Positions 1 through 64,000 of a stretch of DNA of 64,000 nt are shown here, piece after piece. The DNA is from Oscillospiraceae bacterium. Its GTDB lineage: Bacteria; Bacillota; Clostridia; Oscillospirales; CAG-272. Under the pieces are notes generated by a model, which searched no databases, was not told the origin of the DNA, and saw only the letters and a list, made by a program, of their open reading frames with translations. Each line of letters opens with the position of its first letter. Position 1 is the first letter of the stretch. The stretch covers positions 1 through 64,000 of the forward strand of contig SVRZ01000012.1 of assembly GCA_015064555.1 (NCBI GenBank), given 5' to 3'. A program made the translations under genes and the position numbers.

Positions 1-133
1 TAAATCCTTAGATCTAACCGCCATGCTGTTTTGCGCTCTTTTTTAAGCTCGCAAATATTTTCATTTTTTTCTTAAAACCTATTGACTTTATTTAGCAGGT
101 TTCGGTTATGCCTAAATGCGACAGCCCTTTTTA

Positions 134-994
134 TTATTTTATAATTGTTTTTCGATAAGTTCCCGGACTCATTCCTGCGTATTTTTTGAAAAAAGAATTA
201 AAATGATATTCATTGTTGAAATTCATTTTGTCGCTTATCTGGCGCAAGGATAGAGTGGTGTCGGAAAGCATTTTCTCAATTTGGCTGCATTTCATTTTAC
301 GAACGTACTTCATAACCGTAAGTCCGCATTCGGACTCAAAAATCCGTTCTAACTGCTTTTCGCTGATATAGCAATGGGATGCAAGTTCCGAAACCGATAT
401 GGACTGACAAATATTATCTTCAATGTATTGCTTGGCAATCGTGAGTCTGGGGTCTTCTTCCGATCTGACGGTTTCGTTTAATGCATCCCGAATTCCTACT
501 AAGCGATAAATATGCAAAATGCATTCCCACAGACGGCATTCGACCGCAGATCTGTAAAGAGCTTTTTGGGTAGTATATTCGTTGGCAATGTATAGGATTC
601 CCTCGGTTACGGCGGCGGGCGTTTGCCCCACGAAAACAGAGCAATTTCCGGACAGAACGTCGGCAAAGGTGCTATTTTCTTTAATGTTGAATGTAACGGC
701 ATGCTTTGTTGCGTTTGGGGCTTCCTCCACAACAACGTGTCTGGTAAGCGGGGGAATAAGCAAAAAATGTCCTTCCGTAACACAAATAGATTTTCCGTTT
801 ATCTCGTATATCTGATACCCGCTCTCGATTATATGTATCTCTACTCCGGCATGATAATGTCTTTTTTTTGTAATATGAGCGCGATCCTTGACAAAGGAAA
901 TCCTTTTTAGCATACAGCGCTCTATTCCCATTCTGTACAGAATGCAGCAGTTGTCGGCGGTATCGGTTTCGTTTTGTCGAAATAGTATTTCCAT
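134..994 (-). CDS. AraC-family transcriptional regulator
   Basis: Likely sugar-responsive activator of the divergent lyase/BNR pair. The N-terminal half (about residues 35-130) has the cupin pattern of AraC sensors (HYHAGVEIHIIESG, then FLLIPPLTRHVV). The C-terminal 100 residues hold two helix-turn-helix units (ISVSELASHCYISEKQL and LSLRQISDKMNFNNEYHF) ending in FFKKYAGMSPGTYRK, the AraC signature. An in-frame TTG lies 15 nt upstream, but the ATG at 994 has GGAG eight bases before it, so I start there (287 aa). It has its own consensus promoter. The effector is not visible. Family call is firm; the target is inferred from orientation. Confidence 0.93.
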   Translation of the reverse strand: MEILFRQNETDTADNCCILYRMGIERCMLKRISFVKDRAHITKKRHYHAGVEIHIIESGYQIYEINGKSICVTEGHFLLIPPLTRHVVVEEAPNATKHAVTFNIKENSTFADVLSGNCSVFVGQTPAAVTEGILYIANEYTTQKALYRSAVECRLWECILHIYRLVGIRDALNETVRSEEDPRLTIAKQYIEDNICQSISVSELASHCYISEKQLERIFESECGLTVMKYVRKMKCSQIEKMLSDTTLSLRQISDKMNFNNEYHFNSFFKKYAGMSPGTYRKTIIK

Positions 995-1021
995 TTTGTC
1001 TCCATTCAATTTGATTATTAC

Positions 1022-1050
1022 ATTATACTATATCATTTGCTCGATGTCAA
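1022..1050 (-). promoter_or_regulatory. Sigma-A promoter of the AraC gene
   Basis: On the minus strand TTGACA (1045-1050), a 17-nt spacer and TATAAT (1022-1027), a perfect consensus, 28 nt ahead of the start codon at 994. Confidence 0.75.
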
Positions 1051-1092
1051 TGGAAATGACCGAATTTTATAAAAGTGTGTCTCTTATTCATA

Positions 1093-1122
1093 TTGACGGA
1101 AATAGCTTAAAAATGATATAAT
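1093..1122 (+). promoter_or_regulatory. Promoter of the lyase/BNR operon
   Basis: TTGACG (1093-1098), 18-nt spacer, TATAAT (1117-1122), about 35 nt before the lyase ATG. It faces away from the AraC promoter, so the 40 nt between the two -35 boxes is the natural place for an AraC operator. Confidence 0.65.
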
Positions 1123-1156
1123 AAAGACACAAAAATTCAATGACCGGGAGAAAAAA

Positions 1157-2092
1157 ATGGATATTTTTACGACGATGATCACACCTTTTACCGCGGATGG
1201 CGAAGTTGATTACGATACGGCTAAAAAGTACGTAGATTGGTACTTTGAGAATGGTCTGACGGGTATATTTGCCGTATGCCAATCCAGCGAGATCTTTTAC
1301 CTTTCGCTTGAAGAGCGCGTAAAGCTCAACCGCTTGGTGTACGAGCGTGCAAAGGCGCTTGAAAAAGAGCATGGCCGCCGCTTCACCGTGGTGTCTTCCG
1401 GACACGTTTCGGACAGCCTTGAGGAGCAAGCGCGGGAGCTGAACGCCATTTGGGAGTCGGGCACCGATACGTTAATTTTGATTACCAACCGCTTAGACCC
1501 AAAAAATGAAGGCGACGACATTTGGATAGAAAACTGCAAAAAGCTTTTAGAGCTTCTTCCTATCAACGTCAAGCTTGGTCTTTATGAATGCCCATATCCC
1601 TACAAGCGCCTTGTCACTCCAAAAATCCTTGATTTTTGTCTTTCCACAGGAAAGTTTTACTATATAAAGGACACCTGCTGTGATACCGCTATAATTGCCG
1701 AGCGTTGCCGTCAGTTAAGGGGAAGCAACCTTAAACTTCTCAATGCTAACTGTCAAACGCTTCTTGAATCCTTAAGAAGCGGTGCTGACGGATACTGCGG
1801 CATTATGTGCAACTTTCACCCCGCGCTTTACGCGTGGCTCGGCGAAAACTTTAATACCGCTCCCGATTTGGCAGAGCTTGTGCAGTCGGTTGTGGGCAAC
1901 TTTGGCTTCACCGAGGTCGGGCTTCCGTATCCTCTGACTGCAAAATACCATATGAATCTTTGCGGTATTCCGACAGAGAACGTTGCACGCAACCGAAAAA
2001 GCGAAGAGCTGACCGCATACGCCAAGAGCTGTATGGAGCAAATGAAACTTGCCACGGACCATCTTTATAAATATTTGAAGGGACGGAGTTGA
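1157..2092 (+). CDS. Dihydrodipicolinate synthase / N-acetylneuraminate lyase family protein
   Basis: Class I aldolase-type lyase or synthase of the DHDPS/NAL superfamily (TIM barrel, 311 aa, about the normal length). Visible landmarks are the N-terminal TPFTADGEVDYDTAKKYVDW, the tyrosine region GLYECPYPY near residue 150 and the Schiff-base lysine in FYYIKDT near residue 172. The substrate cannot be read from these motifs: family members cleave sialic acid or 2-keto-3-deoxy sugars, or make dihydrodipicolinate. It lies 7 nt upstream of a BNR/sialidase-like gene and opposite an AraC regulator, which favours a sugar-catabolic role over lysine synthesis. A RBS (GGGAG) precedes the ATG. Confidence 0.85.
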   Translation: MDIFTTMITPFTADGEVDYDTAKKYVDWYFENGLTGIFAVCQSSEIFYLSLEERVKLNRLVYERAKALEKEHGRRFTVVSSGHVSDSLEEQARELNAIWESGTDTLILITNRLDPKNEGDDIWIENCKKLLELLPINVKLGLYECPYPYKRLVTPKILDFCLSTGKFYYIKDTCCDTAIIAERCRQLRGSNLKLLNANCQTLLESLRSGADGYCGIMCNFHPALYAWLGENFNTAPDLAELVQSVVGNFGFTEVGLPYPLTAKYHMNLCGIPTENVARNRKSEELTAYAKSCMEQMKLATDHLYKYLKGRS

Positions 2093-2099
2093 ACTAAAA

Positions 2100-3485
2100 A
2101 TGAAATGCTGTAACACCTGGAGTTATCATCCCTATCGACCGTTGCTCAGGGAGGTTGGTAACATTTATATCTCTCGCACTGTGCCATATAAGGATAAGAT
2201 CCACTTTGAGTGGTTACCCACAGATGACACCACTTACTCGGTTTTTTATAAAAAAAGCGAGGACGAGGGATTTGTTCATTATTCAGATACCATAGATACC
2301 TTTTGCGATATAGAGGGGCTTTCCCCTGAAACCGATTACGCCTTTTACGTAAGTGCAAAAAGCGGAAAAAGCCGCGTGCGGCTTGCAAGATGCGGAGAGA
2401 GTGTCGGTACGGTCGTCAACTATCTGCACCCGGATGACGAGGCTTATGCCTTCTCGGGACGCTATCTTTGCTCACCCTCGCTCGTGCGCCATCCTGACGG
2501 TTATCTTTTGTCCTCGATGGACGTATATGCGGGCGGTCATCCGCAAAACCTGACGCTCATCTTTCGCTCCGACGACGAAGGCGAGAGCTGGCATTACGTC
2601 AGCGAGCTTATGCCTTGCTTCTGGGGCAAGATGTTCATTCACCGCGGAGAGCTCTATATGCTCTCATGCGACACTGAATACGGAGATCTGCAAATAGGCA
2701 AATCCATTGACGGCGGAAAAAGCTTCTCGGCTCCCGTTACACTTTTGCGCGGCGCAAACGGCAAGAACGGAACGCCCGGAGTCCACAAAAACCCTCAGAA
2801 CGTGGTGCATTATAACGGCAGGATATACGAAACGCTGGAATGGGGCACTTGGGAAAATAAGGACTACCGATTCGCCGCTATCGTTATGTCCTGCGATGAA
2901 AACGATGATCTTTTAGTGCCGGAGAATTGGCACTTTACCGAGCCGCGTACGTTCGACCGCTTTTGCCCCGAGCTCGATGTGCTACCGCTTGACAGCGTAC
3001 ACATCGAAGGTACGCTCGCCGTTGCGCCCGACGGAAGACTGTTGAACGTCATGCGATTCCACGGATTGTATCACAAGGTACTTGTATACGAGGTCGATCT
3101 TGAAGACCCTGACGCGATGCTGCGCTTTTCACACCTTGCAAATTTCCCTGCGAATTTCACCAAATTCATGATAAAACGTGATGATAAAACGGGTTACTAT
3201 TATTCAATAGGCACTCGTGTATACTCGCCGGAAAAGACGGGCGTGCGTAATCTGCTTTCGCTCTTGCGCTCGCGCGATCTTATGTCCTGGGAGATAGTTT
3301 ACGACATTCTTGATTATAGAAATATCGACGATAAGCACATAGGCTTCCAATACGTTGATTTTGAAATAGAGGAAAACGATATAATTTTTCTTTGCAGAAC
3401 CTCTTTTAACGGAGCTAACAACTACCACGACTCAAACTATCAGACATTCCACAGAATAAAGAATTTTCGCAATATAACCCAATAA
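2100..3485 (+). CDS. BNR-repeat / sialidase-like (six-bladed propeller) protein
   Basis: 461-aa protein with Asp-box (BNR) motifs typical of sialidase-fold propellers: [12 protein letters not shown] (about 158-169) and SIDGGKSF (about 202). A fibronectin-III-like stretch precedes them (residues about 25-100). No signal peptide is seen, so it is probably cytoplasmic. It is co-transcribed with the lyase 7 nt upstream, so a NAL-like lyase plus sialidase-like enzyme would fit release and cleavage of a sialic acid or related sugar. Many BNR proteins in Clostridia are not true sialidases, however, and the arginine triad cannot be confirmed by eye. Confidence 0.75.
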
Positions 3486-3540
3486 AAACAGTGTCGAAAC
3501 AGTCAAAATTGTAAATATATGTTGTCCTTTATTGACCGCA

Positions 3541-3687
3541 CTCCTGTCGGGCTCGCCTATAATTCAGAACGGTAAGCTTGTCGGTGCGGTGACCCACGTG
3601 CTCATCAACGACCCCTCCACGGGCTATGGGATTTTTATTTCAAACAGTCCCCCAAGCAGCGTAAAGCGAAAGAAGCTGAGTCATTAA
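3541..3687 (+). pseudogene. spoIVB: 3' remnant of SpoIVB peptidase (S55)
   Basis: One frame reads [20 protein letters not shown] and continues [14 protein letters not shown]. This is the conserved C-terminal core of the sporulation peptidase SpoIVB, with the GxSGSP active-site serine. There is no upstream PDZ or peptidase portion, and the reading frame runs into the inverted repeat at about 3660, ending at TAA 3685. It is therefore a short fragment stranded between the BNR gene and the island edge, probably left by a rearrangement involving the repeat. An intact spoIVB would have to lie elsewhere. Confidence 0.8.
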
Positions 3688-3865
3688 CTTAGCTCTAAAA
3701 AAAGAAAAAAGCGGATGTTCTTTACCGAAAGGTATTGAGCATCCGCTTGCTTTGTTGTATAATTTAATTACCACAAAAACCACACACAAAGCAGCGAGGT
3801 TATTATACAACAATGAGAGAAAAAATCAAGTAGTTTTACCGTTGTATTTAGGAATTTGTATTCCC
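3673..3865 (+). repeat. Left 193-bp inverted repeat bounding the AT-rich island
   Basis: Imperfect inverted copy of 9421-9613, the same length. Shared parts: a GCTGAGTCATTAAC end, an outward-facing terminator (GCGGATG...CATCCGC), a TTGTTGTATAAT...ATTATACAACAA pairing that is also kept in the other copy, and the first codons of a transposase. A degenerate 17-bp direct repeat (14/17 match) of its outer end recurs at 4004-4020, after the transposase fragment, so 3675-4020 may be one truncated element. Confidence 0.8.
3701..3747 (-). terminator. Outward terminator at left island edge
   Basis: Stem GCGGATG/CATCCGC (3711-3717 with 3740-3746) with an inner TACC/GGTA pair. On the minus strand it is followed by a T-rich run, so it can end transcripts from the leftward lipoprotein operon. 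Confidence 0.7.
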
Positions 3866-3997
3866 GAGGGAGATTTTGTATGCAAAGTAGCAGAAATTTG
3901 CGAGAGTTTGGACTACACAGAATTATTCAATACGTATCTTCGCAGTTGGAGAAAAGTAAATCCCATCACAATGTTTGAGATACTTGTATTCGCATAG
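3812..3997 (+). pseudogene. Truncated IS1182-like transposase N-terminus
   Basis: The frame reads NQVVLPLYLGICIPEGDF and goes on with SLDYTELFNTYLRSW and KVNPITMFEILVFA before a stop. This resembles the N-terminal region of IS1182-family transposases (an I/V-P-x-D/G-D stretch, then a hydrophobic helix of the kind P-x-x-x-x-x-I-L-V-F-A). Only about 60 residues remain, with no DDE catalytic part. A homologous start, on the opposite strand, is in the right repeat (9421-9474). The family name is from memory of the motif and moderately certain. Confidence 0.65.
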
Positions 3998-4096
3998 CAA
4001 AATGCTGAGCCATTCGCTTAATTATAAGCTTTTGACTCGGCCCCCTTTGGTTTTTGTTGGTGGAGCATCTTCAACGAAAGTCGAACCAACTGTTTT

Positions 4097-4798
4097 TCAA
4101 TCTACAAATGTTACCTTGCTTGAATACTCAAAAGTTTGAGTAGAAATCACAGTACCATTGGAATCATAATTAGTTTCTTTAACTTTATTACCTTGGCTAT
4201 CGTAATCATATTTCGTAGTTGTAACAATTGTGTTTGTTCCAACGGTCATTGTGGCTTTTGTTTCAATCAGAAGTTCGCCTTCATATTTGTTTTCATACAT
4301 AGACGATTGACCTCTGTTGTTGGAACGGGCAATAGCGTTGCCGTGTTCATCATTTGTCACGGTAGTCACGGTGCCGCTTGTAGCCGTTTCTATGCGCGAT
4401 CCGTTTTCATCGGTGTACTCGTATGTTATTATTGTTTCGGTTTCTTTGCCGTTGTAGATGGAAACCGTTCTCATCTCTAAAATTCGTCCATTTGCATCAT
4501 TTGTAATGAAGATTTCTGAAACAAGTCCGGATTTCGAAATGTTTTTTTGATAGTTTTGATAACCGTTTTCGTCATATCCAATATCACTTTCTGTATCGGA
4601 TATTCCGCCTGATGTTGTTTTGTTCTTTACTACTTGATAGTCTTGATTATAAATGAACTCAACCGTTACTGTTCCAGTTTTATCTGCCATTGTCTGCTTT
4701 ACAAGATAGAGTTTGGCTGCATCCTCGGTTTTTCCGCAAGAAAACAGGAAGGTACAGCAAATCACAGTAATAAGGGTTAAGGAAATTATCTTTTTCAT
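4097..4798 (-). CDS. Lipoprotein with RHS/YD-like repeats
   Basis: Secreted lipoprotein: MKKIISLTLITVICC hydrophobic leader and lipobox LFSC with Cys21. The body (233 aa) is built of degenerate YD-type units such as YDENGYQNYQ, NDANGRILEM, YDYDSQGNKVKE and YDSNGTVIST, as in RHS-related or WD-like beta-sheet proteins. No catalytic motif is seen. It is the last gene of a leftward unit and overlaps the zinc-ribbon membrane protein by four bases (ATGA), so the two are translationally coupled. Function unknown; surface anchoring is well supported. Confidence 0.85.
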   Translation of the reverse strand: MKKIISLTLITVICCTFLFSCGKTEDAAKLYLVKQTMADKTGTVTVEFIYNQDYQVVKNKTTSGGISDTESDIGYDENGYQNYQKNISKSGLVSEIFITNDANGRILEMRTVSIYNGKETETIITYEYTDENGSRIETATSGTVTTVTNDEHGNAIARSNNRGQSSMYENKYEGELLIETKATMTVGTNTIVTTTKYDYDSQGNKVKETNYDSNGTVISTQTFEYSSKVTFVD

Positions 4799-5424
4799 AG
4801 TTGTTCTCCTTTGTTAGTTTTGATTATACTAAGTCCGCAATTATTACAAGCATCATCAGACATATCGTTCACCTCACCGCAAATAGGGCAAGGTTGTTTT
4901 TGCATTTCTCTGCTTATTACAATCGGGAAATGTGTTCCGGCATATTTGAGCAAAGTATCCCCCTCGACAAACAACTCGGTGTGTGATTTGTAAAGTGTGG
5001 AAATGGTAACGATATTTTCATCTTCGAGCTGCAAATAAACTCTGCTACGAATGTTAGGAGGAGTCCTTCTTCTGTTAGCTCCTGTGTTTGGTGCGAAAGG
5101 TTGAGGAGATGCAGGTCCTCCAACTTGACGCCAACTTAAACCGGGACCGGGTGTTTTTCTGCTTACATACTCGTCCTCTTTTATATTTACTCCACGAATT
5201 TCTTTGAAAAACCATATTGATGGCGATTGCACATCAAAAATTTTATAGATGGCGAACAGCAAAGCCAATTCTGCTATGATACATATAAATGTAACAGTGC
5301 TGTTGATGTTTACAATCAGTAAGACCAAAGCTACAATCATTAACGTAATAATGATCGCAAACTCTGTAATAAGCATTTTTCGCTTTTGCTTAACTATTTT
5401 CTCAATTTCTCTTGAATCATACAT
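4795..5424 (-). CDS. Membrane protein with C-terminal zinc ribbon
   Basis: 209 aa. Two adjacent transmembrane helices (about residues 17-37 and 41-60) follow a basic N-terminus (EKIVKQKRKM). The middle is a polar domain, and the end carries a treble-clef/zinc-ribbon pattern CPICGEVNDMSDDACNNCG (CxxC-x10-CxxC). It shares this layout with the next gene upstream on the same strand (5491-6090), so the pair looks like divergent paralogues. Such ribbons often mediate protein or nucleic-acid contact at the membrane. Function unknown. Confidence 0.75.
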   Translation of the reverse strand: MYDSREIEKIVKQKRKMLITEFAIIITLMIVALVLLIVNINSTVTFICIIAELALLFAIYKIFDVQSPSIWFFKEIRGVNIKEDEYVSRKTPGPGLSWRQVGGPASPQPFAPNTGANRRRTPPNIRSRVYLQLEDENIVTISTLYKSHTELFVEGDTLLKYAGTHFPIVISREMQKQPCPICGEVNDMSDDACNNCGLSIIKTNKGEQL

Positions 5425-5490
5425 AGCTATATTCTTTTCTTTTTTATAGAGAATTGGAGCTAATTAATAATCTAATAAATCGCTTACTAT

Positions 5491-6090
5491 TTATGAGTTA
5501 ATATTGAACAATGTTGTTTTGCACTCAAAACAAGTGCTGTTTTCTGTTGATTGCATTGTTCCACATTTCATACAAATACATTTACTTTTATTAGATAGAG
5601 TGGCAGGATAGCTTAAATATGGATGATGCAAAATTATATCACCTATTTTTAAAACTCTTTCATACTGTGGAGGACACACAATAGAATATGCCTCTTCTGT
5701 TGTATTATCAGTAGTTGCTATTTTGATGTCTAAAACATGGTTGCTTTTGATTGTAGTATAAACTCCCGCATTAAGACCAAAGCCACCGGTTCCTTTAGTG
5801 ATACCTAAGCTATTATCATGATCTATGCGTTGTATTTTACCTATAACAAAGGATTTCTTTGAGAATTTATAGTAACAAACTACTGATACAGAAATCAAAA
5901 TCGCAAACAATGTTGATATTATCCAACCACTTATTTTGAATTTCAAAATAAGTCCAGACAAAATTACAACACAACACATACCTACTATGAAAAATATTAG
6001 TCTTTTCAACTTGTTTAGTTCAGAATTTCTAATTATTGACGATATAGTTTCATCGTTTTGTATTTTTTTTAAAATATCATTATACTTCAT
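5491..6090 (-). CDS. Membrane protein with C-terminal zinc ribbon (paralogue)
   Basis: 199 aa. It has two transmembrane helices (about 30-48 and 53-73), a cytosolic or extracytosolic beta-rich middle (IGKIQRIDHDNSLGITKG..., then VCPPQYERVLKIGDIILHH) and a C-terminal ribbon CICMKCGTMQSTENSTCFEC. Order and size match 4795-5424. It is the first gene of the leftward operon, behind a consensus promoter and divergent from the XRE regulator. AT-rich codon use sets it apart from the genes outside the island. No known family recognised. Confidence 0.75.
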   Translation of the reverse strand: MKYNDILKKIQNDETISSIIRNSELNKLKRLIFFIVGMCCVVILSGLILKFKISGWIISTLFAILISVSVVCYYKFSKKSFVIGKIQRIDHDNSLGITKGTGGFGLNAGVYTTIKSNHVLDIKIATTDNTTEEAYSIVCPPQYERVLKIGDIILHHPYLSYPATLSNKSKCICMKCGTMQSTENSTCFECKTTLFNINS

Positions 6091-6126
6091 TTGAATACTC
6101 CTCTAAAAACGAATCATTCATATAAT

Positions 6127-6155
6127 ATTATATCATACTTTTATAGATATTTCAA
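6127..6155 (-). promoter_or_regulatory. Promoter of the leftward lipoprotein/zinc-ribbon operon
   Basis: Minus strand: TTGAAA (6150-6155), 17-nt spacer, TATAAT (6127-6132), 37 nt before the start at 6090. Confidence 0.65.
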
Positions 6156-6216
6156 CTATTTTACAGTTACTATTGAAAACATCAAAAACAAATTTGTAAA
6201 TAATTCAAAAACCAAT

Positions 6217-6245
6217 TTGACAATACCTGTTTTTCGTGATATAAT
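6217..6245 (+). promoter_or_regulatory. Promoter of the XRE-YhcG-MNT/HEPN unit
   Basis: Perfect TTGACA (6217-6222), 17-nt spacer and TATAAT (6240-6245), 30 nt before the regulator ATG. This is the only good promoter for the three-gene unit, so the XRE protein probably controls it. Confidence 0.75.
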
Positions 6246-6274
6246 AAAACAAAAACTACGCAAGGAGTGTTTTA

Positions 6275-6640
6275 ATGAAAAAAAGTACAGTTGTAGCAGA
6301 GAGATTGAAAAAGCTGCGTGAAGGTTCACACCTTTCGCAAGCAAAGCTCGCTGAACAATTTGAGGGAGTAATGCAGAGTGCCGTTTACCGATACGAAAGC
6401 GCAGAGTCCTTCCCCCCGTATAGCGTGCTTATGCAGTATGCGGATTTCTTTGACGTTTCCCTTGATTACATTTTCGGAAGAACGGACAACCCGCAAGGCA
6501 AGCTCTATAAGTACCAACCGAAAATCATCATCGAGGACGAGCGTATGCAAGACTTTATTGAAATGTGCTTCGATCCGAACACCGAAGCCAATGCCAAGCT
6601 CAAACAAGCCTTGCTATCACTATTGGAGGAACAGAAATAA
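6275..6640 (+). CDS. XRE-family helix-turn-helix regulator
   Basis: 121 aa. Residues about 8-66 form a Cro/CI-type HTH (RLKKLREGSHLSQAKLAEQF, then MQSAVYRYESAESFPPYSVL and ADFFDVSLDYIFGRTD), the usual XRE layout with the YxFGRTD tail. The C-terminal 45 residues may serve dimerisation. It is the first gene behind a consensus promoter (RBS AAGGAG), and its stop codon overlaps the ATG of the YhcG nuclease (TAATG). In defence and toxin-antitoxin loci, such upstream XRE genes usually repress their own operon; that role is inferred here. Confidence 0.9.
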   Translation: MKKSTVVAERLKKLREGSHLSQAKLAEQFEGVMQSAVYRYESAESFPPYSVLMQYADFFDVSLDYIFGRTDNPQGKLYKYQPKIIIEDERMQDFIEMCFDPNTEANAKLKQALLSLLEEQK

Positions 6641-7635
6641 TGGCAGATATTATTAACTACAACGATTTTGAAAATATTATAGAAATTATTGAGCAATCCA
6701 AAGCACGAGCTATTAAAGCCGTCAATGCCGAAATGATTGAAATGTATTGGCAGATCGGAAAGTATATCAGTGAAAAAGCGAACAACGATGGTTGGGGTAA
6801 AAGTGTCGTACAGGATTTTGCTAATTTTTTGAAACAGACATACCCATCCGCAAGTGGATTTTCGGCACAAAATATATGGCGAATGAAACAATTTTACGAA
6901 ACCTATAAAGGCAACGAAAAACTCTCACCACTGGTGAGAGAAATTACATGGTCAAATAACCTTTTGATTATGTCGGGTTGTAAGACTGATGAGGCAAAGG
7001 AATTTTATTTAAGACTTACAATTACAAATGGCTATGGAAAGCGCGAACTTGAACGCCAGATAGACAGTATGTTATTCGAGAGAACAATGCTTTCTACGGC
7101 TAAAAACAAGAGTTTAATCGAAAAACACCCTGCTGTTAGTGCACTTCGCGATACCTATGTACTTGAATTTTTAGACATTCCCGAAGATTACAAAGAAAAG
7201 GATTTGCGTAAATCCATTATTACAAACTTAAAACAATTTATTTTGGAATTTGGAAAAGACTTTACGTTTATGGGAGAGGAATATCGTGTGCAAGTCGGTA
7301 ACACCGATTTCTTTATAGATCTTCTTTTTTATAACCGCGCTCTTTCCTGTCTTGTTGCTGTTGAATTAAAGGTTGGCAAATTCAAGCCCGAACATCTTGG
7401 ACAACTCAATTTCTATTTGGAAGCACTAAATAGAGATGTAAAGAAGCCGAACGAGAATCCAAGCGTCGGCTTGATACTTTGCACGTACAAAGATGATACT
7501 GTTGTCGAATACGCTTTAAGTAGCAATCTCTCTCCTGCTATGGTTGCAGATTATACCTTGCAGCTACCTGACAAGAAATTACTCGAAGAAAAATTGCGTG
7601 AAATTACAATGCTTGCTGATGGTGAAGAAGATTAA
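6640..7635 (+). CDS. YhcG / DUF1016 family PD-(D/E)XK nuclease
   Basis: 331 aa from the ATG overlapping the XRE stop (GGAGG at 6626); a start 75 nt upstream lies inside the XRE gene and is unlikely. The N-terminal DUF1016 domain (about 5-160: MYWQIGKYI, GWGKSVVQDFANFL, WRMKQFYETY) is a predicted DNA-binding module. The C-terminal PD-(D/E)XK fold shows the metal site D in DFFIDLLFYNR and ELK in AVELKVGKFKPEHLGQLNFY. The family is common in mobile and restriction-like loci and has been proposed as a nuclease. Between a regulator and an MNT/HEPN protein, a defence or toxin role is plausible but unproven. Confidence 0.9.
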   Translation: MADIINYNDFENIIEIIEQSKARAIKAVNAEMIEMYWQIGKYISEKANNDGWGKSVVQDFANFLKQTYPSASGFSAQNIWRMKQFYETYKGNEKLSPLVREITWSNNLLIMSGCKTDEAKEFYLRLTITNGYGKRELERQIDSMLFERTMLSTAKNKSLIEKHPAVSALRDTYVLEFLDIPEDYKEKDLRKSIITNLKQFILEFGKDFTFMGEEYRVQVGNTDFFIDLLFYNRALSCLVAVELKVGKFKPEHLGQLNFYLEALNRDVKKPNENPSVGLILCTYKDDTVVEYALSSNLSPAMVADYTLQLPDKKLLEEKLREITMLADGEED

Positions 7636-7661
7636 ACTTTGCTTGTATGGAGATAAATAAT

Positions 7662-8582
7662 ATGACTACCATAGAAATATTTGATTTGAAAGATTTCATA
7701 AACAGATTAGTTTCCAATTTTTCAAACATAGAGCAAATCCATATATTTGGTTCAAGAGGTTATCGAACCAATAGCAAACGTTCAGACATCGATCTTTTGT
7801 TGACTATTTCAAAAAATGCTCCCATAATAGACAAGACGCAATTACAAATATTCCAAGAGGAATTTGCACCCGTTGATTTGTTTATAAACCGGGAGTATTC
7901 TGCGCAATCGGTTGTAAATAATAGCGAAATTATTAAGCGAACAGAAAAAACTTTGATAGATCAACTTGATGCAAAATGTTTATGGCAAAAAGAAAATGGA
8001 TTTTACAATGAAAACTCAGTTTACTTTCGCCAAGAAATAATCAAACATCAAACTTTTCACCCCAGTTATATTCCACAGTACGATCAATTTGAAACATTCG
8101 AAGCAATCATTGCATCGTGTTCTCAAATAACATCCTCACAAGCTTTATATTTGGAGGAGGCGGTAAAATGCTACACAAATCAATGCTATTTAGGATTTTT
8201 GTCTATGATGGGTACATATTATGAAGATCTACTGATATCTTTTTGTAATGCATATCAAAATCGAGTTGCTACTCATCTGTCTGCGCATTTGACAAATTAT
8301 ATCAATGCTGTTATACCGACTACGGTTAGAATAGGCGCAAAGAAAAGGTTGGAAAACTTAGTAAATTTCATCAATAGTATCCCTACTGAAGCACCATACT
8401 TTAAAAGAAATGGAATTGAAGCAATTACAGAATTTGAAACAGTATTTGACATAATCAGATTATATAGAAACGATATCGATCACCCGAATGGTATAGCATA
8501 TGGCGCACGTGATTGTGACTCTATAATTGCAATTTTCGTCAGGTATGTAAAGGATTTTTATGATATTATGACAACATTTTGA
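7662..8582 (+). CDS. MNT nucleotidyltransferase fused to a HEPN/DUF4145-like domain
   Basis: 306 aa; the ATG at 7662 has GGAG nine bases upstream, while the ATG at 7647 has no RBS. Residues 28-75 carry a minimal nucleotidyltransferase site: G30-S31 (FGSRGY), D42 and D44 (SDID) and a third carboxylate D72 (APVDLF). The C-terminal half is helical and resembles HEPN/DUF4145 domains (YLEEAVKCYTNQCYLGFL), ending in R269-N-D-I-D-H274, an Rx4H motif like the HEPN RNase site. MNT and HEPN are normally separate antitoxin and toxin genes; here one polypeptide holds both. AMPylation-type autocontrol of an RNase is the natural hypothesis. 26 nt downstream of the nuclease. Confidence 0.75.
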   Translation: MTTIEIFDLKDFINRLVSNFSNIEQIHIFGSRGYRTNSKRSDIDLLLTISKNAPIIDKTQLQIFQEEFAPVDLFINREYSAQSVVNNSEIIKRTEKTLIDQLDAKCLWQKENGFYNENSVYFRQEIIKHQTFHPSYIPQYDQFETFEAIIASCSQITSSQALYLEEAVKCYTNQCYLGFLSMMGTYYEDLLISFCNAYQNRVATHLSAHLTNYINAVIPTTVRIGAKKRLENLVNFINSIPTEAPYFKRNGIEAITEFETVFDIIRLYRNDIDHPNGIAYGARDCDSIIAIFVRYVKDFYDIMTTF

Positions 8583-8601
8583 AAGTAGAAGGAGGATACT
8601 A

Positions 8602-9135
8602 ATGCGAGCAGTTATATATGCCCGTTATTCTTCGGATAACCAACGAGAAGAAAGTATCGAAGGTCAAATCCGTTAATGTATGGAATATGCGAGCTACAAT
8701 GAAATAACGGTTGTTGACACCTACATTGACCGCGCTTTATCGGCTAAAACGGATAACCGCCCGGAATTTCAGCGTATGATAAAAGACAGTAGCCGAGGTG
8801 CGTTTGATTTAGTTATCGTATGGAAATTAGACCGTTTCGCCCGTAACCGCTACGACTCTGCACATTATAAGGCAACCTTAAAGAAAAACCGTGTCAAAGT
8901 TATATCGGCAACCGAAAGCATATCTTCCGATACAAGCGGTATTCTCCTTGAAGCTATGCTTGAGGGATATGCGGAATACTATTCCACCGAGCTTTCCGAA
9001 AAGGTCAAGCGTGGACTGACCGAGAACGCCTTAAAAGGCTTGTGGAATGGCGGTCAAGTGCCTTTCGGTTACGTTATGAAGAACTTGAAAGTTCAACCTT
9101 GTTTTCACAAGGTGCACCATATCGAGTGTTCATAA
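8602..9135 (+). pseudogene. Serine recombinase (resolvase/invertase N-domain), broken
   Basis: Starts with RBS GGAGG and reads MRAVIYARYSSDNQREES, the catalytic N-terminus of a large serine recombinase (Ser in YARYSS). It is interrupted by TAA at 8674-8676, where relatives have a codon for the residue after GQIR (probably GAA). The same frame then continues for about 135 residues (WKLDRFARNRYDSAHYK, AMLEGYAEYYSTELSEKVKRG, NGGQVPFGY). It then leaves the family at about 9075 and stops at 9133. The DNA-binding and recombinase domains are missing, so it is both truncated and nonsense-mutated. It was probably the mobility gene of the island. Confidence 0.9.
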
Positions 9136-9164
9136 CGAAACTGAGTTTTGTTAGAACACTCGAT
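9080..9164. repeat. Cluster of three hairpins at the recombinase break point
   Basis: Adjacent inverted repeats: GAACTTGAAAGTTC, ACCTTGTTTTCACAAGGT, and an 11-bp stem ATCGAGTGTTC/GAACACTCGAT (9121-9131 with 9154-9164). They begin where the recombinase homology stops, as an element end or insertion scar would. Downstream to 9420 I see no convincing gene. Confidence 0.55.
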
Positions 9165-9420
9165 ACTTTTTAAGCCTTAGTTTTCTTAATATTGAGTTGT
9201 TTTGAACAGGTTTTCTGCTCTTTTTTCTTTTTATACCGCTATTACTCGGTAATAGCCTTGCGAAAAACCCAAACGTAAGGATTCAAAGAAAACAGCCTCA
9301 TCTATTGCCACCAAACTGCTATTTTTAGGGGGGCGCATCTTAAAAATTTATCAATCTACTTAAGTGCTCACAGACTTGAACATAACAGATCGTCATGGCT
9401 CATCAATTGCTCTCAAAAAT

Positions 9421-9613
9421 GGGAATACAAATTCCTAAATCTAACGATAAAACTATTTGATTTTTCTCTATCATTGGTGTATAATTATCTCGCTTTCTTG
9501 TGTGGTTGGGTTTGGTGATTTAATTATACAACAAAGCAAGCGGATGCTCAATACCATTTCGGTAAAGAACATCCGCTTTTTCTTTTTTTGTCGCTGAGTT
9601 AATGACTCAGCTT
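9421..9613 (-). repeat. Right 193-bp inverted repeat bounding the island
   Basis: Inverted partner of 3673-3865. It contains, on the minus strand, the start of the same transposase (ATG at 9474, reading NQIVLSLDLGICIP before homology stops at about 9421), the TTGTTGTATAATT/AATTATACACCAA pairing, and the terminator. Its outer end makes a GCTGAGT...ACTCAGC stem that can also terminate the Fic gene. Two IS ends facing each other across 5.6 kb look like a decayed composite element. Confidence 0.8.
9540..9587 (+). terminator. Outward terminator at right island edge
   Basis: Stem GCGGATG/CATCCGC (9540-9546 with 9570-9576) followed by a long T-rich run. It closes rightward transcription from the XRE-nuclease-MNT/HEPN unit. 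Confidence 0.8.
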
Positions 9614-9615
9614 TT

Positions 9616-10503
9616 TTATATCTCAACATTAAATTTCTTCAAAATTTCCTCAAATTTATCCTGCGCTGAAAGGCAGGTATCAAGAAGATAACCTCGCTCT
9701 TTATTCCACTCTTTAAGACCTCGGTAGTAGAAAAGCTTATGCTCCTCATCAATGATAAAAGGCGTAATATTGTGCTTTAAGCACTCCTTAAACATAATCA
9801 GCCTGCCGACTCTTCCGTTTCCGTCTTGAAATGGGTGTATACGCTCAAATGCAACGTGAAAATCGATTATATCTTCAAGAGTTAACGGTGCCTTTTTATT
9901 ATAGCTTGCGATCAAAGCCATCATTTCTCGGCTTACGTCCTCGGGCGCGGTTGTGTCAGAGCCGCCAACCTCATTGGCAAGCTTTTTGTATTCGCCTACT
10001 TTGAACCAATCAAGACGGCTGTCGCTCGTTCCGATTTTAAGAAGAAAATGAAGCTCCTTGATATGTTTTTCCGAAAGCGCAAGATGAGCGTTATCTATCA
10101 TATAGTCAATGCATCTGAAATGGTTTGACGTTTCAATAATATCGTCAACGTTGACCGCCTTTTCGGAAAGTCCTATCGTGTTCGTTTCAAAGATATACCG
10201 CGTTTCGTCGTGAGTAAGCTTCGAGCCCTCAATATGATTTGAATTATAGGTCAAGTCTATCTGCACTCTGTGATAAATTCCGCCCGAAAGACGAGCCGAC
10301 TTTTCCTCGCGCAAAATGTCAAGAAGCGTGCGCTTCTTGTCCGAGCGCGGAGCCCTTTTCGGCTTCTCTGCGCCCTCGGGAATTTCCCAAGTCTTGCCGG
10401 AAATCCGAGCACCCGCAACTCGCCCTGCGGCGCAATAGTTACGCACGCTTCGCTCGGAAATTCCCCATTTTTTCGCCGCCTCTGCAACCGATATATATAT
10501 CAT
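9616..10503 (-). CDS. Fic-family protein (class II inhibitory motif) with N-terminal HTH
   Basis: 295 aa from the ATG at 10503 (RBS GAGGTGAA; an upstream in-frame start lacks one). Residues 1-42 are an excisionase/MerR-like winged HTH (SVAEAAKKWGISERSVRNYC ... SGKTWEIP). Residues about 85-295 are a Fic domain: inhibitory motif S88-NHI-E92-G93, catalytic H223 in HPFQDGNGRVGR, flap before it. Fic proteins transfer AMP (or other phosphate groups) to protein hydroxyls; the (S/T)xxxE(G/N) helix in the same chain marks a self-inhibited class II enzyme, so no partner antitoxin is needed. The HTH together with repeats in its promoter suggests autoregulation. Confidence 0.92.
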   Translation of the reverse strand: MIYISVAEAAKKWGISERSVRNYCAAGRVAGARISGKTWEIPEGAEKPKRAPRSDKKRTLLDILREEKSARLSGGIYHRVQIDLTYNSNHIEGSKLTHDETRYIFETNTIGLSEKAVNVDDIIETSNHFRCIDYMIDNAHLALSEKHIKELHFLLKIGTSDSRLDWFKVGEYKKLANEVGGSDTTAPEDVSREMMALIASYNKKAPLTLEDIIDFHVAFERIHPFQDGNGRVGRLIMFKECLKHNITPFIIDEEHKLFYYRGLKEWNKERGYLLDTCLSAQDKFEEILKKFNVEI

Positions 10504-10523
10504 AAAATTCACCTCAAAAAATG

Positions 10524-10573
10524 TTATCGGCAATTTATATTAGTATTATACCACATTATCGGCAAGATATCAA
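10524..10573 (-). promoter_or_regulatory. Fic promoter with paired operator-like repeats
   Basis: Minus strand: TTGATA (10568-10573), 17-nt spacer, TATAAT (10545-10550). The decamer TTGCCGATAA occurs twice on that strand, inside the spacer (10557-10566) and just after the start region (10524-10533), 33 bp apart (about three helical turns). An opposite-strand TTGCCGAT lies at 10604. The position fits repression by the Fic protein's own HTH. Confidence 0.7.
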
Positions 10574-10620
10574 GCATTTTCACGAAAGTTTTTAAGGGTT
10601 ATTTTGCCGATTGACACAAA

Positions 10621-10658
10621 GAAATCGAGAGGGTTGCCGAAGCTTCCCTCTCAATTTC
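10621..10658. repeat. Imperfect inverted repeat
   Basis: GAAAT-CGAGAGGG pairs with CCCTCTC-AATTTC around a 12-nt loop. There is no good T-tract. The rest of 10534-10802 holds no gene I can support. Confidence 0.45.
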
Positions 10659-10802
10659 GTTATTTTCCGGTCCACTTATATAAATCCTTCTTCTATTTCA
10701 ATCTGCTTTGTCCCTTCTCTATGTCAACAACGGGAGCAATAACTGACCGAGAGTGGCGAAAACTTTGGGCGTACCTTTGGCGGTTTGTTATTGCCTTTTA
10801 TT

Positions 10803-11567
10803 TTATTCAGCACCATTGTTTCTGCGGTAACCCATGGGAGAAATACCGTATTGCTTTCTGAAAGCACGACTAAAGTAAAACTGGTCCTCGAAGCCTGTGG
10901 CAAATGCTATCTCCGAAATTGAGAGGTTTGATTCGCTCAATAGTCTTTCTGCCTTTTCAAGCCGCAGAAAATTTATATATTTTAAGGGAGTAATGCGCAG
11001 CCTTGACTTTAACGTTCTTCTTATTTGAGATTCGGAAAAGCCCGTCCCCCTCGCAATAGACTCAAGTGATATATCCGGGTGGGAATAACTGTCTACGATA
11101 TACTCGTTTATTTTATCAAAACCCCTACCCCTTAAATATTTTTCATTGCTTCTCTTAAGCAACTCAAAATATATCTCATAAATCATACTGAAAGCTTTGG
11201 GAATATTACCGCCGTTCACGTCGGTACGAATATGCAAAAATTTTAAAAAATTTTTGCTCATAGCAATTCCGACGTTTTTAAAAAGCAAGCTTTGCCGCGT
11301 TTCCTTCGATGGATGGAACTCAAAATCTATGCATATATATTTACTCTTCTCATTTATCCTGATATCGTACAGGCTGTTTTTGGCAAGGTAAAAAGAATCT
11401 CCCGCTCTGACATTTAACGTGTAATCGTCAAAAATATAATCGGCACTACCGTATAAATAATACACAAAACAATCGCTGTGACGCATACCTTTTCTTTTGA
11501 TAAATCCGGGATTGAATTCTCCGACAAACGCTGAGTGTATCTTTTGTATGACAAGATCAGATTGCAT
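10803..11567 (-). CDS. AraC-family transcriptional regulator
   Basis: 254 aa from ATG 11567 (GAGAGGTG upstream; a GTG two codons earlier is less likely). The N-terminal cupin sensor (DCFVYYLYGSADYIFDDYTL ... GDSFYLAKNSLYDIRI) is followed by a C-terminal double HTH: ISLESIARGTGFSESQIRRT and LSISEIAFATGFEDQFYFSR, ending in FRKQYGISPMGYRR. It is divergent from the glycyl radical enzyme operon, whose -10 (TATAAT, 11702-11707) has no good -35, as expected of an activator-dependent promoter. The ligand is unknown. Confidence 0.92.
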   Translation of the reverse strand: MQSDLVIQKIHSAFVGEFNPGFIKRKGMRHSDCFVYYLYGSADYIFDDYTLNVRAGDSFYLAKNSLYDIRINEKSKYICIDFEFHPSKETRQSLLFKNVGIAMSKNFLKFLHIRTDVNGGNIPKAFSMIYEIYFELLKRSNEKYLRGRGFDKINEYIVDSYSHPDISLESIARGTGFSESQIRRTLKSRLRITPLKYINFLRLEKAERLLSESNLSISEIAFATGFEDQFYFSRAFRKQYGISPMGYRRNNGAE

Positions 11568-11737
11568 AGTCACCTCTCTGTTTTTGCTTTTTTACTAATT
11601 ATAGCAACCATACAAAAAATTGTCAATATCACCAATTAAAAATAAGTGTTAAAAAAATCCATGTTTATTTTTTATCTATTCCATTCCTCTGCACCGTATT
11701 ATATAATGATACCGATAAAGAAAGGGGAATATCGAAT

Positions 11738-14005
11738 ATGCAAGAAAGATTTTTCAATTATGAGCTTATATCCGATACCGACAGAAGCTTTATAGAAAAC
11801 AAATACCACCGCCAAGATATGCCGTTTGACGGTAAGCAACGAATGAAATATCACGGATACGATTATGACGAAAGCACAGGCCTTTTAGACACAGAGATCA
11901 TGCTCGGGCTTGATGAGCTTGCGAAAAAGCTTGAAAACGAGCATCATTATACTATAAAATCCGAGCTTTTTTCATATATCCTCGATAACACGAGAATCGA
12001 CATAAACGAGCACGATTATTTTATAGGAATCTATACGTGGGACAGAGTGATAGATAAGCATACCATAGACCCGTGGCAAAAAGAGGCGTATGCAAAAGCT
12101 ACACTGGCGGTTGGCAACTCCAAAAGAAACGACTTCTCTAAAAGCGGAACAGCGTGGGCACTTTTGGATTTTGACCACACGGTTCCCGATTGGGAATCGC
12201 TTAGCACCCTCGGCTTTGTCGGAATTCTTGAAAGGCTCGAAAACAGCTATACTGCAATTAAAAGCAGCGGAGCTATTACAGAAAAGCAGGAGCTTTTCTA
12301 TAAATGCGCGAAACGGGAATATGAGGCTCTCATTAAATTTGTGAAAAGGCTTTATGCTTATTCTCTGACAAAAAGCCATCCAAAAGCAGCAATTGTTTCC
12401 GAATCGCTGAAGCATCTGTGCGAGGGAGCACCGCAAACCACGTACGATATGCTACAGCTTATCTACATATACTTTATGGTATCTGAAAGCGTTGAGCATT
12501 ATCAAGTCCGATCGCTTGGCTATGGGCTTGACAATACGCTCTACCCCTTCTACAAAAGCGATATAGAAAACCGACGTTTTTCAAAAGAAGAAATATCTCG
12601 TTTCATTGCGTATTTTATGATGCAATTCTCAGCGATGGGAAACTATTGGGGGCAGCCGTTTTACCTTGGCGGCACTAATCCCGATGGAAGCACAGCTGTA
12701 AATGAATTAAGCTATTTAATTCTTGATATATACGATAAATTAGGAATATACAACCCCAAAATTCAAATAAAGGTTTGCAAATCAACACCTAAAGACTTCG
12801 TTTTCAAGGCTCTCAAGATGATAATAGGCGGCTCAACCAGTATAGTTTTCTGTAACGAGGACATTATCGTTAAAGCGCTTATGCGCAACGGTGCAACCTA
12901 CGATGATGCAACCCTGGCGGTAGTTAAGGGATGCTACGAATATGCGCTACGCGCAAAGAGTATCGGAATTTCATTCAACACATTTAACGCATTAAAACCG
13001 CTTTGCTTTGTTTTCTCGGACGGTTACGATAACGTTACCGGAAAGCTTCTCGGTATACATACGGGAGATGTCAGCGAGTTTGACAGCTTCGAGAAGTTTT
13101 ATCACGCTTATCTCGCTCAGTTCGACTACGTCATAAACGAAAATATGAAATGGATATACGAGGCAGAAAAGTACATAAACGACGTAAACCCCTCGCTATT
13201 GTACGCTGCTACGATTCCTGCCTGCACAGAGCAGCTGAGAGATGCTAACGACGGCGGCATAATTAACGTATCAGATATGCTTCTCAACGGACTCGGAACT
13301 GCAGTTGATGCTCTTATGGCGGTTTACGAGCTGGTATTTGAGAAGGGTGTAACCACTCTGCAAGAACTGAAAAATGCTCTTGACAACAATTGGGAAGGCT
13401 TTGAAAAATTAAGGCTCAGAGCTCTCGCCTGCAAGCACAAGTACGGACGAGGTGATAAGCTCAGCGACTATTACGCTTGCGCCATACACAACTTCTTTGC
13501 ATCTCATTTTATAGGAAAGAAAAATTCACATGGCGATAATATAGAGTACGAGCTTCACTCCGCCCTTGCCTTTCTGAAGCAAGGTAAAAGCACGCCCGCA
13601 ACCCCTGACGGACGCTACAATGGTGACGAGGTATCAAAAAACGCATCTCCGACCATCGGTATGGATACAAACGGATTGACTGCTCTTATACGCTCGGTAA
13701 CCTCTATGGATCTTTCGGTTTCGGACTCGGGCGCATGCCTTGACTGTATGATACACCCAAGCACGGTTCAGGGCGAGGGGGGCGCTGATATACTTTACGG
13801 AGTTCTGAACACCTACTTATCACTTGGCGGAGCATCAATTCATTTTAATATTTTCAACTCAGAGATGCTGAAGGATGCCCAAGCCAATCCGGACAGATAT
13901 AAAAATCTGCAGGTGCGCGTTTGCGGATGGAATGTACTTTGGAACAATCTCTCAAAGAAGGAGCAGGATGCCTATATACTCAGAGCAGAGAAGATAATAG
14001 AATGA
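11738..14005 (+). CDS. Glycyl radical enzyme of unassigned substrate
   Basis: 755 aa, slightly short for the PFL/glycerol-dehydratase superfamily. The thiyl cysteine is C399 in VVKGCYEYALR with the general-base E401 (GCxE as in dehydratase and lyase members, not the CC of pyruvate formate-lyase). The radical glycine is G730 in VRVCGWNVLW. Most members have RVSGY or RVAGY, so Cys-Gly-Trp here is unusual. RBS AAAGGGG. The next gene is the dedicated activase, overlapping by four bases. Because the AraC neighbour and nearby genes handle sugars and uronates, a C-O eliminating (dehydratase-like) reaction on a polyol or sugar acid is plausible. Substrate not assigned. Confidence 0.88.
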   Translation: MQERFFNYELISDTDRSFIENKYHRQDMPFDGKQRMKYHGYDYDESTGLLDTEIMLGLDELAKKLENEHHYTIKSELFSYILDNTRIDINEHDYFIGIYTWDRVIDKHTIDPWQKEAYAKATLAVGNSKRNDFSKSGTAWALLDFDHTVPDWESLSTLGFVGILERLENSYTAIKSSGAITEKQELFYKCAKREYEALIKFVKRLYAYSLTKSHPKAAIVSESLKHLCEGAPQTTYDMLQLIYIYFMVSESVEHYQVRSLGYGLDNTLYPFYKSDIENRRFSKEEISRFIAYFMMQFSAMGNYWGQPFYLGGTNPDGSTAVNELSYLILDIYDKLGIYNPKIQIKVCKSTPKDFVFKALKMIIGGSTSIVFCNEDIIVKALMRNGATYDDATLAVVKGCYEYALRAKSIGISFNTFNALKPLCFVFSDGYDNVTGKLLGIHTGDVSEFDSFEKFYHAYLAQFDYVINENMKWIYEAEKYINDVNPSLLYAATIPACTEQLRDANDGGIINVSDMLLNGLGTAVDALMAVYELVFEKGVTTLQELKNALDNNWEGFEKLRLRALACKHKYGRGDKLSDYYACAIHNFFASHFIGKKNSHGDNIEYELHSALAFLKQGKSTPATPDGRYNGDEVSKNASPTIGMDTNGLTALIRSVTSMDLSVSDSGACLDCMIHPSTVQGEGGADILYGVLNTYLSLGGASIHFNIFNSEMLKDAQANPDRYKNLQVRVCGWNVLWNNLSKKEQDAYILRAEKIIE

Positions 14006-14886
14006 AAAAAGCTGTAATAAACGATATAAAGCGCTTCGCCGTTCACGACGGAGACGGAATCAGAACTACCGTATTTTTCAAAGGCTGTCCGCTTAAGTGC
14101 CTGTGGTGCCACAACCCCGAAGGCATCACGGTAAAGCCTGAAATAGCCTATTATGAGCATAAGTGCATAGATTGCGGTGAATGTGCATACGTTTGCCCAA
14201 CCCGCGCTCACATTGTCAAGTTCGGCAAGCACGACTTCGATCGCGAGGCATGCATCGCTTGCGGCAGATGCACTGAGAGCTGTCTTGGCGGTGCTTTGAC
14301 CTTTTACGGCAAGAAAACGACCGTGGAAGAATTACTCCCACAGCTACTCGAAGACCGAGATTTTTACGAAAGCTCCGGTGGCGGTGTTACGCTTTCGGGC
14401 GGAGAGTGCCTGATGCAAGCCGACTTTTGCGCTGAGCTTTTGAAGGAATTAAAAAAGGCAGGCATCCACACCGCTGTGGACACCTGCGGCTTCGTATCGA
14501 AGGAAAGCCTCCGCAAGGTCATTCCCTACACCGATGTTTTTCTCTATGATCTAAAAGCATACGACGAGGACGTGCATATCAGGTGCACAGGACAGTCCAA
14601 TAAGATCATACTTGAAAATCTTTTATATCTGGACTCGCTCGGCAAAAATATTGAAATCCGTATTCCATACGTACCGGAATACAATTCTGATCAAATAGAA
14701 AAAATCGCTATTTTTCTGTCAGAACTAAAACATATCACAAAAATACGTATTCTCCCGTATCATAATTACGCAGGCTCTAAATATGCGGCTTTGAATATTC
14801 CAAGCACTCTGCCCGATAGATTACCGACGGACGAGGAAATACAAAAAGCCGTGGACACCGTAAAAAACATTACTTGCTTAAGCTAG
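14002..14886 (+). CDS. Glycyl-radical-enzyme activating enzyme (radical SAM)
   Basis: 294 aa; the ATG overlaps the GRE stop (ATGA), while longer in-frame starts lie inside the GRE gene. Radical SAM cluster CPLKCLWC (CxxxCxxC) near residue 31; then two extra ferredoxin-type [4Fe-4S] sites, CIDCGECAYVCP and CIACGRCTESC, typical of activases other than PflA. Further landmarks are GGGVTLSGGEC (SAM-binding GGE motif) and HTAVDTCGF. It uses SAM to abstract hydrogen from Gly730 of the partner. Tight coupling makes the pairing certain. A terminator follows. Confidence 0.95.
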   Translation: MKKAVINDIKRFAVHDGDGIRTTVFFKGCPLKCLWCHNPEGITVKPEIAYYEHKCIDCGECAYVCPTRAHIVKFGKHDFDREACIACGRCTESCLGGALTFYGKKTTVEELLPQLLEDRDFYESSGGGVTLSGGECLMQADFCAELLKELKKAGIHTAVDTCGFVSKESLRKVIPYTDVFLYDLKAYDEDVHIRCTGQSNKIILENLLYLDSLGKNIEIRIPYVPEYNSDQIEKIAIFLSELKHITKIRILPYHNYAGSKYAALNIPSTLPDRLPTDEEIQKAVDTVKNITCLS

Positions 14887-14898
14887 TTAATAAAAACG

Positions 14899-14936
14899 CC
14901 GAGGTACTCTTTTTAGCAGTACCTCGGTTATGTTTT
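14899..14936 (+). terminator. Terminator after the GRE operon
   Basis: Stem CCGAGGTACT/AGTACCTCGG (14899-14908 with 14918-14927), with only a modest T-rich tail. It also faces the convergent GH28 gene. Confidence 0.75.
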
Positions 14937-14998
14937 GCTGTATTTTTCAAGACTATGGTTAAAAGCCTGCGGTTTTGATCACGCAGTCATCTATACCT

Positions 14999-16246
14999 TT
15001 ATGGCTGATCAAATTCAACGTTATCGAAAACAATTCTTTTCGCATATTTTATATTCGGATAAACACCGTGGCTCTTAGCCTTACTCTGCCCGCCGTGATA
15101 AAACCTATCGCCAAAGAAGGAATAATCTATAATTTCAAAGGTGGAATCCGAAAATCTTATATTGGATACCGCGTTATCCGGTCTGCCCGTTACAGAGAGT
15201 CCCGCCGCGCTCTTTGCGTGGATTCCCGAGAAATAGATATTCCTTACCGCATCTATTTTTGTTTCGCCGTTTTCGGCGATCTCAAGCTTTATGGGAGGCC
15301 CGAATGTTTCCATAATTATATTGGAAAATGCGATATTTTCAACAAGAGTCGCCTCTCTGCCTATATCGGAGGTATAGCTGAGCGACGGATCATACCTCAT
15401 ATGCGGCATTACTATCGCAATACCGACCGACGTGTCGGTCATAACTATATTTGAGAAGACGCAATTTTTAATACTGCCATCATTCATCCATCCGATCCGG
15501 ATACCGCTCGCGTAGCTCGTCAGATTGCAATTTGTAACAGTTACACGCTCGCAGGGCTTGTTTTCGGCGAGCGATACGTTATTGGCTCTGAGTACGATGC
15601 AGTCATCTCCGCAGGTGATGCTGCAATTTGACACGGTTACGTTGCGAGAGCTGTTTATATGGATACCGTCGTTATTCGGAAATTCCACGTCTGCCTCGAT
15701 CTTTACTTTATCGAACGTAACATAGTCGCAGTCGCTTATCCAATAGGACCATCCCGCAGGTTGATTTATCATTGTAACGTCCTCTATCTTAACGTTACGG
15801 CAGCCGGCAAAAAACACTACACGCGGTGGGGTATCCCCGCCTATCCGCTCGTATTTCCAATCCCTCTCGGGCTCTCTTATACGAACGAAATTACCGCCGT
15901 TGCAATCTATCTTCCCCATACCCGTCAAGCTTATGTTCTCGCTCTCTTCGGCATATATATAGCAAGCGTTTTTCCATCTGGGTAAAAGCTCTGTCTTAAC
16001 GTGCTTTAAGTCATTTCTTTCGGGATAATCTGCAATGTCGGGCGAGCCGAGAAGAGTTGCCCCTTGGGCAATATGAAGCTCAACGCCCGAGCGCATAACG
16101 ATGCTGCCGAACATATAAATTCCGTTTGCCACAAGCACTCTGCCGCCGCCTCTCTCAAAGCAGGTATCTATAGCCTTTTGAATTGCTAATGTATTCTTTG
16201 TTTTTCCGTCACCAATTGCACCGAAATCTCTTATATCGTAAATCAT
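14999..16246 (-). CDS. GH28-family polygalacturonase-like glycoside hydrolase
   Basis: 415-aa right-handed beta-helix protein, last gene of a leftward three-gene unit. GH28 landmarks: N-terminal DIRDFGAIGDGKTKNTLAIQ, central NNDGIHINSSRNVTV (NxD motif) and CGDDCIVLR (GDDC), the aspartates of the acid/base site. The following GHG motif of classical polygalacturonases is not evident; that position reads SYASGIRIGW, so the catalytic His appears to be absent or replaced. No signal peptide, hence probably acts on imported oligogalacturonides. Ribosome site GAGGTAG. Neighbouring SDR and sugar-acid dehydratase genes support uronate catabolism. Confidence 0.88.
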   Translation of the reverse strand: MIYDIRDFGAIGDGKTKNTLAIQKAIDTCFERGGGRVLVANGIYMFGSIVMRSGVELHIAQGATLLGSPDIADYPERNDLKHVKTELLPRWKNACYIYAEESENISLTGMGKIDCNGGNFVRIREPERDWKYERIGGDTPPRVVFFAGCRNVKIEDVTMINQPAGWSYWISDCDYVTFDKVKIEADVEFPNNDGIHINSSRNVTVSNCSITCGDDCIVLRANNVSLAENKPCERVTVTNCNLTSYASGIRIGWMNDGSIKNCVFSNIVMTDTSVGIAIVMPHMRYDPSLSYTSDIGREATLVENIAFSNIIMETFGPPIKLEIAENGETKIDAVRNIYFSGIHAKSAAGLSVTGRPDNAVSNIRFSDSTFEIIDYSFFGDRFYHGGQSKAKSHGVYPNIKYAKRIVFDNVEFDQP

Positions 16247-16258
16247 ATCTACCTCGTA

Positions 16259-17035
16259 TTACTTTTTTATTATGGGATAGAGCTGGATATTATTACCGCC
16301 GTCAACCACAAGCTCCGCGCCCGTGGTGTTTCTTGCGCACTCGGCAAAATACCACACGGCATCCGCTATATCCGCTCCGACGGCTACGTCACCGATCGGG
16401 GTGAAGCGCGACGGAACGTTTTCGTAAAATTCGGGATTTTTCTCCCATCTGTCGGTTTTTATCATTCCCGGAAGAACGGCGTTTACACGTATATTATATT
16501 TTCCGAGGTCAAGCGCAAGCGCGCGCATAAGACCGAGCTGACCGCCCTTTGAGGCGATATAGGAGGCTCTGTCGGGAATAGCTCTGTAAGCAGTGTTTGA
16601 ATTGATGAAGGTTATACTTCCTCGGCCGTTATCCTTCATACGTCTTGCCGCGCACTCGGAAATATAATAATTCCACACAACGTTGGTATTTATAACCCTC
16701 ATAAAGTCGACAAGAGGTGTTTCAAAGACCTTCTGCCCGATTCCCTGATCTGCGGCATTAAGAACGAGAACGCTCACGAAAATACCCTTTTCGTCAAGCT
16801 CCGCAAAAAGCTTATCGACGGCATCCGTGTCAACCTCACCGCTATCCGTCAGAGAATTCAGAACGTATCCCGAAACGCTTGAGCCCGGGAATTTTTTTCT
16901 GTAGTAAAGCTCCGCGTCAGCGACGTTTTCCGTCTTTCTTCCCGTAAATATAACCGCATAATTTTCTGAAAGGAATTTTTCAACTATATCGACACCCGTG
17001 TTGATACAAGCACCGGTCACAAGCGCAGTTTTCAT
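16259..17035 (-). CDS. Short-chain dehydrogenase/reductase
   Basis: 258 aa, classical SDR length. The Rossmann motif is atypical, TGACINTGVDIV (TGxxxxTG instead of TGxxxGIG), with NAADQ, then INSNTAYRAIPDRASYIASK (Ser, Tyr-x-x-x-Lys catalytic set) and NIRVNAVLPGMIKTDRW. It probably interconverts a sugar acid or keto acid using NAD(P). It lies 12 nt after the dehydratase and 12 nt before the GH28 gene, so one operon. Exact substrate unknown. Confidence 0.88.
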   Translation of the reverse strand: MKTALVTGACINTGVDIVEKFLSENYAVIFTGRKTENVADAELYYRKKFPGSSVSGYVLNSLTDSGEVDTDAVDKLFAELDEKGIFVSVLVLNAADQGIGQKVFETPLVDFMRVINTNVVWNYYISECAARRMKDNGRGSITFINSNTAYRAIPDRASYIASKGGQLGLMRALALDLGKYNIRVNAVLPGMIKTDRWEKNPEFYENVPSRFTPIGDVAVGADIADAVWYFAECARNTTGAELVVDGGNNIQLYPIIKK

Positions 17036-17046
17036 TATTCGTCACC

Positions 17047-18207
17047 TCAAAAATAAAACTCTGTTTTCGCAGGGCGTATATCGGTAAGCGCACCCGTGTA
17101 ATGGCGGAGATCATGCCTGACGTAAGGATGCTCAAGGCAAGCCTTCTCATTAAGCTCAATTCCGAGTCCCGGCTTCTCACCGATCTTGATTCGTCCGTTT
17201 TCATATATCAGGCTTTCGTTTGTTACGTCCTTGCGCCAATCCACGTCGCTGTACATTATTTCAAGTATACAGAAGTTAGGGCAGCAAGCGGCAAGCTGAA
17301 GCGTTGCGGCATTGGCGACAGGGCCTGACGGATTGTGAGGCGCGAAGGGGATGTAGTTTGCCTCGGCTATCGCCGCTATCTTTTTTAGCTCCATAATACC
17401 GCCCGCATGAGAAACGTCAGGCTGGATATAGTCACACGCACGGCGGCGAAACAGCTCGTTATAGTCAAATCGTGTATAAAGTCGCTCTCCTGCGGATATT
17501 GCTACGGGAGATTTTGCTCTGACCGCTTCAAGTGCCTCAATATTGTTGGGCGGAACAGGCTCCTCGAGGAACATAGGTCGGAACTGCTCGACCTCTTTTG
17601 CTATTTTAATTCCTGTCGGAACATCAAAGCGTCCGTGAGCCTCAATTAAAAGGTCAACGCTATCGCCCACCGCATCTCTTACCGCGCCGATACATCTTAA
17701 TGCTTTATCGAGCTCTGAATTCGATATTTGTAAATAATTCTTTCCAAAAGGATCCCATTTCATAGCGGTAACACCTCTTTTTACCGCTATCCTTGCTTTC
17801 TCGGCAAACTCCTCCGGCTCCTTTGCTCCGGCGAACCAGCCGTTTACATATATGCGGCAATCCTCGTTCACCTTACCGCCGAGCAGCTGATATACGGGAA
17901 CGCCTAAGGATTTTCCGAGGATATCCCAAAGTGCCATTTCAACCGCGGAGAGTGCCGACATAAGCACCGCACCGCCGCGCCAATAAGCATCGCGGTAAAT
18001 ATCGTGATAATGCTTCTCTATCTGTCGCGGATCCTTGCCTACGAGATAACCCTTTATATGCTCAATGGCACCCACAAGTGCCTTTTCCTTGTATTCGAGC
18101 GTTCCCTCACCTACACCGTCAATTCCCTCGTCGGTATAGACCTTGACAAACACCCAGTTTGTGCGGAAGCAGTCTACAACAAATGCTTTGATATCCGTTA
18201 CCTTCAT
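17047..18207 (-). CDS. Enolase-superfamily sugar-acid dehydratase (galactonate/mannonate dehydratase-like)
   Basis: 386 aa, mandelate racemase/muconate lactonizing fold. Capping domain (residues 1-115) ends in MALWDILGKSLGVPVYQLLGG. The barrel has metal ligands in LLIEAHGRF (Glu where galactonate dehydratases usually have Asp), FLEEPVPPNN and ISAGERLYTRFDY, then YIQPDVSHAGGI and the catalytic His of FAPHNPSGPVANAA. The HGR, QPDxSHAGGI and APHxPxGP strings are those of D-galactonate/D-mannonate dehydratases, which make 2-keto-3-deoxy acids. First gene of the leftward unit with SDR and GH28: pectin or uronate breakdown. Confidence 0.9.
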   Translation of the reverse strand: MKVTDIKAFVVDCFRTNWVFVKVYTDEGIDGVGEGTLEYKEKALVGAIEHIKGYLVGKDPRQIEKHYHDIYRDAYWRGGAVLMSALSAVEMALWDILGKSLGVPVYQLLGGKVNEDCRIYVNGWFAGAKEPEEFAEKARIAVKRGVTAMKWDPFGKNYLQISNSELDKALRCIGAVRDAVGDSVDLLIEAHGRFDVPTGIKIAKEVEQFRPMFLEEPVPPNNIEALEAVRAKSPVAISAGERLYTRFDYNELFRRRACDYIQPDVSHAGGIMELKKIAAIAEANYIPFAPHNPSGPVANAATLQLAACCPNFCILEIMYSDVDWRKDVTNESLIYENGRIKIGEKPGLGIELNEKACLEHPYVRHDLRHYTGALTDIRPAKTEFYF

Positions 18208-18220
18208 ATTTATTCCTCAC

Positions 18221-18249
18221 TTGACAAACGTTTTCTTTTATTATATAAT
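18221..18249 (+). promoter_or_regulatory. Promoter of the 18316 AraC gene
   Basis: TTGACA (18221-18226), 17-nt spacer, TATAAT (18244-18249), a perfect consensus, starting 14 nt upstream of the divergent dehydratase ATG, so the same region must also hold the leftward promoter. Confidence 0.75.
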
Positions 18250-18315
18250 GTTTTTAAGCTGCAATATATAGTTTTTTTGCTATTTTTATTAGATTTCTTA
18301 TCATTGTGAGGATAT

Positions 18316-19131
18316 ATGAAAAGTATAATTCTGCCAGACATCGTCGCTGCGGGGATTTATAACGCACAAATTACGCATAAAAATAAAACGATTACTCCCA
18401 TCAGAAAAACAACGATGTTTGAAATTGAGCTACCTTTGGATAATGGAGGTATCTCCTATATAAACGACACCGCTCACCCGATCACAGAGAACACCGTTAT
18501 ATGTGCTAAACCGGGGCAGAGCCGTCATACCAAGCTGCCCTTCAAATGTTACTACATTCATATAATAGTCGGCGAAGGCGATCTTTTTGATCTTCTTTCA
18601 TCCCTCCCCGATTTTTTTGAAACGGCGGACGTGAAGGATATCAAAGAAACGTTTACTGCCCTCTGCGAAAGCTATAATAACGGTTCATCGAAGGAAGAGA
18701 TTCTTACTCAAAGCCTTTTGCTAAATCTGATATACACTATTGATAAGAAGGCCGAGTCATATAAAAGGGCATATCAACCTAAATCAAGCAACCGAAAGGT
18801 CATAGAACAAACTATACAATATATCAAAAACAATATTTCGGATGAATTATCCTTAGAGTCACTGTCCGAAAGAGCTAATTTCAGCCCGATATATTTTCAC
18901 AAGCTATTCAAAGCATCTACCGGAAGGAATCTGCGCAGCTACATCGAGGAGCAACGCATAAAAAAGGCGATCGTGCTTCTGACCTCTACCGCCAAAACAC
19001 TGACTCAAATTGCATATGAATGCGGTTTTTCATCACAGTCTTATTTCAGCTATGCATTCAAAAGGAAAACCGGCCTCACCCCCCGGGAATATGCGAAAAA
19101 GCTCCAATCAAAATATGAGGATGTGAAATGA
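18316..19131 (+). CDS. AraC-family transcriptional regulator
   Basis: 271 aa. An N-terminal ligand-binding cupin-like part (about 10-110) is followed by a linker and C-terminal double HTH: LSLESLSERANFSPIYFHKL and LTQIAYECGFSSQSYFSYAF, closing with KRKTGLTPREYAKKL. RBS GAGG. It is divergent from the dehydratase-SDR-GH28 operon and very likely regulates it in response to a uronate or its product. The micro-hairpin array follows its stop. Confidence 0.93.
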   Translation: MKSIILPDIVAAGIYNAQITHKNKTITPIRKTTMFEIELPLDNGGISYINDTAHPITENTVICAKPGQSRHTKLPFKCYYIHIIVGEGDLFDLLSSLPDFFETADVKDIKETFTALCESYNNGSSKEEILTQSLLLNLIYTIDKKAESYKRAYQPKSSNRKVIEQTIQYIKNNISDELSLESLSERANFSPIYFHKLFKASTGRNLRSYIEEQRIKKAIVLLTSTAKTLTQIAYECGFSSQSYFSYAFKRKTGLTPREYAKKLQSKYEDVK

Positions 19132-19140
19132 TATTTTATG

Positions 19141-19312
19141 TAGTGAAGTTTTCGCTTACGCGAAAGTGAAGTTGCTTTGCAGTGAAGTTCGTGCTATCAC
19201 ACGAGTGAAGTTAAGTTTGCCACTTTGCCAAAGGCAAAACTTCACTATCTGCAAGATAACTTCACTTACGAAGTAAACTTCACTTGCCCGAATGGGCAAA
19301 CTTAGTTGCGTA
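19141..19312. repeat. Micro-hairpin array A (spacer word AGTGAAGTT / AACTTCACT)
   Basis: Short unrelated palindromes (TTCGCTTACGCGAA, GCTTTGC, CGTGCTATCACACG, TACGAAGTA, TGCCCGAATGGGCA) are separated by one constant word: AGTGAAGTT four times, then its complement AACTTCACT three times, plus a partial last copy. The words invert about the middle (about 19225), so the whole array can also fold as one long stem carrying side hairpins. It fills the gap between two AraC genes. No ORF is supported inside. Confidence 0.85.
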
Positions 19313-19388
19313 TTTTCCAAAAAATACACCGAATGACAAGACAAAAGCCGAAAAGTGTGATATAATACATATAATATTTTAAGCTAGG

Positions 19389-20228
19389 ATGGGTGATATG
19401 TACAACGGCATACAGAAAATAGAGGAGATAATCGAGTATATCGAATCAAATATTACGTCCGAGCCGGATTGCGAGGCTATGGCATCACGTATGATGCTGT
19501 CGGTCTATGAATTCAGGCGGATATTCGCCTTTATCGTCGGCTGTCCCATTTCGGATTACGTGCGCAAGCGCAGGCTTTCGCTCGCCGCGTGTGAGATTAT
19601 GACAAGCCCCGATATAAGCATAAAAGAGATAGGCGAGCGATACGGATATTCAACGCTCTCCGCCTTCTCAAAGGCATTCAGCGAGTACCACGGCTTTTCT
19701 CCGTCGGTCTGCCGCAAGGACTCTCCCGAGATATCTCTTTTCCCAAGGCCCGAATTTGAATGGAAGATACGCACGGGCGAAAATATTTCATTTCAGATAA
19801 TAAGCGATACCGCCTTTTCCATAAGAGGATATTCGGCATTCTCTGACCATACCGACAGCTGCTGCTGCGAGGGCGTGTGGAACGATTTCTATGAATCGGG
19901 AGCGGACAGAGCTCTGACGCAGGACCTCATCTACGTTTCCTACCACAATAATGACGGAATGGTGAAATGCCGTATCGGCGAGAGGGTATGCCCCGAGGAC
20001 TCATCGGAGGATTCTTTCGTTATCCCCGAGGGAAAATGGCTCTCGGTAAAGCTGAATACCACCGATGACGATGCTGTTAACCGAAAATATAACAGCATAC
20101 TTTACGAGCTTTTACCCTCGGCAAGACTGCATAGACGCTCGGGTCTTCCGACTGTGGAGATATTCCCCCGCGATATGAGCGAGGATAATTTTGAATGGGA
20201 GATAAGGATCCCCGTAGAAAAGGAGTAG
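19389..20228 (+). CDS. AraC-type regulator with GyrI-like effector domain
   Basis: 279 aa, with domain order the reverse of usual: an AraC HTH pair at residues about 8-110 (MASRMMLSVYEFRRIFAFIV, ISIKEIGERYGYSTLSAFSKAF, SEYHGFSPSVCRK) and a C-terminal domain of about 160 residues resembling the GyrI/Rob effector-binding fold (ISFQIISDTAFSIRGY ... GKWLSVKL). Rob-type regulators bind small hydrophobic or cationic molecules. Start could be 19389 or the ATG at 19398. It lies 4 nt before an SDR and is co-transcribed with it and the FAD enzyme. Confidence 0.85.
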   Translation: MGDMYNGIQKIEEIIEYIESNITSEPDCEAMASRMMLSVYEFRRIFAFIVGCPISDYVRKRRLSLAACEIMTSPDISIKEIGERYGYSTLSAFSKAFSEYHGFSPSVCRKDSPEISLFPRPEFEWKIRTGENISFQIISDTAFSIRGYSAFSDHTDSCCCEGVWNDFYESGADRALTQDLIYVSYHNNDGMVKCRIGERVCPEDSSEDSFVIPEGKWLSVKLNTTDDDAVNRKYNSILYELLPSARLHRRSGLPTVEIFPRDMSEDNFEWEIRIPVEKE

Positions 20229-20232
20229 AAAA

Positions 20233-20937
20233 ATGAACAGAATAGTACTTATAACAGGCGCATCAAGCGGATACGGAAAGGCGACCGCAAAAGCATTCAA
20301 GGAGTGCGGCGACACGGTCATCATGGCGGCAAGAAATGAAGAAAGACTCAATGCCGCAAAGGACGAGATCGGCGGAGATCTCACCATCGCTATGGACGTA
20401 ACCAACCCCCGGGATTGGGACCGCGCAGTCGATTTAATAAAGAAAATGTACGGTAAGATTGACATTTTAGTCAATAATGCAGGCGGCGGAGTTGCAATCA
20501 AGGAGGTAAGCGAATTCACTATTGATGAGATAGATTCCACGATAAAGCTCAATCTCAACAGCGTTATTTACGGCTGCCGCGCATTCGCGGATATGATGAA
20601 GGAGCAAGGATCGGGCACTATGATAAACATATCCTCGGTATGCGCGCGTCAGTGCTGGCCGACATGGTCGGTCTATGCGGCGGCGAAGGCAGGCGTGCTC
20701 AATTTCTCGAAGGGAATGTACCTCGAAATGCAGCCTCATAACGTGCGCGTAAGCTGCGTTGTTCCCTCCTCTGCGAGCACGGGCTTCCAGAATGCCTGCG
20801 GAATTGGCGAGACTACAGATCAGCTTCTGCCCGAGGATATTGCCGAAACCGTTCTTTACATAGCGAATCTTCCGCAGAGAGCCGTTGTTGAGGACGTTAC
20901 CGTCTGGGGTATTGACAAGCAGGTAAATCCCCTGTAA
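20233..20937 (+). CDS. Short-chain dehydrogenase/reductase
   Basis: 234 aa. TGASSGYGKATAKAF (TGxxxGxG cofactor loop), NNAGGG, ISSV and the catalytic Y-x-x-x-K in SVYAAAKAGVLNFSKG are all present. RBS AAGGAG. NADP preference is suggested by the basic AARNEER after strand 2. It sits between a Rob-like regulator and an FAD oxidoreductase with short gaps (4 and 9 nt), so probably one catabolic unit. Substrate unknown. Confidence 0.9.
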   Translation: MNRIVLITGASSGYGKATAKAFKECGDTVIMAARNEERLNAAKDEIGGDLTIAMDVTNPRDWDRAVDLIKKMYGKIDILVNNAGGGVAIKEVSEFTIDEIDSTIKLNLNSVIYGCRAFADMMKEQGSGTMINISSVCARQCWPTWSVYAAAKAGVLNFSKGMYLEMQPHNVRVSCVVPSSASTGFQNACGIGETTDQLLPEDIAETVLYIANLPQRAVVEDVTVWGIDKQVNPL

Positions 20938-20946
20938 GGAGGAAGT

Positions 20947-22878
20947 ATGAATTCCATCTTTATCGAGGCGGAGAGCCTTGAAAACAGAGGCGGCTGGATA
21001 GTCGACACCGCCTCCGCAGAGGTGATACATTCCGCATATATGATGGCTCACGGAATGGGGATCCCCGTCGAGGATGCTTACGGCAAAATAGATATCCCCG
21101 ACGACGGTGACTATTACGTATGGGGACTCACGCGTGACTGGACCGCCGTTTGGAAGGTTGCCGATCCTTTGGGAAAATTCGAGATATGGATAGACGGTGA
21201 GCCCTTGCCGGAGATCCTCGGCACGGTCGGCAAGGATTGGGCGTGGCAGCTCGCGGGGCGTGTAAGATTATCCAAGGGAAGCCACAGGCTTGCGCTCCAC
21301 GATCTGACAGGCTTCAACGGAAGGTGTGACGCCATTCTTATCACGGATTCCGACGATATCCCGAAAAGTGACACCGAGAGCATCGACGCAATAAGACGAA
21401 GTCTTTCTTACAAGGAAATAGCCACGGAGGATGTGACATACGACCTTGTCGTTGTCGGCGGAGGAATTGCCGGCATCTGCACCGCGCTTGCGGCTATGAG
21501 AAGCGGAGTATCGGTTGCTCTCATACACGACAGAGCCGTCCTCGGCGGATGTAACAGCTCCGAGGTGCGCGTTTCGATGGGCGGTATCATCAATCTGCCT
21601 CCATATCCGAATCTCGGAAACGTGGTCAGATCCATAGCGCCGATCGTAGGCTACCCGACGGTTTACTGCAAGGAAGCCTTTGAGGATGATCGCAAGCGCC
21701 TTGCATTTACGGTGCGCGAGAGGCGTCCCGCTATGCACAAGCTCTTTCTCGAGGAAATAGCCACCGACGTTGAGTCCGAGGGCGGCAATATAGCTGCCGT
21801 AATTACCACGAATGCCCTGACGGGTAAGAAAACGAGGATCCGCGGACGGCTCTTCTCCGACTGCAGCGGTGACGGTATTCTTGCGAGGATGTCGGGCTGC
21901 GAAATAATGTATGGCAGAGAGGCGCGCTCGGAATTCGGCGAATCTCTTGCGCCGAGCGAGCATCAATCGCTCGTTATGGGACACTCTATCCGCTGGTACA
22001 GCGAGGACACGGGTGCGCCCGTCGACTTCCCCGAGCTTGATCTCGGGCTCGCCTTCACGGACGAGTCCTGCCTCGACTGCGCCTCGGGCGACTGGGAGCA
22101 GGAGAGCGGATTCACAAAGGATATGGTGAAGGACATCGAATACATACGCGACTTCGGACTCCGCGCAATATATGCGAATTGGTCATTCCAGAAGCACCGC
22201 TTCAAAAACAAGGATAAATACAAAAATCTCGCCCTCAGGTGGGTTTCCCCGATAGGCGGAAAGCGCGAGGGGTATCGCGTTAAGGGCGACTACATTCTCA
22301 CGCAGAACGATATCGAGGAGAAAAGAGTCCATCCCGATGCGACCGCTTGCCTTACCTGGAGCATAGATATGCACTTCCCGGAGCCGACAAACCTTGCCGA
22401 ATTCGGCGAGGCATTCCGCTCGTTTGCCTACCACAGAGGTATTGAGAAGCCCTACCCCGTGCCGTACCGTTGCCTTTATTCAAAGGACGTCGGCAATCTT
22501 TTCTTAGGCGGAAGACTTGTCAGCACGAGCCACGTGGCATTCTCATCGGTTCGCGTTATGAGAACGCTCGGCGAGCTTGGCGAGGCGGTCGGTATCGCGA
22601 GCGGCGTGTGCAAAAGACACGGATGTCTGCCGCGCGAGGTATATACCGAGTACCTTGATGAGCTTCGCGCTAAGCTCACCGAGGGAATACGTATTCCCGA
22701 TGCATTTGAGTGCGCGGTCGAGGACGAGGAGGCATACCATTTCAAGGATATCGGATGGTGGTATCTCAACACGGGTAAGTCCGACAGCCCCGAAAATACA
22801 GAAAAATTCAAAAGAGGCGTAGAAGCCCTCGGGCTTGAGCATAAATATCCAATGCCGAAAAAATGGGAACAAAATTAG
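20947..22878 (+). CDS. FAD-dependent oxidoreductase with N-terminal beta-sandwich domain
   Basis: 643 aa. Residues 1-150 look like a carbohydrate-binding or golvesin-type beta sandwich (DDGDYYVWGLTRDW, GSHRLALHDLTGFNGRCD). At about 160 a dinucleotide fold starts: YDLVVVGGGIAGICTALAA, GGCNSSEVRV, then FSDCSGDGILARMSGCE, the pattern of the FAD_oxidored family found in polysaccharide loci. No signal peptide. RBS AAGGAGG. It is the last gene of the AraC/GyrI-SDR-FAD unit and is followed by a hairpin and repeat array. It may oxidise a sugar or cyclitol; the substrate is unknown. Confidence 0.85.
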   Translation: MNSIFIEAESLENRGGWIVDTASAEVIHSAYMMAHGMGIPVEDAYGKIDIPDDGDYYVWGLTRDWTAVWKVADPLGKFEIWIDGEPLPEILGTVGKDWAWQLAGRVRLSKGSHRLALHDLTGFNGRCDAILITDSDDIPKSDTESIDAIRRSLSYKEIATEDVTYDLVVVGGGIAGICTALAAMRSGVSVALIHDRAVLGGCNSSEVRVSMGGIINLPPYPNLGNVVRSIAPIVGYPTVYCKEAFEDDRKRLAFTVRERRPAMHKLFLEEIATDVESEGGNIAAVITTNALTGKKTRIRGRLFSDCSGDGILARMSGCEIMYGREARSEFGESLAPSEHQSLVMGHSIRWYSEDTGAPVDFPELDLGLAFTDESCLDCASGDWEQESGFTKDMVKDIEYIRDFGLRAIYANWSFQKHRFKNKDKYKNLALRWVSPIGGKREGYRVKGDYILTQNDIEEKRVHPDATACLTWSIDMHFPEPTNLAEFGEAFRSFAYHRGIEKPYPVPYRCLYSKDVGNLFLGGRLVSTSHVAFSSVRVMRTLGELGEAVGIASGVCKRHGCLPREVYTEYLDELRAKLTEGIRIPDAFECAVEDEEAYHFKDIGWWYLNTGKSDSPENTEKFKRGVEALGLEHKYPMPKKWEQN

Positions 22879-23223
22879 CGTGATACTCTTAACCGAGTAT
22901 TCACGCTAAATGATGTTTGCCCTTGCGGGCAAGTGATGTTGCCTTCGGCAGTGATGTTGCCTGCGGCAATGATGTTACGCCTGACGGCGTAGTGGGCAAA
23001 CATCACATCACTGCGAGCATAGGCTCGCAACATCATTATGCATAGCATAACATCACTTTTGCGATAGCAAATACATCATTATGAGCGTAGCGAATAGCAT
23101 CACTTTTGCGTCAGCAAATACATCATTATGAGCGTAGCGAATAGCATCACTTTTGCGACAGCAAATACATCATTATGAGTGAAGCGAATAGCATCACTTT
23201 TGCGACAGCAAATACATCACGCC
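22878..23223. repeat. Micro-hairpin array B (spacer word TGATGTT / AACATCA) with 47-bp tandem repeats
   Basis: Opens with an 11-bp hairpin (GCGTGATACTC/GAGTATTCACGC) that may end the FAD gene transcript. Then follow palindromes such as TTGCCCTTGCGGGCAA, TGCCTTCGGCA and TACGCCTGACGGCGTA separated by TGATGTT. After the centre (about 23000) the spacer becomes AACATCAC or ACATCA. The right end has three near-identical 47-bp tandem units starting at 23073, 23120 and 23167. Same architecture as arrays A, C and D but a different constant word. Confidence 0.85.
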
Positions 23224-23286
23224 TTAATGGGACGTACTCTTAAGGACAGTTTTGAAATTCAATAGAATACGTTACCTACCGACAGG

Positions 23287-23328
23287 AAAAGGACGAAGAA
23301 TTGGTAAAATTCCTCGTCCTTTTTTCTT
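23287..23328 (+). terminator. Rho-independent terminator
   Basis: AAGGACGA and TCGTCCTT (23289-23296, 23314-23321) with an extended GAATT/AATTC stem, followed by TTTTTT. Confidence 0.75.
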
Positions 23329-23370
23329 GGCAAGCACTGCTTCTGTGGACACAGAAGCTATTTTTAGTTA

Positions 23371-23555
23371 TGAGTTATCAGGCTCGCTTTTGCTCACCGT
23401 TATGAGTTTGCTTCGCAAACGTTATGATATGATCGCTCTGTTACTTGAAACTGTGCCGAAGGCACATCATAACTTGGCGTAGCCAATTATAACTCTAAAC
23501 TCGCCGCAGGCGATCATAGTTGCGTAGTGTCCTTAAGGGCACTACGCTAATGGCG
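23371..23555. repeat. Micro-hairpin array C (spacer word GTTATGA / TCATAAC)
   Basis: Hairpins TTTGCTTCGCAAA, GTGCCGAAGGCAC, TTGGCGTAGCCAA and TCGCCGCAGGCGA are separated by GTTATGA to the left and by TCATAAC or TTATAAC to the right. The array closes with GCGTAGTGTCC/GGGCACTACGC (23522-23546) and a T-rich tail that may be a terminator. It ends just before the LRR gene promoter. No gene is supported between 23224 and 23576. Confidence 0.75.
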
Positions 23556-23576
23556 TTGCTTTTTTATATGGAAGTA

Positions 23577-23605
23577 TTTACAAATGAATTTTTTTGTGCT
23601 ATAAT
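23577..23605 (+). promoter_or_regulatory. Promoter of the 886-aa LRR lipoprotein gene
   Basis: TTTACA (23577-23582), 17-nt spacer, TATAAT (23600-23605). The -35 region AGTATTTACAAATGAA is identical to that before the second LRR locus (44687-44702), so the two surface proteins may be co-regulated. Confidence 0.75.
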
Positions 23606-23611
23606 CAAACG

Positions 23612-23909
23612 TAACGAGGCAACAAGCTCGCTTGATTGCGAGTGAGTGCAGATTGCTCCGCGGTGGCTCGTCAAAAGACGAGCGGAGTGCATCGCACCAA
23701 GCGATAACGCTTGCACCGCAAAGGAATATAATTACCTTGCGACGTAATTGAATAAATTCAATCCAAGGGTGTACTATGCCATTTTAGTACTCCCACCTTT
23801 TCATATTCTTGTAACAGATGTATTATGAAAATTGCGTCGCGGCAAGGTGAGGTACATTATGGGGTGCGCTCGCACAGCATACGCACTTTTTGTATTTCAG
23901 GAGGTAAAA
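23612..23909 (+). promoter_or_regulatory. Long structured 5' leader of the LRR lipoprotein gene
   Basis: About 300 nt between promoter and start with several hairpins: CTCGC/GCGAG, GCTCGTC-AAAA-GACGAGC nested in GCTCC/GGAGT, AAGCG-ATAA-CGCTT, and ATTAC/GTAAT. An imperfect GTACTA/TAGTAC stem near 23771-23797 ends in CACCTTTT and could attenuate. No known riboswitch core recognised. Confidence 0.45.
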
Positions 23910-26570
23910 ATGAAAAAAAGAATTTTTCTCGCGCTTCTTATTGTTTTATCACTGTTTTTGACCGTTTCCTGCAATAAGGACAAGGATACGGACGAGAAGG
24001 ACAGCTCTCAATCAGAGAACTCAAAAGATGACGAAGCCGGATCCGATGGAAAAGACGGCAAAACACCCATTTTCAAGATTGAAGGCGGCAACCTCTTTGT
24101 TTCCTATGATAATGGTAGAAGCTGGGCAGACCTCGGCACCGTTAAGGGTGAGGACGGTCAAAACGGCACCAACGGAAGTAATGGAACAAACGGTGCGCCC
24201 GGTCAGAACGGAGAAGACGGCAAAACACCCATCTTCAAGATTGAAGGCGGTAGCCTCTTTGTTTCCTATGATAATGGTACAAGCTGGGCAGACCTCGGCA
24301 CGATTAAGGGTGAAGACGGTCAAAACGGCACCAACGGAAATAATGGAACAAACGGTGCTACAATAGAGAAAATAGAGTTTGACAAAGAAGGAAGACTTGT
24401 GGTTACTCTTACAGACGGCACCGTCCTTCCTCCTGTTGAGCTTCCCGAAAAGGACGAGCACGTACATAGCTTTGGTGCTTGGATAAACTATGCTGGAAAT
24501 GAAAGCGTTAGCTGTGAGTCGAGATTATTCTATCACATCTGTACCGAATGCAATGCTATCGAATGGAAAAGCGGCAGCTATGAAGATCACAAGTTTGAAA
24601 CCGTTACAACACCGCCTACCTGTGTATCAAAGGGATTTGATACCAAGACCTGCACTATCTGCGGCGCTGTAGAGATCGTTAACGAGAAAGAAACGGCTGA
24701 TCACACCTGGAAAACCGAATACTCACACAATGCCTCATTCCATTGGTATGACTGCGAGTATTGCGATGCAACCGAAGGATATGCCGAGCACTCGGTAGAT
24801 GAATCGGGATATTGTACTATTTGCAATCAGCCACTTGCTCCCTCCGAGGGGATAATCTATCAGGCATCTGCCGACGGCACTTATGCGGAGGTTGTTGGCT
24901 ACACAGGCACCGCCACTAAAATATCAATTGCGGACACGTACAACGGTCTGCCCGTTCGTACCATATATGACTCTGCCTTCAACGGTACTAAGATAACCTC
25001 GGTATTTATACCGGAAAGCGTGATAGCCATTGGCGATTCGGCGTTTAAGTGGTGCCGCAGCCTTACAAGCGTCACAATACCTGACAGCGTTACGAGCATT
25101 GGCAATCAGGCGTTCTATGGTTGCGACAGCCTTACAAGCGTGACGATTGGAAACAGCGTTACGAGCATTGGCGAGATAGCGTTCCGTGATTGCGGCAGCC
25201 TTACAAGTGTGACGATTGGAAACAGCGTTACGAGCATTGGAGAGAGCGCGTTCTATGATTGCGATAGCCTTACAAGCGTCACAATACCTGATAGCGTTAC
25301 GAGCATTTGCGCGTATGCGTTCGCTTATTGCGATAGCCTTACAAGCGTGACGATTGGAAACAGCGTTACGAGCATTGGCGCTAATGCGTTCACTTGTTGC
25401 GATAGCCTTACAAGCATGACGATTGGAAACAGCGTTACGAGCATTGGCGAGAGAGCGTTCTCCGGTTGCTCTAGCCTTACAAGCGTCACAATACCTGACA
25501 GCGTTACGAGCATTGGCGAGAGAGCGTTCTCCAGTTGCTCTAGCCTTACAAGCGTGACGATTGGAAACAGCGTTACGAGCATTGGCGATCAGGCGTTCTA
25601 TGCTTGCCTTTCCCTTTATACCGAATATGAATTTGGCAGATACGTTGGTGATAAAAATAACCCCTTTGCTGTATTAATTGGAATAACTAACAAAAACCTC
25701 TCCACATACAACGTCAATGAAAACACAAAAATTATTTCTTATGGTGTATTCAAGGAGTGCACAAGACTAACAGGAATCACCATACCTGACAGCGTTACGA
25801 GCATTGGCGCTCAGGCGTTCCATGGTTGCGGCAGCCTTACAAGCGTGACGATTGGAAACAGCGTTACGAGTATTGGCAATTATGCCTTCGATAGTTGCGA
25901 TAGCCTTACAAGCGTCACAATACCCGACAGCGTTACGAGCATTGGCGCTAATGCGTTCAATAATTGCGGCAGCCTTACAAGCGTATATATTACGGATATA
26001 GCCAATTGGTGTGGTATATCATTTGTTAATAGCGCTGCGAATCCATTATACTACGCAAATAATCTTTATCTCAATGGAGAGCTTGTAACAGACCTGATCA
26101 TCCCCGACAGCGTTACGAGCATTGGAGAGTATGCGTTCTATCGGTGCACAAGTCTTACAAGCGTGACAATCCCCAACAGGGTTACGAGCATTGGCGCGTA
26201 TGCGTTCCGGGATTGCACAAGTCTTACAAGCGTCACAATACCTGACAGCGTTACGAGCATTGGCGATCAGGCGTTCTATGGTTGCTCTAGCCTTACAAGC
26301 GTGACGATTGGAAACAGCGTTACGAGCATTGGCGATCAGACGTTCTATGGTTGCTCTAGCCTTACGAGCGTGACGATTGGAAACAGCGTTACGAGCATTG
26401 GCGAGAGAGCGTTCTCCGGTTGCTCTAGCCTTACAAGCGTGAATTTTGAAAATCCCGATGGATGGAGCGCAGATGGCACAAGCATCAGCTCGGAAGATTT
26501 ACAAATTGAAGCTACAGCAGCCTCGTATTTAAAGAGCACCTACAGTGCAAAGATGTGGACCAGAGCATAA
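23910..26570 (+). CDS. BspA-like leucine-rich-repeat surface lipoprotein
   Basis: 886 aa from ATG 23910 (AGGAGGT; an upstream in-frame start lacks support). Lipobox LTVSC with Cys21. Residues about 45-150 hold two copies of a module IFKIEGG(N/S)LFVSYDNG followed by collagen-like triplets GEDGQNGTNG. A Cys-rich region follows (CxxC pairs such as ICTECN, TCTICG, YCTICN). From about residue 370 come roughly twenty 23-residue LRR_5 units of the type SLTSVTIPDSVTSIG-x3-F-x2-C. Such proteins sit on the cell surface of gut and oral bacteria and bind host or bacterial ligands. The ligand here is unknown. Strong terminator downstream. Confidence 0.93.
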   Translation: MKKRIFLALLIVLSLFLTVSCNKDKDTDEKDSSQSENSKDDEAGSDGKDGKTPIFKIEGGNLFVSYDNGRSWADLGTVKGEDGQNGTNGSNGTNGAPGQNGEDGKTPIFKIEGGSLFVSYDNGTSWADLGTIKGEDGQNGTNGNNGTNGATIEKIEFDKEGRLVVTLTDGTVLPPVELPEKDEHVHSFGAWINYAGNESVSCESRLFYHICTECNAIEWKSGSYEDHKFETVTTPPTCVSKGFDTKTCTICGAVEIVNEKETADHTWKTEYSHNASFHWYDCEYCDATEGYAEHSVDESGYCTICNQPLAPSEGIIYQASADGTYAEVVGYTGTATKISIADTYNGLPVRTIYDSAFNGTKITSVFIPESVIAIGDSAFKWCRSLTSVTIPDSVTSIGNQAFYGCDSLTSVTIGNSVTSIGEIAFRDCGSLTSVTIGNSVTSIGESAFYDCDSLTSVTIPDSVTSICAYAFAYCDSLTSVTIGNSVTSIGANAFTCCDSLTSMTIGNSVTSIGERAFSGCSSLTSVTIPDSVTSIGERAFSSCSSLTSVTIGNSVTSIGDQAFYACLSLYTEYEFGRYVGDKNNPFAVLIGITNKNLSTYNVNENTKIISYGVFKECTRLTGITIPDSVTSIGAQAFHGCGSLTSVTIGNSVTSIGNYAFDSCDSLTSVTIPDSVTSIGANAFNNCGSLTSVYITDIANWCGISFVNSAANPLYYANNLYLNGELVTDLIIPDSVTSIGEYAFYRCTSLTSVTIPNRVTSIGAYAFRDCTSLTSVTIPDSVTSIGDQAFYGCSSLTSVTIGNSVTSIGDQTFYGCSSLTSVTIGNSVTSIGERAFSGCSSLTSVNFENPDGWSADGTSISSEDLQIEATAASYLKSTYSAKMWTRA
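25010..26440 (+). repeat. Near-identical 69-bp tandem repeats inside the LRR gene
   Basis: Units AGCGTTACGAGCATTGGCG and AGCCTTACAAGCGTGACGAT recur almost unchanged at the DNA level every 69 bp, interrupted by unique segments (about 25600-25770 and 25980-26100). Low synonymous divergence means recent duplication or gene conversion, so repeat number is likely to vary between strains. Confidence 0.9.
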
Positions 26571-26632
26571 AAGCGATTAAGATATAATCTCGGGCAGGCA
26601 AAAGGTAAACAAATGTAGGCAAAAGTAAACAA

Positions 26633-26675
26633 AACAGACCGGCACAAGCAAATTTGTGACGGTCTGTTTTTTCTA
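26633..26675 (+). terminator. Terminator after the LRR lipoprotein gene
   Basis: AACAGACCG/CGGTCTGTT (26633-26641 with 26660-26668) followed by a T-rich run. Confidence 0.85.
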
Positions 26676-26794
26676 TTTTGTTTGATAAGTTGGATACAGA
26701 GAGGCGGTCCAAATCTATCTTGCCTCACCTTGGTGTGAGCACGTGAAGTCCCATGAACGCGGGTAAGCAGAAGGGGCTATCACAAGCATTCGCT

Positions 26795-27517
26795 TTACTG
26801 CCCCTTATACTCCTTCGGGGACATTCCCGTGATGGATTTGAACTTTTTCGAAAAATATACGTAGTCGGTATAACCGCACCTTTCCGATATTTCGGAGAGC
26901 GGCATTGAATTCTTATAAATATCTATCATATAGCACGCATGCTTTATTCTGATCTCGGTCAGGAAGGTGATGGGAGATCTGCCGAAGGTCCTCTTGAAGC
27001 ACATCCTTATATAATCCTCGGCATAGCCGCTTTTTCTCAGCATCGCGTTTACGTCTATCTGCGGATCGCACGCCTCGTCAAATATACGGTTGGCAATGCT
27101 TCTGACCGCATTTGCCGTTCCGCCCTCGATATTGAGCTTCTGAAGCAGATACTGTGCATATGCTATGCACAGGCTGTGGACGTATGGGGTGCTTTTATAT
27201 CGGTTCTCCCATATCAGCCTGACAAGCTCGGCACCCTCGTCACAGTCGGCGCCGCCGACAGCCCTCGGAGAATCGAATATCAAGAGTCCGTCAAAATCGC
27301 ACTCTATCGAGATATTGATAAATTCATTTTCGGAGGACGAGCCGTGCAAAACGCCGGGCGGCATTATTATGACAGTGCCGCAGGAAAACGGCAGCGAGCC
27401 CATCTCGGTCCACATTTCTCCCTCTCCGCTGAGATAATGCATAATTTCATATTGCCTGTGGCTGTGGTGCGGATATTCACGCGTACTCTCGGGTGTTTTA
27501 TTTATTTTTATATCCAT
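26795..27517 (-). CDS. AraC-family transcriptional regulator
   Basis: 240 aa from ATG 27517 (GGGGGGTG upstream). Cupin sensor with HHSHRQYEIMHYLSGEGEMW and MPPGVLHG (residues about 15-85), then HTH pair DVNAMLRKSGYAEDYIRMCF and MPLSEISERCGYTDYVYFSK, ending FKSITGMSPKEYKGQ. It is divergent from the GH5/EamA pair and probably regulates it in response to an oligosaccharide. Confidence 0.93.
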   Translation of the reverse strand: MDIKINKTPESTREYPHHSHRQYEIMHYLSGEGEMWTEMGSLPFSCGTVIIMPPGVLHGSSSENEFINISIECDFDGLLIFDSPRAVGGADCDEGAELVRLIWENRYKSTPYVHSLCIAYAQYLLQKLNIEGGTANAVRSIANRIFDEACDPQIDVNAMLRKSGYAEDYIRMCFKRTFGRSPITFLTEIRIKHACYMIDIYKNSMPLSEISERCGYTDYVYFSKKFKSITGMSPKEYKGQ

Positions 27518-27536
27518 TGTATCACCCCCCTCACAC

Positions 27537-27565
27537 ATTATATCACAAATCTATCTTTTGTACAA
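27537..27565 (-). promoter_or_regulatory. Promoter of the 26795 AraC gene
   Basis: Minus strand TTGTAC (27560-27565), 17-nt spacer, TATAAT (27537-27542). Confidence 0.65.
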
Positions 27566-27698
27566 GTTTATTTATAAAAAATAATACCACTCAATTCAAA
27601 AAAAGCGATATACTTTATCGTGTAACGCACCACGGGCGATCGGTATCCGGGCTATTTTCGGCAGATCCGCCCGCTATATACTAAGGAGGTATTATACA

Positions 27699-28796
27699 AT
27701 GAAAAGGATAGAGGGCTTCAGCCGGGGAATGGGTATCGGCGGTTGGCTCACAAACTATAAGAGGTTCAACGTTCTTCCGCAGGACAGGCGAATGACGATC
27801 ACGATCGGTGATATGGAGCACTTTGAAAGCTATATAACCGAGGCTGATATCGCATATATCGCATCTCTCGGAATGGATCATATACGTCTTGGCTTCGACC
27901 AGATAGTGGTGGAAGAATCACCTTACGTATACAGAAGGAGGATCATCGCCCTGCTTCATAATTTCGTGGATTGGTGCCATAAATACGGCATGCGGCCCGT
28001 ACTGAATATGCACAAGGCGATCGGCAATTACTGCGATATTCCCGACGAGTGCGGACTTATGCAGGACAAGGAGCTGCAAAGCCGCTTCGTAGCGCTCTGG
28101 GAAATGCTCGAGGACGAGTTCTGCGATGAGAATGACGTTGTTTTCGAGCTGCTCAACGAGGCCGTGAATGCCACGCCCGAGGAATGGAATGCGGTGGCAA
28201 GGGGGGCTATCGATGCCATACGTAGAAGGAATCCCCTCCGCCTGATAGTTGTCGGCGGTGTGGAATGGAACAACCCTCCCGCCCTTCCCTACGTTAAGGT
28301 ATACGATGACGAAAATATAATATACACCTTCCACTGCTATGCACCGCACGAGTTTACGCATCAGCAGGGCGTTTTGCAGGCGCCGCAGCTCTTCTATAAC
28401 AGGAAAATGCCCTACCCCTGTGATGATATTGAGCGCTACCGCGACTACCACAGGACGGTCTTCGGCACAGAGGAATATGAAAAATACGACAGAATGGATA
28501 TCGCCTTTATGCGCGATTACCTGGCACCCGTGAAGGAATTTATAGAAAAGCATCCCGATAAGATCCTCTGGTGCGGAGAATTCGGCACCATCCGCCACGC
28601 AAGGCTCGAATGGCGAGAGAGCTGGATGCGGGATATGATAACCATCCTCAACGAGTGGGACATCCCCTACTGTGTGTGGAATTATCTCAGCACACCGAAT
28701 GACGGAAACCGCTTCAGCCTTGTGGATGACGATGAACGGAAAATTTTAAGCGAGGAGCTACACCGCATTATTCTCGGCGAGTCAGGAAAAAAATGA
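27699..28796 (+). CDS. Glycoside hydrolase family 5 (cellulase-type TIM barrel)
   Basis: 365 aa, no signal peptide, so it probably acts inside the cell on imported oligosaccharides. GH5 landmarks: RGMGIGGWLTNYKRF at the start, LGMDHIRLGFD, acid/base E154 in VVFELLNEAVN, FHCYAPHEFTHQ, nucleophile E294 in ILWCGEFGTI and the aromatic strand CVWNYLS. RBS AAGGAGG. Stop overlaps the start of the EamA permease gene (ATGA). GH5 covers endoglucanase, mannanase and other activities, so the substrate is open. Confidence 0.92.
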   Translation: MKRIEGFSRGMGIGGWLTNYKRFNVLPQDRRMTITIGDMEHFESYITEADIAYIASLGMDHIRLGFDQIVVEESPYVYRRRIIALLHNFVDWCHKYGMRPVLNMHKAIGNYCDIPDECGLMQDKELQSRFVALWEMLEDEFCDENDVVFELLNEAVNATPEEWNAVARGAIDAIRRRNPLRLIVVGGVEWNNPPALPYVKVYDDENIIYTFHCYAPHEFTHQQGVLQAPQLFYNRKMPYPCDDIERYRDYHRTVFGTEEYEKYDRMDIAFMRDYLAPVKEFIEKHPDKILWCGEFGTIRHARLEWRESWMRDMITILNEWDIPYCVWNYLSTPNDGNRFSLVDDDERKILSEELHRIILGESGKK

Positions 28797-29656
28797 TTGC
28801 ATTCATACTTTTATCTCTCAGCATACTCCTCTCAACCGGACGGAATCTGCTCTCGAAAAACCTTTCCTCCGTGTCCTTCGGGACAAAGGACTTTTTCCTC
28901 CGACAGGCATTTCTCTTTCTGTGCGGAACGGCGGCTCTCGCAATTCTCGGCGGCACTTCCATCGGGATGCCGTCTGCCGAAACGGTTATCTATGCCGTGA
29001 TCTATGCCGCGCTTCTGGTCTTTGCTCAATGGTTTTATACTGCGGCGCTTGACGGAGGCAATACCGCACTCTGCTCTACCGTGTATTCGATGGGATTTAT
29101 ACTGCCTACGCTTTCGGGCTCTGTATTCTTTGGAGAGCAGTTCTCCTTGCCGGACGTTTTCGGCTTTCTTTGCGCTTCGCTTGCCGTTATCATATCGGGA
29201 TATTCAAGGCAGGACAAGCGAACACAAGAGGGGCGGTATTTCCTCCCTCTTTTGATCGCAATGCTTGCCTCGGGCGGGCTCGGGATAATGCAAAAGGTGC
29301 AGCAAAGGTCCGACTCGGCAGACGAAAAGACGGTATTTCTTATCATAGCCTTCATTCTCGCCGCGCTTATCTCGCTTGCCGCATACTTTGCCGCAGGCAA
29401 GCGAGCGCCCGAGAAGCCCGACCGAAAAACATTTTTATTCTCGGCGGGCATCGGAGCTGCGTTCGGAAGCTGCAATCTCCTTAACACCGCGCTTGCGGGA
29501 CTTCTGCCGAGCGCGATCTTCTTCCCCTCGCTGAATATCGGAGTGATACTTATGACGATGCTTTGCGGCATTATCCTCTTTAAGGAGCGCCCCGGGAAAA
29601 GAGAGCTTCTCGTGCTCGGCTTCGGCGCGCTTGCGATATTACTTTTGAATATTTAA
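28793..29656 (+). CDS. EamA/DMT-superfamily transporter
   Basis: 287 aa with about ten hydrophobic helices in two repeats, each of about five (first: FILLSLSILLSTGRNLLSKN; last: LVLGFGALAILLLNI). Conserved EamA-like elements include TAALDGGNTALCSTVYSM and SLNIGVILMTMLCGIILFKE. It is coupled to the GH5 gene by an ATGA overlap and is the only membrane transporter among the catabolic modules of the window. DMT permeases export or import metabolites, including sugars and nucleosides. Direction and substrate unknown. Confidence 0.88.
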   Translation: MIAFILLSLSILLSTGRNLLSKNLSSVSFGTKDFFLRQAFLFLCGTAALAILGGTSIGMPSAETVIYAVIYAALLVFAQWFYTAALDGGNTALCSTVYSMGFILPTLSGSVFFGEQFSLPDVFGFLCASLAVIISGYSRQDKRTQEGRYFLPLLIAMLASGGLGIMQKVQQRSDSADEKTVFLIIAFILAALISLAAYFAAGKRAPEKPDRKTFLFSAGIGAAFGSCNLLNTALAGLLPSAIFFPSLNIGVILMTMLCGIILFKERPGKRELLVLGFGALAILLLNI

Positions 29657-29664
29657 AATATTAT

Positions 29665-29716
29665 AAAAGTACGGCAAAGGCACTGTGTTTTATACAGTAC
29701 TTTTGCCGTACTTTTA
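29665..29716. terminator. Bidirectional terminator between convergent genes
   Basis: AAAGTACGGCAAA pairs with TTTTGCCGTACTTT across a loop, with an A/T run on each side, between the EamA permease and the convergent QOR gene. Confidence 0.8.
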
Positions 29717-29730
29717 TTCGGTATATATCG

Positions 29731-30714
29731 TCAGGATACAGTGAGAACGACCTTTCCGACGTTCTTACCCTTATAGAGGATATCCTGCGCCGCCTCTGCC
29801 TCCTCTATCGGAAGGACTGCGTGGATGGTGGGCTTGACAAGCCCCGCCTCGATCTTAGGATAAACGTCGCGCACGATGCCTGCGAGGATCTCTGCCTTGA
29901 CCGCCGGAGTACGCGAGCGGAGCGTGCTTCCTATGATGCGTACGTTTCTTACGTAGATATTCTTGAGGTCTATCTCGGTCTTGACTCCCGCAAGTGCCGC
30001 GATCATTATCCAGCGCGCACCGTGAGTAAGGTAATGGATGCATTTACCCATTATCTCACCGCCAAGACAGTCTATGGCAACGTCGACTCCGTGTCCTGCC
30101 TCAAGCTCCTCTTTAAGGACGCCCGATATATCCTCCTTGGTAGTTACCACAACACGGTCTGCGCCCAAGTGGGTTATTTTTTCGGCTATTTCATCGGTAA
30201 GCACGGTGGTTATGACTCTTATGCCGAATGCCTTTGCCATAGGAATTATCACGCTTGCGAGCCCTGATGCGCCCGCATTCATAAGAAGGGTGTTTCCCTC
30301 CTTTATATTGCCCTCTATAAAGAGATTCAGATATGCGGTTGCGAATGCCTCGGGAATTGCCGCCGCCTCGACCATAGAGCAATTTCTCGGCACGGGCATA
30401 AGCATATCGTACCTCACCGCAACGTACTCGGCATATCCGCCGCCTCCGAGAAGTGCGCATACCTTGTCACCGACCTTCCACTTGGAGCTTGCGCCTGCCT
30501 CCTCACCGACAGAAACGACAGTTCCCGCTATCTCGAGTCCCATCCATTCGGGACAGCCTGCAGGAGGCGGATAATCGCCCTCCCTCTGCATAAGATCGGC
30601 GCGGTTGAGTGCCGCCGCCTCTATTCTGACGAGCACCTCGTCACTCTTTATCACAGGATCGGGAACGTTATCCCATCTGAGGCTCTTATCCTCATTCACA
30701 AGAATTGCTTTCAT
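29731..30714 (-). CDS. Quinone-oxidoreductase-like MDR protein (PIG3 type)
   Basis: 327 aa, zinc-independent medium-chain reductase. N-terminal GroES-like domain (NRADLMQREGDYPPP, GLEIAGTV, VGDKVCALLGGGGYAEY), then a Rossmann domain MNAGASGLASVIIPMAKAFG (residues about 140-165). The string RADLMQR-x-G-x-YPPP is the PIG3/QOR hallmark: NADPH-dependent reduction of quinones or alpha,beta-unsaturated carbonyls. RBS AAGGAG. It follows the AroD-like gene on the same strand, 24 nt away. Confidence 0.9.
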   Translation of the reverse strand: MKAILVNEDKSLRWDNVPDPVIKSDEVLVRIEAAALNRADLMQREGDYPPPAGCPEWMGLEIAGTVVSVGEEAGASSKWKVGDKVCALLGGGGYAEYVAVRYDMLMPVPRNCSMVEAAAIPEAFATAYLNLFIEGNIKEGNTLLMNAGASGLASVIIPMAKAFGIRVITTVLTDEIAEKITHLGADRVVVTTKEDISGVLKEELEAGHGVDVAIDCLGGEIMGKCIHYLTHGARWIMIAALAGVKTEIDLKNIYVRNVRIIGSTLRSRTPAVKAEILAGIVRDVYPKIEAGLVKPTIHAVLPIEEAEAAQDILYKGKNVGKVVLTVS

Positions 30715-30738
30715 TTTTCTGCTCCTTACTCACTCTAT

Positions 30739-31497
30739 TTATATAAGATCTCGCACTGCCCTCATATCGGAAAGGATGGGCTGGCTTTTTGTCGAAAGTG
30801 CATCGTGCTCATACACGCATAGGGACATACAGTTTCCAAGTGCTCCGCCAAGGCGGCGCAGAATGCGGCATTCTCCGGCACAGAGGAAAAGAAACGGTAT
30901 ATCAAGCTTCTCTTTCAGCAGATCTATTATCCGCAGATTCTCGATCTCCTCCCTCGCATCGGCGGCATCCGTAACTATCTTGCATATATCAGCACCGCGC
31001 CTCTGGTGCTCTCTTGCAATTTCCAGCACGCGCTCGGCAGGTGTGAATTTTAACACGTGCGAGGACATAATGACCTCTGCCCCTCTTTTATGAAGCTGAT
31101 CTATCAATTCCATCTGCTTGCTTACCGCGTCCCGATCCATAGTAAACTCGCCCTCCTCGGGAGCAAAGAAATCCGCCATCACGTCGCACAGCGTTGCCCC
31201 GCATTCGGCAAGCGTAAGAAGCTCAGAAGCGAGGATATCATCGCTCTTGCCCTCGTTAGATCCCCTATCGCGGTAGTTGGTAACGTAGATGGGATAGGGT
31301 GATGCATATTCAAAAAGCTCGCGATAGACCTCTTCCGTTCTGTATTCGGATTTCATTCTGCAGAACTGCATACCGAAGGCTTCTGCCCCAATAGGTAAAG
31401 AAAGGTTTACAAGCTCCTTGATTCTTTCGGGATTATCCGCCTGAACCATACAGGTTAAAAGCGGCTTTTCATATGTAAGAAACGTTGGCTTTTTCAT
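30739..31497 (-). CDS. Type I 3-dehydroquinate-dehydratase-like protein
   Basis: 252 aa, the usual AroD length. Visible: EAFGMQFCRM in place of the usual E-x-R-x-D strand, PIYVTNYRDRGSNEG, the catalytic-base histidine in MSSHVLKFTP and the Schiff-base lysine in GADICKIVTDA. The family forms an imine and dehydrates 3-dehydroquinate in the shikimate pathway. No other aro gene is nearby; neighbours are a QOR and an AraC regulator, so a catabolic role (quinate or a related compound) is as likely as aromatic amino-acid synthesis. Some family motifs are weak. Confidence 0.75.
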   Translation of the reverse strand: MKKPTFLTYEKPLLTCMVQADNPERIKELVNLSLPIGAEAFGMQFCRMKSEYRTEEVYRELFEYASPYPIYVTNYRDRGSNEGKSDDILASELLTLAECGATLCDVMADFFAPEEGEFTMDRDAVSKQMELIDQLHKRGAEVIMSSHVLKFTPAERVLEIAREHQRRGADICKIVTDAADAREEIENLRIIDLLKEKLDIPFLFLCAGECRILRRLGGALGNCMSLCVYEHDALSTKSQPILSDMRAVRDLI

Positions 31498-31594
31498 CTC
31501 TTCCTCCGCGCGGCTGCTATGTGCATAGCCCCATGACCGTCTTTATCCCGCTCTGCCGGCAACCGCAAAAGATTTATACTGTTATTATAACGCG

Positions 31595-31623
31595 TTGACA
31601 AACAAAATTCAATATGATATACT
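31595..31623 (+). promoter_or_regulatory. Promoter of the 31660 AraC gene
   Basis: TTGACA (31595-31600), 17-nt spacer, TATACT (31618-31623). A minus-strand TATAAT (31582-31590 region) for the AroD-like gene lies just upstream, so the two promoters are back to back. Confidence 0.7.
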
Positions 31624-31659
31624 GTTAAAAAAGTAACTTTTCTGCAAAACGAGGTAAAT

Positions 31660-32421
31660 ATGAAAAACGGGAATATTTTTGTTTCAGAGCTTTCATCAAC
31701 GAGGCATTCCTTTAACAGATATCATTTCTGCCGCGGAAACAGCAATAAAAGAAAGTCAAGACTCGGCGTTATTCTGAAGGGCAGCGGAACCTATATCTAT
31801 CTCAATAAAAGGCTCAGCGTCAGCGAGGGGGACGTTGTTTTCATTCCCGAAAGCATCTACTGCTACTCCGAATGGCACGGCGAGCCCGAGATAGAGGTAG
31901 TCTACGTCAGCTGCTTCATTCATTTGGACGGCTTTTGCTACGAGCCTCAGACGCTGAGGTGCGACGAGGGGATAAGGGAGCAGATCCTGCAAATATCCGA
32001 TCTTTTATCGACCGATCGGCAGCTTGAGATATTGGAGGCATATTCTCTCTTTTACAAGCTTTTGCAAGTCGTCCTTCCTCAAATGACGCCGAGCACCATC
32101 GCCTTTGACCAGACGCTCCAAAGGGCGATCCAATATATAACGAATAACCACGACTGCAAATTTTCGGTGACCGACCTGGCGAAAAACTGCTGTGTCAGCG
32201 AGTCCACGCTCTATCATCTTTTCCAAAGAGAGCTCGGACAAACGCCTGTTCAGTTCCTGAACTCGATAAAAATAAACGTAGCGATAGAACAGCTGGAAAA
32301 CACAGATCATTCGATTGCAACGATATGCCGATCGGCAGGCTTCGCCTCCGAAAATCATTTCCGAAAGGTGTTTGCAGAATTCACCGGCACGACTCCGCTG
32401 AAGTACAGGAAGGATCATTAA
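31660..32421 (+). CDS. AraC-family transcriptional regulator
   Basis: 253 aa. Sensor region with GVILKGSGTYIYLNKRLSVS and VVFIPESIYCYSEWHG (cupin), then HTH pair FSVTDLAKNCCVSESTLYHL and HSIATICRSAGFASENHFRK, ending FAEFTGTTPLKYRK. Divergent from AroD-like/QOR and convergent with the BNR-CE15 operon. It could control either; the head-to-head position favours the AroD-like pair. Confidence 0.93.
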   Translation: MKNGNIFVSELSSTRHSFNRYHFCRGNSNKRKSRLGVILKGSGTYIYLNKRLSVSEGDVVFIPESIYCYSEWHGEPEIEVVYVSCFIHLDGFCYEPQTLRCDEGIREQILQISDLLSTDRQLEILEAYSLFYKLLQVVLPQMTPSTIAFDQTLQRAIQYITNNHDCKFSVTDLAKNCCVSESTLYHLFQRELGQTPVQFLNSIKINVAIEQLENTDHSIATICRSAGFASENHFRKVFAEFTGTTPLKYRKDH

Positions 32422-32428
32422 ATTCTGT

Positions 32429-33391
32429 TTACTTTATCGCATTTAAATCAATTTTATCAAGGTGCAATTCGAAGTTGCCGCGGTCGGAAACCCTTTCATA
32501 AAATATGTAAAGACTGCCGCGAAGGATCGCCATATCCGAGTAGCCTCCTTTATCGGATACCGCGAAGGTGCGCATAGTTTTAAACGAGTCGGACGTGGCA
32601 TTTATCACAAGATTTTCTCTTGCCGACACCGAAGCGCAGTTGCTGTGATATACAACTCCCTCGCTATACGTCATACCGCCCATGCAGATGGGATCGGGGA
32701 GCGATTTTTCAAACACAGGTGTGCTCCAATCCGACACGCCATCGGGGCTTACCGAGATAGCACGGCATTTCTCTTTCCCCTCGTGGCGAATAGAGATAAG
32801 CACCCTCCCGTCCGCTGCCGGTGCAAGGGCGCACTCGCTCGGATCATTAAGATGGGCATCCTCGAGTATTCTTTTTATATGCCACGTCTCGCCGCCGTCC
32901 TCGGAATAAAGAATTGCTATAAAGGAGGGGTGATGGTCGGTATCCCTCTCTCTGCTATATGCAAACCACATAGGAATGAGTATCCTTCCGCGGTGATATA
33001 TACCGTGCCCCGGGCCTACGGCTACCGCGTTATAAAAGAAGTCAACGAGCGAGTCAACCTCTATCCTTCTCGACTCGGAATAGGTTATACCGTCATCCGT
33101 GCTGACTTTTACGTACAGCTCCTTATAATTCTTGAGGTAAAAGAAGAATATCTTATCCTCGGTGGCTACGGCAAGCGGATTGTTGAGAGTGCCCCCTTCA
33201 CTTTTAATAAGAAGCACCTCGTCCCAGCTCTGTGCACCGTCCGCGCTCCGCGACACGCTTATATCTATATCCGCCCAATCGCTTTTTGCGCGGCGGCATT
33301 CGCAAAAGCGGAGGAGTGCTCCGCCCGCAGTTGCCACTATGCCGGGGATCCTTAAATCGGTGTACTCGCCTCTTGCTCCTTCTATCAGCAT
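32429..33391 (-). CDS. BNR-repeat exo-sialidase-like protein (GH33-like)
   Basis: 320 aa from ATG 33391 (AAGGGAG upstream); a longer frame to 33484 would overlap the doc gene and has no better RBS. The RIP motif DLRIPGIVA at the N-terminus is followed by Asp-box repeats SRSADGAQSWDEV, STDDGITYSES and YSEDGGETWHIKR, the canonical sialidase layout. No signal peptide. It is the last gene of the MDR-Gfo-CE15-Doc unit. It shares the fold with 2100-3485 but is clearly a different subfamily. Substrate uncertain. Confidence 0.82.
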   Translation of the reverse strand: MLIEGARGEYTDLRIPGIVATAGGALLRFCECRRAKSDWADIDISVSRSADGAQSWDEVLLIKSEGGTLNNPLAVATEDKIFFFYLKNYKELYVKVSTDDGITYSESRRIEVDSLVDFFYNAVAVGPGHGIYHRGRILIPMWFAYSRERDTDHHPSFIAILYSEDGGETWHIKRILEDAHLNDPSECALAPAADGRVLISIRHEGKEKCRAISVSPDGVSDWSTPVFEKSLPDPICMGGMTYSEGVVYHSNCASVSARENLVINATSDSFKTMRTFAVSDKGGYSDMAILRGSLYIFYERVSDRGNFELHLDKIDLNAIK

Positions 33392-33480
33392 AAACGTCTC
33401 CCTTTTATTCGTTTTTCCTTTTACAGCGGTACGATCAAAATTTATGATAAAATTCAAGTCGGTCGGACCTATTGAGTATT

Positions 33481-33861
33481 TCAACCTTGAACCCTGTTTT
33501 TCATTATGAACTCAAGCAAGGCCTCGTATTTCATCTCGCCCGCCGCTACGGCAAGTCCAACGCGCGTGAATTCAGACACTGTGGGACGGATGGGTGCACC
33601 GTTTATCTCTAAAAAAACGGTCATAACGTACATACCGATGCGCTTGTTTCCGTCCACGAATGCGTGATTCAAAATAAGCGAATGACCGAGCCTTGCCGCC
33701 TTTTGCTCCACCGAGGGATAAAGCTCCTCGCCGCCGAAGGTTGCGTATGCCGATTCGAGGGCGCTGTTGAGCAGTCCCCTGTCACGCAGGTTGGGATCGC
33801 CGCCCGTGGCATTGGTGATTATTTTGTGAAGAAGCATGACCTTCTCTTCGGATATTTTCAT
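33481..33861 (-). CDS. doc: Doc-type Fic toxin (death on curing family)
   Basis: 126 aa from ATG 33861 (RBS GGGAGGCGG). The Fic core is H66-AFVDGNKR (family consensus HPFxDGNKR, with Ala for Pro), preceded by AARLGHSLILNHA. Doc kinases phosphorylate EF-Tu, and the small size and NKR ending fit Doc rather than AMPylating Fic. No Phd-like antitoxin gene is adjacent: upstream is the CE15-like gene, downstream the BNR gene, both same strand. It sits in the middle of a sugar operon, 20 nt after the esterase stop. Confidence 0.88.
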   Translation of the reverse strand: MKISEEKVMLLHKIITNATGGDPNLRDRGLLNSALESAYATFGGEELYPSVEQKAARLGHSLILNHAFVDGNKRIGMYVMTVFLEINGAPIRPTVSEFTRVGLAVAAGEMKYEALLEFIMKNRVQG

Positions 33862-33880
33862 AAGCTTTCCGCCTCCCTGT

Positions 33881-35146
33881 TTATTTTGCAAGCTCCTCGA
33901 ACGACTCGCGGTACTCGGAAAGAATTTTTTCCGCGGCGGTATCTATCACGTCCTCGCATCTCCAATCAAAGGCAAGCGGAACAGGCTCAAACTTAGTCTT
34001 GAAATACTTATCGTTCAGAGGCTCGCCGTATTTGTAATTCCTTATCACATTTACAAGCTGCTCCACGTCCTCGGTGGTCTGCGCATGATCTCCGTCACGG
34101 AAGTACCACAGAAGCCTATCCTCGACACCGAGCAGCTTATAGACCTCGTATGCTCCCATAGTCGTCTGCCAGGAGCCTACCGGATTTGCCATAATATCGC
34201 TTGCCGCCTCGGAAACGAAAAGCACTCTCGGTGCTATCATAGCCTTCAGATAATGCGAGTCAAAGGGGAGCTCATCCTCCCTGTCAACATACTCGCGCAT
34301 ACCCTCGCCGAGCCAGGTCGGGAAGTGATGGAATATATTTGAGAGCGGCTCGCTTTTTGCAACGCTGACTCCGTCCTCCTTCTCTGCCTTTATGACAAGG
34401 CGGTAGCAGCTGCATCCTCCTGCGCACGCACCGTTCGGATTGACTATCGCGGCTCTCTCGTCAAGAGCGCCTGCCAGAATAGCCGTTTTTCCGCCGCGCG
34501 AGTGACCTGTGAAGATTATTGCATCCATATCGGCAAAGCCGAGCAGCTCAAGTGCATCAACCACTCTTGAATATCCCCACGCCCATGCCGCAACAGAGCA
34601 TATTTTTTTATCGGGGAACATTTTGCAAAGCGGTCCTCTGCCCTCGCCGCCTTCAAGTGCGGCAATCGTGTCGGAGGCTATTTTATACTCGCCGCTGTCC
34701 TTTTCGACGTATCCCGTGTTGTACCTTGCTATATCGGGGAAGATATCCGTCCTGTTGAAGAACACAATATTTATACCGTTTTTCAAATAGGTGCCTACAT
34801 ACTCGGGATCGAATGGATATTTGAAGCAGCCGTCGCCCGATATGACCGTCGGATGCTTGCCGCCGCCCGGTGCCTTGAAAACGGTGAGGCTGAAGCTGAG
34901 CTCCCTGCCGTTTGCCTCTGCACTCACACGGTAGGTAGAGGGATTTGCCTTATTTATGTACAGCGGCTCGGCACTCACGCGCTCGGGCGCGGGCGGTATC
35001 TCTCCGTACTGAAGCTCTACCGCGGTTTTGTAAATCTCTTTTCTTCTCCTCTGCCAATCGGCACTTGAGGTAAGATGCTCTCCGTTATCAAAGACAAAGG
35101 GATCGGGGAGCTTGCCCTTTAAGTTATATTCAAGTATTTTAATCAT
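33881..35146 (-). CDS. Glucuronoyl esterase-like alpha/beta hydrolase (CE15-like)
   Basis: 421 aa. Serine nucleophile S216 in FTGHSRGGKTAIL, which matches the CE15 G-x-S-R-x-G-K motif, followed by NPNGACAGGCSCYR. The His of the triad is probably in FRDGDHAQTTEDVEQL near the end. CE15 enzymes cut esters between 4-O-methyl-glucuronic acid of xylan and lignin alcohols. No signal peptide is visible, so it may act inside on transported ester-bearing oligosaccharides. Third gene of the leftward operon. Confidence 0.85.
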   Translation of the reverse strand: MIKILEYNLKGKLPDPFVFDNGEHLTSSADWQRRRKEIYKTAVELQYGEIPPAPERVSAEPLYINKANPSTYRVSAEANGRELSFSLTVFKAPGGGKHPTVISGDGCFKYPFDPEYVGTYLKNGINIVFFNRTDIFPDIARYNTGYVEKDSGEYKIASDTIAALEGGEGRGPLCKMFPDKKICSVAAWAWGYSRVVDALELLGFADMDAIIFTGHSRGGKTAILAGALDERAAIVNPNGACAGGCSCYRLVIKAEKEDGVSVAKSEPLSNIFHHFPTWLGEGMREYVDREDELPFDSHYLKAMIAPRVLFVSEAASDIMANPVGSWQTTMGAYEVYKLLGVEDRLLWYFRDGDHAQTTEDVEQLVNVIRNYKYGEPLNDKYFKTKFEPVPLAFDWRCEDVIDTAAEKILSEYRESFEELAK

Positions 35147-35254
35147 TTCTTCTCCTTAAGCGGCGCAGCTTCAACCACCTGCGTCCGCTTTTTTTGTTAA
35201 GCGAATATCGGTATTTGACAACAAATATTTACACAAATGCATCGATTTCAAAAA

Positions 35255-36247
35255 TCACTCACAGCATTTGGTAATAGTGCGGAATAGCTCAAGCTCATAA
35301 TCGAGCGTGTAAAGCTTCTCTTCCTTTCCGTTTATCCTCTCGGCAAAATGAAGCATCATATCGGTATAGCGATCGTGATCGGGTGAGCGATGATGCTCGC
35401 CGCCGTCATCCCAATCGGTGCTTTCGCACTCGGTATATTCGGTATACTGCAGAGGATATTTTATGGATATCTCAAGCGGTCTTACTTCGACCTTGCCGCG
35501 GCTACCCGTGACTACAAGCTGGCGGCGCTTGAAGCCGCCCATCTCTGCCTGAGTGGTCTTTACGAAGGAAACACCATTTTTATATTCAAAGAGTGCAAAA
35601 GAGTAATCACGCGCGTCTGTTTCATACACGCCTGTGGACTTATTGAAAGGAATTATTCGCTCGGGCTTGCCGCATATCGAGAGCACAAGGTCTACAAGAT
35701 GGCATCCGAGATAGAACATCATACCGCCGGGAAAGGCAGAGAGCCAACAGGTCTGCGCCTCGCCGCGCCAGCCGCTCATCTGCGCCTCAACGCTTATGAT
35801 ATCGCCATACTCGCCCGCGCGTGCCTTTGCGATAACCTCCTTTATGACGGGATTGTATCTGTACATATACCCCGTGTGAAATACGGTGCCGCTCCTTCTC
35901 ACCGTTTCTATAAGCTCCTCAAAGTCGGAAAGCGACACGCCCCCGGGCTTCTCCATATGTATATGCTTGCCTGCGCGAGCCGCCATAAGCGCGTATTTCG
36001 TGAGATATATCTCCTCGGTCTCCACAAGGACGGCATCGATGGTTTCATCGGTCAGTATTTCTTCAACCGTCATTTCACGGTATTTTGCAAAAAGCTTTAC
36101 CTTGTCGGGGAATTTCTCCCTCTCCCCCTCGGGAAGGGCATATCCCACAACCTCAAAGACCTCGGGCAGAGCAAGTGCCGTTTTGAATATCTCGTTACCG
36201 TGGCTGTATTTGCTTGTTCCTATCTGTGCAACTCTTATCTTACGCAT
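35255..36247 (-). CDS. Gfo/Idh/MocA-family oxidoreductase
   Basis: 330 aa. The Rossmann start RVAQIGTSKYSHGNEIF is a variant of GxGxxG. EKPGGVSLSDFEELI is the EKP motif with the catalytic lysine, and FHTGYMYRYNPVIKEV and MMFYLGCHLVDLVLS match the C-terminal substrate domain. The family oxidises or reduces sugars and inositols with NAD(P). It lies 2 nt from the upstream MDR gene and 108 nt before the CE15 gene. Probably acts on the sugar released by the operon. Substrate unknown. Confidence 0.9.
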   Translation of the reverse strand: MRKIRVAQIGTSKYSHGNEIFKTALALPEVFEVVGYALPEGEREKFPDKVKLFAKYREMTVEEILTDETIDAVLVETEEIYLTKYALMAARAGKHIHMEKPGGVSLSDFEELIETVRRSGTVFHTGYMYRYNPVIKEVIAKARAGEYGDIISVEAQMSGWRGEAQTCWLSAFPGGMMFYLGCHLVDLVLSICGKPERIIPFNKSTGVYETDARDYSFALFEYKNGVSFVKTTQAEMGGFKRRQLVVTGSRGKVEVRPLEISIKYPLQYTEYTECESTDWDDGGEHHRSPDHDRYTDMMLHFAERINGKEEKLYTLDYELELFRTITKCCE

Positions 36248-36248
36248 T

Positions 36249-37286
36249 TTAATCTTCTCCTTCGGACAGTTTATTCCAATCGAACTGAACGGCTATCGGG
36301 AAGCTCTTATCATTTATAAGCCTGTCATATACCTCGGGGCATTCCTTCGGGGAATGCACCTCGCTGACAAGCTCCTCAAGGTTAAGTCTGCCGCCGGCAC
36401 ACAGCTTCAGAACCGCCTTTATGTCATCCCTGTGCGTGAACCAGCCGGGATGCGATTCGTGCTCGGGGCGCGCTATAGTATGCGCTCCGATAACGGTTAT
36501 ACCTGGGGCGTGTATCTTTTTGTAATAATCCACCGTGAAGTCAGAGCTTCTGGTGCATCCGAGAAGAGCTATTCTTCCGAATTTAGCCATACAGTCGAGC
36601 GCCTGATTGAAGCCCGCACCGACACCCGTGACCTCTATAACGACATTCGCACCGCCGCCGGTTATCTCCTTGACTCTTTCTGCAAAGCCCTCCTCGTAAG
36701 GATCGAAGGCATGATCCGCACCCGACTCAAGCGCGATCTTTCTGCGCTCGGGATTTGGATCCACCGCGATTATCGGAACTGCACCCGCGGCGCGAAGAAG
36801 CTTCACCGCTATCATTCCGAGTATTCCAAGCCCCATAACCATGGCACTCTCGCCCATCTCAAGGCGCGTCTTTCTTATTGCCGCCATCGGGAAGGAGGCT
36901 ATGAAGCTCATTGCGGCGGTATTCAGGCTTATCGAATCGTCCTCTATCTTGACAACGTTATTTTCATTGACGAGATTGTAGCTTCTGTGCTTGCCCCAGT
37001 AGACCACCACTCTGTCACCAACCGCGACACTGCTGACTCCCTCACCTACCGCAACTATCTCACCTGCACTGTTGTAGCCCGAGCTTCTCGGAAAGCTTAC
37101 TTCCGAAGGACCGGTTGCGCTGACGTTCGGATCGCCGGTTATATTAGCTCTCTCGGTGCCTGCACTTATAGTGCTTATCGCGGTTTTTACAAGAACCGAG
37201 CCCGGGTGAGCGCTCACCTCTCCTATTTTTGCACAGACGAGCTCGGCACGGTTTATTTCCGGGAAAATTATCTGCCTTACGTTCAT
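36249..37286 (-). CDS. MDR-superfamily zinc-type dehydrogenase-like protein
   Basis: 345 aa. GroES-like N-terminus with ISTISAGTERAN, GYNSAGEIVAVGEGVSSVAVGDRVVVYWG, and Rossmann MVMGLGILGMIAVKLLRAAG. The four structural-zinc cysteines and the usual catalytic Cys-His pair are not seen, so it resembles the zinc-poor 'bi-domain' or BchC-like MDR proteins that travel with Gfo/Idh/MocA genes. First gene of the leftward operon, 2 nt before the Gfo gene. Likely sugar-alcohol or sugar oxidation at the same substrate. Confidence 0.85.
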   Translation of the reverse strand: MNVRQIIFPEINRAELVCAKIGEVSAHPGSVLVKTAISTISAGTERANITGDPNVSATGPSEVSFPRSSGYNSAGEIVAVGEGVSSVAVGDRVVVYWGKHRSYNLVNENNVVKIEDDSISLNTAAMSFIASFPMAAIRKTRLEMGESAMVMGLGILGMIAVKLLRAAGAVPIIAVDPNPERRKIALESGADHAFDPYEEGFAERVKEITGGGANVVIEVTGVGAGFNQALDCMAKFGRIALLGCTRSSDFTVDYYKKIHAPGITVIGAHTIARPEHESHPGWFTHRDDIKAVLKLCAGGRLNLEELVSEVHSPKECPEVYDRLINDKSFPIAVQFDWNKLSEGED

Positions 37287-37404
37287 TATATTTTCTCCTT
37301 TTCGGGATAGTGTATATTTCGTTTTATAAATTATATCACATCGGCAGAAAAAAATAAATATCCTATTCTGTAAAAATGGGTAAAATACTGCAAAATAAAT
37401 TTTC

Positions 37405-37442
37405 CTGTCCTTTAGGCTGTCTTTAGGAGAGTATGCTATACT
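37405..37442 (+). promoter_or_regulatory. VTC promoter with tandem response-regulator-like repeats
   Basis: Direct repeats CTGTCCTTTAGG (37405-37416) and CTGTCTTTAGG (37417-37427) cover the -35 position of a TATACT -10 box (37437-37442). Eleven to twelve bp phased half-sites on one helix face are typical OmpR-family operators. The response regulator at 41111 is an obvious candidate. Confidence 0.6.
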
Positions 37443-37472
37443 TCACTCGGAAAAGGAAAGGAAGGTATCCTT

Positions 37473-38225
37473 ATGTCACATCAGACGGTATTTAAGCGAT
37501 ATGAGCTGAAATATCTTATCACAGAGGATCAGAAGGAGAGAATTCTCCAAGCGATCTCTCCTTATATGAAGCCCGACAAGTACGGCAATACGACGGTAAG
37601 AAATATCTATTTTGATACCGAAAGCTACCGACTTATCCGCCGCTCTATCGAGAAGCCCGCCTACAAGGAAAAGCTTCGCCTTCGCAGCTACTGCCGGGCA
37701 ACGAGTGAAAGCACGGTCTTCGCCGAAATAAAAAAGAAATACGAGGGCGTGGTATATAAGAGGCGCATTCCCCTTCCCGAGGGCGCCGCTATGAGGTGGC
37801 TTCTCGGCGAGGATGACTGCCCCGTCTGCACGCAGATATCGCGCGAGATCGATTATTTTATGAGCCTTTACGGGCATCTTATCCCGACCGTTTTTCTTTC
37901 CTATGAAAGAGAGGCATATCTCGACACGGAGGCGGGGGATTTCCGACTCACCTTTGACAGCAGTATTCTCTGCAGAAGAACCGATCTCTCGCTCTGCGCG
38001 CCCGTCTTCGGATCGCCGATACTAGCCGAGGGACAGGTGCTTATGGAGCTGAAATGCTCGGGCGGTATTCCTCTTTGGATGGTGGAGGTGTTATCCCGTG
38101 AGCGTATCTATAAGACCTCATTTTCAAAATACGGAACGGCATACTCTACGCTGATCTTTCCCGAAACCTATTTACCAAATTCGATAAAACATAAGGAGAT
38201 CATAACAAATGGATGCAATATTTAA
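37473..38225 (+). CDS. VTC-domain polyphosphate polymerase
   Basis: 250 aa. VTC tunnel-domain motifs: KRYELKYLI, RNIYFDTESYRLIRRSI, KLRLRSYC, FAEIKKKYEGVVYKRR, SYEREAY, LTFDSSI, VLMELKCSG and FSKYGTA, i.e. the basic and acidic residues of the polyphosphate-synthesis tunnel of the TTM (triphosphate tunnel) fold. RBS AAAGGAAGG. Overlaps the DUF4956 gene by 17 nt. In Bacillota this trio (VTC, DUF4956, Cthe_2159-like) recurs; the membrane partner may anchor or couple the enzyme. The exact product in bacteria is not proven here. Confidence 0.92.
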   Translation: MSHQTVFKRYELKYLITEDQKERILQAISPYMKPDKYGNTTVRNIYFDTESYRLIRRSIEKPAYKEKLRLRSYCRATSESTVFAEIKKKYEGVVYKRRIPLPEGAAMRWLLGEDDCPVCTQISREIDYFMSLYGHLIPTVFLSYEREAYLDTEAGDFRLTFDSSILCRRTDLSLCAPVFGSPILAEGQVLMELKCSGGIPLWMVEVLSRERIYKTSFSKYGTAYSTLIFPETYLPNSIKHKEIITNGCNI

Positions 38226-38898
38226 GGGGATTTTTGATAACGAGCTGACACAGGTGATTGAGGTGGGAGATTTTCTCCTTTGCCTTGGTGTGTCGCTTGT
38301 GCTTGGACTGATCATGGCGCTGGCGTATATGTTTAAGAATGAGCATACAAAAAGTTTTCTTGTAACGCTCGCGCTTCTGCCTGCCGTGGTCTGCGTTGTC
38401 ATTATGATGGTCAACGGCAATATCGGTGCAGGTGTTGCGGTGGCAGGTGCGTTCAGCCTTGTGCGTTTCCGTAGTGCACCCGGCTCGGCAAAGGAGATCG
38501 TTACCATCTTTCTTGCTATGGGTGCAGGTCTTATCGCAGGTATGGGTTACCTCGGATTTGCGGCTCTCTTTACCGTAATTATGTGTGCGATGTTCCTTCT
38601 TTACAACGCCTTGGCAGGTAATGTGAGAAGCGAGGCGGTCAACAAAACCATTAAAATCACCATTCCCGAGGATCTTGACTACACGGGCGCGTTTGACGAT
38701 ATCTTTGCCGAGTACACTGGAAAGAACGAGCTTGTAAAGGTCAAGACCACCAATATGGGCAGTATGTTCCGCCTTACATACAACGTAACGCTCAAAGATG
38801 CGACCAAAGAAAAGCAGATGATCGACCGCATCCGTGAGCGCAACGGAAATCTTGAAATAATGGTATCAAAGCAAGAAAACCGCACGGCAGAGCTTTGA
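38209..38898 (+). CDS. DUF4956 membrane protein
   Basis: 229 aa. Four or five N-terminal helices (LLCLGVSLVLGLIMALAYMF, FLVTLALLPAVVCVVIMMV, AIFTIIMGVAMF-like segments near 125-145) and a soluble C-terminal ferredoxin-like domain (IKITIPEDLDYTGAFDDIFA ... LEIMVSKQ). The segment GAGVAVAGAFSLVRFRSAPGSAKEI is the DUF4956 signature. RBS AAGGAG. Companion of the VTC enzyme upstream; overlaps it. Function unknown; likely partner of polyphosphate synthesis. Confidence 0.88.
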   Translation: MDAIFKGIFDNELTQVIEVGDFLLCLGVSLVLGLIMALAYMFKNEHTKSFLVTLALLPAVVCVVIMMVNGNIGAGVAVAGAFSLVRFRSAPGSAKEIVTIFLAMGAGLIAGMGYLGFAALFTVIMCAMFLLYNALAGNVRSEAVNKTIKITIPEDLDYTGAFDDIFAEYTGKNELVKVKTTNMGSMFRLTYNVTLKDATKEKQMIDRIRERNGNLEIMVSKQENRTAEL

Positions 38899-38912
38899 AC
38901 GGGGGAGATAAT

Positions 38913-41039
38913 ATGATGAAAAGGAAAATTATCGCACTTTTTATATGTACAGCCCTTCTGCTCTCGGGATGCAAGGAACGCACCGATGACAAAGGAAAAG
39001 ATAACACGGGTATGCCCGACGTTGGTATACTCGGTGATGACGGAAAGAGCTTCGGAGAATCACTCGAAGACAGCGGTGTATACGATGGCTTTTTCGAGGG
39101 CGAGGTCAGCGATATTGAGGTGAGTTGCATCTCGGGCACGCCCGATGCATACACCCTTCTTGGAAAAACGCTCACCTTTACCGCCGTCAGCGAAAAGACG
39201 GTTTACTCAATATCCGGAAAATTTGATGGAAATATCGTCATCGACGTCGGTGACGAAAACAAATTTGATCTTGAGCTTCACGGCTTTTCTATGATATCCT
39301 CAGCGACAAATCCGATCACCGTTAAAAGCGGTGATGAGGTTGCAATAAAGGCGAAAAAGGAAACAAAGAATTACATTTACGACACAAGAGCGGCAATTGA
39401 TGCGACCGATGAAGCACTTTTCTCGGGTGCTATACACTCCGAGGTCGATCTTGAAATCGGAGGCAAGGGCGAGCTCACCGTGATATCGGATAACAACGAC
39501 GGAATTCATTCGAAGGATGATCTCGAGGTGAAAAATCTCACCCTTTTCGTCGCCTGCCTCGATAATGCCCTGAAGGGCAATGACTCCGTTTCGATCACAG
39601 ACTGCAGCACTACTCTTATCGCCTCGGTCGGAGATTGCATAAAGACGAGCGCGAGCGACGTTTCCGAAAAGGGTAATCAGCGCGGAAATATAACGATAAG
39701 CGGTGGCAGCCATACTCTCTATGCCGCCTGCGACGGCATAGATGCGGCATATAACGCAGCTGTAGATAACACCGATACCGTGTTAAATATTTACACCGAT
39801 AAGTACTCAAATTATTCAAGCGAGGTGACCGCCTCACCCTCTTCCTCCTACTATATCCGCTTCTCGTCGGATATATATAAATATTCGGTAAAATTCATAA
39901 GCTCCGAATCGGGAGAATACGAATGGGTGAATGCCGAATACCATTCAAGCAAATCGGGTGGCAGAAGCACATATTACTACTATGCGTTCGAGTGCCCGAC
40001 AGGATATGATAAGCTCCAATTCTTCGTTTATTCCGAGGGGATGGAGCAGGGGCAGGAAGGCGATTACGCCGCCGCATCCGAGATAATGACCGTCAGCCCG
40101 TCTTACGATACGATAGCCCTCACAACGAGGGGCTATTCCTGGACGAATTACAGCACCTCGGTCGGCGGGGGCGGATTCGGAGGCCCGGGCGGTATGGGCG
40201 GCCCCGGCGGTATGGGCGGCCCCGGCGGTATGCAGGACGGTAACACCGATAAGGGCGACCATTCTGCCAAGGGCATAAAGGCGGCAAACGAGATAATTAT
40301 AAACGCCGGTACGATAAGCATCAAATCATACGACGATGCCATTCATGCAAACGCAGACACCGTGCTTGAAAACGGAGCGACACCTCTCGGGGCAGTGACC
40401 GTAAACGGCGGCAGCATTGCCGTCTACTCAAACGATGACGGTCTGCACGCGGACGGTACGCTTAATATCAAAGCGGGTACGGTCAGCGTAACCAACGCTT
40501 ACGAAGGGCTTGAAGGAACGCAGGTGAGTATTTCGGGCGGCTACGTTTCGGTAAATTCCAAGGATGACGGTATCAATGCCACTACCACGACGGGAACGGC
40601 AATTGCCATCAGCGGAGGTACGGTGTATATCTACTGCACGGGTGACGGTATCGACTCCAACAGCAGAACTGCCGATGTCGGTATCGTGTTTACAGGCGGC
40701 AAAACGGTTGTCATTTCAAATTCGGGAATGAACTCCGCGCTTGATACCGAAAACGGATACACCTACACCGCAGGCTCGGTGGTTGCCATTATGCCGCAGG
40801 GCGGTATGTCGAGTGAATCTACTCATTGCGACAATTTCTCAAGCATCGGGGCAAAAAAGAACGTAAGCGTTTCAAACGGCGGATATCTCGTTGTAGGCAT
40901 TGGGAACACAACCGCAACGATCAAAATGCCGGTATCGCTTTCGGGTATTGTCGTGGTGCTTGGCGACAATTCTCCGAGTATTACGACCGAAAGCTCCACG
41001 ACGCAGACGCTTGACGAAAACGGCGTGGCGTGGAATTAA
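38913..41039 (+). CDS. Cthe_2159-like carbohydrate-binding lipoprotein
   Basis: 708 aa from the ATG at 38913 (GGGGGAG upstream). Lipobox LLSGC with Cys20. The body is a beta-helix built from repeats such as DGIHSKDDLEV, DAIHANADTV, DGLHADGTLNIKAG, DGINATTTTG and DGIDSNSRTA, i.e. the acidic DGI/LxxxG turns of the Cthe_2159 polygalacturonate-binding family. A Gly-rich stretch GGPGGMGGPGGM lies near residue 425. Third gene with VTC and DUF4956. Surface binding of acidic polysaccharide or calcium is inferred from the family. Confidence 0.88.
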   Translation: MMKRKIIALFICTALLLSGCKERTDDKGKDNTGMPDVGILGDDGKSFGESLEDSGVYDGFFEGEVSDIEVSCISGTPDAYTLLGKTLTFTAVSEKTVYSISGKFDGNIVIDVGDENKFDLELHGFSMISSATNPITVKSGDEVAIKAKKETKNYIYDTRAAIDATDEALFSGAIHSEVDLEIGGKGELTVISDNNDGIHSKDDLEVKNLTLFVACLDNALKGNDSVSITDCSTTLIASVGDCIKTSASDVSEKGNQRGNITISGGSHTLYAACDGIDAAYNAAVDNTDTVLNIYTDKYSNYSSEVTASPSSSYYIRFSSDIYKYSVKFISSESGEYEWVNAEYHSSKSGGRSTYYYYAFECPTGYDKLQFFVYSEGMEQGQEGDYAAASEIMTVSPSYDTIALTTRGYSWTNYSTSVGGGGFGGPGGMGGPGGMGGPGGMQDGNTDKGDHSAKGIKAANEIIINAGTISIKSYDDAIHANADTVLENGATPLGAVTVNGGSIAVYSNDDGLHADGTLNIKAGTVSVTNAYEGLEGTQVSISGGYVSVNSKDDGINATTTTGTAIAISGGTVYIYCTGDGIDSNSRTADVGIVFTGGKTVVISNSGMNSALDTENGYTYTAGSVVAIMPQGGMSSESTHCDNFSSIGAKKNVSVSNGGYLVVGIGNTTATIKMPVSLSGIVVVLGDNSPSITTESSTTQTLDENGVAWN

Positions 41040-41049
41040 CAATATCAAC

Positions 41050-41078
41050 TTGAAATAATAAGCAATAAATGATATAAT
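41050..41078 (+). promoter_or_regulatory. Promoter of the two-component system
   Basis: TTGAAA (41050-41055), 17-nt spacer, TATAAT (41073-41078), ending 32 nt before the response-regulator ATG. Confidence 0.7.
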
Positions 41079-41110
41079 CTTTGTAAGAAAAATCGAAAGG
41101 AGGCGCGGAT

Positions 41111-41785
41111 ATGCGGATATTGATCGCAGAGGACGATCCTAAATTGCTCAAAAGCCTTGTGCATATTTTCGAATTAAATCACTACTCCGTTGACGGCGTG
41201 GATAACGGAAACGATGCTTTTGACTTTGCCTCCTCGGACGAATACGACGGCCTTGTGCTTGATATTATGATGCCCGGTATGGACGGCGTGACCTTGCTGA
41301 AAAAGCTCCGCGCGAGTGGCATCACAACGCCTGCGCTCTTTCTGACGGCGAGAACCGAGATCGACCAAAGAATCGAAGGACTTGATGCAGGGGCTGACGA
41401 TTATCTCCCCAAGCCCTTCTCAACGGGTGAGCTGCTTGCCCGTCTTCGCGCGATGCTTCGCAGAAAAGACAATTTCACCCCCGATCTGCTCACGTTTGAA
41501 AGGCTGACACTCAACCGTTCCACCTACGAGCTTGTTTGCGACGGCAAAACGCAAGCCCTCAGCGGTAAGGAATTTCAGGTGATGGAGATGCTGATGCAGA
41601 ACCGTGGAGCCATTGTCACCGCTGAGCAGCTCATCACCCATATCTGGGGCTGGAATACCGACGTTGATACGAGTGTGGTTTACGTTCACGTTTCCAACAT
41701 CCGCAAAAAGATCGAAGGACTTTCCGCTCCCGTGGTAATCAAATTTGTCAAGGGCGCAGGATATATCTTGGAGGCGACGGTATGA
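41111..41785 (+). CDS. OmpR-family response regulator
   Basis: 224 aa. Receiver domain (1-115) with acidic pocket AEDD, phospho-acceptor Asp in LVLDIMMPGMDG, then TARTEIDQ and KPFSTGEL; C-terminal winged helix (125-224) with ALSGKEFQVMEMLMQNRG and VVYVHVSNIRKKI. RBS AAAGGAGG. It overlaps the kinase gene by four bases (ATGA). Probable targets are the promoter at 37405-37442 and its own operon. Confidence 0.95.
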   Translation: MRILIAEDDPKLLKSLVHIFELNHYSVDGVDNGNDAFDFASSDEYDGLVLDIMMPGMDGVTLLKKLRASGITTPALFLTARTEIDQRIEGLDAGADDYLPKPFSTGELLARLRAMLRRKDNFTPDLLTFERLTLNRSTYELVCDGKTQALSGKEFQVMEMLMQNRGAIVTAEQLITHIWGWNTDVDTSVVYVHVSNIRKKIEGLSAPVVIKFVKGAGYILEATV

Positions 41786-43020
41786 TTTACAGACTTCAAA
41801 AGAGATTTATTCTGATCAGTACCGTGGCGGTTCTGACCGTGGTTGCTCTCGTGTTCGGTGTGATTCTTGTTCTCAATATATCTTCGATGAACAGAAACAT
41901 GGATATGCTGGCAGATCGAGTATCCGAGGGCGGCGGCAGATTCCCCGGTTCGTTTGACGAGCCACCGCCTTTTGATAAAATGCCTCCGAGAAATGAGCCG
42001 AATTTTGAGTTTATCACACCCGAAACACCCTTTTCCACACGCCATTTTACCGTATTCTTTGATAAAAATGGGGAGGTAGCGAGAACCAATACCGAGTCGA
42101 TCTACGCCATTGACGAGGATACTGCAATCGAGTACGCCGAAAAAACGATGGCGGACAGCGATGAGCGCGGTTGGATATCGAGCTACCGTTACAAGATCTT
42201 TTCCACCGATCTCGGTATGGGCGTTGTGTTCGTGGACGGCAGTATGAGCCGAACCGTCTTGATGCAATCCACAACCATTGCCGGTTTCGTTCTTCTTGGC
42301 TGTGCCGCACTCGTGCTGATGCTGATATTCCTGCTCTCGAAAAAGGCGGTAAAACCGATTGCCGAGAGCTATGAGAAGCAGAAGCAGTTTGTCACAGATG
42401 CAAACCACGAACTCAAAACCCCTTTAACCTTGATTATGACAAACGTGGAAATCGCCGAGCTTGAGCTTGGTAAAAACGAATGGCTTGACGATATTCGTGC
42501 GGAAGGTCACAGAATGACCGAGCTTGTAAATCAGCTCGTCGCGCTCTCCCGTATGGACGAGGACGGTCACAAAATGAACGTGACCGAGGTATCCCTCGGT
42601 AAGCTTGTTGCCGATACGGTTTCCGAGTTCGAGCCGCTTGCCAAGGAGCGCGGAAAGGCGCTTACCGCAAGCGTTGACAAGGAGATTACCTATCTCGGTG
42701 ATGAAGCACTGTTACACCGACTTGTCGGTATTCTGATGGACAACGCCATTAAGTATTGTGATCAGGGCGGTGAGATCAGCGTTACGCTTCGCCGCGGCAG
42801 ACAAATCGTACTTACGGTTGAAAACACCTATGCAGCCGTTGGTGAAATTGAGTTAAACCGCTTGTTCGACCGCTTCTACCGCGCTGACAAGGCAAGAACG
42901 TTTACGGGCGGATACGGCATCGGTCTTTCAATGGCAAAGGCGATCGCAGAAAAGCATAAGGGCGAGATCTCAGCCTATAAAAAGGATCCCGATCGCATAG
43001 GATTCAAGCTGGTAATATAA
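41782..43020 (+). CDS. Sensor histidine kinase
   Basis: 412 aa. Two transmembrane helices (about 9-31 and 161-185) flank an extracytoplasmic sensor of about 130 residues containing a Pro-rich acidic stretch (FDEPPPFDKMPPRNEPNFE). The HisKA domain has QFVTDANHELKTPL. The ATPase part has N-box MDNAIKYCD and G-box GGYGIGLSMAKAI. No HAMP domain is evident. Signal unknown; cation or phosphate supply is possible given the polyphosphate-like enzyme in the neighbourhood. Confidence 0.94.
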   Translation: MIYRLQKRFILISTVAVLTVVALVFGVILVLNISSMNRNMDMLADRVSEGGGRFPGSFDEPPPFDKMPPRNEPNFEFITPETPFSTRHFTVFFDKNGEVARTNTESIYAIDEDTAIEYAEKTMADSDERGWISSYRYKIFSTDLGMGVVFVDGSMSRTVLMQSTTIAGFVLLGCAALVLMLIFLLSKKAVKPIAESYEKQKQFVTDANHELKTPLTLIMTNVEIAELELGKNEWLDDIRAEGHRMTELVNQLVALSRMDEDGHKMNVTEVSLGKLVADTVSEFEPLAKERGKALTASVDKEITYLGDEALLHRLVGILMDNAIKYCDQGGEISVTLRRGRQIVLTVENTYAAVGEIELNRLFDRFYRADKARTFTGGYGIGLSMAKAIAEKHKGEISAYKKDPDRIGFKLVI

Positions 43021-43134
43021 CATTTTTATAAGAGATTATGATCTATACATCAGTAGGTTTATGACAGCAAAAACGATATTAAAAGGCTTAATAAGAAAAT
43101 AAATGTTTACATAATAGCCTGAAAAGGAGAAAAA

Positions 43135-44496
43135 ATGAAGAGGAAATTATTTTTAGTATTTTGCGTTGTATTCCTTCTGATAGGAGCAATATCCGTGCTC
43201 TCAGCCTGCAGCACCGAGGAGGGCGGGAGCGCCATATCCTCCGTTTCGGTAAACGAGGCGGGCGAGCTTATCGTAACCTATAAAAACGGAGAGACCGAAT
43301 CGCTCGGAGTCGTTGTCGGCAGGGACGGCGAGGATGGCAGGGACGGTGAGGACGGCAAGGACGGCAAGGACGGTGCCGACGGAATGAACGGCTCGATCCT
43401 CATCACCAACGAGAAGACGGATATATCATATGCCGCATCAAAGGGTCTTCGGAGCGCTGTCAGCATAGTCTGCGGCTTTGAGACAACCGTTCAGGTCGGG
43501 GGATGGTTCCCGGGATACGGCGGTACGACCACCAAGGAATATTCCTCTCTGGGCTCGGGGGTTATATACTCTATGACAAGGAGCGAGGGCGACGCATTTA
43601 TAATAACCAACTATCACGTTGTTTACGATGCGGCAAGCAACTCGGAAAACGGCATCAGCGAGGATATCAGCGTATATCTATACGGCTCGGAGCTTGAAGA
43701 GATGGCTATCCCTGCCGAGTACGTGGGCGGCTCTCTTTTCTATGATATAGCCGTTTTACATATAGACAACAGCGATCTAATCCGCACCTCGGACGCGTGC
43801 GAGGCGGATATTGCCGATTCGGATCTTTTATCGGTCGGAGATCAGGCTATTGCGATAGGCAATGCAAAGGGCTACGGCATCTCGACCTCATCGGGTATCA
43901 TAAGCGTTGATTCCGAATATCTCGATATGGTAGCCGCAGACGGAAAGACTGCGGTTTCATACAGGGTCATGCGTGTTGATACGGCGGTCAATTCGGGAAA
44001 CAGCGGCGGCGGACTTTTTGATAACGAGGGCAACCTCATCGGCATCGTCAATGCAAAAATAATAGACGAGGGTGTTGAAAACATAGGCTACGCCATCCCA
44101 TCAAACGTGGCTGTATCTGTAGCCGATAATATAATCCATTACTGCTACGAAACGGAGGTTGAGCGAGTGCAGAGGGCGATGCTCGGCATCACCGTGGCAA
44201 CCTCGGACTCAAGAGCCGTATTCGACTCCGAAACGGGCAAGATATACATAAAGGAGTCTGTTTCGATCCACGAAACGGCAGAGGGCTCGCCTGCGGACGG
44301 TATTCTTATGGCGGGCGATATTCTGATAAGCGCATCGGTTGGCGACAGGTGCACCGAGATAAACAGAAGGTATCATATAATTGATATGATGCTTGACGTT
44401 CGCGCAGGCGACACGGTAAGCCTCACAGTCATACGTGACGGTGCTGAAATGACACTGGAAATACCCATCACCTCCGATTGCCTTGCGGCATATTAA
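43135..44496 (+). CDS. HtrA/DegP-like serine protease lipoprotein
   Basis: 453 aa. Lipobox LSAC with Cys25. Residues about 35-65 form a beta-hairpin (VNEAGELIVTYKNGETESLG) and collagen-like GEDGKDGKDGADG triplets, the same module as in the LRR lipoprotein at 23910. Trypsin-like domain: His in ITNYHVVYD, Asp in YDIAVLHID, Ser in SGNSGGGLFDNEG. A PDZ domain follows (about 345-445: MLGITVATS, ILISASVGDRC, VSLTVIRDGAEM). A surface quality-control protease. RBS AAAGGAG. It is 114 nt downstream of the kinase. Confidence 0.93.
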   Translation: MKRKLFLVFCVVFLLIGAISVLSACSTEEGGSAISSVSVNEAGELIVTYKNGETESLGVVVGRDGEDGRDGEDGKDGKDGADGMNGSILITNEKTDISYAASKGLRSAVSIVCGFETTVQVGGWFPGYGGTTTKEYSSLGSGVIYSMTRSEGDAFIITNYHVVYDAASNSENGISEDISVYLYGSELEEMAIPAEYVGGSLFYDIAVLHIDNSDLIRTSDACEADIADSDLLSVGDQAIAIGNAKGYGISTSSGIISVDSEYLDMVAADGKTAVSYRVMRVDTAVNSGNSGGGLFDNEGNLIGIVNAKIIDEGVENIGYAIPSNVAVSVADNIIHYCYETEVERVQRAMLGITVATSDSRAVFDSETGKIYIKESVSIHETAEGSPADGILMAGDILISASVGDRCTEINRRYHIIDMMLDVRAGDTVSLTVIRDGAEMTLEIPITSDCLAAY

Positions 44497-44529
44497 TGGC
44501 GGGGGATAAAAAAATCGGATGCGATAACA

Positions 44530-44575
44530 AAAAACGAGCCGGCTCGGGGATAAAAACCGAGTCGGCTCGTTTATA
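44530..44575 (+). terminator. Terminator after the HtrA gene
   Basis: AACGAGCCGGCTCGG pairs with CCGAGTCGGCTCGTT (44533-44547 and 44557-44571); the T-tract is short. Confidence 0.7.
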
Positions 44576-44689
44576 ACGTTCTCCTTCCGAAGAGATATTG
44601 CTTATCCTTTGAGATGATTATAGCACATCTATAAAACATACGAAACACAAAATAATTTACGCTATTTTCGATATATTTTTGCAAAAGTA

Positions 44690-44718
44690 TTTACAAATGA
44701 ACATATACGTGATATAAT
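44690..44718 (+). promoter_or_regulatory. Promoter of the attenuated peptide/LRR operon
   Basis: TTTACA (44690-44695), 17-nt spacer, TATAAT (44713-44718). Matches the promoter at 23577-23605 in core elements and in the string AGTATTTACAAATGAA. Confidence 0.75.
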
Positions 44719-44723
44719 TATTA

Positions 44724-44950
44724 CGCCAAACAAAGCTTAATAATGAAGTACAAATCAGACCCGCTATTTTATAGGGGGTTTTCTACCCTTTTTCATTTTT
44801 CCCCTGCGAATTCGGCAAAAATGCAAATTCCGCTTCAGGGGCTGAAATGGATTATTTTGTGCTTCTTAAGCTTTGTTTGGCGACAATTGGAGCTTGCATT
44901 TTTCGGTGCGGCAACTCCGGTTGTCGCACTTTTATTTTTTCTAAGGAGGT
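44724..44950 (+). promoter_or_regulatory. Leader with mutually exclusive antiterminator and terminator
   Basis: The transcript would begin near 44724. CGCCAAACAAAGCTTAA (44724-44740) pairs perfectly, 17 bp, with TTAAGCTTTGTTTGGCG (44866-44882), enclosing a CCCCTG/CAGGGG hairpin. A second stem GCGACAATTGGAG (44880-44892) with CTCCGGTTGTCGC (44915-44927; two G-U pairs) is followed by CTTTTATTTTTT (44929-44940), a terminator. The two stems share bases 44880-44882. RBS AAGGAGGT (44943-44950) follows. I do not recognise a known riboswitch or T-box. Confidence 0.7.
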
Positions 44951-44963
44951 GTGTTTCATAAGG

Positions 44964-45092
44964 ATGAAATACGAATCACCAATCGTCGAATTTATCACGA
45001 TCAAAAACTCAGACGTTATATCAACGAGCCCGTACACCGATCCGGAAATCGATTTTGAGGACGACAACGTTGATATGGACGGATGGCTTTGA
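44964..45092 (+). CDS. 42-aa acidic peptide of unknown function
   Basis: Reads MKYESPIVEFITIKNSDVIS, then TSPYTDPEIDFEDDNVDMDG and WL. Basic-hydrophobic start, strongly acidic end (Asp/Glu 12 of 42). RBS AAGGAGGT is 13 nt from the ATG, a little far, but AAGG immediately precedes it too. No transmembrane helix or signal peptide. It lies 17 nt ahead of the 1246-aa LRR gene and behind the attenuator, so translation of it may be coupled to the LRR gene. Similar short acidic peptides occur in Clostridia without an assigned role; a RiPP-like or chaperone role is speculation. Confidence 0.65.
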   Translation: MKYESPIVEFITIKNSDVISTSPYTDPEIDFEDDNVDMDGWL

Positions 45093-45109
45093 ATGAAAGG
45101 AAGGAAAAC

Positions 45110-48100
45110 ATGCAAACAAAGAAGAACCGCAAAATTATTTCCGGGCTCGCTGTCGTATGCGTGATGCTGCTCTGTGTATTCGGTTTTAATCTCACCGGAA
45201 TATATGCCGAGGCAAACTCCTCGGACGAGCCTCTTCTCACGGGCGAGCCGAGTATGACGTTTGAATCATTCAACGTTTCATACTCCAACTCGGTATACAT
45301 CCTGTATGCCGTTTCAAACGAGGGCTTTGACAGAAAGGAGTATCCCATAAAGATGCTCTTCTGGACACAGACTCAGGATGAATACACCCTTGAAAATGCT
45401 GAATATTATACCGAGAACAAGGGTAAGGCAAACGTTAACGGTAAGTCCTGCCTTGTATTCTATTCCGACGGACTTGCGGCAAAGGAGATGACCACAGACG
45501 TTTACTCCAGAGCCTGCGTTGAAATAGACGGCAAGACCTATTACAGCGAGGTTATCAAATTCAGCGTTCTTGAGTACGTTCTCTCCATGCAGGAGAAGGG
45601 CAATCTTCCAAGCAACCTGAAAAAGCTTTATACCCAGCTGCTTGAATACGGCGCGGCGGCGCAGAACAACTTCGGTCACAATACCCACCGCCCCGCAAAC
45701 GGAAAATACTATAACATTACGGTCAACGGCGGTACTCTTCCCGACGGCTTCACAAGCGGAAGATATCAGAATAAGGATAAGGTAGTTATCACGGCAAATG
45801 AGCCCGAGGAGGGAATGCGCTTCTCTCACTGGATTGACGAGAGAGGCATCATCGTCAGCTACCGCAAGTCCTTTGAGATCACGGTTGGCACACAATCGAA
45901 GGCTTACACCGCGATATACCGCGACGTATCAAACGTTGCAACCCAGCTTAAGCTCACCGCAGAGATACCGTATAACGGTACTATAGAGGACGTTGAGCTT
46001 CCGACGGCGGTTTCCTTTGATATAAACGGAGAAACGGTTACGCTTGAGGTTACCTGGAACACCGAGGGCTTCACGACCGGAACTATCGGAAAGCAGAATA
46101 TATATGCCGATCTGAACGATACCGCGGCATACGGCAAGTACGGCATCGAGCCCGGAAGCATCCTGCTCGAGGTAACCACCCTGCCCTTCGCATATGAGAT
46201 AGATACGGACAGCGGTGAATATATCCTCACTGGATATTACGGAAGCGATGCAAGCGTTACCATCCCAAAGACCTATAAAAACACGCTTATCACAAAAATC
46301 GCATCGAGAGCCTTTAACGCCTCCGAAACCCTGCGCTCTCTTACCATTCCCGAGACGGTCAAGGTGATCGAAAACGGTGCCATCTTCTATTGCGATGCGA
46401 TAGAGAGGATAACCGTTCCCTTTATCGGAGAGAGCGCAAGCTCGGGCAACAGCTGGTTTGGCTGGATATTCGGTGCGGCAAGCTATGATATTCAGAACGG
46501 ACTTTTGCCTCTCGCGCTGGAAAAGGTGACGCTCGCCGAGGGCGCAACAGTGATACCGAATTATGCATTCTATCACTGCAGCCAGATAGAGAGCTTTGAT
46601 CTGCCGGAGGGTATAACCGGACTTGGAAGTCGGGCATTCGCAGGCTGCACACAGCTTACCGAGTTTACCCTGCCTTCTACTCTTACAAGCTTCAGCAATT
46701 CCTTTGACGGATGTACCAATATTAAGAGAATAAACGTAGCAAACGTTGATATGCTCTTCTCAATCAACTGTAACTGGGGCTCTCCGTTTGCCGAAGGAGC
46801 CGACCTCTACTGCAACGGAAGGCTCGTTACCGAGATCACCGTTCCAAGCGGTACAACAAACATTAATTGTATAATCGAGAAATGCACCAGTATAAAGAAG
46901 ATCAATGTGCCTGCATCGGTGGTTTCTATATCCAGCAGTGCATTTTATGGAATGACCGCCCTTGAGGAGGTAGTATTTGAGGATCCCGGAAGGATAACCT
47001 CCTTAGGAAGCTACGCATTTTCACACTGCACAAGCCTTAAATCGATAGATCTTTCGGGCTTCACCGAATTGCGCGAGATCGACGGCACGTTCTACGAATG
47101 CACCTCTCTTACCGAGGTTAAGCTCCCCGCGGGATTAACATCTATCGGATCTAGCACATTCCAACAAAGCGCTATCTACGAAATTGATATCCCCACGGGT
47201 GTGCAGAAGATAGGCGGCTCTTGCTTCTCTTATTGCCCAAATCTCACCCGAGTCAATATCCCGGAGGGGGTTATTGAAATCGGCACTTATGCATTCTCTA
47301 ACTGCGACTCGCTTAGATACGTCAATATGCCAAGCGCATTGACCACCATTGGTAATTATGCATTCGACGATTGCCAAAAGCTTACCGTTATAGAGATACC
47401 CGAGCGAGTTTACAGCATCGGTGATGCTGCATTCAGATACTGCACTAATCTTTCATGCGTTATTATCAAGTCTGAAAGACTCGCAAGCATCGGCAACAAT
47501 GCATTCTATAGCTGCTCGAAACTCTACGAGATATACAATCTCTCGGATATCAATATAACCGCAGGCTCGGATGATAACGGATGTATCGGAAAATACGCCA
47601 AGGTTATCCATACCTCGCTTGATGAAGAGATGCGCGTATCTGTGGATGAAGACGGATTCATCTTATACACCGCCGATGCGGAGGTTATCCTCTTGGGTTA
47701 TGTCGGAGATGAGAGCGAAATTGCTATCCCCTCTATCGGAGGAAACAAGCCTTATAAAATAAATGCTTCTGCTTTTGCGAACAATCCTAAGCTTACTTCG
47801 GTTATAATCCCGGACTGCGTAACCGAGATCGGAAATAGTGCATTTTTCTCTTGCTACAGATTAGTAGAGATCATCAACCATTCTTCTCTCAGCCTTAGCC
47901 CGGGCAGCAGCGACTACGGCAGCGTAGCATATTATGCGCTTGAAGTACATACGGGAGAGAGCAGGATAGATAACGTAAACGGATATTTATTCTACACCTT
48001 AGACGGTACTAACTATCTTGTAGGATACGTTGGAAGCGATACCGAGCTTATTCTCCCCGAGAGCTATAAGGGAGAAAGCTACGTAATCAATAAGTATGCA

Positions 48101-48850
48101 TTCCGGGGTAAGGATGATATCACAAGTGTTATTATAAGCGGCAGCGTTACCTCTATAGGTGAACGTGCGTTCCAGAACTGCGGCAACCTTAAGAGCGCTG
48201 TTATCGGCGGTAGTGTTACATCTATTGATAACATGGCATTTGATAGCTGCTACAATCTCACGAGCATTATTATAAACGCTCCTGTTACCTCTATCGATTC
48301 ATATGTGTTCCAGAACTGCTCAAAGCTTACGGAGATAAGTCTGCCGAGCTCGCTTACAACCATTGGCACAGGTGCATTCTCCGGCTGTCCGGAAGCATGC
48401 TTTACCGTATATAAAAACGGAAAATACCTCGGAAATAACGAAAATCCCTATCTCGTACTTGTAGACGTTACCGATCAAAAGCTTGAATCCTACGAGATAC
48501 ATCAGGACACCAAGATAATTTGCGGTTATGCATTCTATAACTGCGAAAGCCTTACGGAAATCGTTATTCCGGACTCTGTTGTCTTTATAGGAGAGAATGC
48601 ATTCGAATATTGCAAGATGCTTTCAAGCGTTACTATCGGAGAATCGGTTGCGTACATTGCAGGTTCTGCATTCCATTACTGCGATAATCTTACGAGCGTT
48701 AGCTTCAGGAATCCCGAAGGATGGATGCGAACCGGTAACAGCAGCAATTTTACAGGCGGAAGTAAGGTTTCTGCCGAAGAGATTCAGGACAGTGAAATAA
48801 TGTCAGAATATCTGAGCTATCATTATTATTACAGCTGGTACCGCACTTAA
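45110..48850 (+). CDS. Large secreted BspA-like LRR protein
   Basis: 1246 aa from ATG 45110 (AAAGGAAGG). Signal peptide (TKKNRKIISGLAVVCVMLLC ... FGFNLTGIYAEA), no lipobox, no LPxTG or obvious anchor. Residues about 60-220 are an Ig/beta-rich domain; about 205-260 carry an InlB-like GxxMxFSHWIDERG motif (repeat B); from about 370 to the end run LRR_5 units (SLTIPETVKVIENGAIFYC, SVIIPDCVTEIGNSAFFSC and many others). Unlike 23910 the units have diverged at the DNA level. Adhesion to host or other cells is inferred. Follows the acidic peptide. Confidence 0.92.
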   Translation: MQTKKNRKIISGLAVVCVMLLCVFGFNLTGIYAEANSSDEPLLTGEPSMTFESFNVSYSNSVYILYAVSNEGFDRKEYPIKMLFWTQTQDEYTLENAEYYTENKGKANVNGKSCLVFYSDGLAAKEMTTDVYSRACVEIDGKTYYSEVIKFSVLEYVLSMQEKGNLPSNLKKLYTQLLEYGAAAQNNFGHNTHRPANGKYYNITVNGGTLPDGFTSGRYQNKDKVVITANEPEEGMRFSHWIDERGIIVSYRKSFEITVGTQSKAYTAIYRDVSNVATQLKLTAEIPYNGTIEDVELPTAVSFDINGETVTLEVTWNTEGFTTGTIGKQNIYADLNDTAAYGKYGIEPGSILLEVTTLPFAYEIDTDSGEYILTGYYGSDASVTIPKTYKNTLITKIASRAFNASETLRSLTIPETVKVIENGAIFYCDAIERITVPFIGESASSGNSWFGWIFGAASYDIQNGLLPLALEKVTLAEGATVIPNYAFYHCSQIESFDLPEGITGLGSRAFAGCTQLTEFTLPSTLTSFSNSFDGCTNIKRINVANVDMLFSINCNWGSPFAEGADLYCNGRLVTEITVPSGTTNINCIIEKCTSIKKINVPASVVSISSSAFYGMTALEEVVFEDPGRITSLGSYAFSHCTSLKSIDLSGFTELREIDGTFYECTSLTEVKLPAGLTSIGSSTFQQSAIYEIDIPTGVQKIGGSCFSYCPNLTRVNIPEGVIEIGTYAFSNCDSLRYVNMPSALTTIGNYAFDDCQKLTVIEIPERVYSIGDAAFRYCTNLSCVIIKSERLASIGNNAFYSCSKLYEIYNLSDINITAGSDDNGCIGKYAKVIHTSLDEEMRVSVDEDGFILYTADAEVILLGYVGDESEIAIPSIGGNKPYKINASAFANNPKLTSVIIPDCVTEIGNSAFFSCYRLVEIINHSSLSLSPGSSDYGSVAYYALEVHTGESRIDNVNGYLFYTLDGTNYLVGYVGSDTELILPESYKGESYVINKYAFRGKDDITSVIISGSVTSIGERAFQNCGNLKSAVIGGSVTSIDNMAFDSCYNLTSIIINAPVTSIDSYVFQNCSKLTEISLPSSLTTIGTGAFSGCPEACFTVYKNGKYLGNNENPYLVLVDVTDQKLESYEIHQDTKIICGYAFYNCESLTEIVIPDSVVFIGENAFEYCKMLSSVTIGESVAYIAGSAFHYCDNLTSVSFRNPEGWMRTGNSSNFTGGSKVSAEEIQDSEIMSEYLSYHYYYSWYRT

Positions 48851-48913
48851 GAGTGCCGTACCAATTGGATAATACTTGCCAGGCAAAAGGAGCAAATATA
48901 CACTTAAGCAAGG

Positions 48914-48960
48914 AAGCCGCCGCAAATGCGTTTTTGCATTTGCGGCGGCTTCTTATTTTT
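48914..48960 (+). terminator. Strong terminator after the LRR protein gene
   Basis: Perfect 16-bp stem AAGCCGCCGCAAATGC/GCATTTGCGGCGGCTT with loop GTTTTT and tail TCTTATTTTT. Also faces the convergent DUF3737 gene. Confidence 0.9.
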
Positions 48961-49804
48961 ATTGGCTTGTTTTCCCGGATACTTTTATCTTGCAGTCGAA
49001 CTCGGGATAGTCGCTGATGATCTCGCCTACTGCGGGGAGAGTGATGCTACCCGATAGGGGATTCTTTATGCTGATGACGGGGGTGGTCAGGCTCGCCTCC
49101 ACCTCCGAGCGCTCGAAGGCAAGGTCTGCGCCCTCCATCTCGCAATTGATAAGACGAAGCCCACGGCAGTAGCAGAGCGGCTGTGTGCCCGATATCTTGC
49201 AATTCTCAAAGGTGATATTCTCGGCATACCAGGCGAGATACTCACCGTTTACTACAGAGTTTCTGACGGTTATATTCTTCGCGTGCCAGAAGGCATCCTT
49301 CGTATTAAGGGTGCAATTTTCAAAGGTCGCATTCTCTATGTACTGGAAGGAATATTTGCCGTTCAGCGTAAAATTCTTAAAGCTGAGATCCTTCGAGCGC
49401 ATCATAAAATATTCGCCCTCGGCGGTCGAATCGGATATATCTATACCGCGCGAGAACCATCCGAACTCGGGCGAGATAATATCGCATCCAAGGATAGATA
49501 CGTCACCGCACTCGCGGAGCGTCTTTATACCGTGAAGGCGCGAATCGGTTATTCTTATTTTGTCCGAATACCAGAGCGCGGCGCGGCAATTCGGAGTCAG
49601 AAGTGTATCGCTTATTTCAACGCCCGTATCGTGCCAGAATGGATAGCGCAGATCGAAATAACAGGATCTTATCCTTATTTCCCTGCTCTCCTTGAATGCG
49701 CTCTCGCCGTCCTCCTCGCCCTCAAAGCGGCAGGACACAAGCTCAATATCGCGGCTGTCATAAAATTCTCTTTCCTTTTGAAACGTCTTGTTTTCTATTA
49801 CCAT
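48959..49804 (-). CDS. DUF3737 beta-helix protein
   Basis: 281 aa. Short right-handed beta-helix built from coils such as FENCTLNTKDAFWHAKNITV and FENCKISGTQPLCYCRGLRL; the layout, including ESAFKESREIRIRSCYFDLR and WYSDKIRITDSRLHG, matches DUF3737. No signal peptide. No catalytic residues are known for the family. No RBS is obvious (purine-rich AGCAGAAAAA). Single gene, convergent with the LRR gene. Function unknown. Confidence 0.85.
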   Translation of the reverse strand: MVIENKTFQKEREFYDSRDIELVSCRFEGEEDGESAFKESREIRIRSCYFDLRYPFWHDTGVEISDTLLTPNCRAALWYSDKIRITDSRLHGIKTLRECGDVSILGCDIISPEFGWFSRGIDISDSTAEGEYFMMRSKDLSFKNFTLNGKYSFQYIENATFENCTLNTKDAFWHAKNITVRNSVVNGEYLAWYAENITFENCKISGTQPLCYCRGLRLINCEMEGADLAFERSEVEASLTTPVISIKNPLSGSITLPAVGEIISDYPEFDCKIKVSGKTSQ

Positions 49805-49884
49805 TTTTTCTGCTTTCTGTTTTGTTTTTGTGCGAGTATATAATAACCTAAAATCGACCTTATGTCAAGCATTTTTGCCAAAAA

Positions 49885-49921
49885 GGTCATATTCCGACCT
49901 CTGTCAAGCTGTGATTGACAG
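49885..49921. repeat. Two small palindromes upstream of a membrane gene pair
   Basis: AGGTC-N7-GACCT and CTGTCAA-N7-TTGACAG (49901-49907, 49915-49921), just upstream of the -35 at 49940. Possible operator sites. Confidence 0.4.
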
Positions 49922-49939
49922 AATATAAAAGCCTTTTCC

Positions 49940-49968
49940 TTGACAACCGTTCCATACTGTGATAAAAT
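49940..49968 (+). promoter_or_regulatory. Promoter of the small membrane-protein pair
   Basis: TTGACA (49940-49945), 17-nt spacer, TAAAAT (49963-49968), 27 nt before the ATG at 49995. Confidence 0.7.
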
Positions 49969-49994
49969 GGAATAAAAAAGCAAAGGAGCACGAT

Positions 49995-50345
49995 ATGAGA
50001 AAGCTTCTTATTATTCTCGGTTTTTTATGCCAGCTCGGATTCTATGCCTTTATGGTAATTTCGGCTCTGATTATCGATCCCGAACCGAGCGAAGGAATGA
50101 GCCCCGCATTTGCTATGATGATATACAGCCTGATCTTCCTTATATTCTTTATGCTTCTTTACGCTATCGAAGCGATCTGCGCGATAAGAGAGGATGCATC
50201 CTTTTCCACTGTTTTGCGCCTTATATTCCTGCTTATCTCGGCGGTCGTGTTCAATTTTACCGCATATTACGAGGGACACGCAATATGCGTTATCCTATCG
50301 GTGATCATATTTATCGTCGAATGCAAGGCTCTTGCAGATGCTTAG
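49995..50345 (+). CDS. Small four-helix membrane protein
   Basis: 116 aa from ATG 49995 (AAAGGAG). Four predicted helices: LLIILGFLCQLGFYAFMVIS, FAMMIYSLIFLIFFMLLYAI, LRLIFLLISAVVFNFT and AICVILSVIIFIVE. Ends ECKALADA. It is a paralogue of the next gene (shared PAFAMM-x-YS-x-IF and ECKAL-x-D), so a tandem duplication. Function unknown. Confidence 0.8.
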   Translation: MRKLLIILGFLCQLGFYAFMVISALIIDPEPSEGMSPAFAMMIYSLIFLIFFMLLYAIEAICAIREDASFSTVLRLIFLLISAVVFNFTAYYEGHAICVILSVIIFIVECKALADA

Positions 50346-50420
50346 CCAATCCCAACCTAAATCGAACACGTTTGAAGAGACGTATTTTTCGTGACAATGC
50401 GTAACTTAAAGGAGAGAGCT

Positions 50421-50777
50421 ATGAGAAGAAAGCTATTGATAGGCGGAATTATCTTAAATACCCTCTGCTATCTATTTATGGTACTTATGGGTGTTTTTTT
50501 GGCAACTGTGCCTTCGGTTGACGGAGGGCTTCATCCTGCCTTTGCGATGATGGTATACAGCGTCATATTTATGCTGATAGGCGTGTGTTGCTATATCGGA
50601 GAGGCGGCTATCGGAATTTTCACCGATTTTTCATTTCTTCACGTAATAAGACTTCTTGTTATAGCAGTCGCGGGATACGCTCTGTTCAATGACCTTCTTC
50701 CGGGGGGCGTGACATGTCTTATTGCTTCTGTGGTTTTATTTATTATGGAATGCAAGGCTCTTTCCGATTGTGATTGA
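50421..50777 (+). CDS. Small four-helix membrane protein (paralogue)
   Basis: 118 aa from ATG 50421 (AAAGGAGAG). Four helices and the conserved HPAFAMMVYSVIFM and MECKALSDCD shared with 49995-50345, with about a third to half identical positions by eye. Follows it by 75 nt without a clear terminator, so probably co-transcribed. Function unknown. Confidence 0.8.
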   Translation: MRRKLLIGGIILNTLCYLFMVLMGVFLATVPSVDGGLHPAFAMMVYSVIFMLIGVCCYIGEAAIGIFTDFSFLHVIRLLVIAVAGYALFNDLLPGGVTCLIASVVLFIMECKALSDCD

Positions 50778-50839
50778 GTCAAAAAACCTAAAAAGATACA
50801 TATTTGTTTACAAAATCGATATAAAAGGATAAAAATGAT

Positions 50840-51481
50840 ATGCATATTTTCTTGATACGTCATGGCGAATCTATATCAAATGCAGGAGAAAATTACGTCA
50901 ACAGAATTCCCGACCATCTGGTGCCGCTCACCGAAAGCGGTAAAAGACAGGCATACGAGGGCGGTGTGTGGCTCAAAAATTACTGTGCCGAAAAGGGCAT
51001 CGACCTATCCCGCGCGAGAATATGGAGAAGCCCGTTTTTAAGGACACGTCAAACTGCAGACGAATTCAATAAGTCGCTTTGCATCACCGATATACGCGAG
51101 GATATAACGCTTACCGAGCAGCAGTTCGGACTCTTCGACTCCATTCCCTACGAAAAATGGGGAGAGCTGTATCCAAACGAGTATCAGGAGTACGAGCGTC
51201 AGCTTGCAAATTACGGTAAATTCTACGCACGCCTCCCACTCGGAGAGAGCCCGTTCGACGTGGCGATAAGAGTACATCAGTTCCTCGGGACTATCCACCG
51301 CGACTATGAAAAGCACGGAATTGACACCCTCTTTATCTTCACACACGGAACGACTATGCGTACCTTCCTTCTGCGCTGGTTCCACTACTCGCCCGAATGG
51401 TATCACGAGGAGCATAATCCGAAAAATTGTTGGATCCGCGAGATCGACGGCAAGTCGGATCTTGGGTATATTAATATCTGA
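50840..51481 (+). CDS. Histidine phosphatase family protein (phosphoglycerate-mutase-like)
   Basis: 213 aa. The catalytic RHGE box is at the start (FLIRHGESISNAGENY), with LTESGKRQAYEGG, RSPFLRTRQTADEF (second Arg), and the later His in FIFTHGTTMRTFLLRW. The family removes phosphates from small molecules or proteins; a phosphatase is more likely than a glycolytic mutase because the length is short and the mutase-specific C-terminus is absent. RBS AAAAGGAT. A terminator follows. Confidence 0.88.
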   Translation: MHIFLIRHGESISNAGENYVNRIPDHLVPLTESGKRQAYEGGVWLKNYCAEKGIDLSRARIWRSPFLRTRQTADEFNKSLCITDIREDITLTEQQFGLFDSIPYEKWGELYPNEYQEYERQLANYGKFYARLPLGESPFDVAIRVHQFLGTIHRDYEKHGIDTLFIFTHGTTMRTFLLRWFHYSPEWYHEEHNPKNCWIREIDGKSDLGYINI

Positions 51482-51509
51482 TGATAGCCTCGGCTTACGG
51501 CTTAATAAC

Positions 51510-51556
51510 AGAACGGCTCTTGCGCTAATAATGCAAGAGCCGTTCTGCTATTTTTA
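51510..51556 (+). terminator. Terminator after the histidine phosphatase gene
   Basis: AGAACGGCTCTTGC/GCAAGAGCCGTTCT stem (51510-51523, 51533-51546) with GCTATTTTT tail. Confidence 0.85.
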
Positions 51557-51565
51557 AAATCATTT

Positions 51566-51700
51566 ACCTCATCCACCGGGCGCGTGCGCTAAAGCTTCCG
51601 CGCGATGAAATTACCTGCGGTAATGAAATCCGACAAGGTCGGATGAAATCTGCCGGTGGCAGATGAAATCCCAAGCACAGCTTGGGGTGAGAGGTAGATT
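51566..51700. repeat. Micro-hairpin array D (spacer word ATGAAAT)
   Basis: TACCTGCGGTA, CCGACAAGGTCGG, CTGCCGGTGGCAG and CCAAGCACAGCTTGG hairpins are separated by ATGAAAT. The array begins with TTACCTCATCCACCG, the same end sequence as the MITE-like element that follows. No ORF is supported in 51482-52069. Confidence 0.8.
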
Positions 51701-51707
51701 TTCGGGT

Positions 51708-51918
51708 ACCTCATCCACCGTTACACGGTCCCCCTTCCCCAAGGGGAAGGCTAATTAAGAGAATACCCTTAGCAGTGAAATTATGCTTTTAAGTAAATCA
51801 ATGCCTTTTTAGATTTAAGCAGTTTTTGCCCTATACCCAACTCCCAAAGAGGCTCAAAGGTGATGATTAAATTAGCCTTCCCCTTGGGGAAGGGGGACCG
51901 CATTGCGGTGGATGAGGT
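51708..51918. repeat. MITE-like element with 49-bp terminal inverted repeats
   Basis: Left ACCTCATCCACCG...GAAGGCTAATT (51708-51756) matches the inverted right copy (51870-51918) at 45 of 49 bases. Each end includes CCTTCCCCAAGGGGAAGG, itself palindromic. The 113-bp interior has no ORF. A second smaller pair (GGCTCAAAGGTGATGATT at 51851 and its inverse at 51938-51960) lies around the right end. Non-coding, mobilisable only by another element's transposase. Confidence 0.8.
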
Positions 51919-52069
51919 ATCCCCTTGGGGAAGGCTTATTTAATCTTCACCTTTGAGCCCAATTAAGGCTTGAACGCAAGAGAAAACAACCTTGTTTTTC
52001 TTTAAAGTTTCTACTTTCAGAGAGGCTTGAATTTCACCGCGAAAGGTATCCCCTTAATTAGCCTTTCCT

Positions 52070-52531
52070 TTAGACAAGCGGTTTGACGAATCCGTTGGGA
52101 TCCGATGAAGAAATGTCGCAGCCTACTATTCTGTCACGAAAGACGAAAAGATTAACGACCACATCACCGTCATACCCTTGATACTCGGCTACCTTATAGG
52201 TGTATCTGGTTATTTTCTTGCGCGCGTACTTTGAGAGATCGAGCCCCTGAGATTTCTGTATCTCATTATACCCCATCATAACGCGGTCAAAGCTCTCGGG
52301 CATAACGAAGCTCTCGCTCTCCTCTTTTTCTTCGCTGAGCTTTATTCCGAATCCCTCAATGAAGCTTTTTCTGTCCTCCTCGGTATTGATACCCGAAAAA
52401 TCAACGACTCCGTCGCTTGACGCGGCAAGCACGTCATCCTGCGTCAGCCACACTCCGACAAGGAGAGCAACCGTAAGCACAAGAACGGCAAAAAATTTCA
52501 AGCTGGATGCCCTCACAGAATAAATGAACAT
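52070..52531 (-). CDS. DUF4830 protein with N-terminal membrane helix
   Basis: 153 aa. One N-terminal helix (LKFFAVLVLTVALLVGVWLT) and an extracytoplasmic domain with FIEGFGIKL, FDRVMMGYNEIQKSQGLDLS and ITRYTYKVAEY ... NLFVFRDRIVGCDISSSD, which matches the DUF4830 pattern. RBS AGGAGGCG. Single gene between the repeat region and the tiny Cys-rich peptide. Function unknown. Confidence 0.75.
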   Translation of the reverse strand: MFIYSVRASSLKFFAVLVLTVALLVGVWLTQDDVLAASSDGVVDFSGINTEEDRKSFIEGFGIKLSEEKEESESFVMPESFDRVMMGYNEIQKSQGLDLSKYARKKITRYTYKVAEYQGYDGDVVVNLFVFRDRIVGCDISSSDPNGFVKPLV

Positions 52532-52593
52532 ATTCCGCCTCCTGTTTTTTTGTTATGGTAGAATATATTCACATAGGGCAGCCTTTATTCCAA

Positions 52594-52650
52594 CTAAAAA
52601 GCAGAGACTCCCGCCGAGAGGTATGACCTTGGCAGAAGCCTCTGCTTCTT
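52594..52650 (-). terminator. Terminator of the tiny Cys-rich peptide gene
   Basis: On the minus strand AAGCAGAG and CTCTGCTT (52640-52647 with 52599-52606) enclose a 33-nt loop and are followed by TTTTTAG. Confidence 0.6.
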
Positions 52651-52738
52651 TAGTATCCGCTACCCGACTCGAAGGTGGGAATAGCGACAGATATGCTCAG
52701 CATCACCTTGAAAGCAGACCGCTGATCAAAGGATCGAC

Positions 52739-52834
52739 TCAGTTGCAGCAGCAACAGAAGACTACGATTATTGCAAGGATAATGATCCAGGTGCAGTTAT
52801 CGTCAAAGAGATTGCATAAGCAGTTGTTATTCAT
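52739..52834 (-). CDS. 31-aa Cys-rich hydrophobic peptide
   Basis: ATG at 52834 with GGAGG at spacing eight. Reads MNNNCLCNLFDDNCTWIIIL, then AIIVVFCCCCN: a polar Asn/Cys/Asp head, one membrane helix, and four terminal Cys. It resembles the very small membrane peptides (YjcZ-like, often sporulation-linked) frequent in Clostridia, with NNxCxCxLF and WIIIxAIIxxxCCC. Too short for routine gene calling, yet RBS, reading frame, composition and downstream terminator all agree. Role unknown. Confidence 0.75.
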   Translation of the reverse strand: MNNNCLCNLFDDNCTWIIILAIIVVFCCCCN

Positions 52835-52912
52835 ATATGTTCCTCCAAGCTGTCATTTGAGCACCTTGAATGCTCAATACTATGTTATGCCCGAGGTGGA
52901 TTTATGTTACTG

Positions 52913-55042
52913 CTATTTTGAAAAATCGAATACGGCGGCACCGTCCTTTATCACAAGGCGCGCATCAAAGGTCTTTCCGTTCCTTGAAATGAATCCGCGC
53001 ATCTTGGCGGTAGCACCTGTAGCAAGCATACGCATTACCTCGGTTTTCGGTATCGTCTTCTTGCATATGGTTATACCCACCTTGAATTCACAGCCCGAGC
53101 CGTAGCCCATACAGCCGTAATTCATTCTGCCGCGGACAACGTTTTTACCGCAGACCGGACATACGCCGAGTATTTCACCGTATTCACCAGTATCGGCAGA
53201 ATCGGATTTCGGGAGAGGATCGACTCCTCCGCTTTTGAATATCTCGGCTATCTCGCTCTCGCATATACGGACACTGTCATCTATCGTTATCTCGCCGCGG
53301 TAAACCTTCTTCAGAGCCTTACCGAGCTCGCTCGTTTTATATTTGTCCATAGCTATCGAAAGCTTCTCGAGCGACTCAATAAGATACTCTCCGTCGGGAA
53401 GTATAGTATAAACGTCCTTCTTCAGGTCTATATATCCGCTCTTCTTCGCGTTGTCTATAATTCCGGTTCTTGTCGCCTCTGTACCAAGCTCGAGTCCCTC
53501 AAATATGGCACGGTATTCCTCGGCATCATCGACCTCGCCGCTCTCGGCAAGCTCCTTCGCCTTCGCCTTATCGTCCTTGAAGGGATTCTTCAGATATTTA
53601 TTGAGAGTTTCTATCGTATAATGCTTCGGAGGCGTGGTAGTCTTCTCCTGGGGCGCAAAGCTTACGTTCACACTGTCACCCACCGAGAGCTTGGGAAGGA
53701 CCTTATCCTTGCCGCTGTAATCGTCATACTTCGTCCATCCCGGGGTGAGAATAACCGTTCCCTTAAGGCTGAATTCCTCAAGCTCGCCTACCTTTATCTT
53801 TATCTCGCTCTTTTCCGCAAGGCATTCCTCCGAGCAGAATACCGCAACGAAGCGGCGGAGAACGGTGGAATAAACCTGCTTTTCCTTCTCCGAGAGCTTC
53901 TCGGCATTTGGTATCTTATAGGTAGGAGTGAGAGCCGAGTGGGATTCTATCTTACTGTCATCAAATATATATTTCGAGTCCTTAAATCGCACGGGGTAGC
54001 CTATACCTGCGACGTTTGAGAGGATTTTGCGTATTTTATCCTTCTCTGCCGTGGCAAGATACTCCGAGTTGGTTCTCGGATAGGTCAGGTATCCGTCCTC
54101 GTAAAGCTTCTGTATTATCTTAAGGCTCTCAGCCATGCTCATCTTATACTTCTTACCGAGCACGTTCTGCAGGGTGGAAAGCGAATACAGCTTGCCGGGA
54201 AGGATCGCATCCTTCTTACTCTCGACCGAGGTTACGGTGGCACCCGTGTTGTTATAAAGCTCGGCAAGATCGCGCGCATCCTCTATAGCGGTACTGTCAA
54301 ACCGCTTCTTGCCCGTAAGCTCTATCTTCTCTCCGCCCGTCTTTGCCGAGGAGGATATGACGTAATATTTTTCGGGCTTGAAATTGCGTATCTCGAGATC
54401 CCTGTCATATATAGCACGTACGATAGGCACTATAACTCTGCCGACTCGCAGAAGCTTTCCGCATCTGATAGTGGCATAACGTGTCAGATTAACACCGTAG
54501 AGCCAGTCTATATATGTGCGCGCAAAGCCCTCGGAGGCAAGATTATCGTACTCGCTCTCATCCTTCATCTCCGAGAGCGCACGGCTCACCGTCTCGGGAG
54601 TCTGGTCGGGCAGCCACAGGCGCATCTGACGCTTGTCGCTCTTCAGGGCATTACTGACACAGAGGCGGACTATTATCTCTCCCTCGCGGTCAGCATCTCC
54701 CGCATTTACTATAGTATCAACGTCGGGACGGTTACAAAGTGTCTCAAGTATCTTGAACTGGCGCGCAACACCTGCATCTACCGTGTGCTTTCCGTCTGCC
54801 TTTCTGAGCTCAAATTTGAACTCCTCTGGGAAGCAGGGCAGATTATCAAGCGTCCATCCTCTGCTTTCCTTCGGCCTTGAGGAATAGCTCTCTATATCGG
54901 CTAGCGAAAAGAGGTGGCCAAACGCCCAGCTCACAATATATTCACTTCCTATGAAAAAGCCGTTTTCCTTTTTCATATCGCCTTTGATGCCTGCGACTAT
55001 GTTTCTCGCAAGACTCGGCTTTTCGGCAATTATAAGCTTCAC
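52913..55042 (-). CDS. topB: DNA topoisomerase III
   Basis: 709 aa type IA topoisomerase; starts at GTG 55042 behind GGAGG. N-terminal Toprim domain with KLIIAEKPSLARNIVAGI and NAGDADREGEIIVR (acidic metal site). Catalytic tyrosine in DGYLTYPRTNSEYL near residue 335, with the fold signature LSTLQNVLGKKYKMS before it. C-terminal zinc-type CPVCGKNVVRGRMNYGC and a TopA/TopB C-terminal repeat (VGITICKKTIPKTEVMRMLA). It relaxes or decatenates DNA. Reads away from the nucleoside operon. Confidence 0.95.
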   Translation of the reverse strand: MKLIIAEKPSLARNIVAGIKGDMKKENGFFIGSEYIVSWAFGHLFSLADIESYSSRPKESRGWTLDNLPCFPEEFKFELRKADGKHTVDAGVARQFKILETLCNRPDVDTIVNAGDADREGEIIVRLCVSNALKSDKRQMRLWLPDQTPETVSRALSEMKDESEYDNLASEGFARTYIDWLYGVNLTRYATIRCGKLLRVGRVIVPIVRAIYDRDLEIRNFKPEKYYVISSSAKTGGEKIELTGKKRFDSTAIEDARDLAELYNNTGATVTSVESKKDAILPGKLYSLSTLQNVLGKKYKMSMAESLKIIQKLYEDGYLTYPRTNSEYLATAEKDKIRKILSNVAGIGYPVRFKDSKYIFDDSKIESHSALTPTYKIPNAEKLSEKEKQVYSTVLRRFVAVFCSEECLAEKSEIKIKVGELEEFSLKGTVILTPGWTKYDDYSGKDKVLPKLSVGDSVNVSFAPQEKTTTPPKHYTIETLNKYLKNPFKDDKAKAKELAESGEVDDAEEYRAIFEGLELGTEATRTGIIDNAKKSGYIDLKKDVYTILPDGEYLIESLEKLSIAMDKYKTSELGKALKKVYRGEITIDDSVRICESEIAEIFKSGGVDPLPKSDSADTGEYGEILGVCPVCGKNVVRGRMNYGCMGYGSGCEFKVGITICKKTIPKTEVMRMLATGATAKMRGFISRNGKTFDARLVIKDGAAVFDFSK

Positions 55043-55337
55043 AGATCATCCGCCTCCTTTACAACAGGTTATGCGCCAACCGCAGAAAATGCGGTACACT
55101 TTATTATTCTAGCATATCGGAATAAAAATTTCCACCCCATTTTCAATATTTTTTTGGTTTTTACTTTTTTTATTCATTTTGAGCTCCCAATTTCCTTTTG
55201 CACCTTGTTAAACTGTACAAATGTTTTTAGCATATTGTCCAAACTTTTAAAAACCTATTTATTTTATAATATAATTATGATATAATGTATGTTGGACGAA
55301 TTTGAATCAACGGCAGCAGCACGAAAGGAATCAGAAT

Positions 55338-55931
55338 ATGGCAAAGCTATACTTCAAATACGGTGCTATGGGCTCATCCAAGACAGCTCAGGCTCTCATA
55401 ACTAAATTTAATTATGAAGAAAGAGGAATGCGAGTCTGGCTTATAAAGCCCGCCACCGATGACCGCGACGGCAAGGACGTGATAAGATCACGCATAGGTC
55501 TTTTCGAAAAATGTACGGTTATCGACAAGGCAACCTCTATCATCGGAATGTTTGATTCCGAGCACTCGGATGCCGACGTTATCATCGCGGACGAGTGCCA
55601 GTTCCTCACCTCCCACCAGATAGACGAGCTTCGCCGCATAGTGGACGACAGGGGTATTCCCGTTCTCTGCTTCGGTCTGCGTACCGATTTCCTCACGCAC
55701 CTTTTCGAGGGAAGTCTGCGCCTTTTCGAGGTTGCCGATTCGATCTCGGAGATAAAGACTATATGCGACTGCGGCTCAAAGGCGACCGTCAATGCAAGGC
55801 TCGACGGTGATATGCGGATAGTCACCGAGGGAAGTCAGGTAATGATAGGCGGTAATGAAAGCTACGTTGCTATGTGCCATAAATGCTGGAGAGAGCGTAT
55901 ACGTAAACAAAAGTTAGAAAATAATTCATAA
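55338..55931 (+). CDS. tdk: Thymidine kinase
   Basis: 197 aa from ATG 55338 (CGAAAGGAAT upstream; a start 36 nt earlier is less likely). P-loop FKYGAMGSSKTAQAL (type II thymidine kinase G-x-M-x-S-x-K), lid with VIIADECQFLT (D-E catalytic box), RTDFLTHLFEGS, and zinc cysteines ICDCGS and CHKCW. It phosphorylates thymidine in salvage. First gene of the nucleoside salvage cluster; a TATAAT lies at 55281-55286. Confidence 0.95.
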   Translation: MAKLYFKYGAMGSSKTAQALITKFNYEERGMRVWLIKPATDDRDGKDVIRSRIGLFEKCTVIDKATSIIGMFDSEHSDADVIIADECQFLTSHQIDELRRIVDDRGIPVLCFGLRTDFLTHLFEGSLRLFEVADSISEIKTICDCGSKATVNARLDGDMRIVTEGSQVMIGGNESYVAMCHKCWRERIRKQKLENNS

Positions 55932-55950
55932 TTGAAGGGAGAATACAAAA

Positions 55951-56619
55951 ATGAATCTCAATGAAATACTTTCAAGGTGTGACCACACGCTTCTTGCACA
56001 AACTGCAACCTGGGAGGATATCAAGGGAATAATAGATGACGGTATCGCATTCGGCACCGCATCGGTATGCATTCCCCCATCCTACGTAAGGGCGGCTAAG
56101 GAGTATGCCGGCGACCGTCTTAAGATATGCACGGTAATAGGATTCCCGAATGGGTATAATACCACTGCCACAAAGGTCTTTGAGACCGCAGATGCCGTCA
56201 GCGGCGGTGCGGACGAGATAGATATGGTCATAAATATCGGTCATCTCAAGGACAAGAGATACGACGATATACAGGCGGAAATATCTGCCATTAAGAAGGC
56301 CTGCGGAGATAAAATACTTAAGGTCATCATCGAGACCTGTCTTCTTACCGATGAGGAAAAGGTGCAGATGTGCAAAATAGTGACGGCGGCAGGCGCCGAC
56401 TTCATCAAGACGTCTACCGGATTTTCCACCGGAGGAGCTACCAGAGAGGACGTTAAGCTCTTCTCGGAGAACGTCGGCGAGGGCGTTCTTATAAAGGCTG
56501 CGGGCGGAATCGCATCGCTCGCCGATGCAGAGGACTTCATCGCCCTCGGAGCATCCAGGCTCGGAACGAGCAGAGTAGTTAAAATCGCGAAGAATGAAAA
56601 GAATCATTCGGGTTATTGA
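55951..56619 (+). CDS. deoC: Deoxyribose-phosphate aldolase
   Basis: 222 aa. Class I aldolase: [45 protein letters not shown], catalytic lysine in [10 protein letters not shown] and Schiff-base lysine in [15 protein letters not shown]. Splits deoxyribose-5-phosphate to glyceraldehyde-3-phosphate and acetaldehyde. RBS AAGGGAG. With deoD and deoB it makes the full deoxynucleoside catabolic chain. Confidence 0.96.
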
Positions 56620-56632
56620 TAAGGAGAAAATT

Positions 56633-57358
56633 ATGGCAGGAAAATACACACCTCATATTAAAGCTTTGCCCGAGGATTTTGCAAAGACCGTGCTTATGCC
56701 GGGCGATCCTCTGCGCTCAAAATTCGTTGCCGAGACCTTTCTTGAAGATGCGCGCCTCGTTAATAACGTAAGAGGCATACAGGGCTACACGGGCACCTAC
56801 AAGGGCGTACCCGTGTCGGTAATGGCAAGCGGTATGGGTATCCCCTCGATAGGCATCTACTCATACGAGCTGTTCAATTTCTTCGACGTTGACAACATAA
56901 TAAGAATAGGCTCTGCGGGAGGACTTGCAGACGACGTTCAGCTCCGCGACGTTATAATCGGAATGGGTGCGTGCACCAACTCCTCGTATGCAGAGCAGTA
57001 CAATCTCGGCGGCAGCTATGCGCCGATAGCAAGCTATAAAATGCTTGAGATGGCAGTTGCCGAGGCGAAGGCGCTCGGCGTTCGCTATCAGGTCGGAAAC
57101 CTTCTTTCCTCCGACGTATTTTATCACGCGGATCCCAAGTTCAACGAGGGCTGGTACAAAATGGGCGTGCTCGGAGTTGAGATGGAGGCGGCGGCACTCT
57201 ATATGAATGCCGCGGCGGCAGGTAAAAACGCACTCGCAATATGCACCGTATCCGATCATATAATGCGCGGTGAGGCGCTTGATTCGGATGCAAGACAGAC
57301 ATCCTTCACGGATATGATGAAGATAGCACTTGAGGTCGCTATCAAAATGCAGAAATAA
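56633..57358 (+). CDS. deoD: Purine-nucleoside phosphorylase, DeoD type
   Basis: 241 aa from ATG 56633 (AAGGAG); an in-frame ATG at 56594 overlaps deoC. Phosphate site LMPGDPLRSKF, RIGSAGGL, VEMEAAALYMNA, and catalytic Asp in TVSDHIMRGE. Hexameric type that cleaves purine (deoxy)nucleosides to base plus pentose-1-phosphate. The next gene deoB starts 2 nt downstream. Confidence 0.95.
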   Translation: MAGKYTPHIKALPEDFAKTVLMPGDPLRSKFVAETFLEDARLVNNVRGIQGYTGTYKGVPVSVMASGMGIPSIGIYSYELFNFFDVDNIIRIGSAGGLADDVQLRDVIIGMGACTNSSYAEQYNLGGSYAPIASYKMLEMAVAEAKALGVRYQVGNLLSSDVFYHADPKFNEGWYKMGVLGVEMEAAALYMNAAAAGKNALAICTVSDHIMRGEALDSDARQTSFTDMMKIALEVAIKMQK

Positions 57359-57360
57359 TT

Positions 57361-58488
57361 ATGAAAAAGATGAAAAGAATATTCCTTATAGTTCTTGACT
57401 CCTTCGGTATCGGAGAGGCACCCGATGCCGCCGATTTCGGCGACGCCGGCGCAAATACCCTTAACAGCGTGTATAGCTCCGGGCATCTTGAGATACCCAA
57501 CCTTATCGCTATGGGACTCGGAAACACCGACGGAGTGACGTGTCTTGAAAAAACCGCCTCCCCTACCGCTTCGTATGCGAGGCTCAGGGAGAAAAGCCGC
57601 GGCAAGGACACCACAACGGGGCACTGGGAGATCGCCGGAATAATTTCCGAGAAGCCCATGCCCACGTATCCCGAGGGCTTCCCACGGGAGATAATGGACG
57701 AATTTGAAAGAAGGACCGCAAGAGGCACTCTCTGCAACCTTCCCTACTCCGGAACCGACGTCATACGCGACTTCGGCGAGGAGCATTTAAAGACGGGTAA
57801 GCTTATCGTTTACACCTCGGCGGACAGCGTTTTTCAGATCGCGGCGCACGAGGAGCTTGTATCCAACGAGGAGCTTTACCGCTACTGCCGTATAGCAAGA
57901 GAGCTGCTCGTCGGCGAGCACGGTGTCGGCAGAGTTATCGCAAGACCGTTTGTCGGCACGCCGGGTGACTTCAGAAGGACGGCTAACCGCCGCGACTTCT
58001 CACTGATACCGCCCGAGAAGACCGCGCTTGACAGAGTGAAGGATTCGGGACTTGACGTTATCGGAGTCGGAAAGATCGGTGACATATTCGCCATGGCGGG
58101 GCTCACCGAGAGCTATCCCACTCACTCGAATGACGAGGGAATGGAAAAGACAAGCGAGCTCGTCAAGCGCGATTTCAGCGGTCTTTGCTTCGTAAATCTC
58201 GTTGACTTTGATATGCTTTACGGACACAGACAGGATGCACGCGGCTACGCAGAGGCGCTCTCGCGCTTTGATCTGTGGCTCGGAGGCTTTATGAACGAGC
58301 TCGGAGATGACGATCTCGTTATGATAACCGCAGATCACGGCTGCGATCCCTCGGACGCGAGCACCGATCACACCAGAGAATACGTTCCTTTTCTTATATA
58401 CGGCAAGGGACGTGCATCAGAAAATATGGGCACGCTGGACGGCTTCTTCCATATAGGCGAAAGAGTCTGCCGCGAGCTCGGTGTATAA
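57361..58488 (+). CDS. deoB: Phosphopentomutase
   Basis: 375 aa, slightly under the usual ~390. Alkaline-phosphatase superfamily: metal-binding LDSFGIGEAPDA, phosphorylated Thr region GKDTTTGHWEIAG, and late metal ligands in VDFDMLYGHRQD and TADHGCDPSDASTDHTREYVP. Converts (deoxy)ribose-1-phosphate from nucleoside cleavage to the 5-phosphate. Only 2 nt from deoD, with no clear RBS of its own. ATG 57370 is an alternative start. Confidence 0.95.
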   Translation: MKKMKRIFLIVLDSFGIGEAPDAADFGDAGANTLNSVYSSGHLEIPNLIAMGLGNTDGVTCLEKTASPTASYARLREKSRGKDTTTGHWEIAGIISEKPMPTYPEGFPREIMDEFERRTARGTLCNLPYSGTDVIRDFGEEHLKTGKLIVYTSADSVFQIAAHEELVSNEELYRYCRIARELLVGEHGVGRVIARPFVGTPGDFRRTANRRDFSLIPPEKTALDRVKDSGLDVIGVGKIGDIFAMAGLTESYPTHSNDEGMEKTSELVKRDFSGLCFVNLVDFDMLYGHRQDARGYAEALSRFDLWLGGFMNELGDDDLVMITADHGCDPSDASTDHTREYVPFLIYGKGRASENMGTLDGFFHIGERVCRELGV

Positions 58489-58512
58489 AATTTCCTTTTA
58501 AGGGGGCAAAAA

Positions 58513-58920
58513 ATGACTCCTGAAAACATCAATAAACTCATTCTTGAAGCAAAAGAAGCGAGAAAAGCGAGCTACTGCCCCTATTCGGGCTTTGCAGTAG
58601 GCGCGGCACTTCTGACCGCGGACGGAAGAGTGTACCGCGGCGCGAATATTGAGAACGCCTCATACACTCCAACCGTATGCGCCGAGAGGGTTGCATTCTT
58701 CAAGGCGGTCAGCGCAGGTGAAAGAAAATTCAAGGCTATCGCTATTGTCGGAGGTAATGCCGATATGCCGATATCCGATTTTACGCCTCCCTGCGGTGTA
58801 TGCCGCCAGGTGATGTCCGAATTCTGCGGGGGGGACTTCAAGGTAATACTTTCCGACGGGAATACAAGCAAGCTCTTTACTCTTGCCGAGCTTTTCCCCG
58901 AGGTATTCACTCTTAACTAA
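58513..58920 (+). CDS. cdd: Cytidine deaminase
   Basis: 135 aa. Zinc site Cys-Ala-Glu in VCAERVAFFKA and PCGVCRQVMSEF; substrate loop NIENASYTPTVC. Deaminates cytidine and deoxycytidine to uridine and deoxyuridine, which then feed pdp. RBS AAGGGGG. Next gene is 54 nt downstream. Confidence 0.96.
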   Translation: MTPENINKLILEAKEARKASYCPYSGFAVGAALLTADGRVYRGANIENASYTPTVCAERVAFFKAVSAGERKFKAIAIVGGNADMPISDFTPPCGVCRQVMSEFCGGDFKVILSDGNTSKLFTLAELFPEVFTLN

Positions 58921-58973
58921 GCAAGGCGGGAGCTGCCGAGTACGGCAGTGCTCCCGCTACGGAGGTACACGCT

Positions 58974-60275
58974 ATGCGAATGTACGATATTATAGAAAAG
59001 AAAAAGCACGGCGAGGAGCTTTGCCGTGACGAAATATACGAAATGATAAGGCTCTACACCGAGGGCTCTATTCCCGATTACCAGATGTCGGCTCTTATGA
59101 TGGCTATCTACTTCAGGGGAATGAGCGCGACCGAGACCTCCTTCCTGACGGATGCCATGGCAACCTCGGGTGATACGGTAGACCTCTCGGCGCTCGGTGA
59201 TCGGACGGTAGACAAGCACTCCACGGGCGGTGTCGGTGACAAGACCACCCTCGTCGTTGCTCCTATAGTTGCGGCGGCGGGCGGAACGGTTGCCAAGATG
59301 AGCGGCAGAGGGCTCGGTCACACGGGCGGTACTGTCGACAAGCTCGAATCCTTCCCCGGATTCAGGACCTCGCTCTCGCCCGAGGAATTTTCCGATCAGG
59401 TAAAGAAATGCGGTCTTGCGGTCATAGGACAAAGCAAGGACCTCGCACCTGCGGACAAGAAGCTGTACGCCCTGCGCGACGTTACCGCGACGGTGGACAG
59501 CATACCGCTTATCGCATCGTCTATTATGAGTAAGAAGCTGGCGGCAGGCACACGCTCTATAGTGCTTGACGTCAAATGCGGTCTGGGTGCCTTTATGAAC
59601 ACACCCGAAAAGGCGCGTGCGCTCGCCGAGGCTATGGTCGGAATAGGAAAGAGCCGCGGCAGGCAGACCGCCGCAATAATAAGCAATATGGATATTCCGC
59701 TCGGACGGGCTGTCGGAAATTCGCTTGAGGTCTGCGAGGCTATCGACGTTTTACAGGGCGGAGGCCCGGATGATCTCCGAGAGGTCGCGCTCACGCTTGC
59801 ATCGCTTATGCTTGAGCTTTCGCTTAAGCTCGATGGGGACGAAGCAAGAGCACTCGCGCTTGACACTCTTGAATCGGGCAGAGCCTTTGAGAAGTTCTGC
59901 ACCTGGATAGAGCTTCAGGGCGGAGATGCATCATATGCCCGTGACAGATCAAAATTCGGAAAAGCAAAATACACGCGTGAGCTTTCTGCCGAAAAGGACG
60001 GCTACCTTGCCTCCTGTAATGCCGAGAGGATCGGTATTGCCGCGATGAAGCTCGGGGCAGGACGCGAAACGAAGGAGAGCGTGATAGATCCGCGCGCCGG
60101 AATCATCATACTCAAAAAGCCGGGTGACAAGGTCAGAGCCGGAGAGCCTGTTGCTCTTCTTATGACCGACACCGAGGATAAGCTCGACGGTGCGCTCGCT
60201 ACGGCGGCGGAGGCTATAGAGATTTCCGATACGCCTGTTACCGATACGACTCTCATCTATGAGATAATACGCTGA
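58974..60275 (+). CDS. pdp: Pyrimidine-nucleoside phosphorylase
   Basis: 433 aa. Landmarks: IPDYQMSALMMAIYFRGM, KHSTGGVGDKTTLVVAPIVA (phosphate loop), SGRGLGHTGGTVDKLES, and KCGLGAFM; C-terminal biotin-like domain with DPRAGIIILKKPGDKVRAGE. Cleaves uridine and thymidine to base and pentose-1-phosphate. RBS GGAGG. Fits between cdd and udk. Confidence 0.95.
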   Translation: MRMYDIIEKKKHGEELCRDEIYEMIRLYTEGSIPDYQMSALMMAIYFRGMSATETSFLTDAMATSGDTVDLSALGDRTVDKHSTGGVGDKTTLVVAPIVAAAGGTVAKMSGRGLGHTGGTVDKLESFPGFRTSLSPEEFSDQVKKCGLAVIGQSKDLAPADKKLYALRDVTATVDSIPLIASSIMSKKLAAGTRSIVLDVKCGLGAFMNTPEKARALAEAMVGIGKSRGRQTAAIISNMDIPLGRAVGNSLEVCEAIDVLQGGGPDDLREVALTLASLMLELSLKLDGDEARALALDTLESGRAFEKFCTWIELQGGDASYARDRSKFGKAKYTRELSAEKDGYLASCNAERIGIAAMKLGAGRETKESVIDPRAGIIILKKPGDKVRAGEPVALLMTDTEDKLDGALATAAEAIEISDTPVTDTTLIYEIIR

Positions 60276-60289
60276 GGGAGGTATGCACA

Positions 60290-60913
60290 ATGGCTGATAA
60301 GGTTATGATCATAGGCATCGCGGGCGGCTCCGGAAGCGGTAAGACCACGCTTGCCGAAAATATAGCGGCACATTTCGGAGAGAGAATTTCTCTTTTGCGC
60401 CACGATGATTATTACAAATCACAGCGCGATATTCCCGAGAGCGAGCGCGCGGGTATGAATTACGACCATCCGGACGCATTCGATACCGAGCTGCTCATAG
60501 AGCATCTTGATGCGCTGAAGCAAGGCGAGGCGATCGACTGCCCGATATATGACTACTCTATCCACGACAGAAGCAGAGATATACGCCACGTCGATCCCTC
60601 ACGCGTTATAATACTCGAGGGTATACTCATATTCGAGAACCGCGAGCTTATAAAAAGACTCGATATGAAGATATTCGTGGATACCGATCCCGACGTCCGC
60701 ATTCTGCGCCGTATCGTGCGCGACGTGAAGAAGCGCGGAAGGACGCTTGATTCGGTCATATCGCAGTATCTGTCCACCGTTAAGCCGATGCACGAGGCAT
60801 TCGTTGAGCCAAGCAAAAAGCACGCCGACATAATCGTGCCCGAGGGCGGCAAGAATCCCGTGGCATACGGCATGCTGATAGACAGGATAGAAAAGCATCT
60901 GTCCGAGCTTTGA
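60290..60913 (+). CDS. udk: Uridine kinase
   Basis: 207 aa. P-loop GIAGGSGSGKTTLAENI, HDDYYKSQRDIP, YDHPDAFDTELL, HVDPSRVIILEGILIFE. Phosphorylates uridine and cytidine. RBS GGGAGG. Last gene of the salvage cluster, 8 nt before the atpZ-like gene, so the two operons may share a transcript. Confidence 0.94.
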   Translation: MADKVMIIGIAGGSGSGKTTLAENIAAHFGERISLLRHDDYYKSQRDIPESERAGMNYDHPDAFDTELLIEHLDALKQGEAIDCPIYDYSIHDRSRDIRHVDPSRVIILEGILIFENRELIKRLDMKIFVDTDPDVRILRRIVRDVKKRGRTLDSVISQYLSTVKPMHEAFVEPSKKHADIIVPEGGKNPVAYGMLIDRIEKHLSEL

Positions 60914-60921
60914 CCTGAATA

Positions 60922-61200
60922 ATGAAAAACAGATTCACAAAAATTATTTCGCCCATTTACGTTATAAATATGGCGATGCAATCTATAGTGAGCCTCATCT
61001 CTCCGATAGCCGTAGCATTTCTTATCGCGTATCTTCTGGAGAAATACTCTGCCGTCGGAAGCTGGATATACGTCCCTCTTATGATACTGGGACTATTCTC
61101 GGGGCTATACTCTATGGTGGTGTTTATCCTGCGTGCTTCGCGTGCGCTGGAGGCACTTGAAAAACAGCATTCTGAAAAGGAGCAACAAGCAAAAAAATGA
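60922..61200 (+). CDS. AtpZ-like small membrane protein
   Basis: 92 aa with two hydrophobic helices (about 13-35 and 46-70), a short polar C-terminus rich in Glu, Gln and Lys, and no clear RBS. AtpZ/AtpI-type proteins sit at the head of F1Fo operons, where they have been proposed to help c-ring assembly or Mg2+/Ca2+ supply. The assignment rests on size, topology and position. Its stop overlaps atpI (ATGA). Confidence 0.7.
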   Translation: MKNRFTKIISPIYVINMAMQSIVSLISPIAVAFLIAYLLEKYSAVGSWIYVPLMILGLFSGLYSMVVFILRASRALEALEKQHSEKEQQAKK

Positions 61201-61757
61201 TTTTCAACAAGGTCCCTAAGCGGGAAACACTCATTCTCGCTCTGGGAGAAGCACTGGTTGCCGTTCTCATCTGTCTCGGATATCTCCTGATAGGCAAATT
61301 TGAATGGCAGGTAGCAACGGGAGCTGTGCTCGGAGGCGCGGTTACCGTTCTGAATTTTCTGTTTCTTGCGATATCGGTAAATCGCGCGCTCGACAGAATA
61401 ATCGCTGAAGGAATTGACAAGGATAAGCTCAATAAGAGTCTAGAAGACCTTTACGAGAAGTCGGAGAGCGATAAGACCGTATCCGGGGAAACCGACGTGA
61501 TCGGTGAAGACACGGACGGCGAAGCATCCGAGAGCGATACGCACGACGATGCGGCGGCAAGGTTCGCAAATGAAAATGCGGGTAAGCTGCAAAACGCCGT
61601 TAAGCTTTCATTTATCATAAGAAGCGCGAGTATGGTTGCCGCCCTGGTGCTGGCTTTCCTTACCGGGTGGTTTGACGTTATCGCAACCGTCATCCCACTC
61701 TTTATGCAAAGACCTATACTTACCGTTTCCGAAATGCTGAGAAAGGAGGAAAAGTAA
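61197..61757 (+). CDS. atpI: ATP synthase subunit I-like protein
   Basis: 186 aa. Four helices: LILALGEALVAVLICLGYLL, ATGAVLGGAVTVLNFLFLAI, ASMVAALVLAFLTGWFDV and an end helix. Between helices 2 and 3 lies an acidic loop of about 50 residues (VSGETDVIGEDTDGEASESD and further), much longer than in typical AtpI. It acts in c-ring assembly in relatives. Coupled to the preceding gene by ATGA and 1 nt before atpB. Confidence 0.78.
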   Translation: MIFNKVPKRETLILALGEALVAVLICLGYLLIGKFEWQVATGAVLGGAVTVLNFLFLAISVNRALDRIIAEGIDKDKLNKSLEDLYEKSESDKTVSGETDVIGEDTDGEASESDTHDDAAARFANENAGKLQNAVKLSFIIRSASMVAALVLAFLTGWFDVIATVIPLFMQRPILTVSEMLRKEEK

Positions 61758-61758
61758 T

Positions 61759-62556
61759 ATGGATCTGAGCGTCACAGGCGCGAAAATATATTTCAAAATA
61801 CCCTTTCTTTTCGGCACCGAGATCAGGATAACGCAGACTACCATATCACTTCTGGTAGTCACGATAATACTTATCACAGCCGCATATTTCCTGGGACGTA
61901 ATCTTAAAAAGCGTCCCGGCAGACTTCAGGTAATTACCGAAAAGGGCGTTACGATGCTTTACGGCTTAGTCGAGGAAACCATGGGAAAGCATAATCTCAA
62001 ATTTGCTCCCTATATAGGAGCTCTGCTCCTCTCTTCCTTTGCCGGATCACTGATAGGTACGACTCAGCTCTTCCGCTCCACTACGGCAGATCTCTCGGTC
62101 ACGCTCGCGTGGGCACTTGTTACCTCGGTGATGGTATGGTATTCCAACATCAAGAATTTCGGATTTGTGGCATGGCTCAAGGGCTTTACCGAGCCGGTCG
62201 TGGTCATGACTCCCATGAACATCGTTTCCGAGATCGCACAGCCTATCTCACTGGCATTCCGTCACTTCGGAAATGTGGCGGGCGGCGGAGTTCTCACCTC
62301 GCTGGTCTATGCGGCACTCGCCGCGCTCTCCAACCTTCTTTTCGGTTGGCTTCCCGGATTGCTCGGTTCTCTGCCCTTTATGCAGGCAGGTATCCCCGCA
62401 TTCCTTTCTATCTACTTTGATCTGTTCTCGGGCTTCGTTCAGGCTCTGGTATTCTCCCTGCTTACGATGGTATACGTAGGCTCGGCAAACCCGCCTCCCG
62501 AGGAAATCCCCGAAAGACCGAAGAAAAAAGCAAAATTCAATGCGAGCGATATTTGA
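61759..62556 (+). CDS. atpB: ATP synthase F0 subunit a
   Basis: 265 aa. Six helices or so with the stator core EIAQPISLAFRHFGNVAGGG; the essential arginine is in that FRHFGN string (usual form LRLFGN). Conserved TTADLSVTLAWALVTSV in the preceding segment and GFVQALVFSLLTMVYV near the end. RBS AAAGGAGGA. With the c ring it forms the ion channel. Confidence 0.93.
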   Translation: MDLSVTGAKIYFKIPFLFGTEIRITQTTISLLVVTIILITAAYFLGRNLKKRPGRLQVITEKGVTMLYGLVEETMGKHNLKFAPYIGALLLSSFAGSLIGTTQLFRSTTADLSVTLAWALVTSVMVWYSNIKNFGFVAWLKGFTEPVVVMTPMNIVSEIAQPISLAFRHFGNVAGGGVLTSLVYAALAALSNLLFGWLPGLLGSLPFMQAGIPAFLSIYFDLFSGFVQALVFSLLTMVYVGSANPPPEEIPERPKKKAKFNASDI

Positions 62557-62625
62557 TATTATGCGTTGAAGAAGCTTTAAAAGCACTATTTAGTAAACAA
62601 TTATTAACAAATAAAAATAAATTGA

Positions 62626-62898
<273 letters not shown>

Positions 62899-62935
62899 TA
62901 TTACCCGTGAAAACCCATCAAAAAAGGAGAAGCAT

Positions 62936-63448
62936 ATGCAAGTGGTATTAGATCAGTTTGAGGCCTTTGTCGGCGTTAATTTCTTTACCATGATATTCGC
63001 ATGGATAAACCTGATCATACTCTACGTTTTCCTGAAAAAGCTGCTTTTCAATCCCGTTAAAAACATGATCGATTCAAGGCAGAAGGAGATCGACGATATG
63101 TATTCGGATGCCGAGGCAAACCGCACGGATGCCGAGGCTATGAAGACCGAATACGAGAGCAAGCTCGCCGCGGCTGACGCCGAGAGCGAGCAGATCCTCA
63201 AGACTGCCATAAGACGCGCCCAGCTACGCGAGGAGGAGATACTTAAGGATGCCGATCTGAAGGCAGCCAGAACTCTCGAGCGTGCCGAGGAGCAGATCGA
63301 GAAGGAGAAAAGGCAGGCTATCAACGACGTCAAAAGCGAAATATCGTCGATCGCCTTGGATATCGCGGCGGCGGTCATCGAAAGAGACGTTGATGCCAAG
63401 GATCACGCGGCACTTATTGATGAATTCATCGATAAGATCGGAGAATAA
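62936..63448 (+). CDS. atpF: ATP synthase F0 subunit b
   Basis: 170 aa. One N-terminal helix (FFTMIFAWINLIILYVFLKK) and a long charged coiled coil (DSRQKEIDDMYSDAEANRTD and on) forming the peripheral stalk. RBS AAAAAGGAG. Normal length. Followed by atpH after 2 nt. Confidence 0.93.
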   Translation: MQVVLDQFEAFVGVNFFTMIFAWINLIILYVFLKKLLFNPVKNMIDSRQKEIDDMYSDAEANRTDAEAMKTEYESKLAAADAESEQILKTAIRRAQLREEEILKDADLKAARTLERAEEQIEKEKRQAINDVKSEISSIALDIAAAVIERDVDAKDHAALIDEFIDKIGE

Positions 63449-63450
63449 CT

Positions 63451-63984
63451 ATGGTAGGCGCAAAGGAATACGCAGACGCACTCTTTTCGTTGGCTGAGGA
63501 GAGCTTCAGAACCGATGCTGTCCTCGAGGACGTCAAGGCATGCGCCGCGGCAATGAAAAACAATCCGGAGTACTCGGTCCTGACCGATACTCCTGCCATC
63601 AGCGTTCCCGAAAAGCTTTCACTTATTGACCGTGCATTTGCCGGAGTGGACGAATGCGTAAGAAATCTTTTGAAGATACTCTGCGAGAAGCATTCTGTCC
63701 ATAAATTCCCGGCTATAGCGCAGGAATTCATTTTGCTCTATAACGAATCGCGCGGCATTTGCCAAGCGGATGTCATAAGCGCAGTTATGCTCAGTGCAAA
63801 GCAGATAAACGAGCTTTCCGGAAAGCTTGAGAGGCTGACAGGCAAAAAAATCCTCTTACACAACGTCATAGACAAGAACGTCCTCGGAGGAATAAAGCTC
63901 CGCTATATGGGCGTCCAGATGGATTATACTCTCAGGTCAAGGCTTGACGCAATAGAGCGGAGCCTTGCAAATACTGTACTCTAA
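63451..63984 (+). CDS. atpH: ATP synthase F1 subunit delta
   Basis: 177 aa. N-terminal helical domain (AKEYADALFSLAEES ... NNPEYSVLTDTPAISVPEKL) and conserved C-terminal IDKNVLGGIKLRYMGVQMDYTLRSRL. Connects the b stalk to the F1 head. Complete, stop at 63982. Next expected gene is atpA, outside the window. Confidence 0.93.
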   Translation: MVGAKEYADALFSLAEESFRTDAVLEDVKACAAAMKNNPEYSVLTDTPAISVPEKLSLIDRAFAGVDECVRNLLKILCEKHSVHKFPAIAQEFILLYNESRGICQADVISAVMLSAKQINELSGKLERLTGKKILLHNVIDKNVLGGIKLRYMGVQMDYTLRSRLDAIERSLANTVL

Positions 63985-64000
63985 TTAAAAATTAAGTTGG

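Follow-up and report, generated by a model that had tools for sequence, protein, structure and literature searches.

A predicted YhcG nuclease gene and an MNT-HEPN-like gene in a variable slot, probably at the integrase-side end of a decayed mobile element of an Oscillospiraceae bacterium

The window, that is, the whole 64-kb stretch analysed here (positions 1 to 64,000 of contig SVRZ01000012.1), contains a compact run of genes read in one direction: an XRE-family regulator, a YhcG/DUF1016 protein, a protein that joins a minimal nucleotidyltransferase (MNT) to a HEPN-like part, and the remnant of a serine recombinase (Table 1). A preliminary description had pointed to one perfect promoter, an XRE regulator, a YhcG start that overlaps the XRE stop, and tight spacing behind this single promoter. 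These observations hold: both boxes and the spacer between them are present, the HTH_3 match of the XRE protein lies above its cut-off, the ATG of the YhcG gene and the stop of the XRE gene both lie at 6640, and only 26 nt separate the YhcG gene from the third gene. The same description overlooked the broken serine recombinase and the element end at 9119.

Table 1. Features of the locus, with positions counted from the first letter of the window
Feature	Position	Strand	Details
Two direct repeats, TCAAAAACNAATTTG	6182-6196 and 6205-6219		23 bp apart; candidate XRE operators
Sigma-70-type promoter	6217-6245	+	TTGACA 6217-6222, 17-nt spacer, TATAAT 6240-6245
XRE-family regulator	6275-6640	+	121 aa; HTH_3 32.5 bits (cut-off 23)
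YhcG/DUF1016 PD-(D/E)XK predicted nuclease (cargo gene 1)	6640-7635	+	331 aa; DUF1016_N, YhcG_C
Single-chain protein with MNT and HEPN-like parts (cargo gene 2)	7662-8582	+	306 aa; Polbeta, NTP_transf_2, R-x4-H motif
Serine recombinase remnant	8602-9136	+	Resolvase domain; in-frame stop after 24 codons; about 930 bp lost internally relative to L209
CACCA, where the similarity to L209 ends on the right	9115-9119	+	Equals the 3' end of tRNA-Pro at 5/5 empty sites
Terminator hairpin	9120-9171	+	Follows tRNA-Pro in genomes of the same genus

The second of the direct repeats runs into the -35 box, and promoter boxes identical to those of the window precede the XRE gene of locus L209, which comes from a different genus within the family. 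Orthologs of the XRE protein were found in 20 of 395 genomes of the family, its own included (E ≤ 1e-25), and relatives occur on plasmids of Subdoligranulum and Monoglobus.

The two genes between the regulator and the recombinase remnant both have intact reading frames. The family assignment of the first, proposed earlier, is supported by both of its domains, which exceed their curated cut-offs (DUF1016_N, 155.2 bits against 32.8; YhcG_C, 192.6 bits against 32.5). The protein also matches the PADLOC model PDC-S02, a listed defence candidate, over nearly its full length (E = 8e-129); a phmmer search of the PDB with this protein returned no match. For the second we prefer the ATG at 7662, which has a GGAG at 7649; an alternative in-frame ATG at 7647 would give a protein of 311 aa. 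Counted from 7662, the complete nucleotidyltransferase site (GS at 30-31, D42/D44, D72) and the C-terminal R269-x4-H274 motif named in the preliminary description are both in place. The MNT part extends over about 7662-7970 and the HEPN-like part over about 8010-8579, with the codons of R269 and H274 at 8466-8468 and 8481-8483. The MNT half passes the cut-offs of two Pfam models (Polbeta, 28.8 bits against 26.9; NTP_transf_2, 23.1 against 21). The MNT half also accounts for the best phmmer match of the protein in the PDB (2rff, E = 0.0016) and for its best match in PADLOC, where all matches are weak (PDC-S09, E = 3e-6).

The C-terminal half is more difficult to place. The spacing of R269 and H274 agrees with the R-x4-6-H motif of HEPN domains. 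No Pfam model matched this half even at E = 10, and hhalign comparison with eight DUF4145 (HEPN) domains, from shallow alignments, gave probabilities of 2% and 1%, with the motif placed in register and no significance. When a profile of the HEPN-like half was run against the PDB, nothing credible emerged (best E values 0.05 and 0.1), and a phmmer search of the PDB with the relative at L011 gave no match. The AlphaFold model, computed from the single sequence with no alignment, has a mean pLDDT of 35.1 and a pTM of 0.22. The motif and the company that the domain keeps speak for HEPN, and we therefore regard the C-terminal half as likely, and only likely, to be a HEPN domain.

Relatives of this protein were searched for in genome sets of the family, class and phylum (146, 391 and 398 genomes, overlapping; 935 in all). 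Besides its own genome, 15 matches were obtained, 13 to the MNT half only and two to the C-terminal half only, and none spanned both halves. Two partial matches, neither of them full-length, were found on plasmids, and the phages gave no match. The viral contigs, scanned with short peptide patterns and one DNA pattern that distant relatives may escape, also gave none. The genome contig collection held no full-length relative; a single match to the motif pattern there was a chance match in a protease-like ORF and was discarded. The predicted MNT-HEPN chain is thus the novel component of the locus, full-length relatives being absent from the genomes, plasmids, phages and viral contigs searched. 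The C-terminal half does have relatives: L011, L012, a protein of a Paenibacillus plasmid, and L022, in which a different N-terminus is fused to it. The pattern R-x2-R-N-x3-H-P-x-G is invariant in the window protein and these four, L011 and L012 being 94% identical to each other. L024, a match with many stops and weaker than that of L023, was omitted from the alignment. In L023, itself a weaker match outside the alignment, R-N-E-V-T-H is present, and no P-x-G follows it.

These residues bear on what the protein may do. In HepT the motif is R-x4-H-x-Y. The window protein reads RNDIDHPNG at this place and, unlike HepT, has no tyrosine after the catalytic histidine. Since Pro-Asn-Gly follows the histidine, control by the HepT route, AMPylation of the tyrosine beside the catalytic His, does not fit this protein. 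It is a real possibility, with chances a little short of even, that the MNT-HEPN protein works as an RNase. An alternative explanation is that it is no toxin at all, and that a helical C-terminal half binds the substrate of a resistance-type or regulatory nucleotidyltransferase. A survey of HEPN domains (PMC3710099), in the parts that we draw on here, describes MNT-fused HEPN domains as typically devoid of the RNase residues and as substrate-binding or regulatory, while occasional MNT fusions also occur in a HEPN family in which the residues are mostly conserved. The window protein also matches an NCBIfam aminoglycoside adenylyltransferase family weakly (12.1 bits; cut-off 193). However, its R-x4-H motif is intact and is invariant in the four aligned relatives, of which two, the nearly identical L011 and L012, are located in type I restriction loci, as judged by eye from the neighbouring ORFs. 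We consider this alternative doubtful.

The comparison with L209 reveals how the locus is built. Window positions 6181-6649 correspond to L209 4941-5410 with 92% DNA identity, and 8595-9083 correspond to L209 5407-5894 with 95% identity. The two blocks are adjacent in L209; the window therefore carries an extra 1.95 kb, the YhcG and MNT-HEPN genes, at the junction of XRE stop and recombinase start. A third block, 9077-9119, matches L209 6822-6864, which implies that the window recombinase lost about 930 bp internally. The L209 recombinase has 521 aa with Resolvase, Recombinase and zinc-ribbon domains, and the locus lies near a relaxase gene and a NikA-like gene. The G+C content of the two inserted genes (YhcG 0.369, MNT-HEPN 0.327) is lower than that of the XRE gene (0.455), the recombinase (0.444) and the window as a whole (0.467).

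The right end can be placed at a tRNA gene. From 9116 onward, the flank of the window matches the DNA downstream of tRNA-Pro in all five same-genus loci that were fetched, the five being the empty sites whose match includes the start of the flank, and the terminal CACCA of the window is therefore the 3' end of a tRNA. The element is thus joined at its right end to the 3' end of tRNA-Pro and its terminator. The window recombinase is decayed. In 13 of 19 further loci the recombinase frame contains a CACCA within its 3' end; among the remainder, L130 is cut off by its contig end and L131-L135 lack CACCA, and L107 and L216 fall outside this test. A strong hairpin, in the top 5% when its fold is ranked against random windows from the same locus, follows CACCA at 11 of 14 sites including the window (L104, L209 and L213 do not reach this rank). 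The tRNA identity of the CACCA is demonstrated for the window flank only.

No tRNA gene was found within the 64-kb window; the tRNA body and the left end of the element fall outside it. The genome itself, in an assembly that is 82% complete, has two tRNA-Pro genes near contig ends: the tgg gene of C30 lies 633 bp from the end of its contig, and the ggg gene of C3 lies 1459 bp from the end of its own. L231 aligns with C30 (72%) over the tRNA and the DNA before it, and with the window (76%) beyond the tRNA, and L233 is 95% identical to the C3 tRNA over 87 bp. Since the 3' flanks of both genes alike lack the terminator seen in the relatives, the partner tRNA is ambiguous, and the island likely spans from the end of C30 or of C3 to window position 9119. 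We rejected the reading of 6181-9119 as a complete mini-element at intrinsic terminators: the empty sites proved to be tRNA-Pro genes, each followed by its terminator, and, as no tRNA body is present at the left boundary, 6181 merely marks where the similarity to L209 stops.

The arrangement recurs. We tabulated 31 loci with XRE orthologs, 30 fetched and the window. In the family the next gene is often a serine recombinase that starts with M-x-x-VIYARYSS. A close recombinase lies downstream on the same strand in 22 of the 31, within 35 bp in 11 loci and after 183-1962 bp in 11. In the remaining nine no close recombinase was found: a contig end cuts L110 and L138, the sole recombinase of L214 and of L217 is a distant one (23-26% identity), and L102, L106, L129, L215 and L218 have none in the DNA examined. 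These counts do not represent independent events, since the set includes close relatives (L103/L104, L212/L213, L106/L108), loci from a shared genus, and similar elements. Approached from the recombinase side, a scan of viral contigs kept 80 loci, with a strong XRE match upstream in eight, a weak one in 15 and none in 57, a few of which have less than 1 kb of upstream DNA. Seven of the eight strong matches are on contigs already counted, and one (L246) is new. Among the 12 closest recombinases, seven have a strong XRE match upstream. The pairing is common among close recombinases and is not strict.

What lies between the two anchors varies. The slot is empty in the 92-95% identical copy L209. 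Elsewhere different genes occupy the place between the anchors, or behind XRE where a recombinase is lacking. They encode an AAA ATPase in L105, a DinD/BRO-like protein in L132, an AbiTi-like protein in L135, a DUF6236 protein in L216, a SWIM protein besides a broken YhcG in L108, and unnamed proteins in L130, L211 and L137; in L136 no ORF was seen. Another small gene follows XRE in L129, L214 and L215, which lack a close recombinase. YhcG stands directly after XRE in five of the 31 loci (the window, L106, L108, L138 and L210), L138 ending inside the gene. The MNT-HEPN gene follows XRE in the window alone. The YhcG proteins of the window and L106 are 90% identical in amino acid sequence, yet their XRE proteins are only 47% identical, and the DNA similarity between the two loci begins at 6635, at the XRE stop. 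This reveals that cargo was exchanged between elements.

Several slot proteins match PADLOC models (AbiTi, E = 6e-39; PDC-S13, E = 6e-123; PDC-S02, E = 3e-125). At E ≤ 1e-14, five of the ten cargo proteins scanned have a match, against at most five of 48 other window proteins, a control count that stands for five models with one member each. Fisher's test gives 0.009 with a control of five and 0.001 with a control of two, at a cut-off chosen after the cargo values were known. The scan covered the cargo other than the YhcGs of L106, L108 and L138 and the small ORF of L137. Six of the 11 filled slots give no match at this cut-off: L105, whose ATPase falls just short at 2e-14, L130, L136 (which has no ORF), L137 (small ORF left out), L211 and L216. 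The locus family thus has two anchors between which the content varies and in some copies is missing, as in repressor-integrase hotspots (22/31 loci; L209), and known or candidate defence genes in the slot.

The preliminary description had proposed that XRE, YhcG and MNT-HEPN form one defence or addiction system, on which view the recombinase would be a mere neighbour, and had held that the proposal would fall if the three genes did not occur together elsewhere. The single promoter, the overlap, the short spacing and the two open cargo frames are as a joint system would have them. However, XRE is joined to the recombinase with no cargo in 11 of 31 loci, from which it follows that XRE belongs with the recombinase. 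MNT-HEPN is absent after YhcG in L106, L108 (where YhcG is broken) and L210, the three other slot loci whose sequence extends beyond YhcG. The class genomes point the same way. YhcG_C matches occur in 24 of 148 of them, the own genome included, at 33 places, from which we took 20 neighbourhoods in other genomes, several truncated by contig ends; within four ORFs, none of the 20 has an ORF with an MNT pattern or a relative of the third protein. On co-occurrence, the outcome in these loci is the one that the preliminary description had named as refuting its proposal. A joint system is therefore highly improbable. What stands of the earlier reading is the one promoter, the close genes, a YhcG that is a PADLOC candidate, and a single chain with MNT and HEPN-like parts.

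A narrower version, in which XRE and YhcG are a two-gene toxin-antitoxin system or an autoregulated nuclease pair and MNT-HEPN was recruited later, draws on the five loci with YhcG directly after XRE, and on L067, where two XRE-like genes lie upstream of YhcG. L067 is, however, the only one of the 20 neighbourhoods with a relative of the window XRE (phmmer, E ≤ 0.05, a search that would overlook other HTH genes); XRE orthologs precede several different genes; and in the YhcG tree the four slot members (the broken one of L108 omitted) fall at two separate positions, which corresponds to two changes. We regard this pairing as unlikely. By eye, most YhcG genes of the 20 neighbourhoods stand without an evident partner; restriction-modification loci surround at least two of them (L061, L073). 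Within the YhcG/DUF1016 group represented by PDC-S02, the window protein is an ordinary member, distinctive solely by its position in the slot.

The reading that we prefer, and hold with good confidence, is that 6181-9119 is the integrase-side end of a decayed integrated mobile element whose variable slot carries two cargo genes, the XRE regulator and the recombinase being its recurring anchors. While the element is resident, XRE would bind the repeats at 6182-6219 and repress the promoter of its own gene, so that a single message would supply cargo and recombinase in small amounts, and the cargo may shield both element and host. YhcG would act on its own as a DNA nuclease, and the MNT-HEPN protein as an independent abortive-infection RNase, its HEPN half kept inactive, or activated, through nucleotidyl transfer by its own MNT half. 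The window copy would no longer be mobile by its own recombinase, while both cargo frames remain open. The most specific form of this reading is tentative, and rather doubtful as a whole: a toxin and its control in one chain, in which an intact HEPN RNase is switched by MNT through a route other than AMPylation of a tyrosine after the catalytic histidine. This chain would be carried in a dedicated, translationally coupled slot of a family of serine-recombinase elements. In these elements the attachment site would fall within the 3' end of the gene for the recombinase, and integration would thereby set the C-terminus of the enzyme.

Phage hotspots of defence genes between repressor and integrase are known (Rousset et al. 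2022, PMC9122126), and the slot between XRE and recombinase is therefore a variation on them. As far as the hotspot is described in the parts of that paper used here, it shares with our locus a small variable slot, anchors formed by a regulator and an integrase, and a mixture of known and unknown defence genes. In contrast, our locus is anchored by an XRE gene and a large serine recombinase, its cargo is part of a single XRE-recombinase gene string, and the carrier L209 has mobilization genes, other carriers coming from a viral collection. Integrative and mobilizable elements with a serine integrase, in the account excerpted from PMC5704250, resemble ours in the single serine recombinase, with a relaxase and a NikA-like gene in L209; they differ in that here the right end is at the 3' end of a tRNA, the joint lies inside the recombinase frame in 13 of 19 loci, and the window recombinase is broken. 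The type VII toxin-antitoxin system MntA/HepT, in the portion of PMC7641770 consulted, likewise sets an MNT alongside a HEPN-type motif. Unlike MntA/HepT, the window protein is one chain and not the product of two adjacent genes, and it scores below the cut-off of the MntA model (18.9 bits against 60). Our literature search found nothing that combines HEPN, nucleotidyltransferase and DUF1016, and in a limited search we did not find a defence slot between XRE and serine recombinase described.

If the HEPN domain is intact, the one-chain MNT-HEPN protein would be an exception to the trend described in the portions of the survey cited above (PMC3710099), and a test case for the control of HEPN by MNT. 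For the element family, the anchors suggest a rule: a window-type XRE gene upstream and a window-type recombinase downstream pick out candidate defence genes, even on short contigs, and also capture unnamed genes such as those of L130 and L211.

HTH-Fic genes recur next to the modules in which an XRE gene and a serine recombinase gene enclose a cargo slot; we saw them beside the module in the window and beside those of loci L212 and L216 (see the table). In L216 the recombinase is truncated, and genes of Wadjet type lie immediately behind it.

Features near XRE-recombinase modules, relatives of the cargo, repeats and RNAs
Feature	Locus	Position	Strand	Remarks
HTH-Fic gene	window	9616-10533	-	Pfam; close to the element's right end
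HTH-Fic gene	L216	left of XRE		Pfam
HTH-Fic gene	L212	left of XRE		DNA similarity
Wadjet-type genes (JetA match and SbcC-like ATPase)	L216	5630-10943		orientation with XRE on +
OLD-like ATPase and ADP-ribosyltransferase-family protein	L211	1489-3943		left of XRE
MNT reading	L009	4001-4372		Methylocapsa plasmid
200 bp repeat, inverted copies	window	9421-9617 and 3669-3865		87% identity
Gut-1 RNA match	window	19234-19308	-	
Gut-1 RNA match	window	51603-51674	+	
Three partial tRNA-Pro 5' pieces	L330 (own contig C30)	1264-1700		spacing ~190 bp

Behind the same type of XRE gene, loci L129, L214 and L215 carry a small gene that is conserved among them, encodes about 120 aa and may belong to DUF4180; a close recombinase is absent from the sequence available for these three loci.

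Relatives of the two halves of the MNT-HEPN protein encoded in the window occur in other settings. The MNT reading of L009 shares the motif GSRxYRTxSxRSD with the MNT half of the window protein, and a transposase gene lies near it. HEPN-like proteins of 282 aa are found in two loci that by eye are type I restriction loci, downstream of an HsdS-like ORF in L011 and preceding an HsdR-like ORF in L012.

The 200 bp repeat has additional matches in genomes of the same genus. In L330, which holds one of the genome's own tRNA-Pro genes, the whole tRNA-Pro comes after the partial 5' pieces, which are possibly the scars of old integrations.

A CACCA joint with the flank lies inside the recombinase ORF in loci L103, L104, L105, L108, L109, L209-L213, L100, L136 and L137, so that the flank supplies the stop codon and the C-terminal tail. 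In an excised circle, the C-terminal tail of the recombinase would be different.
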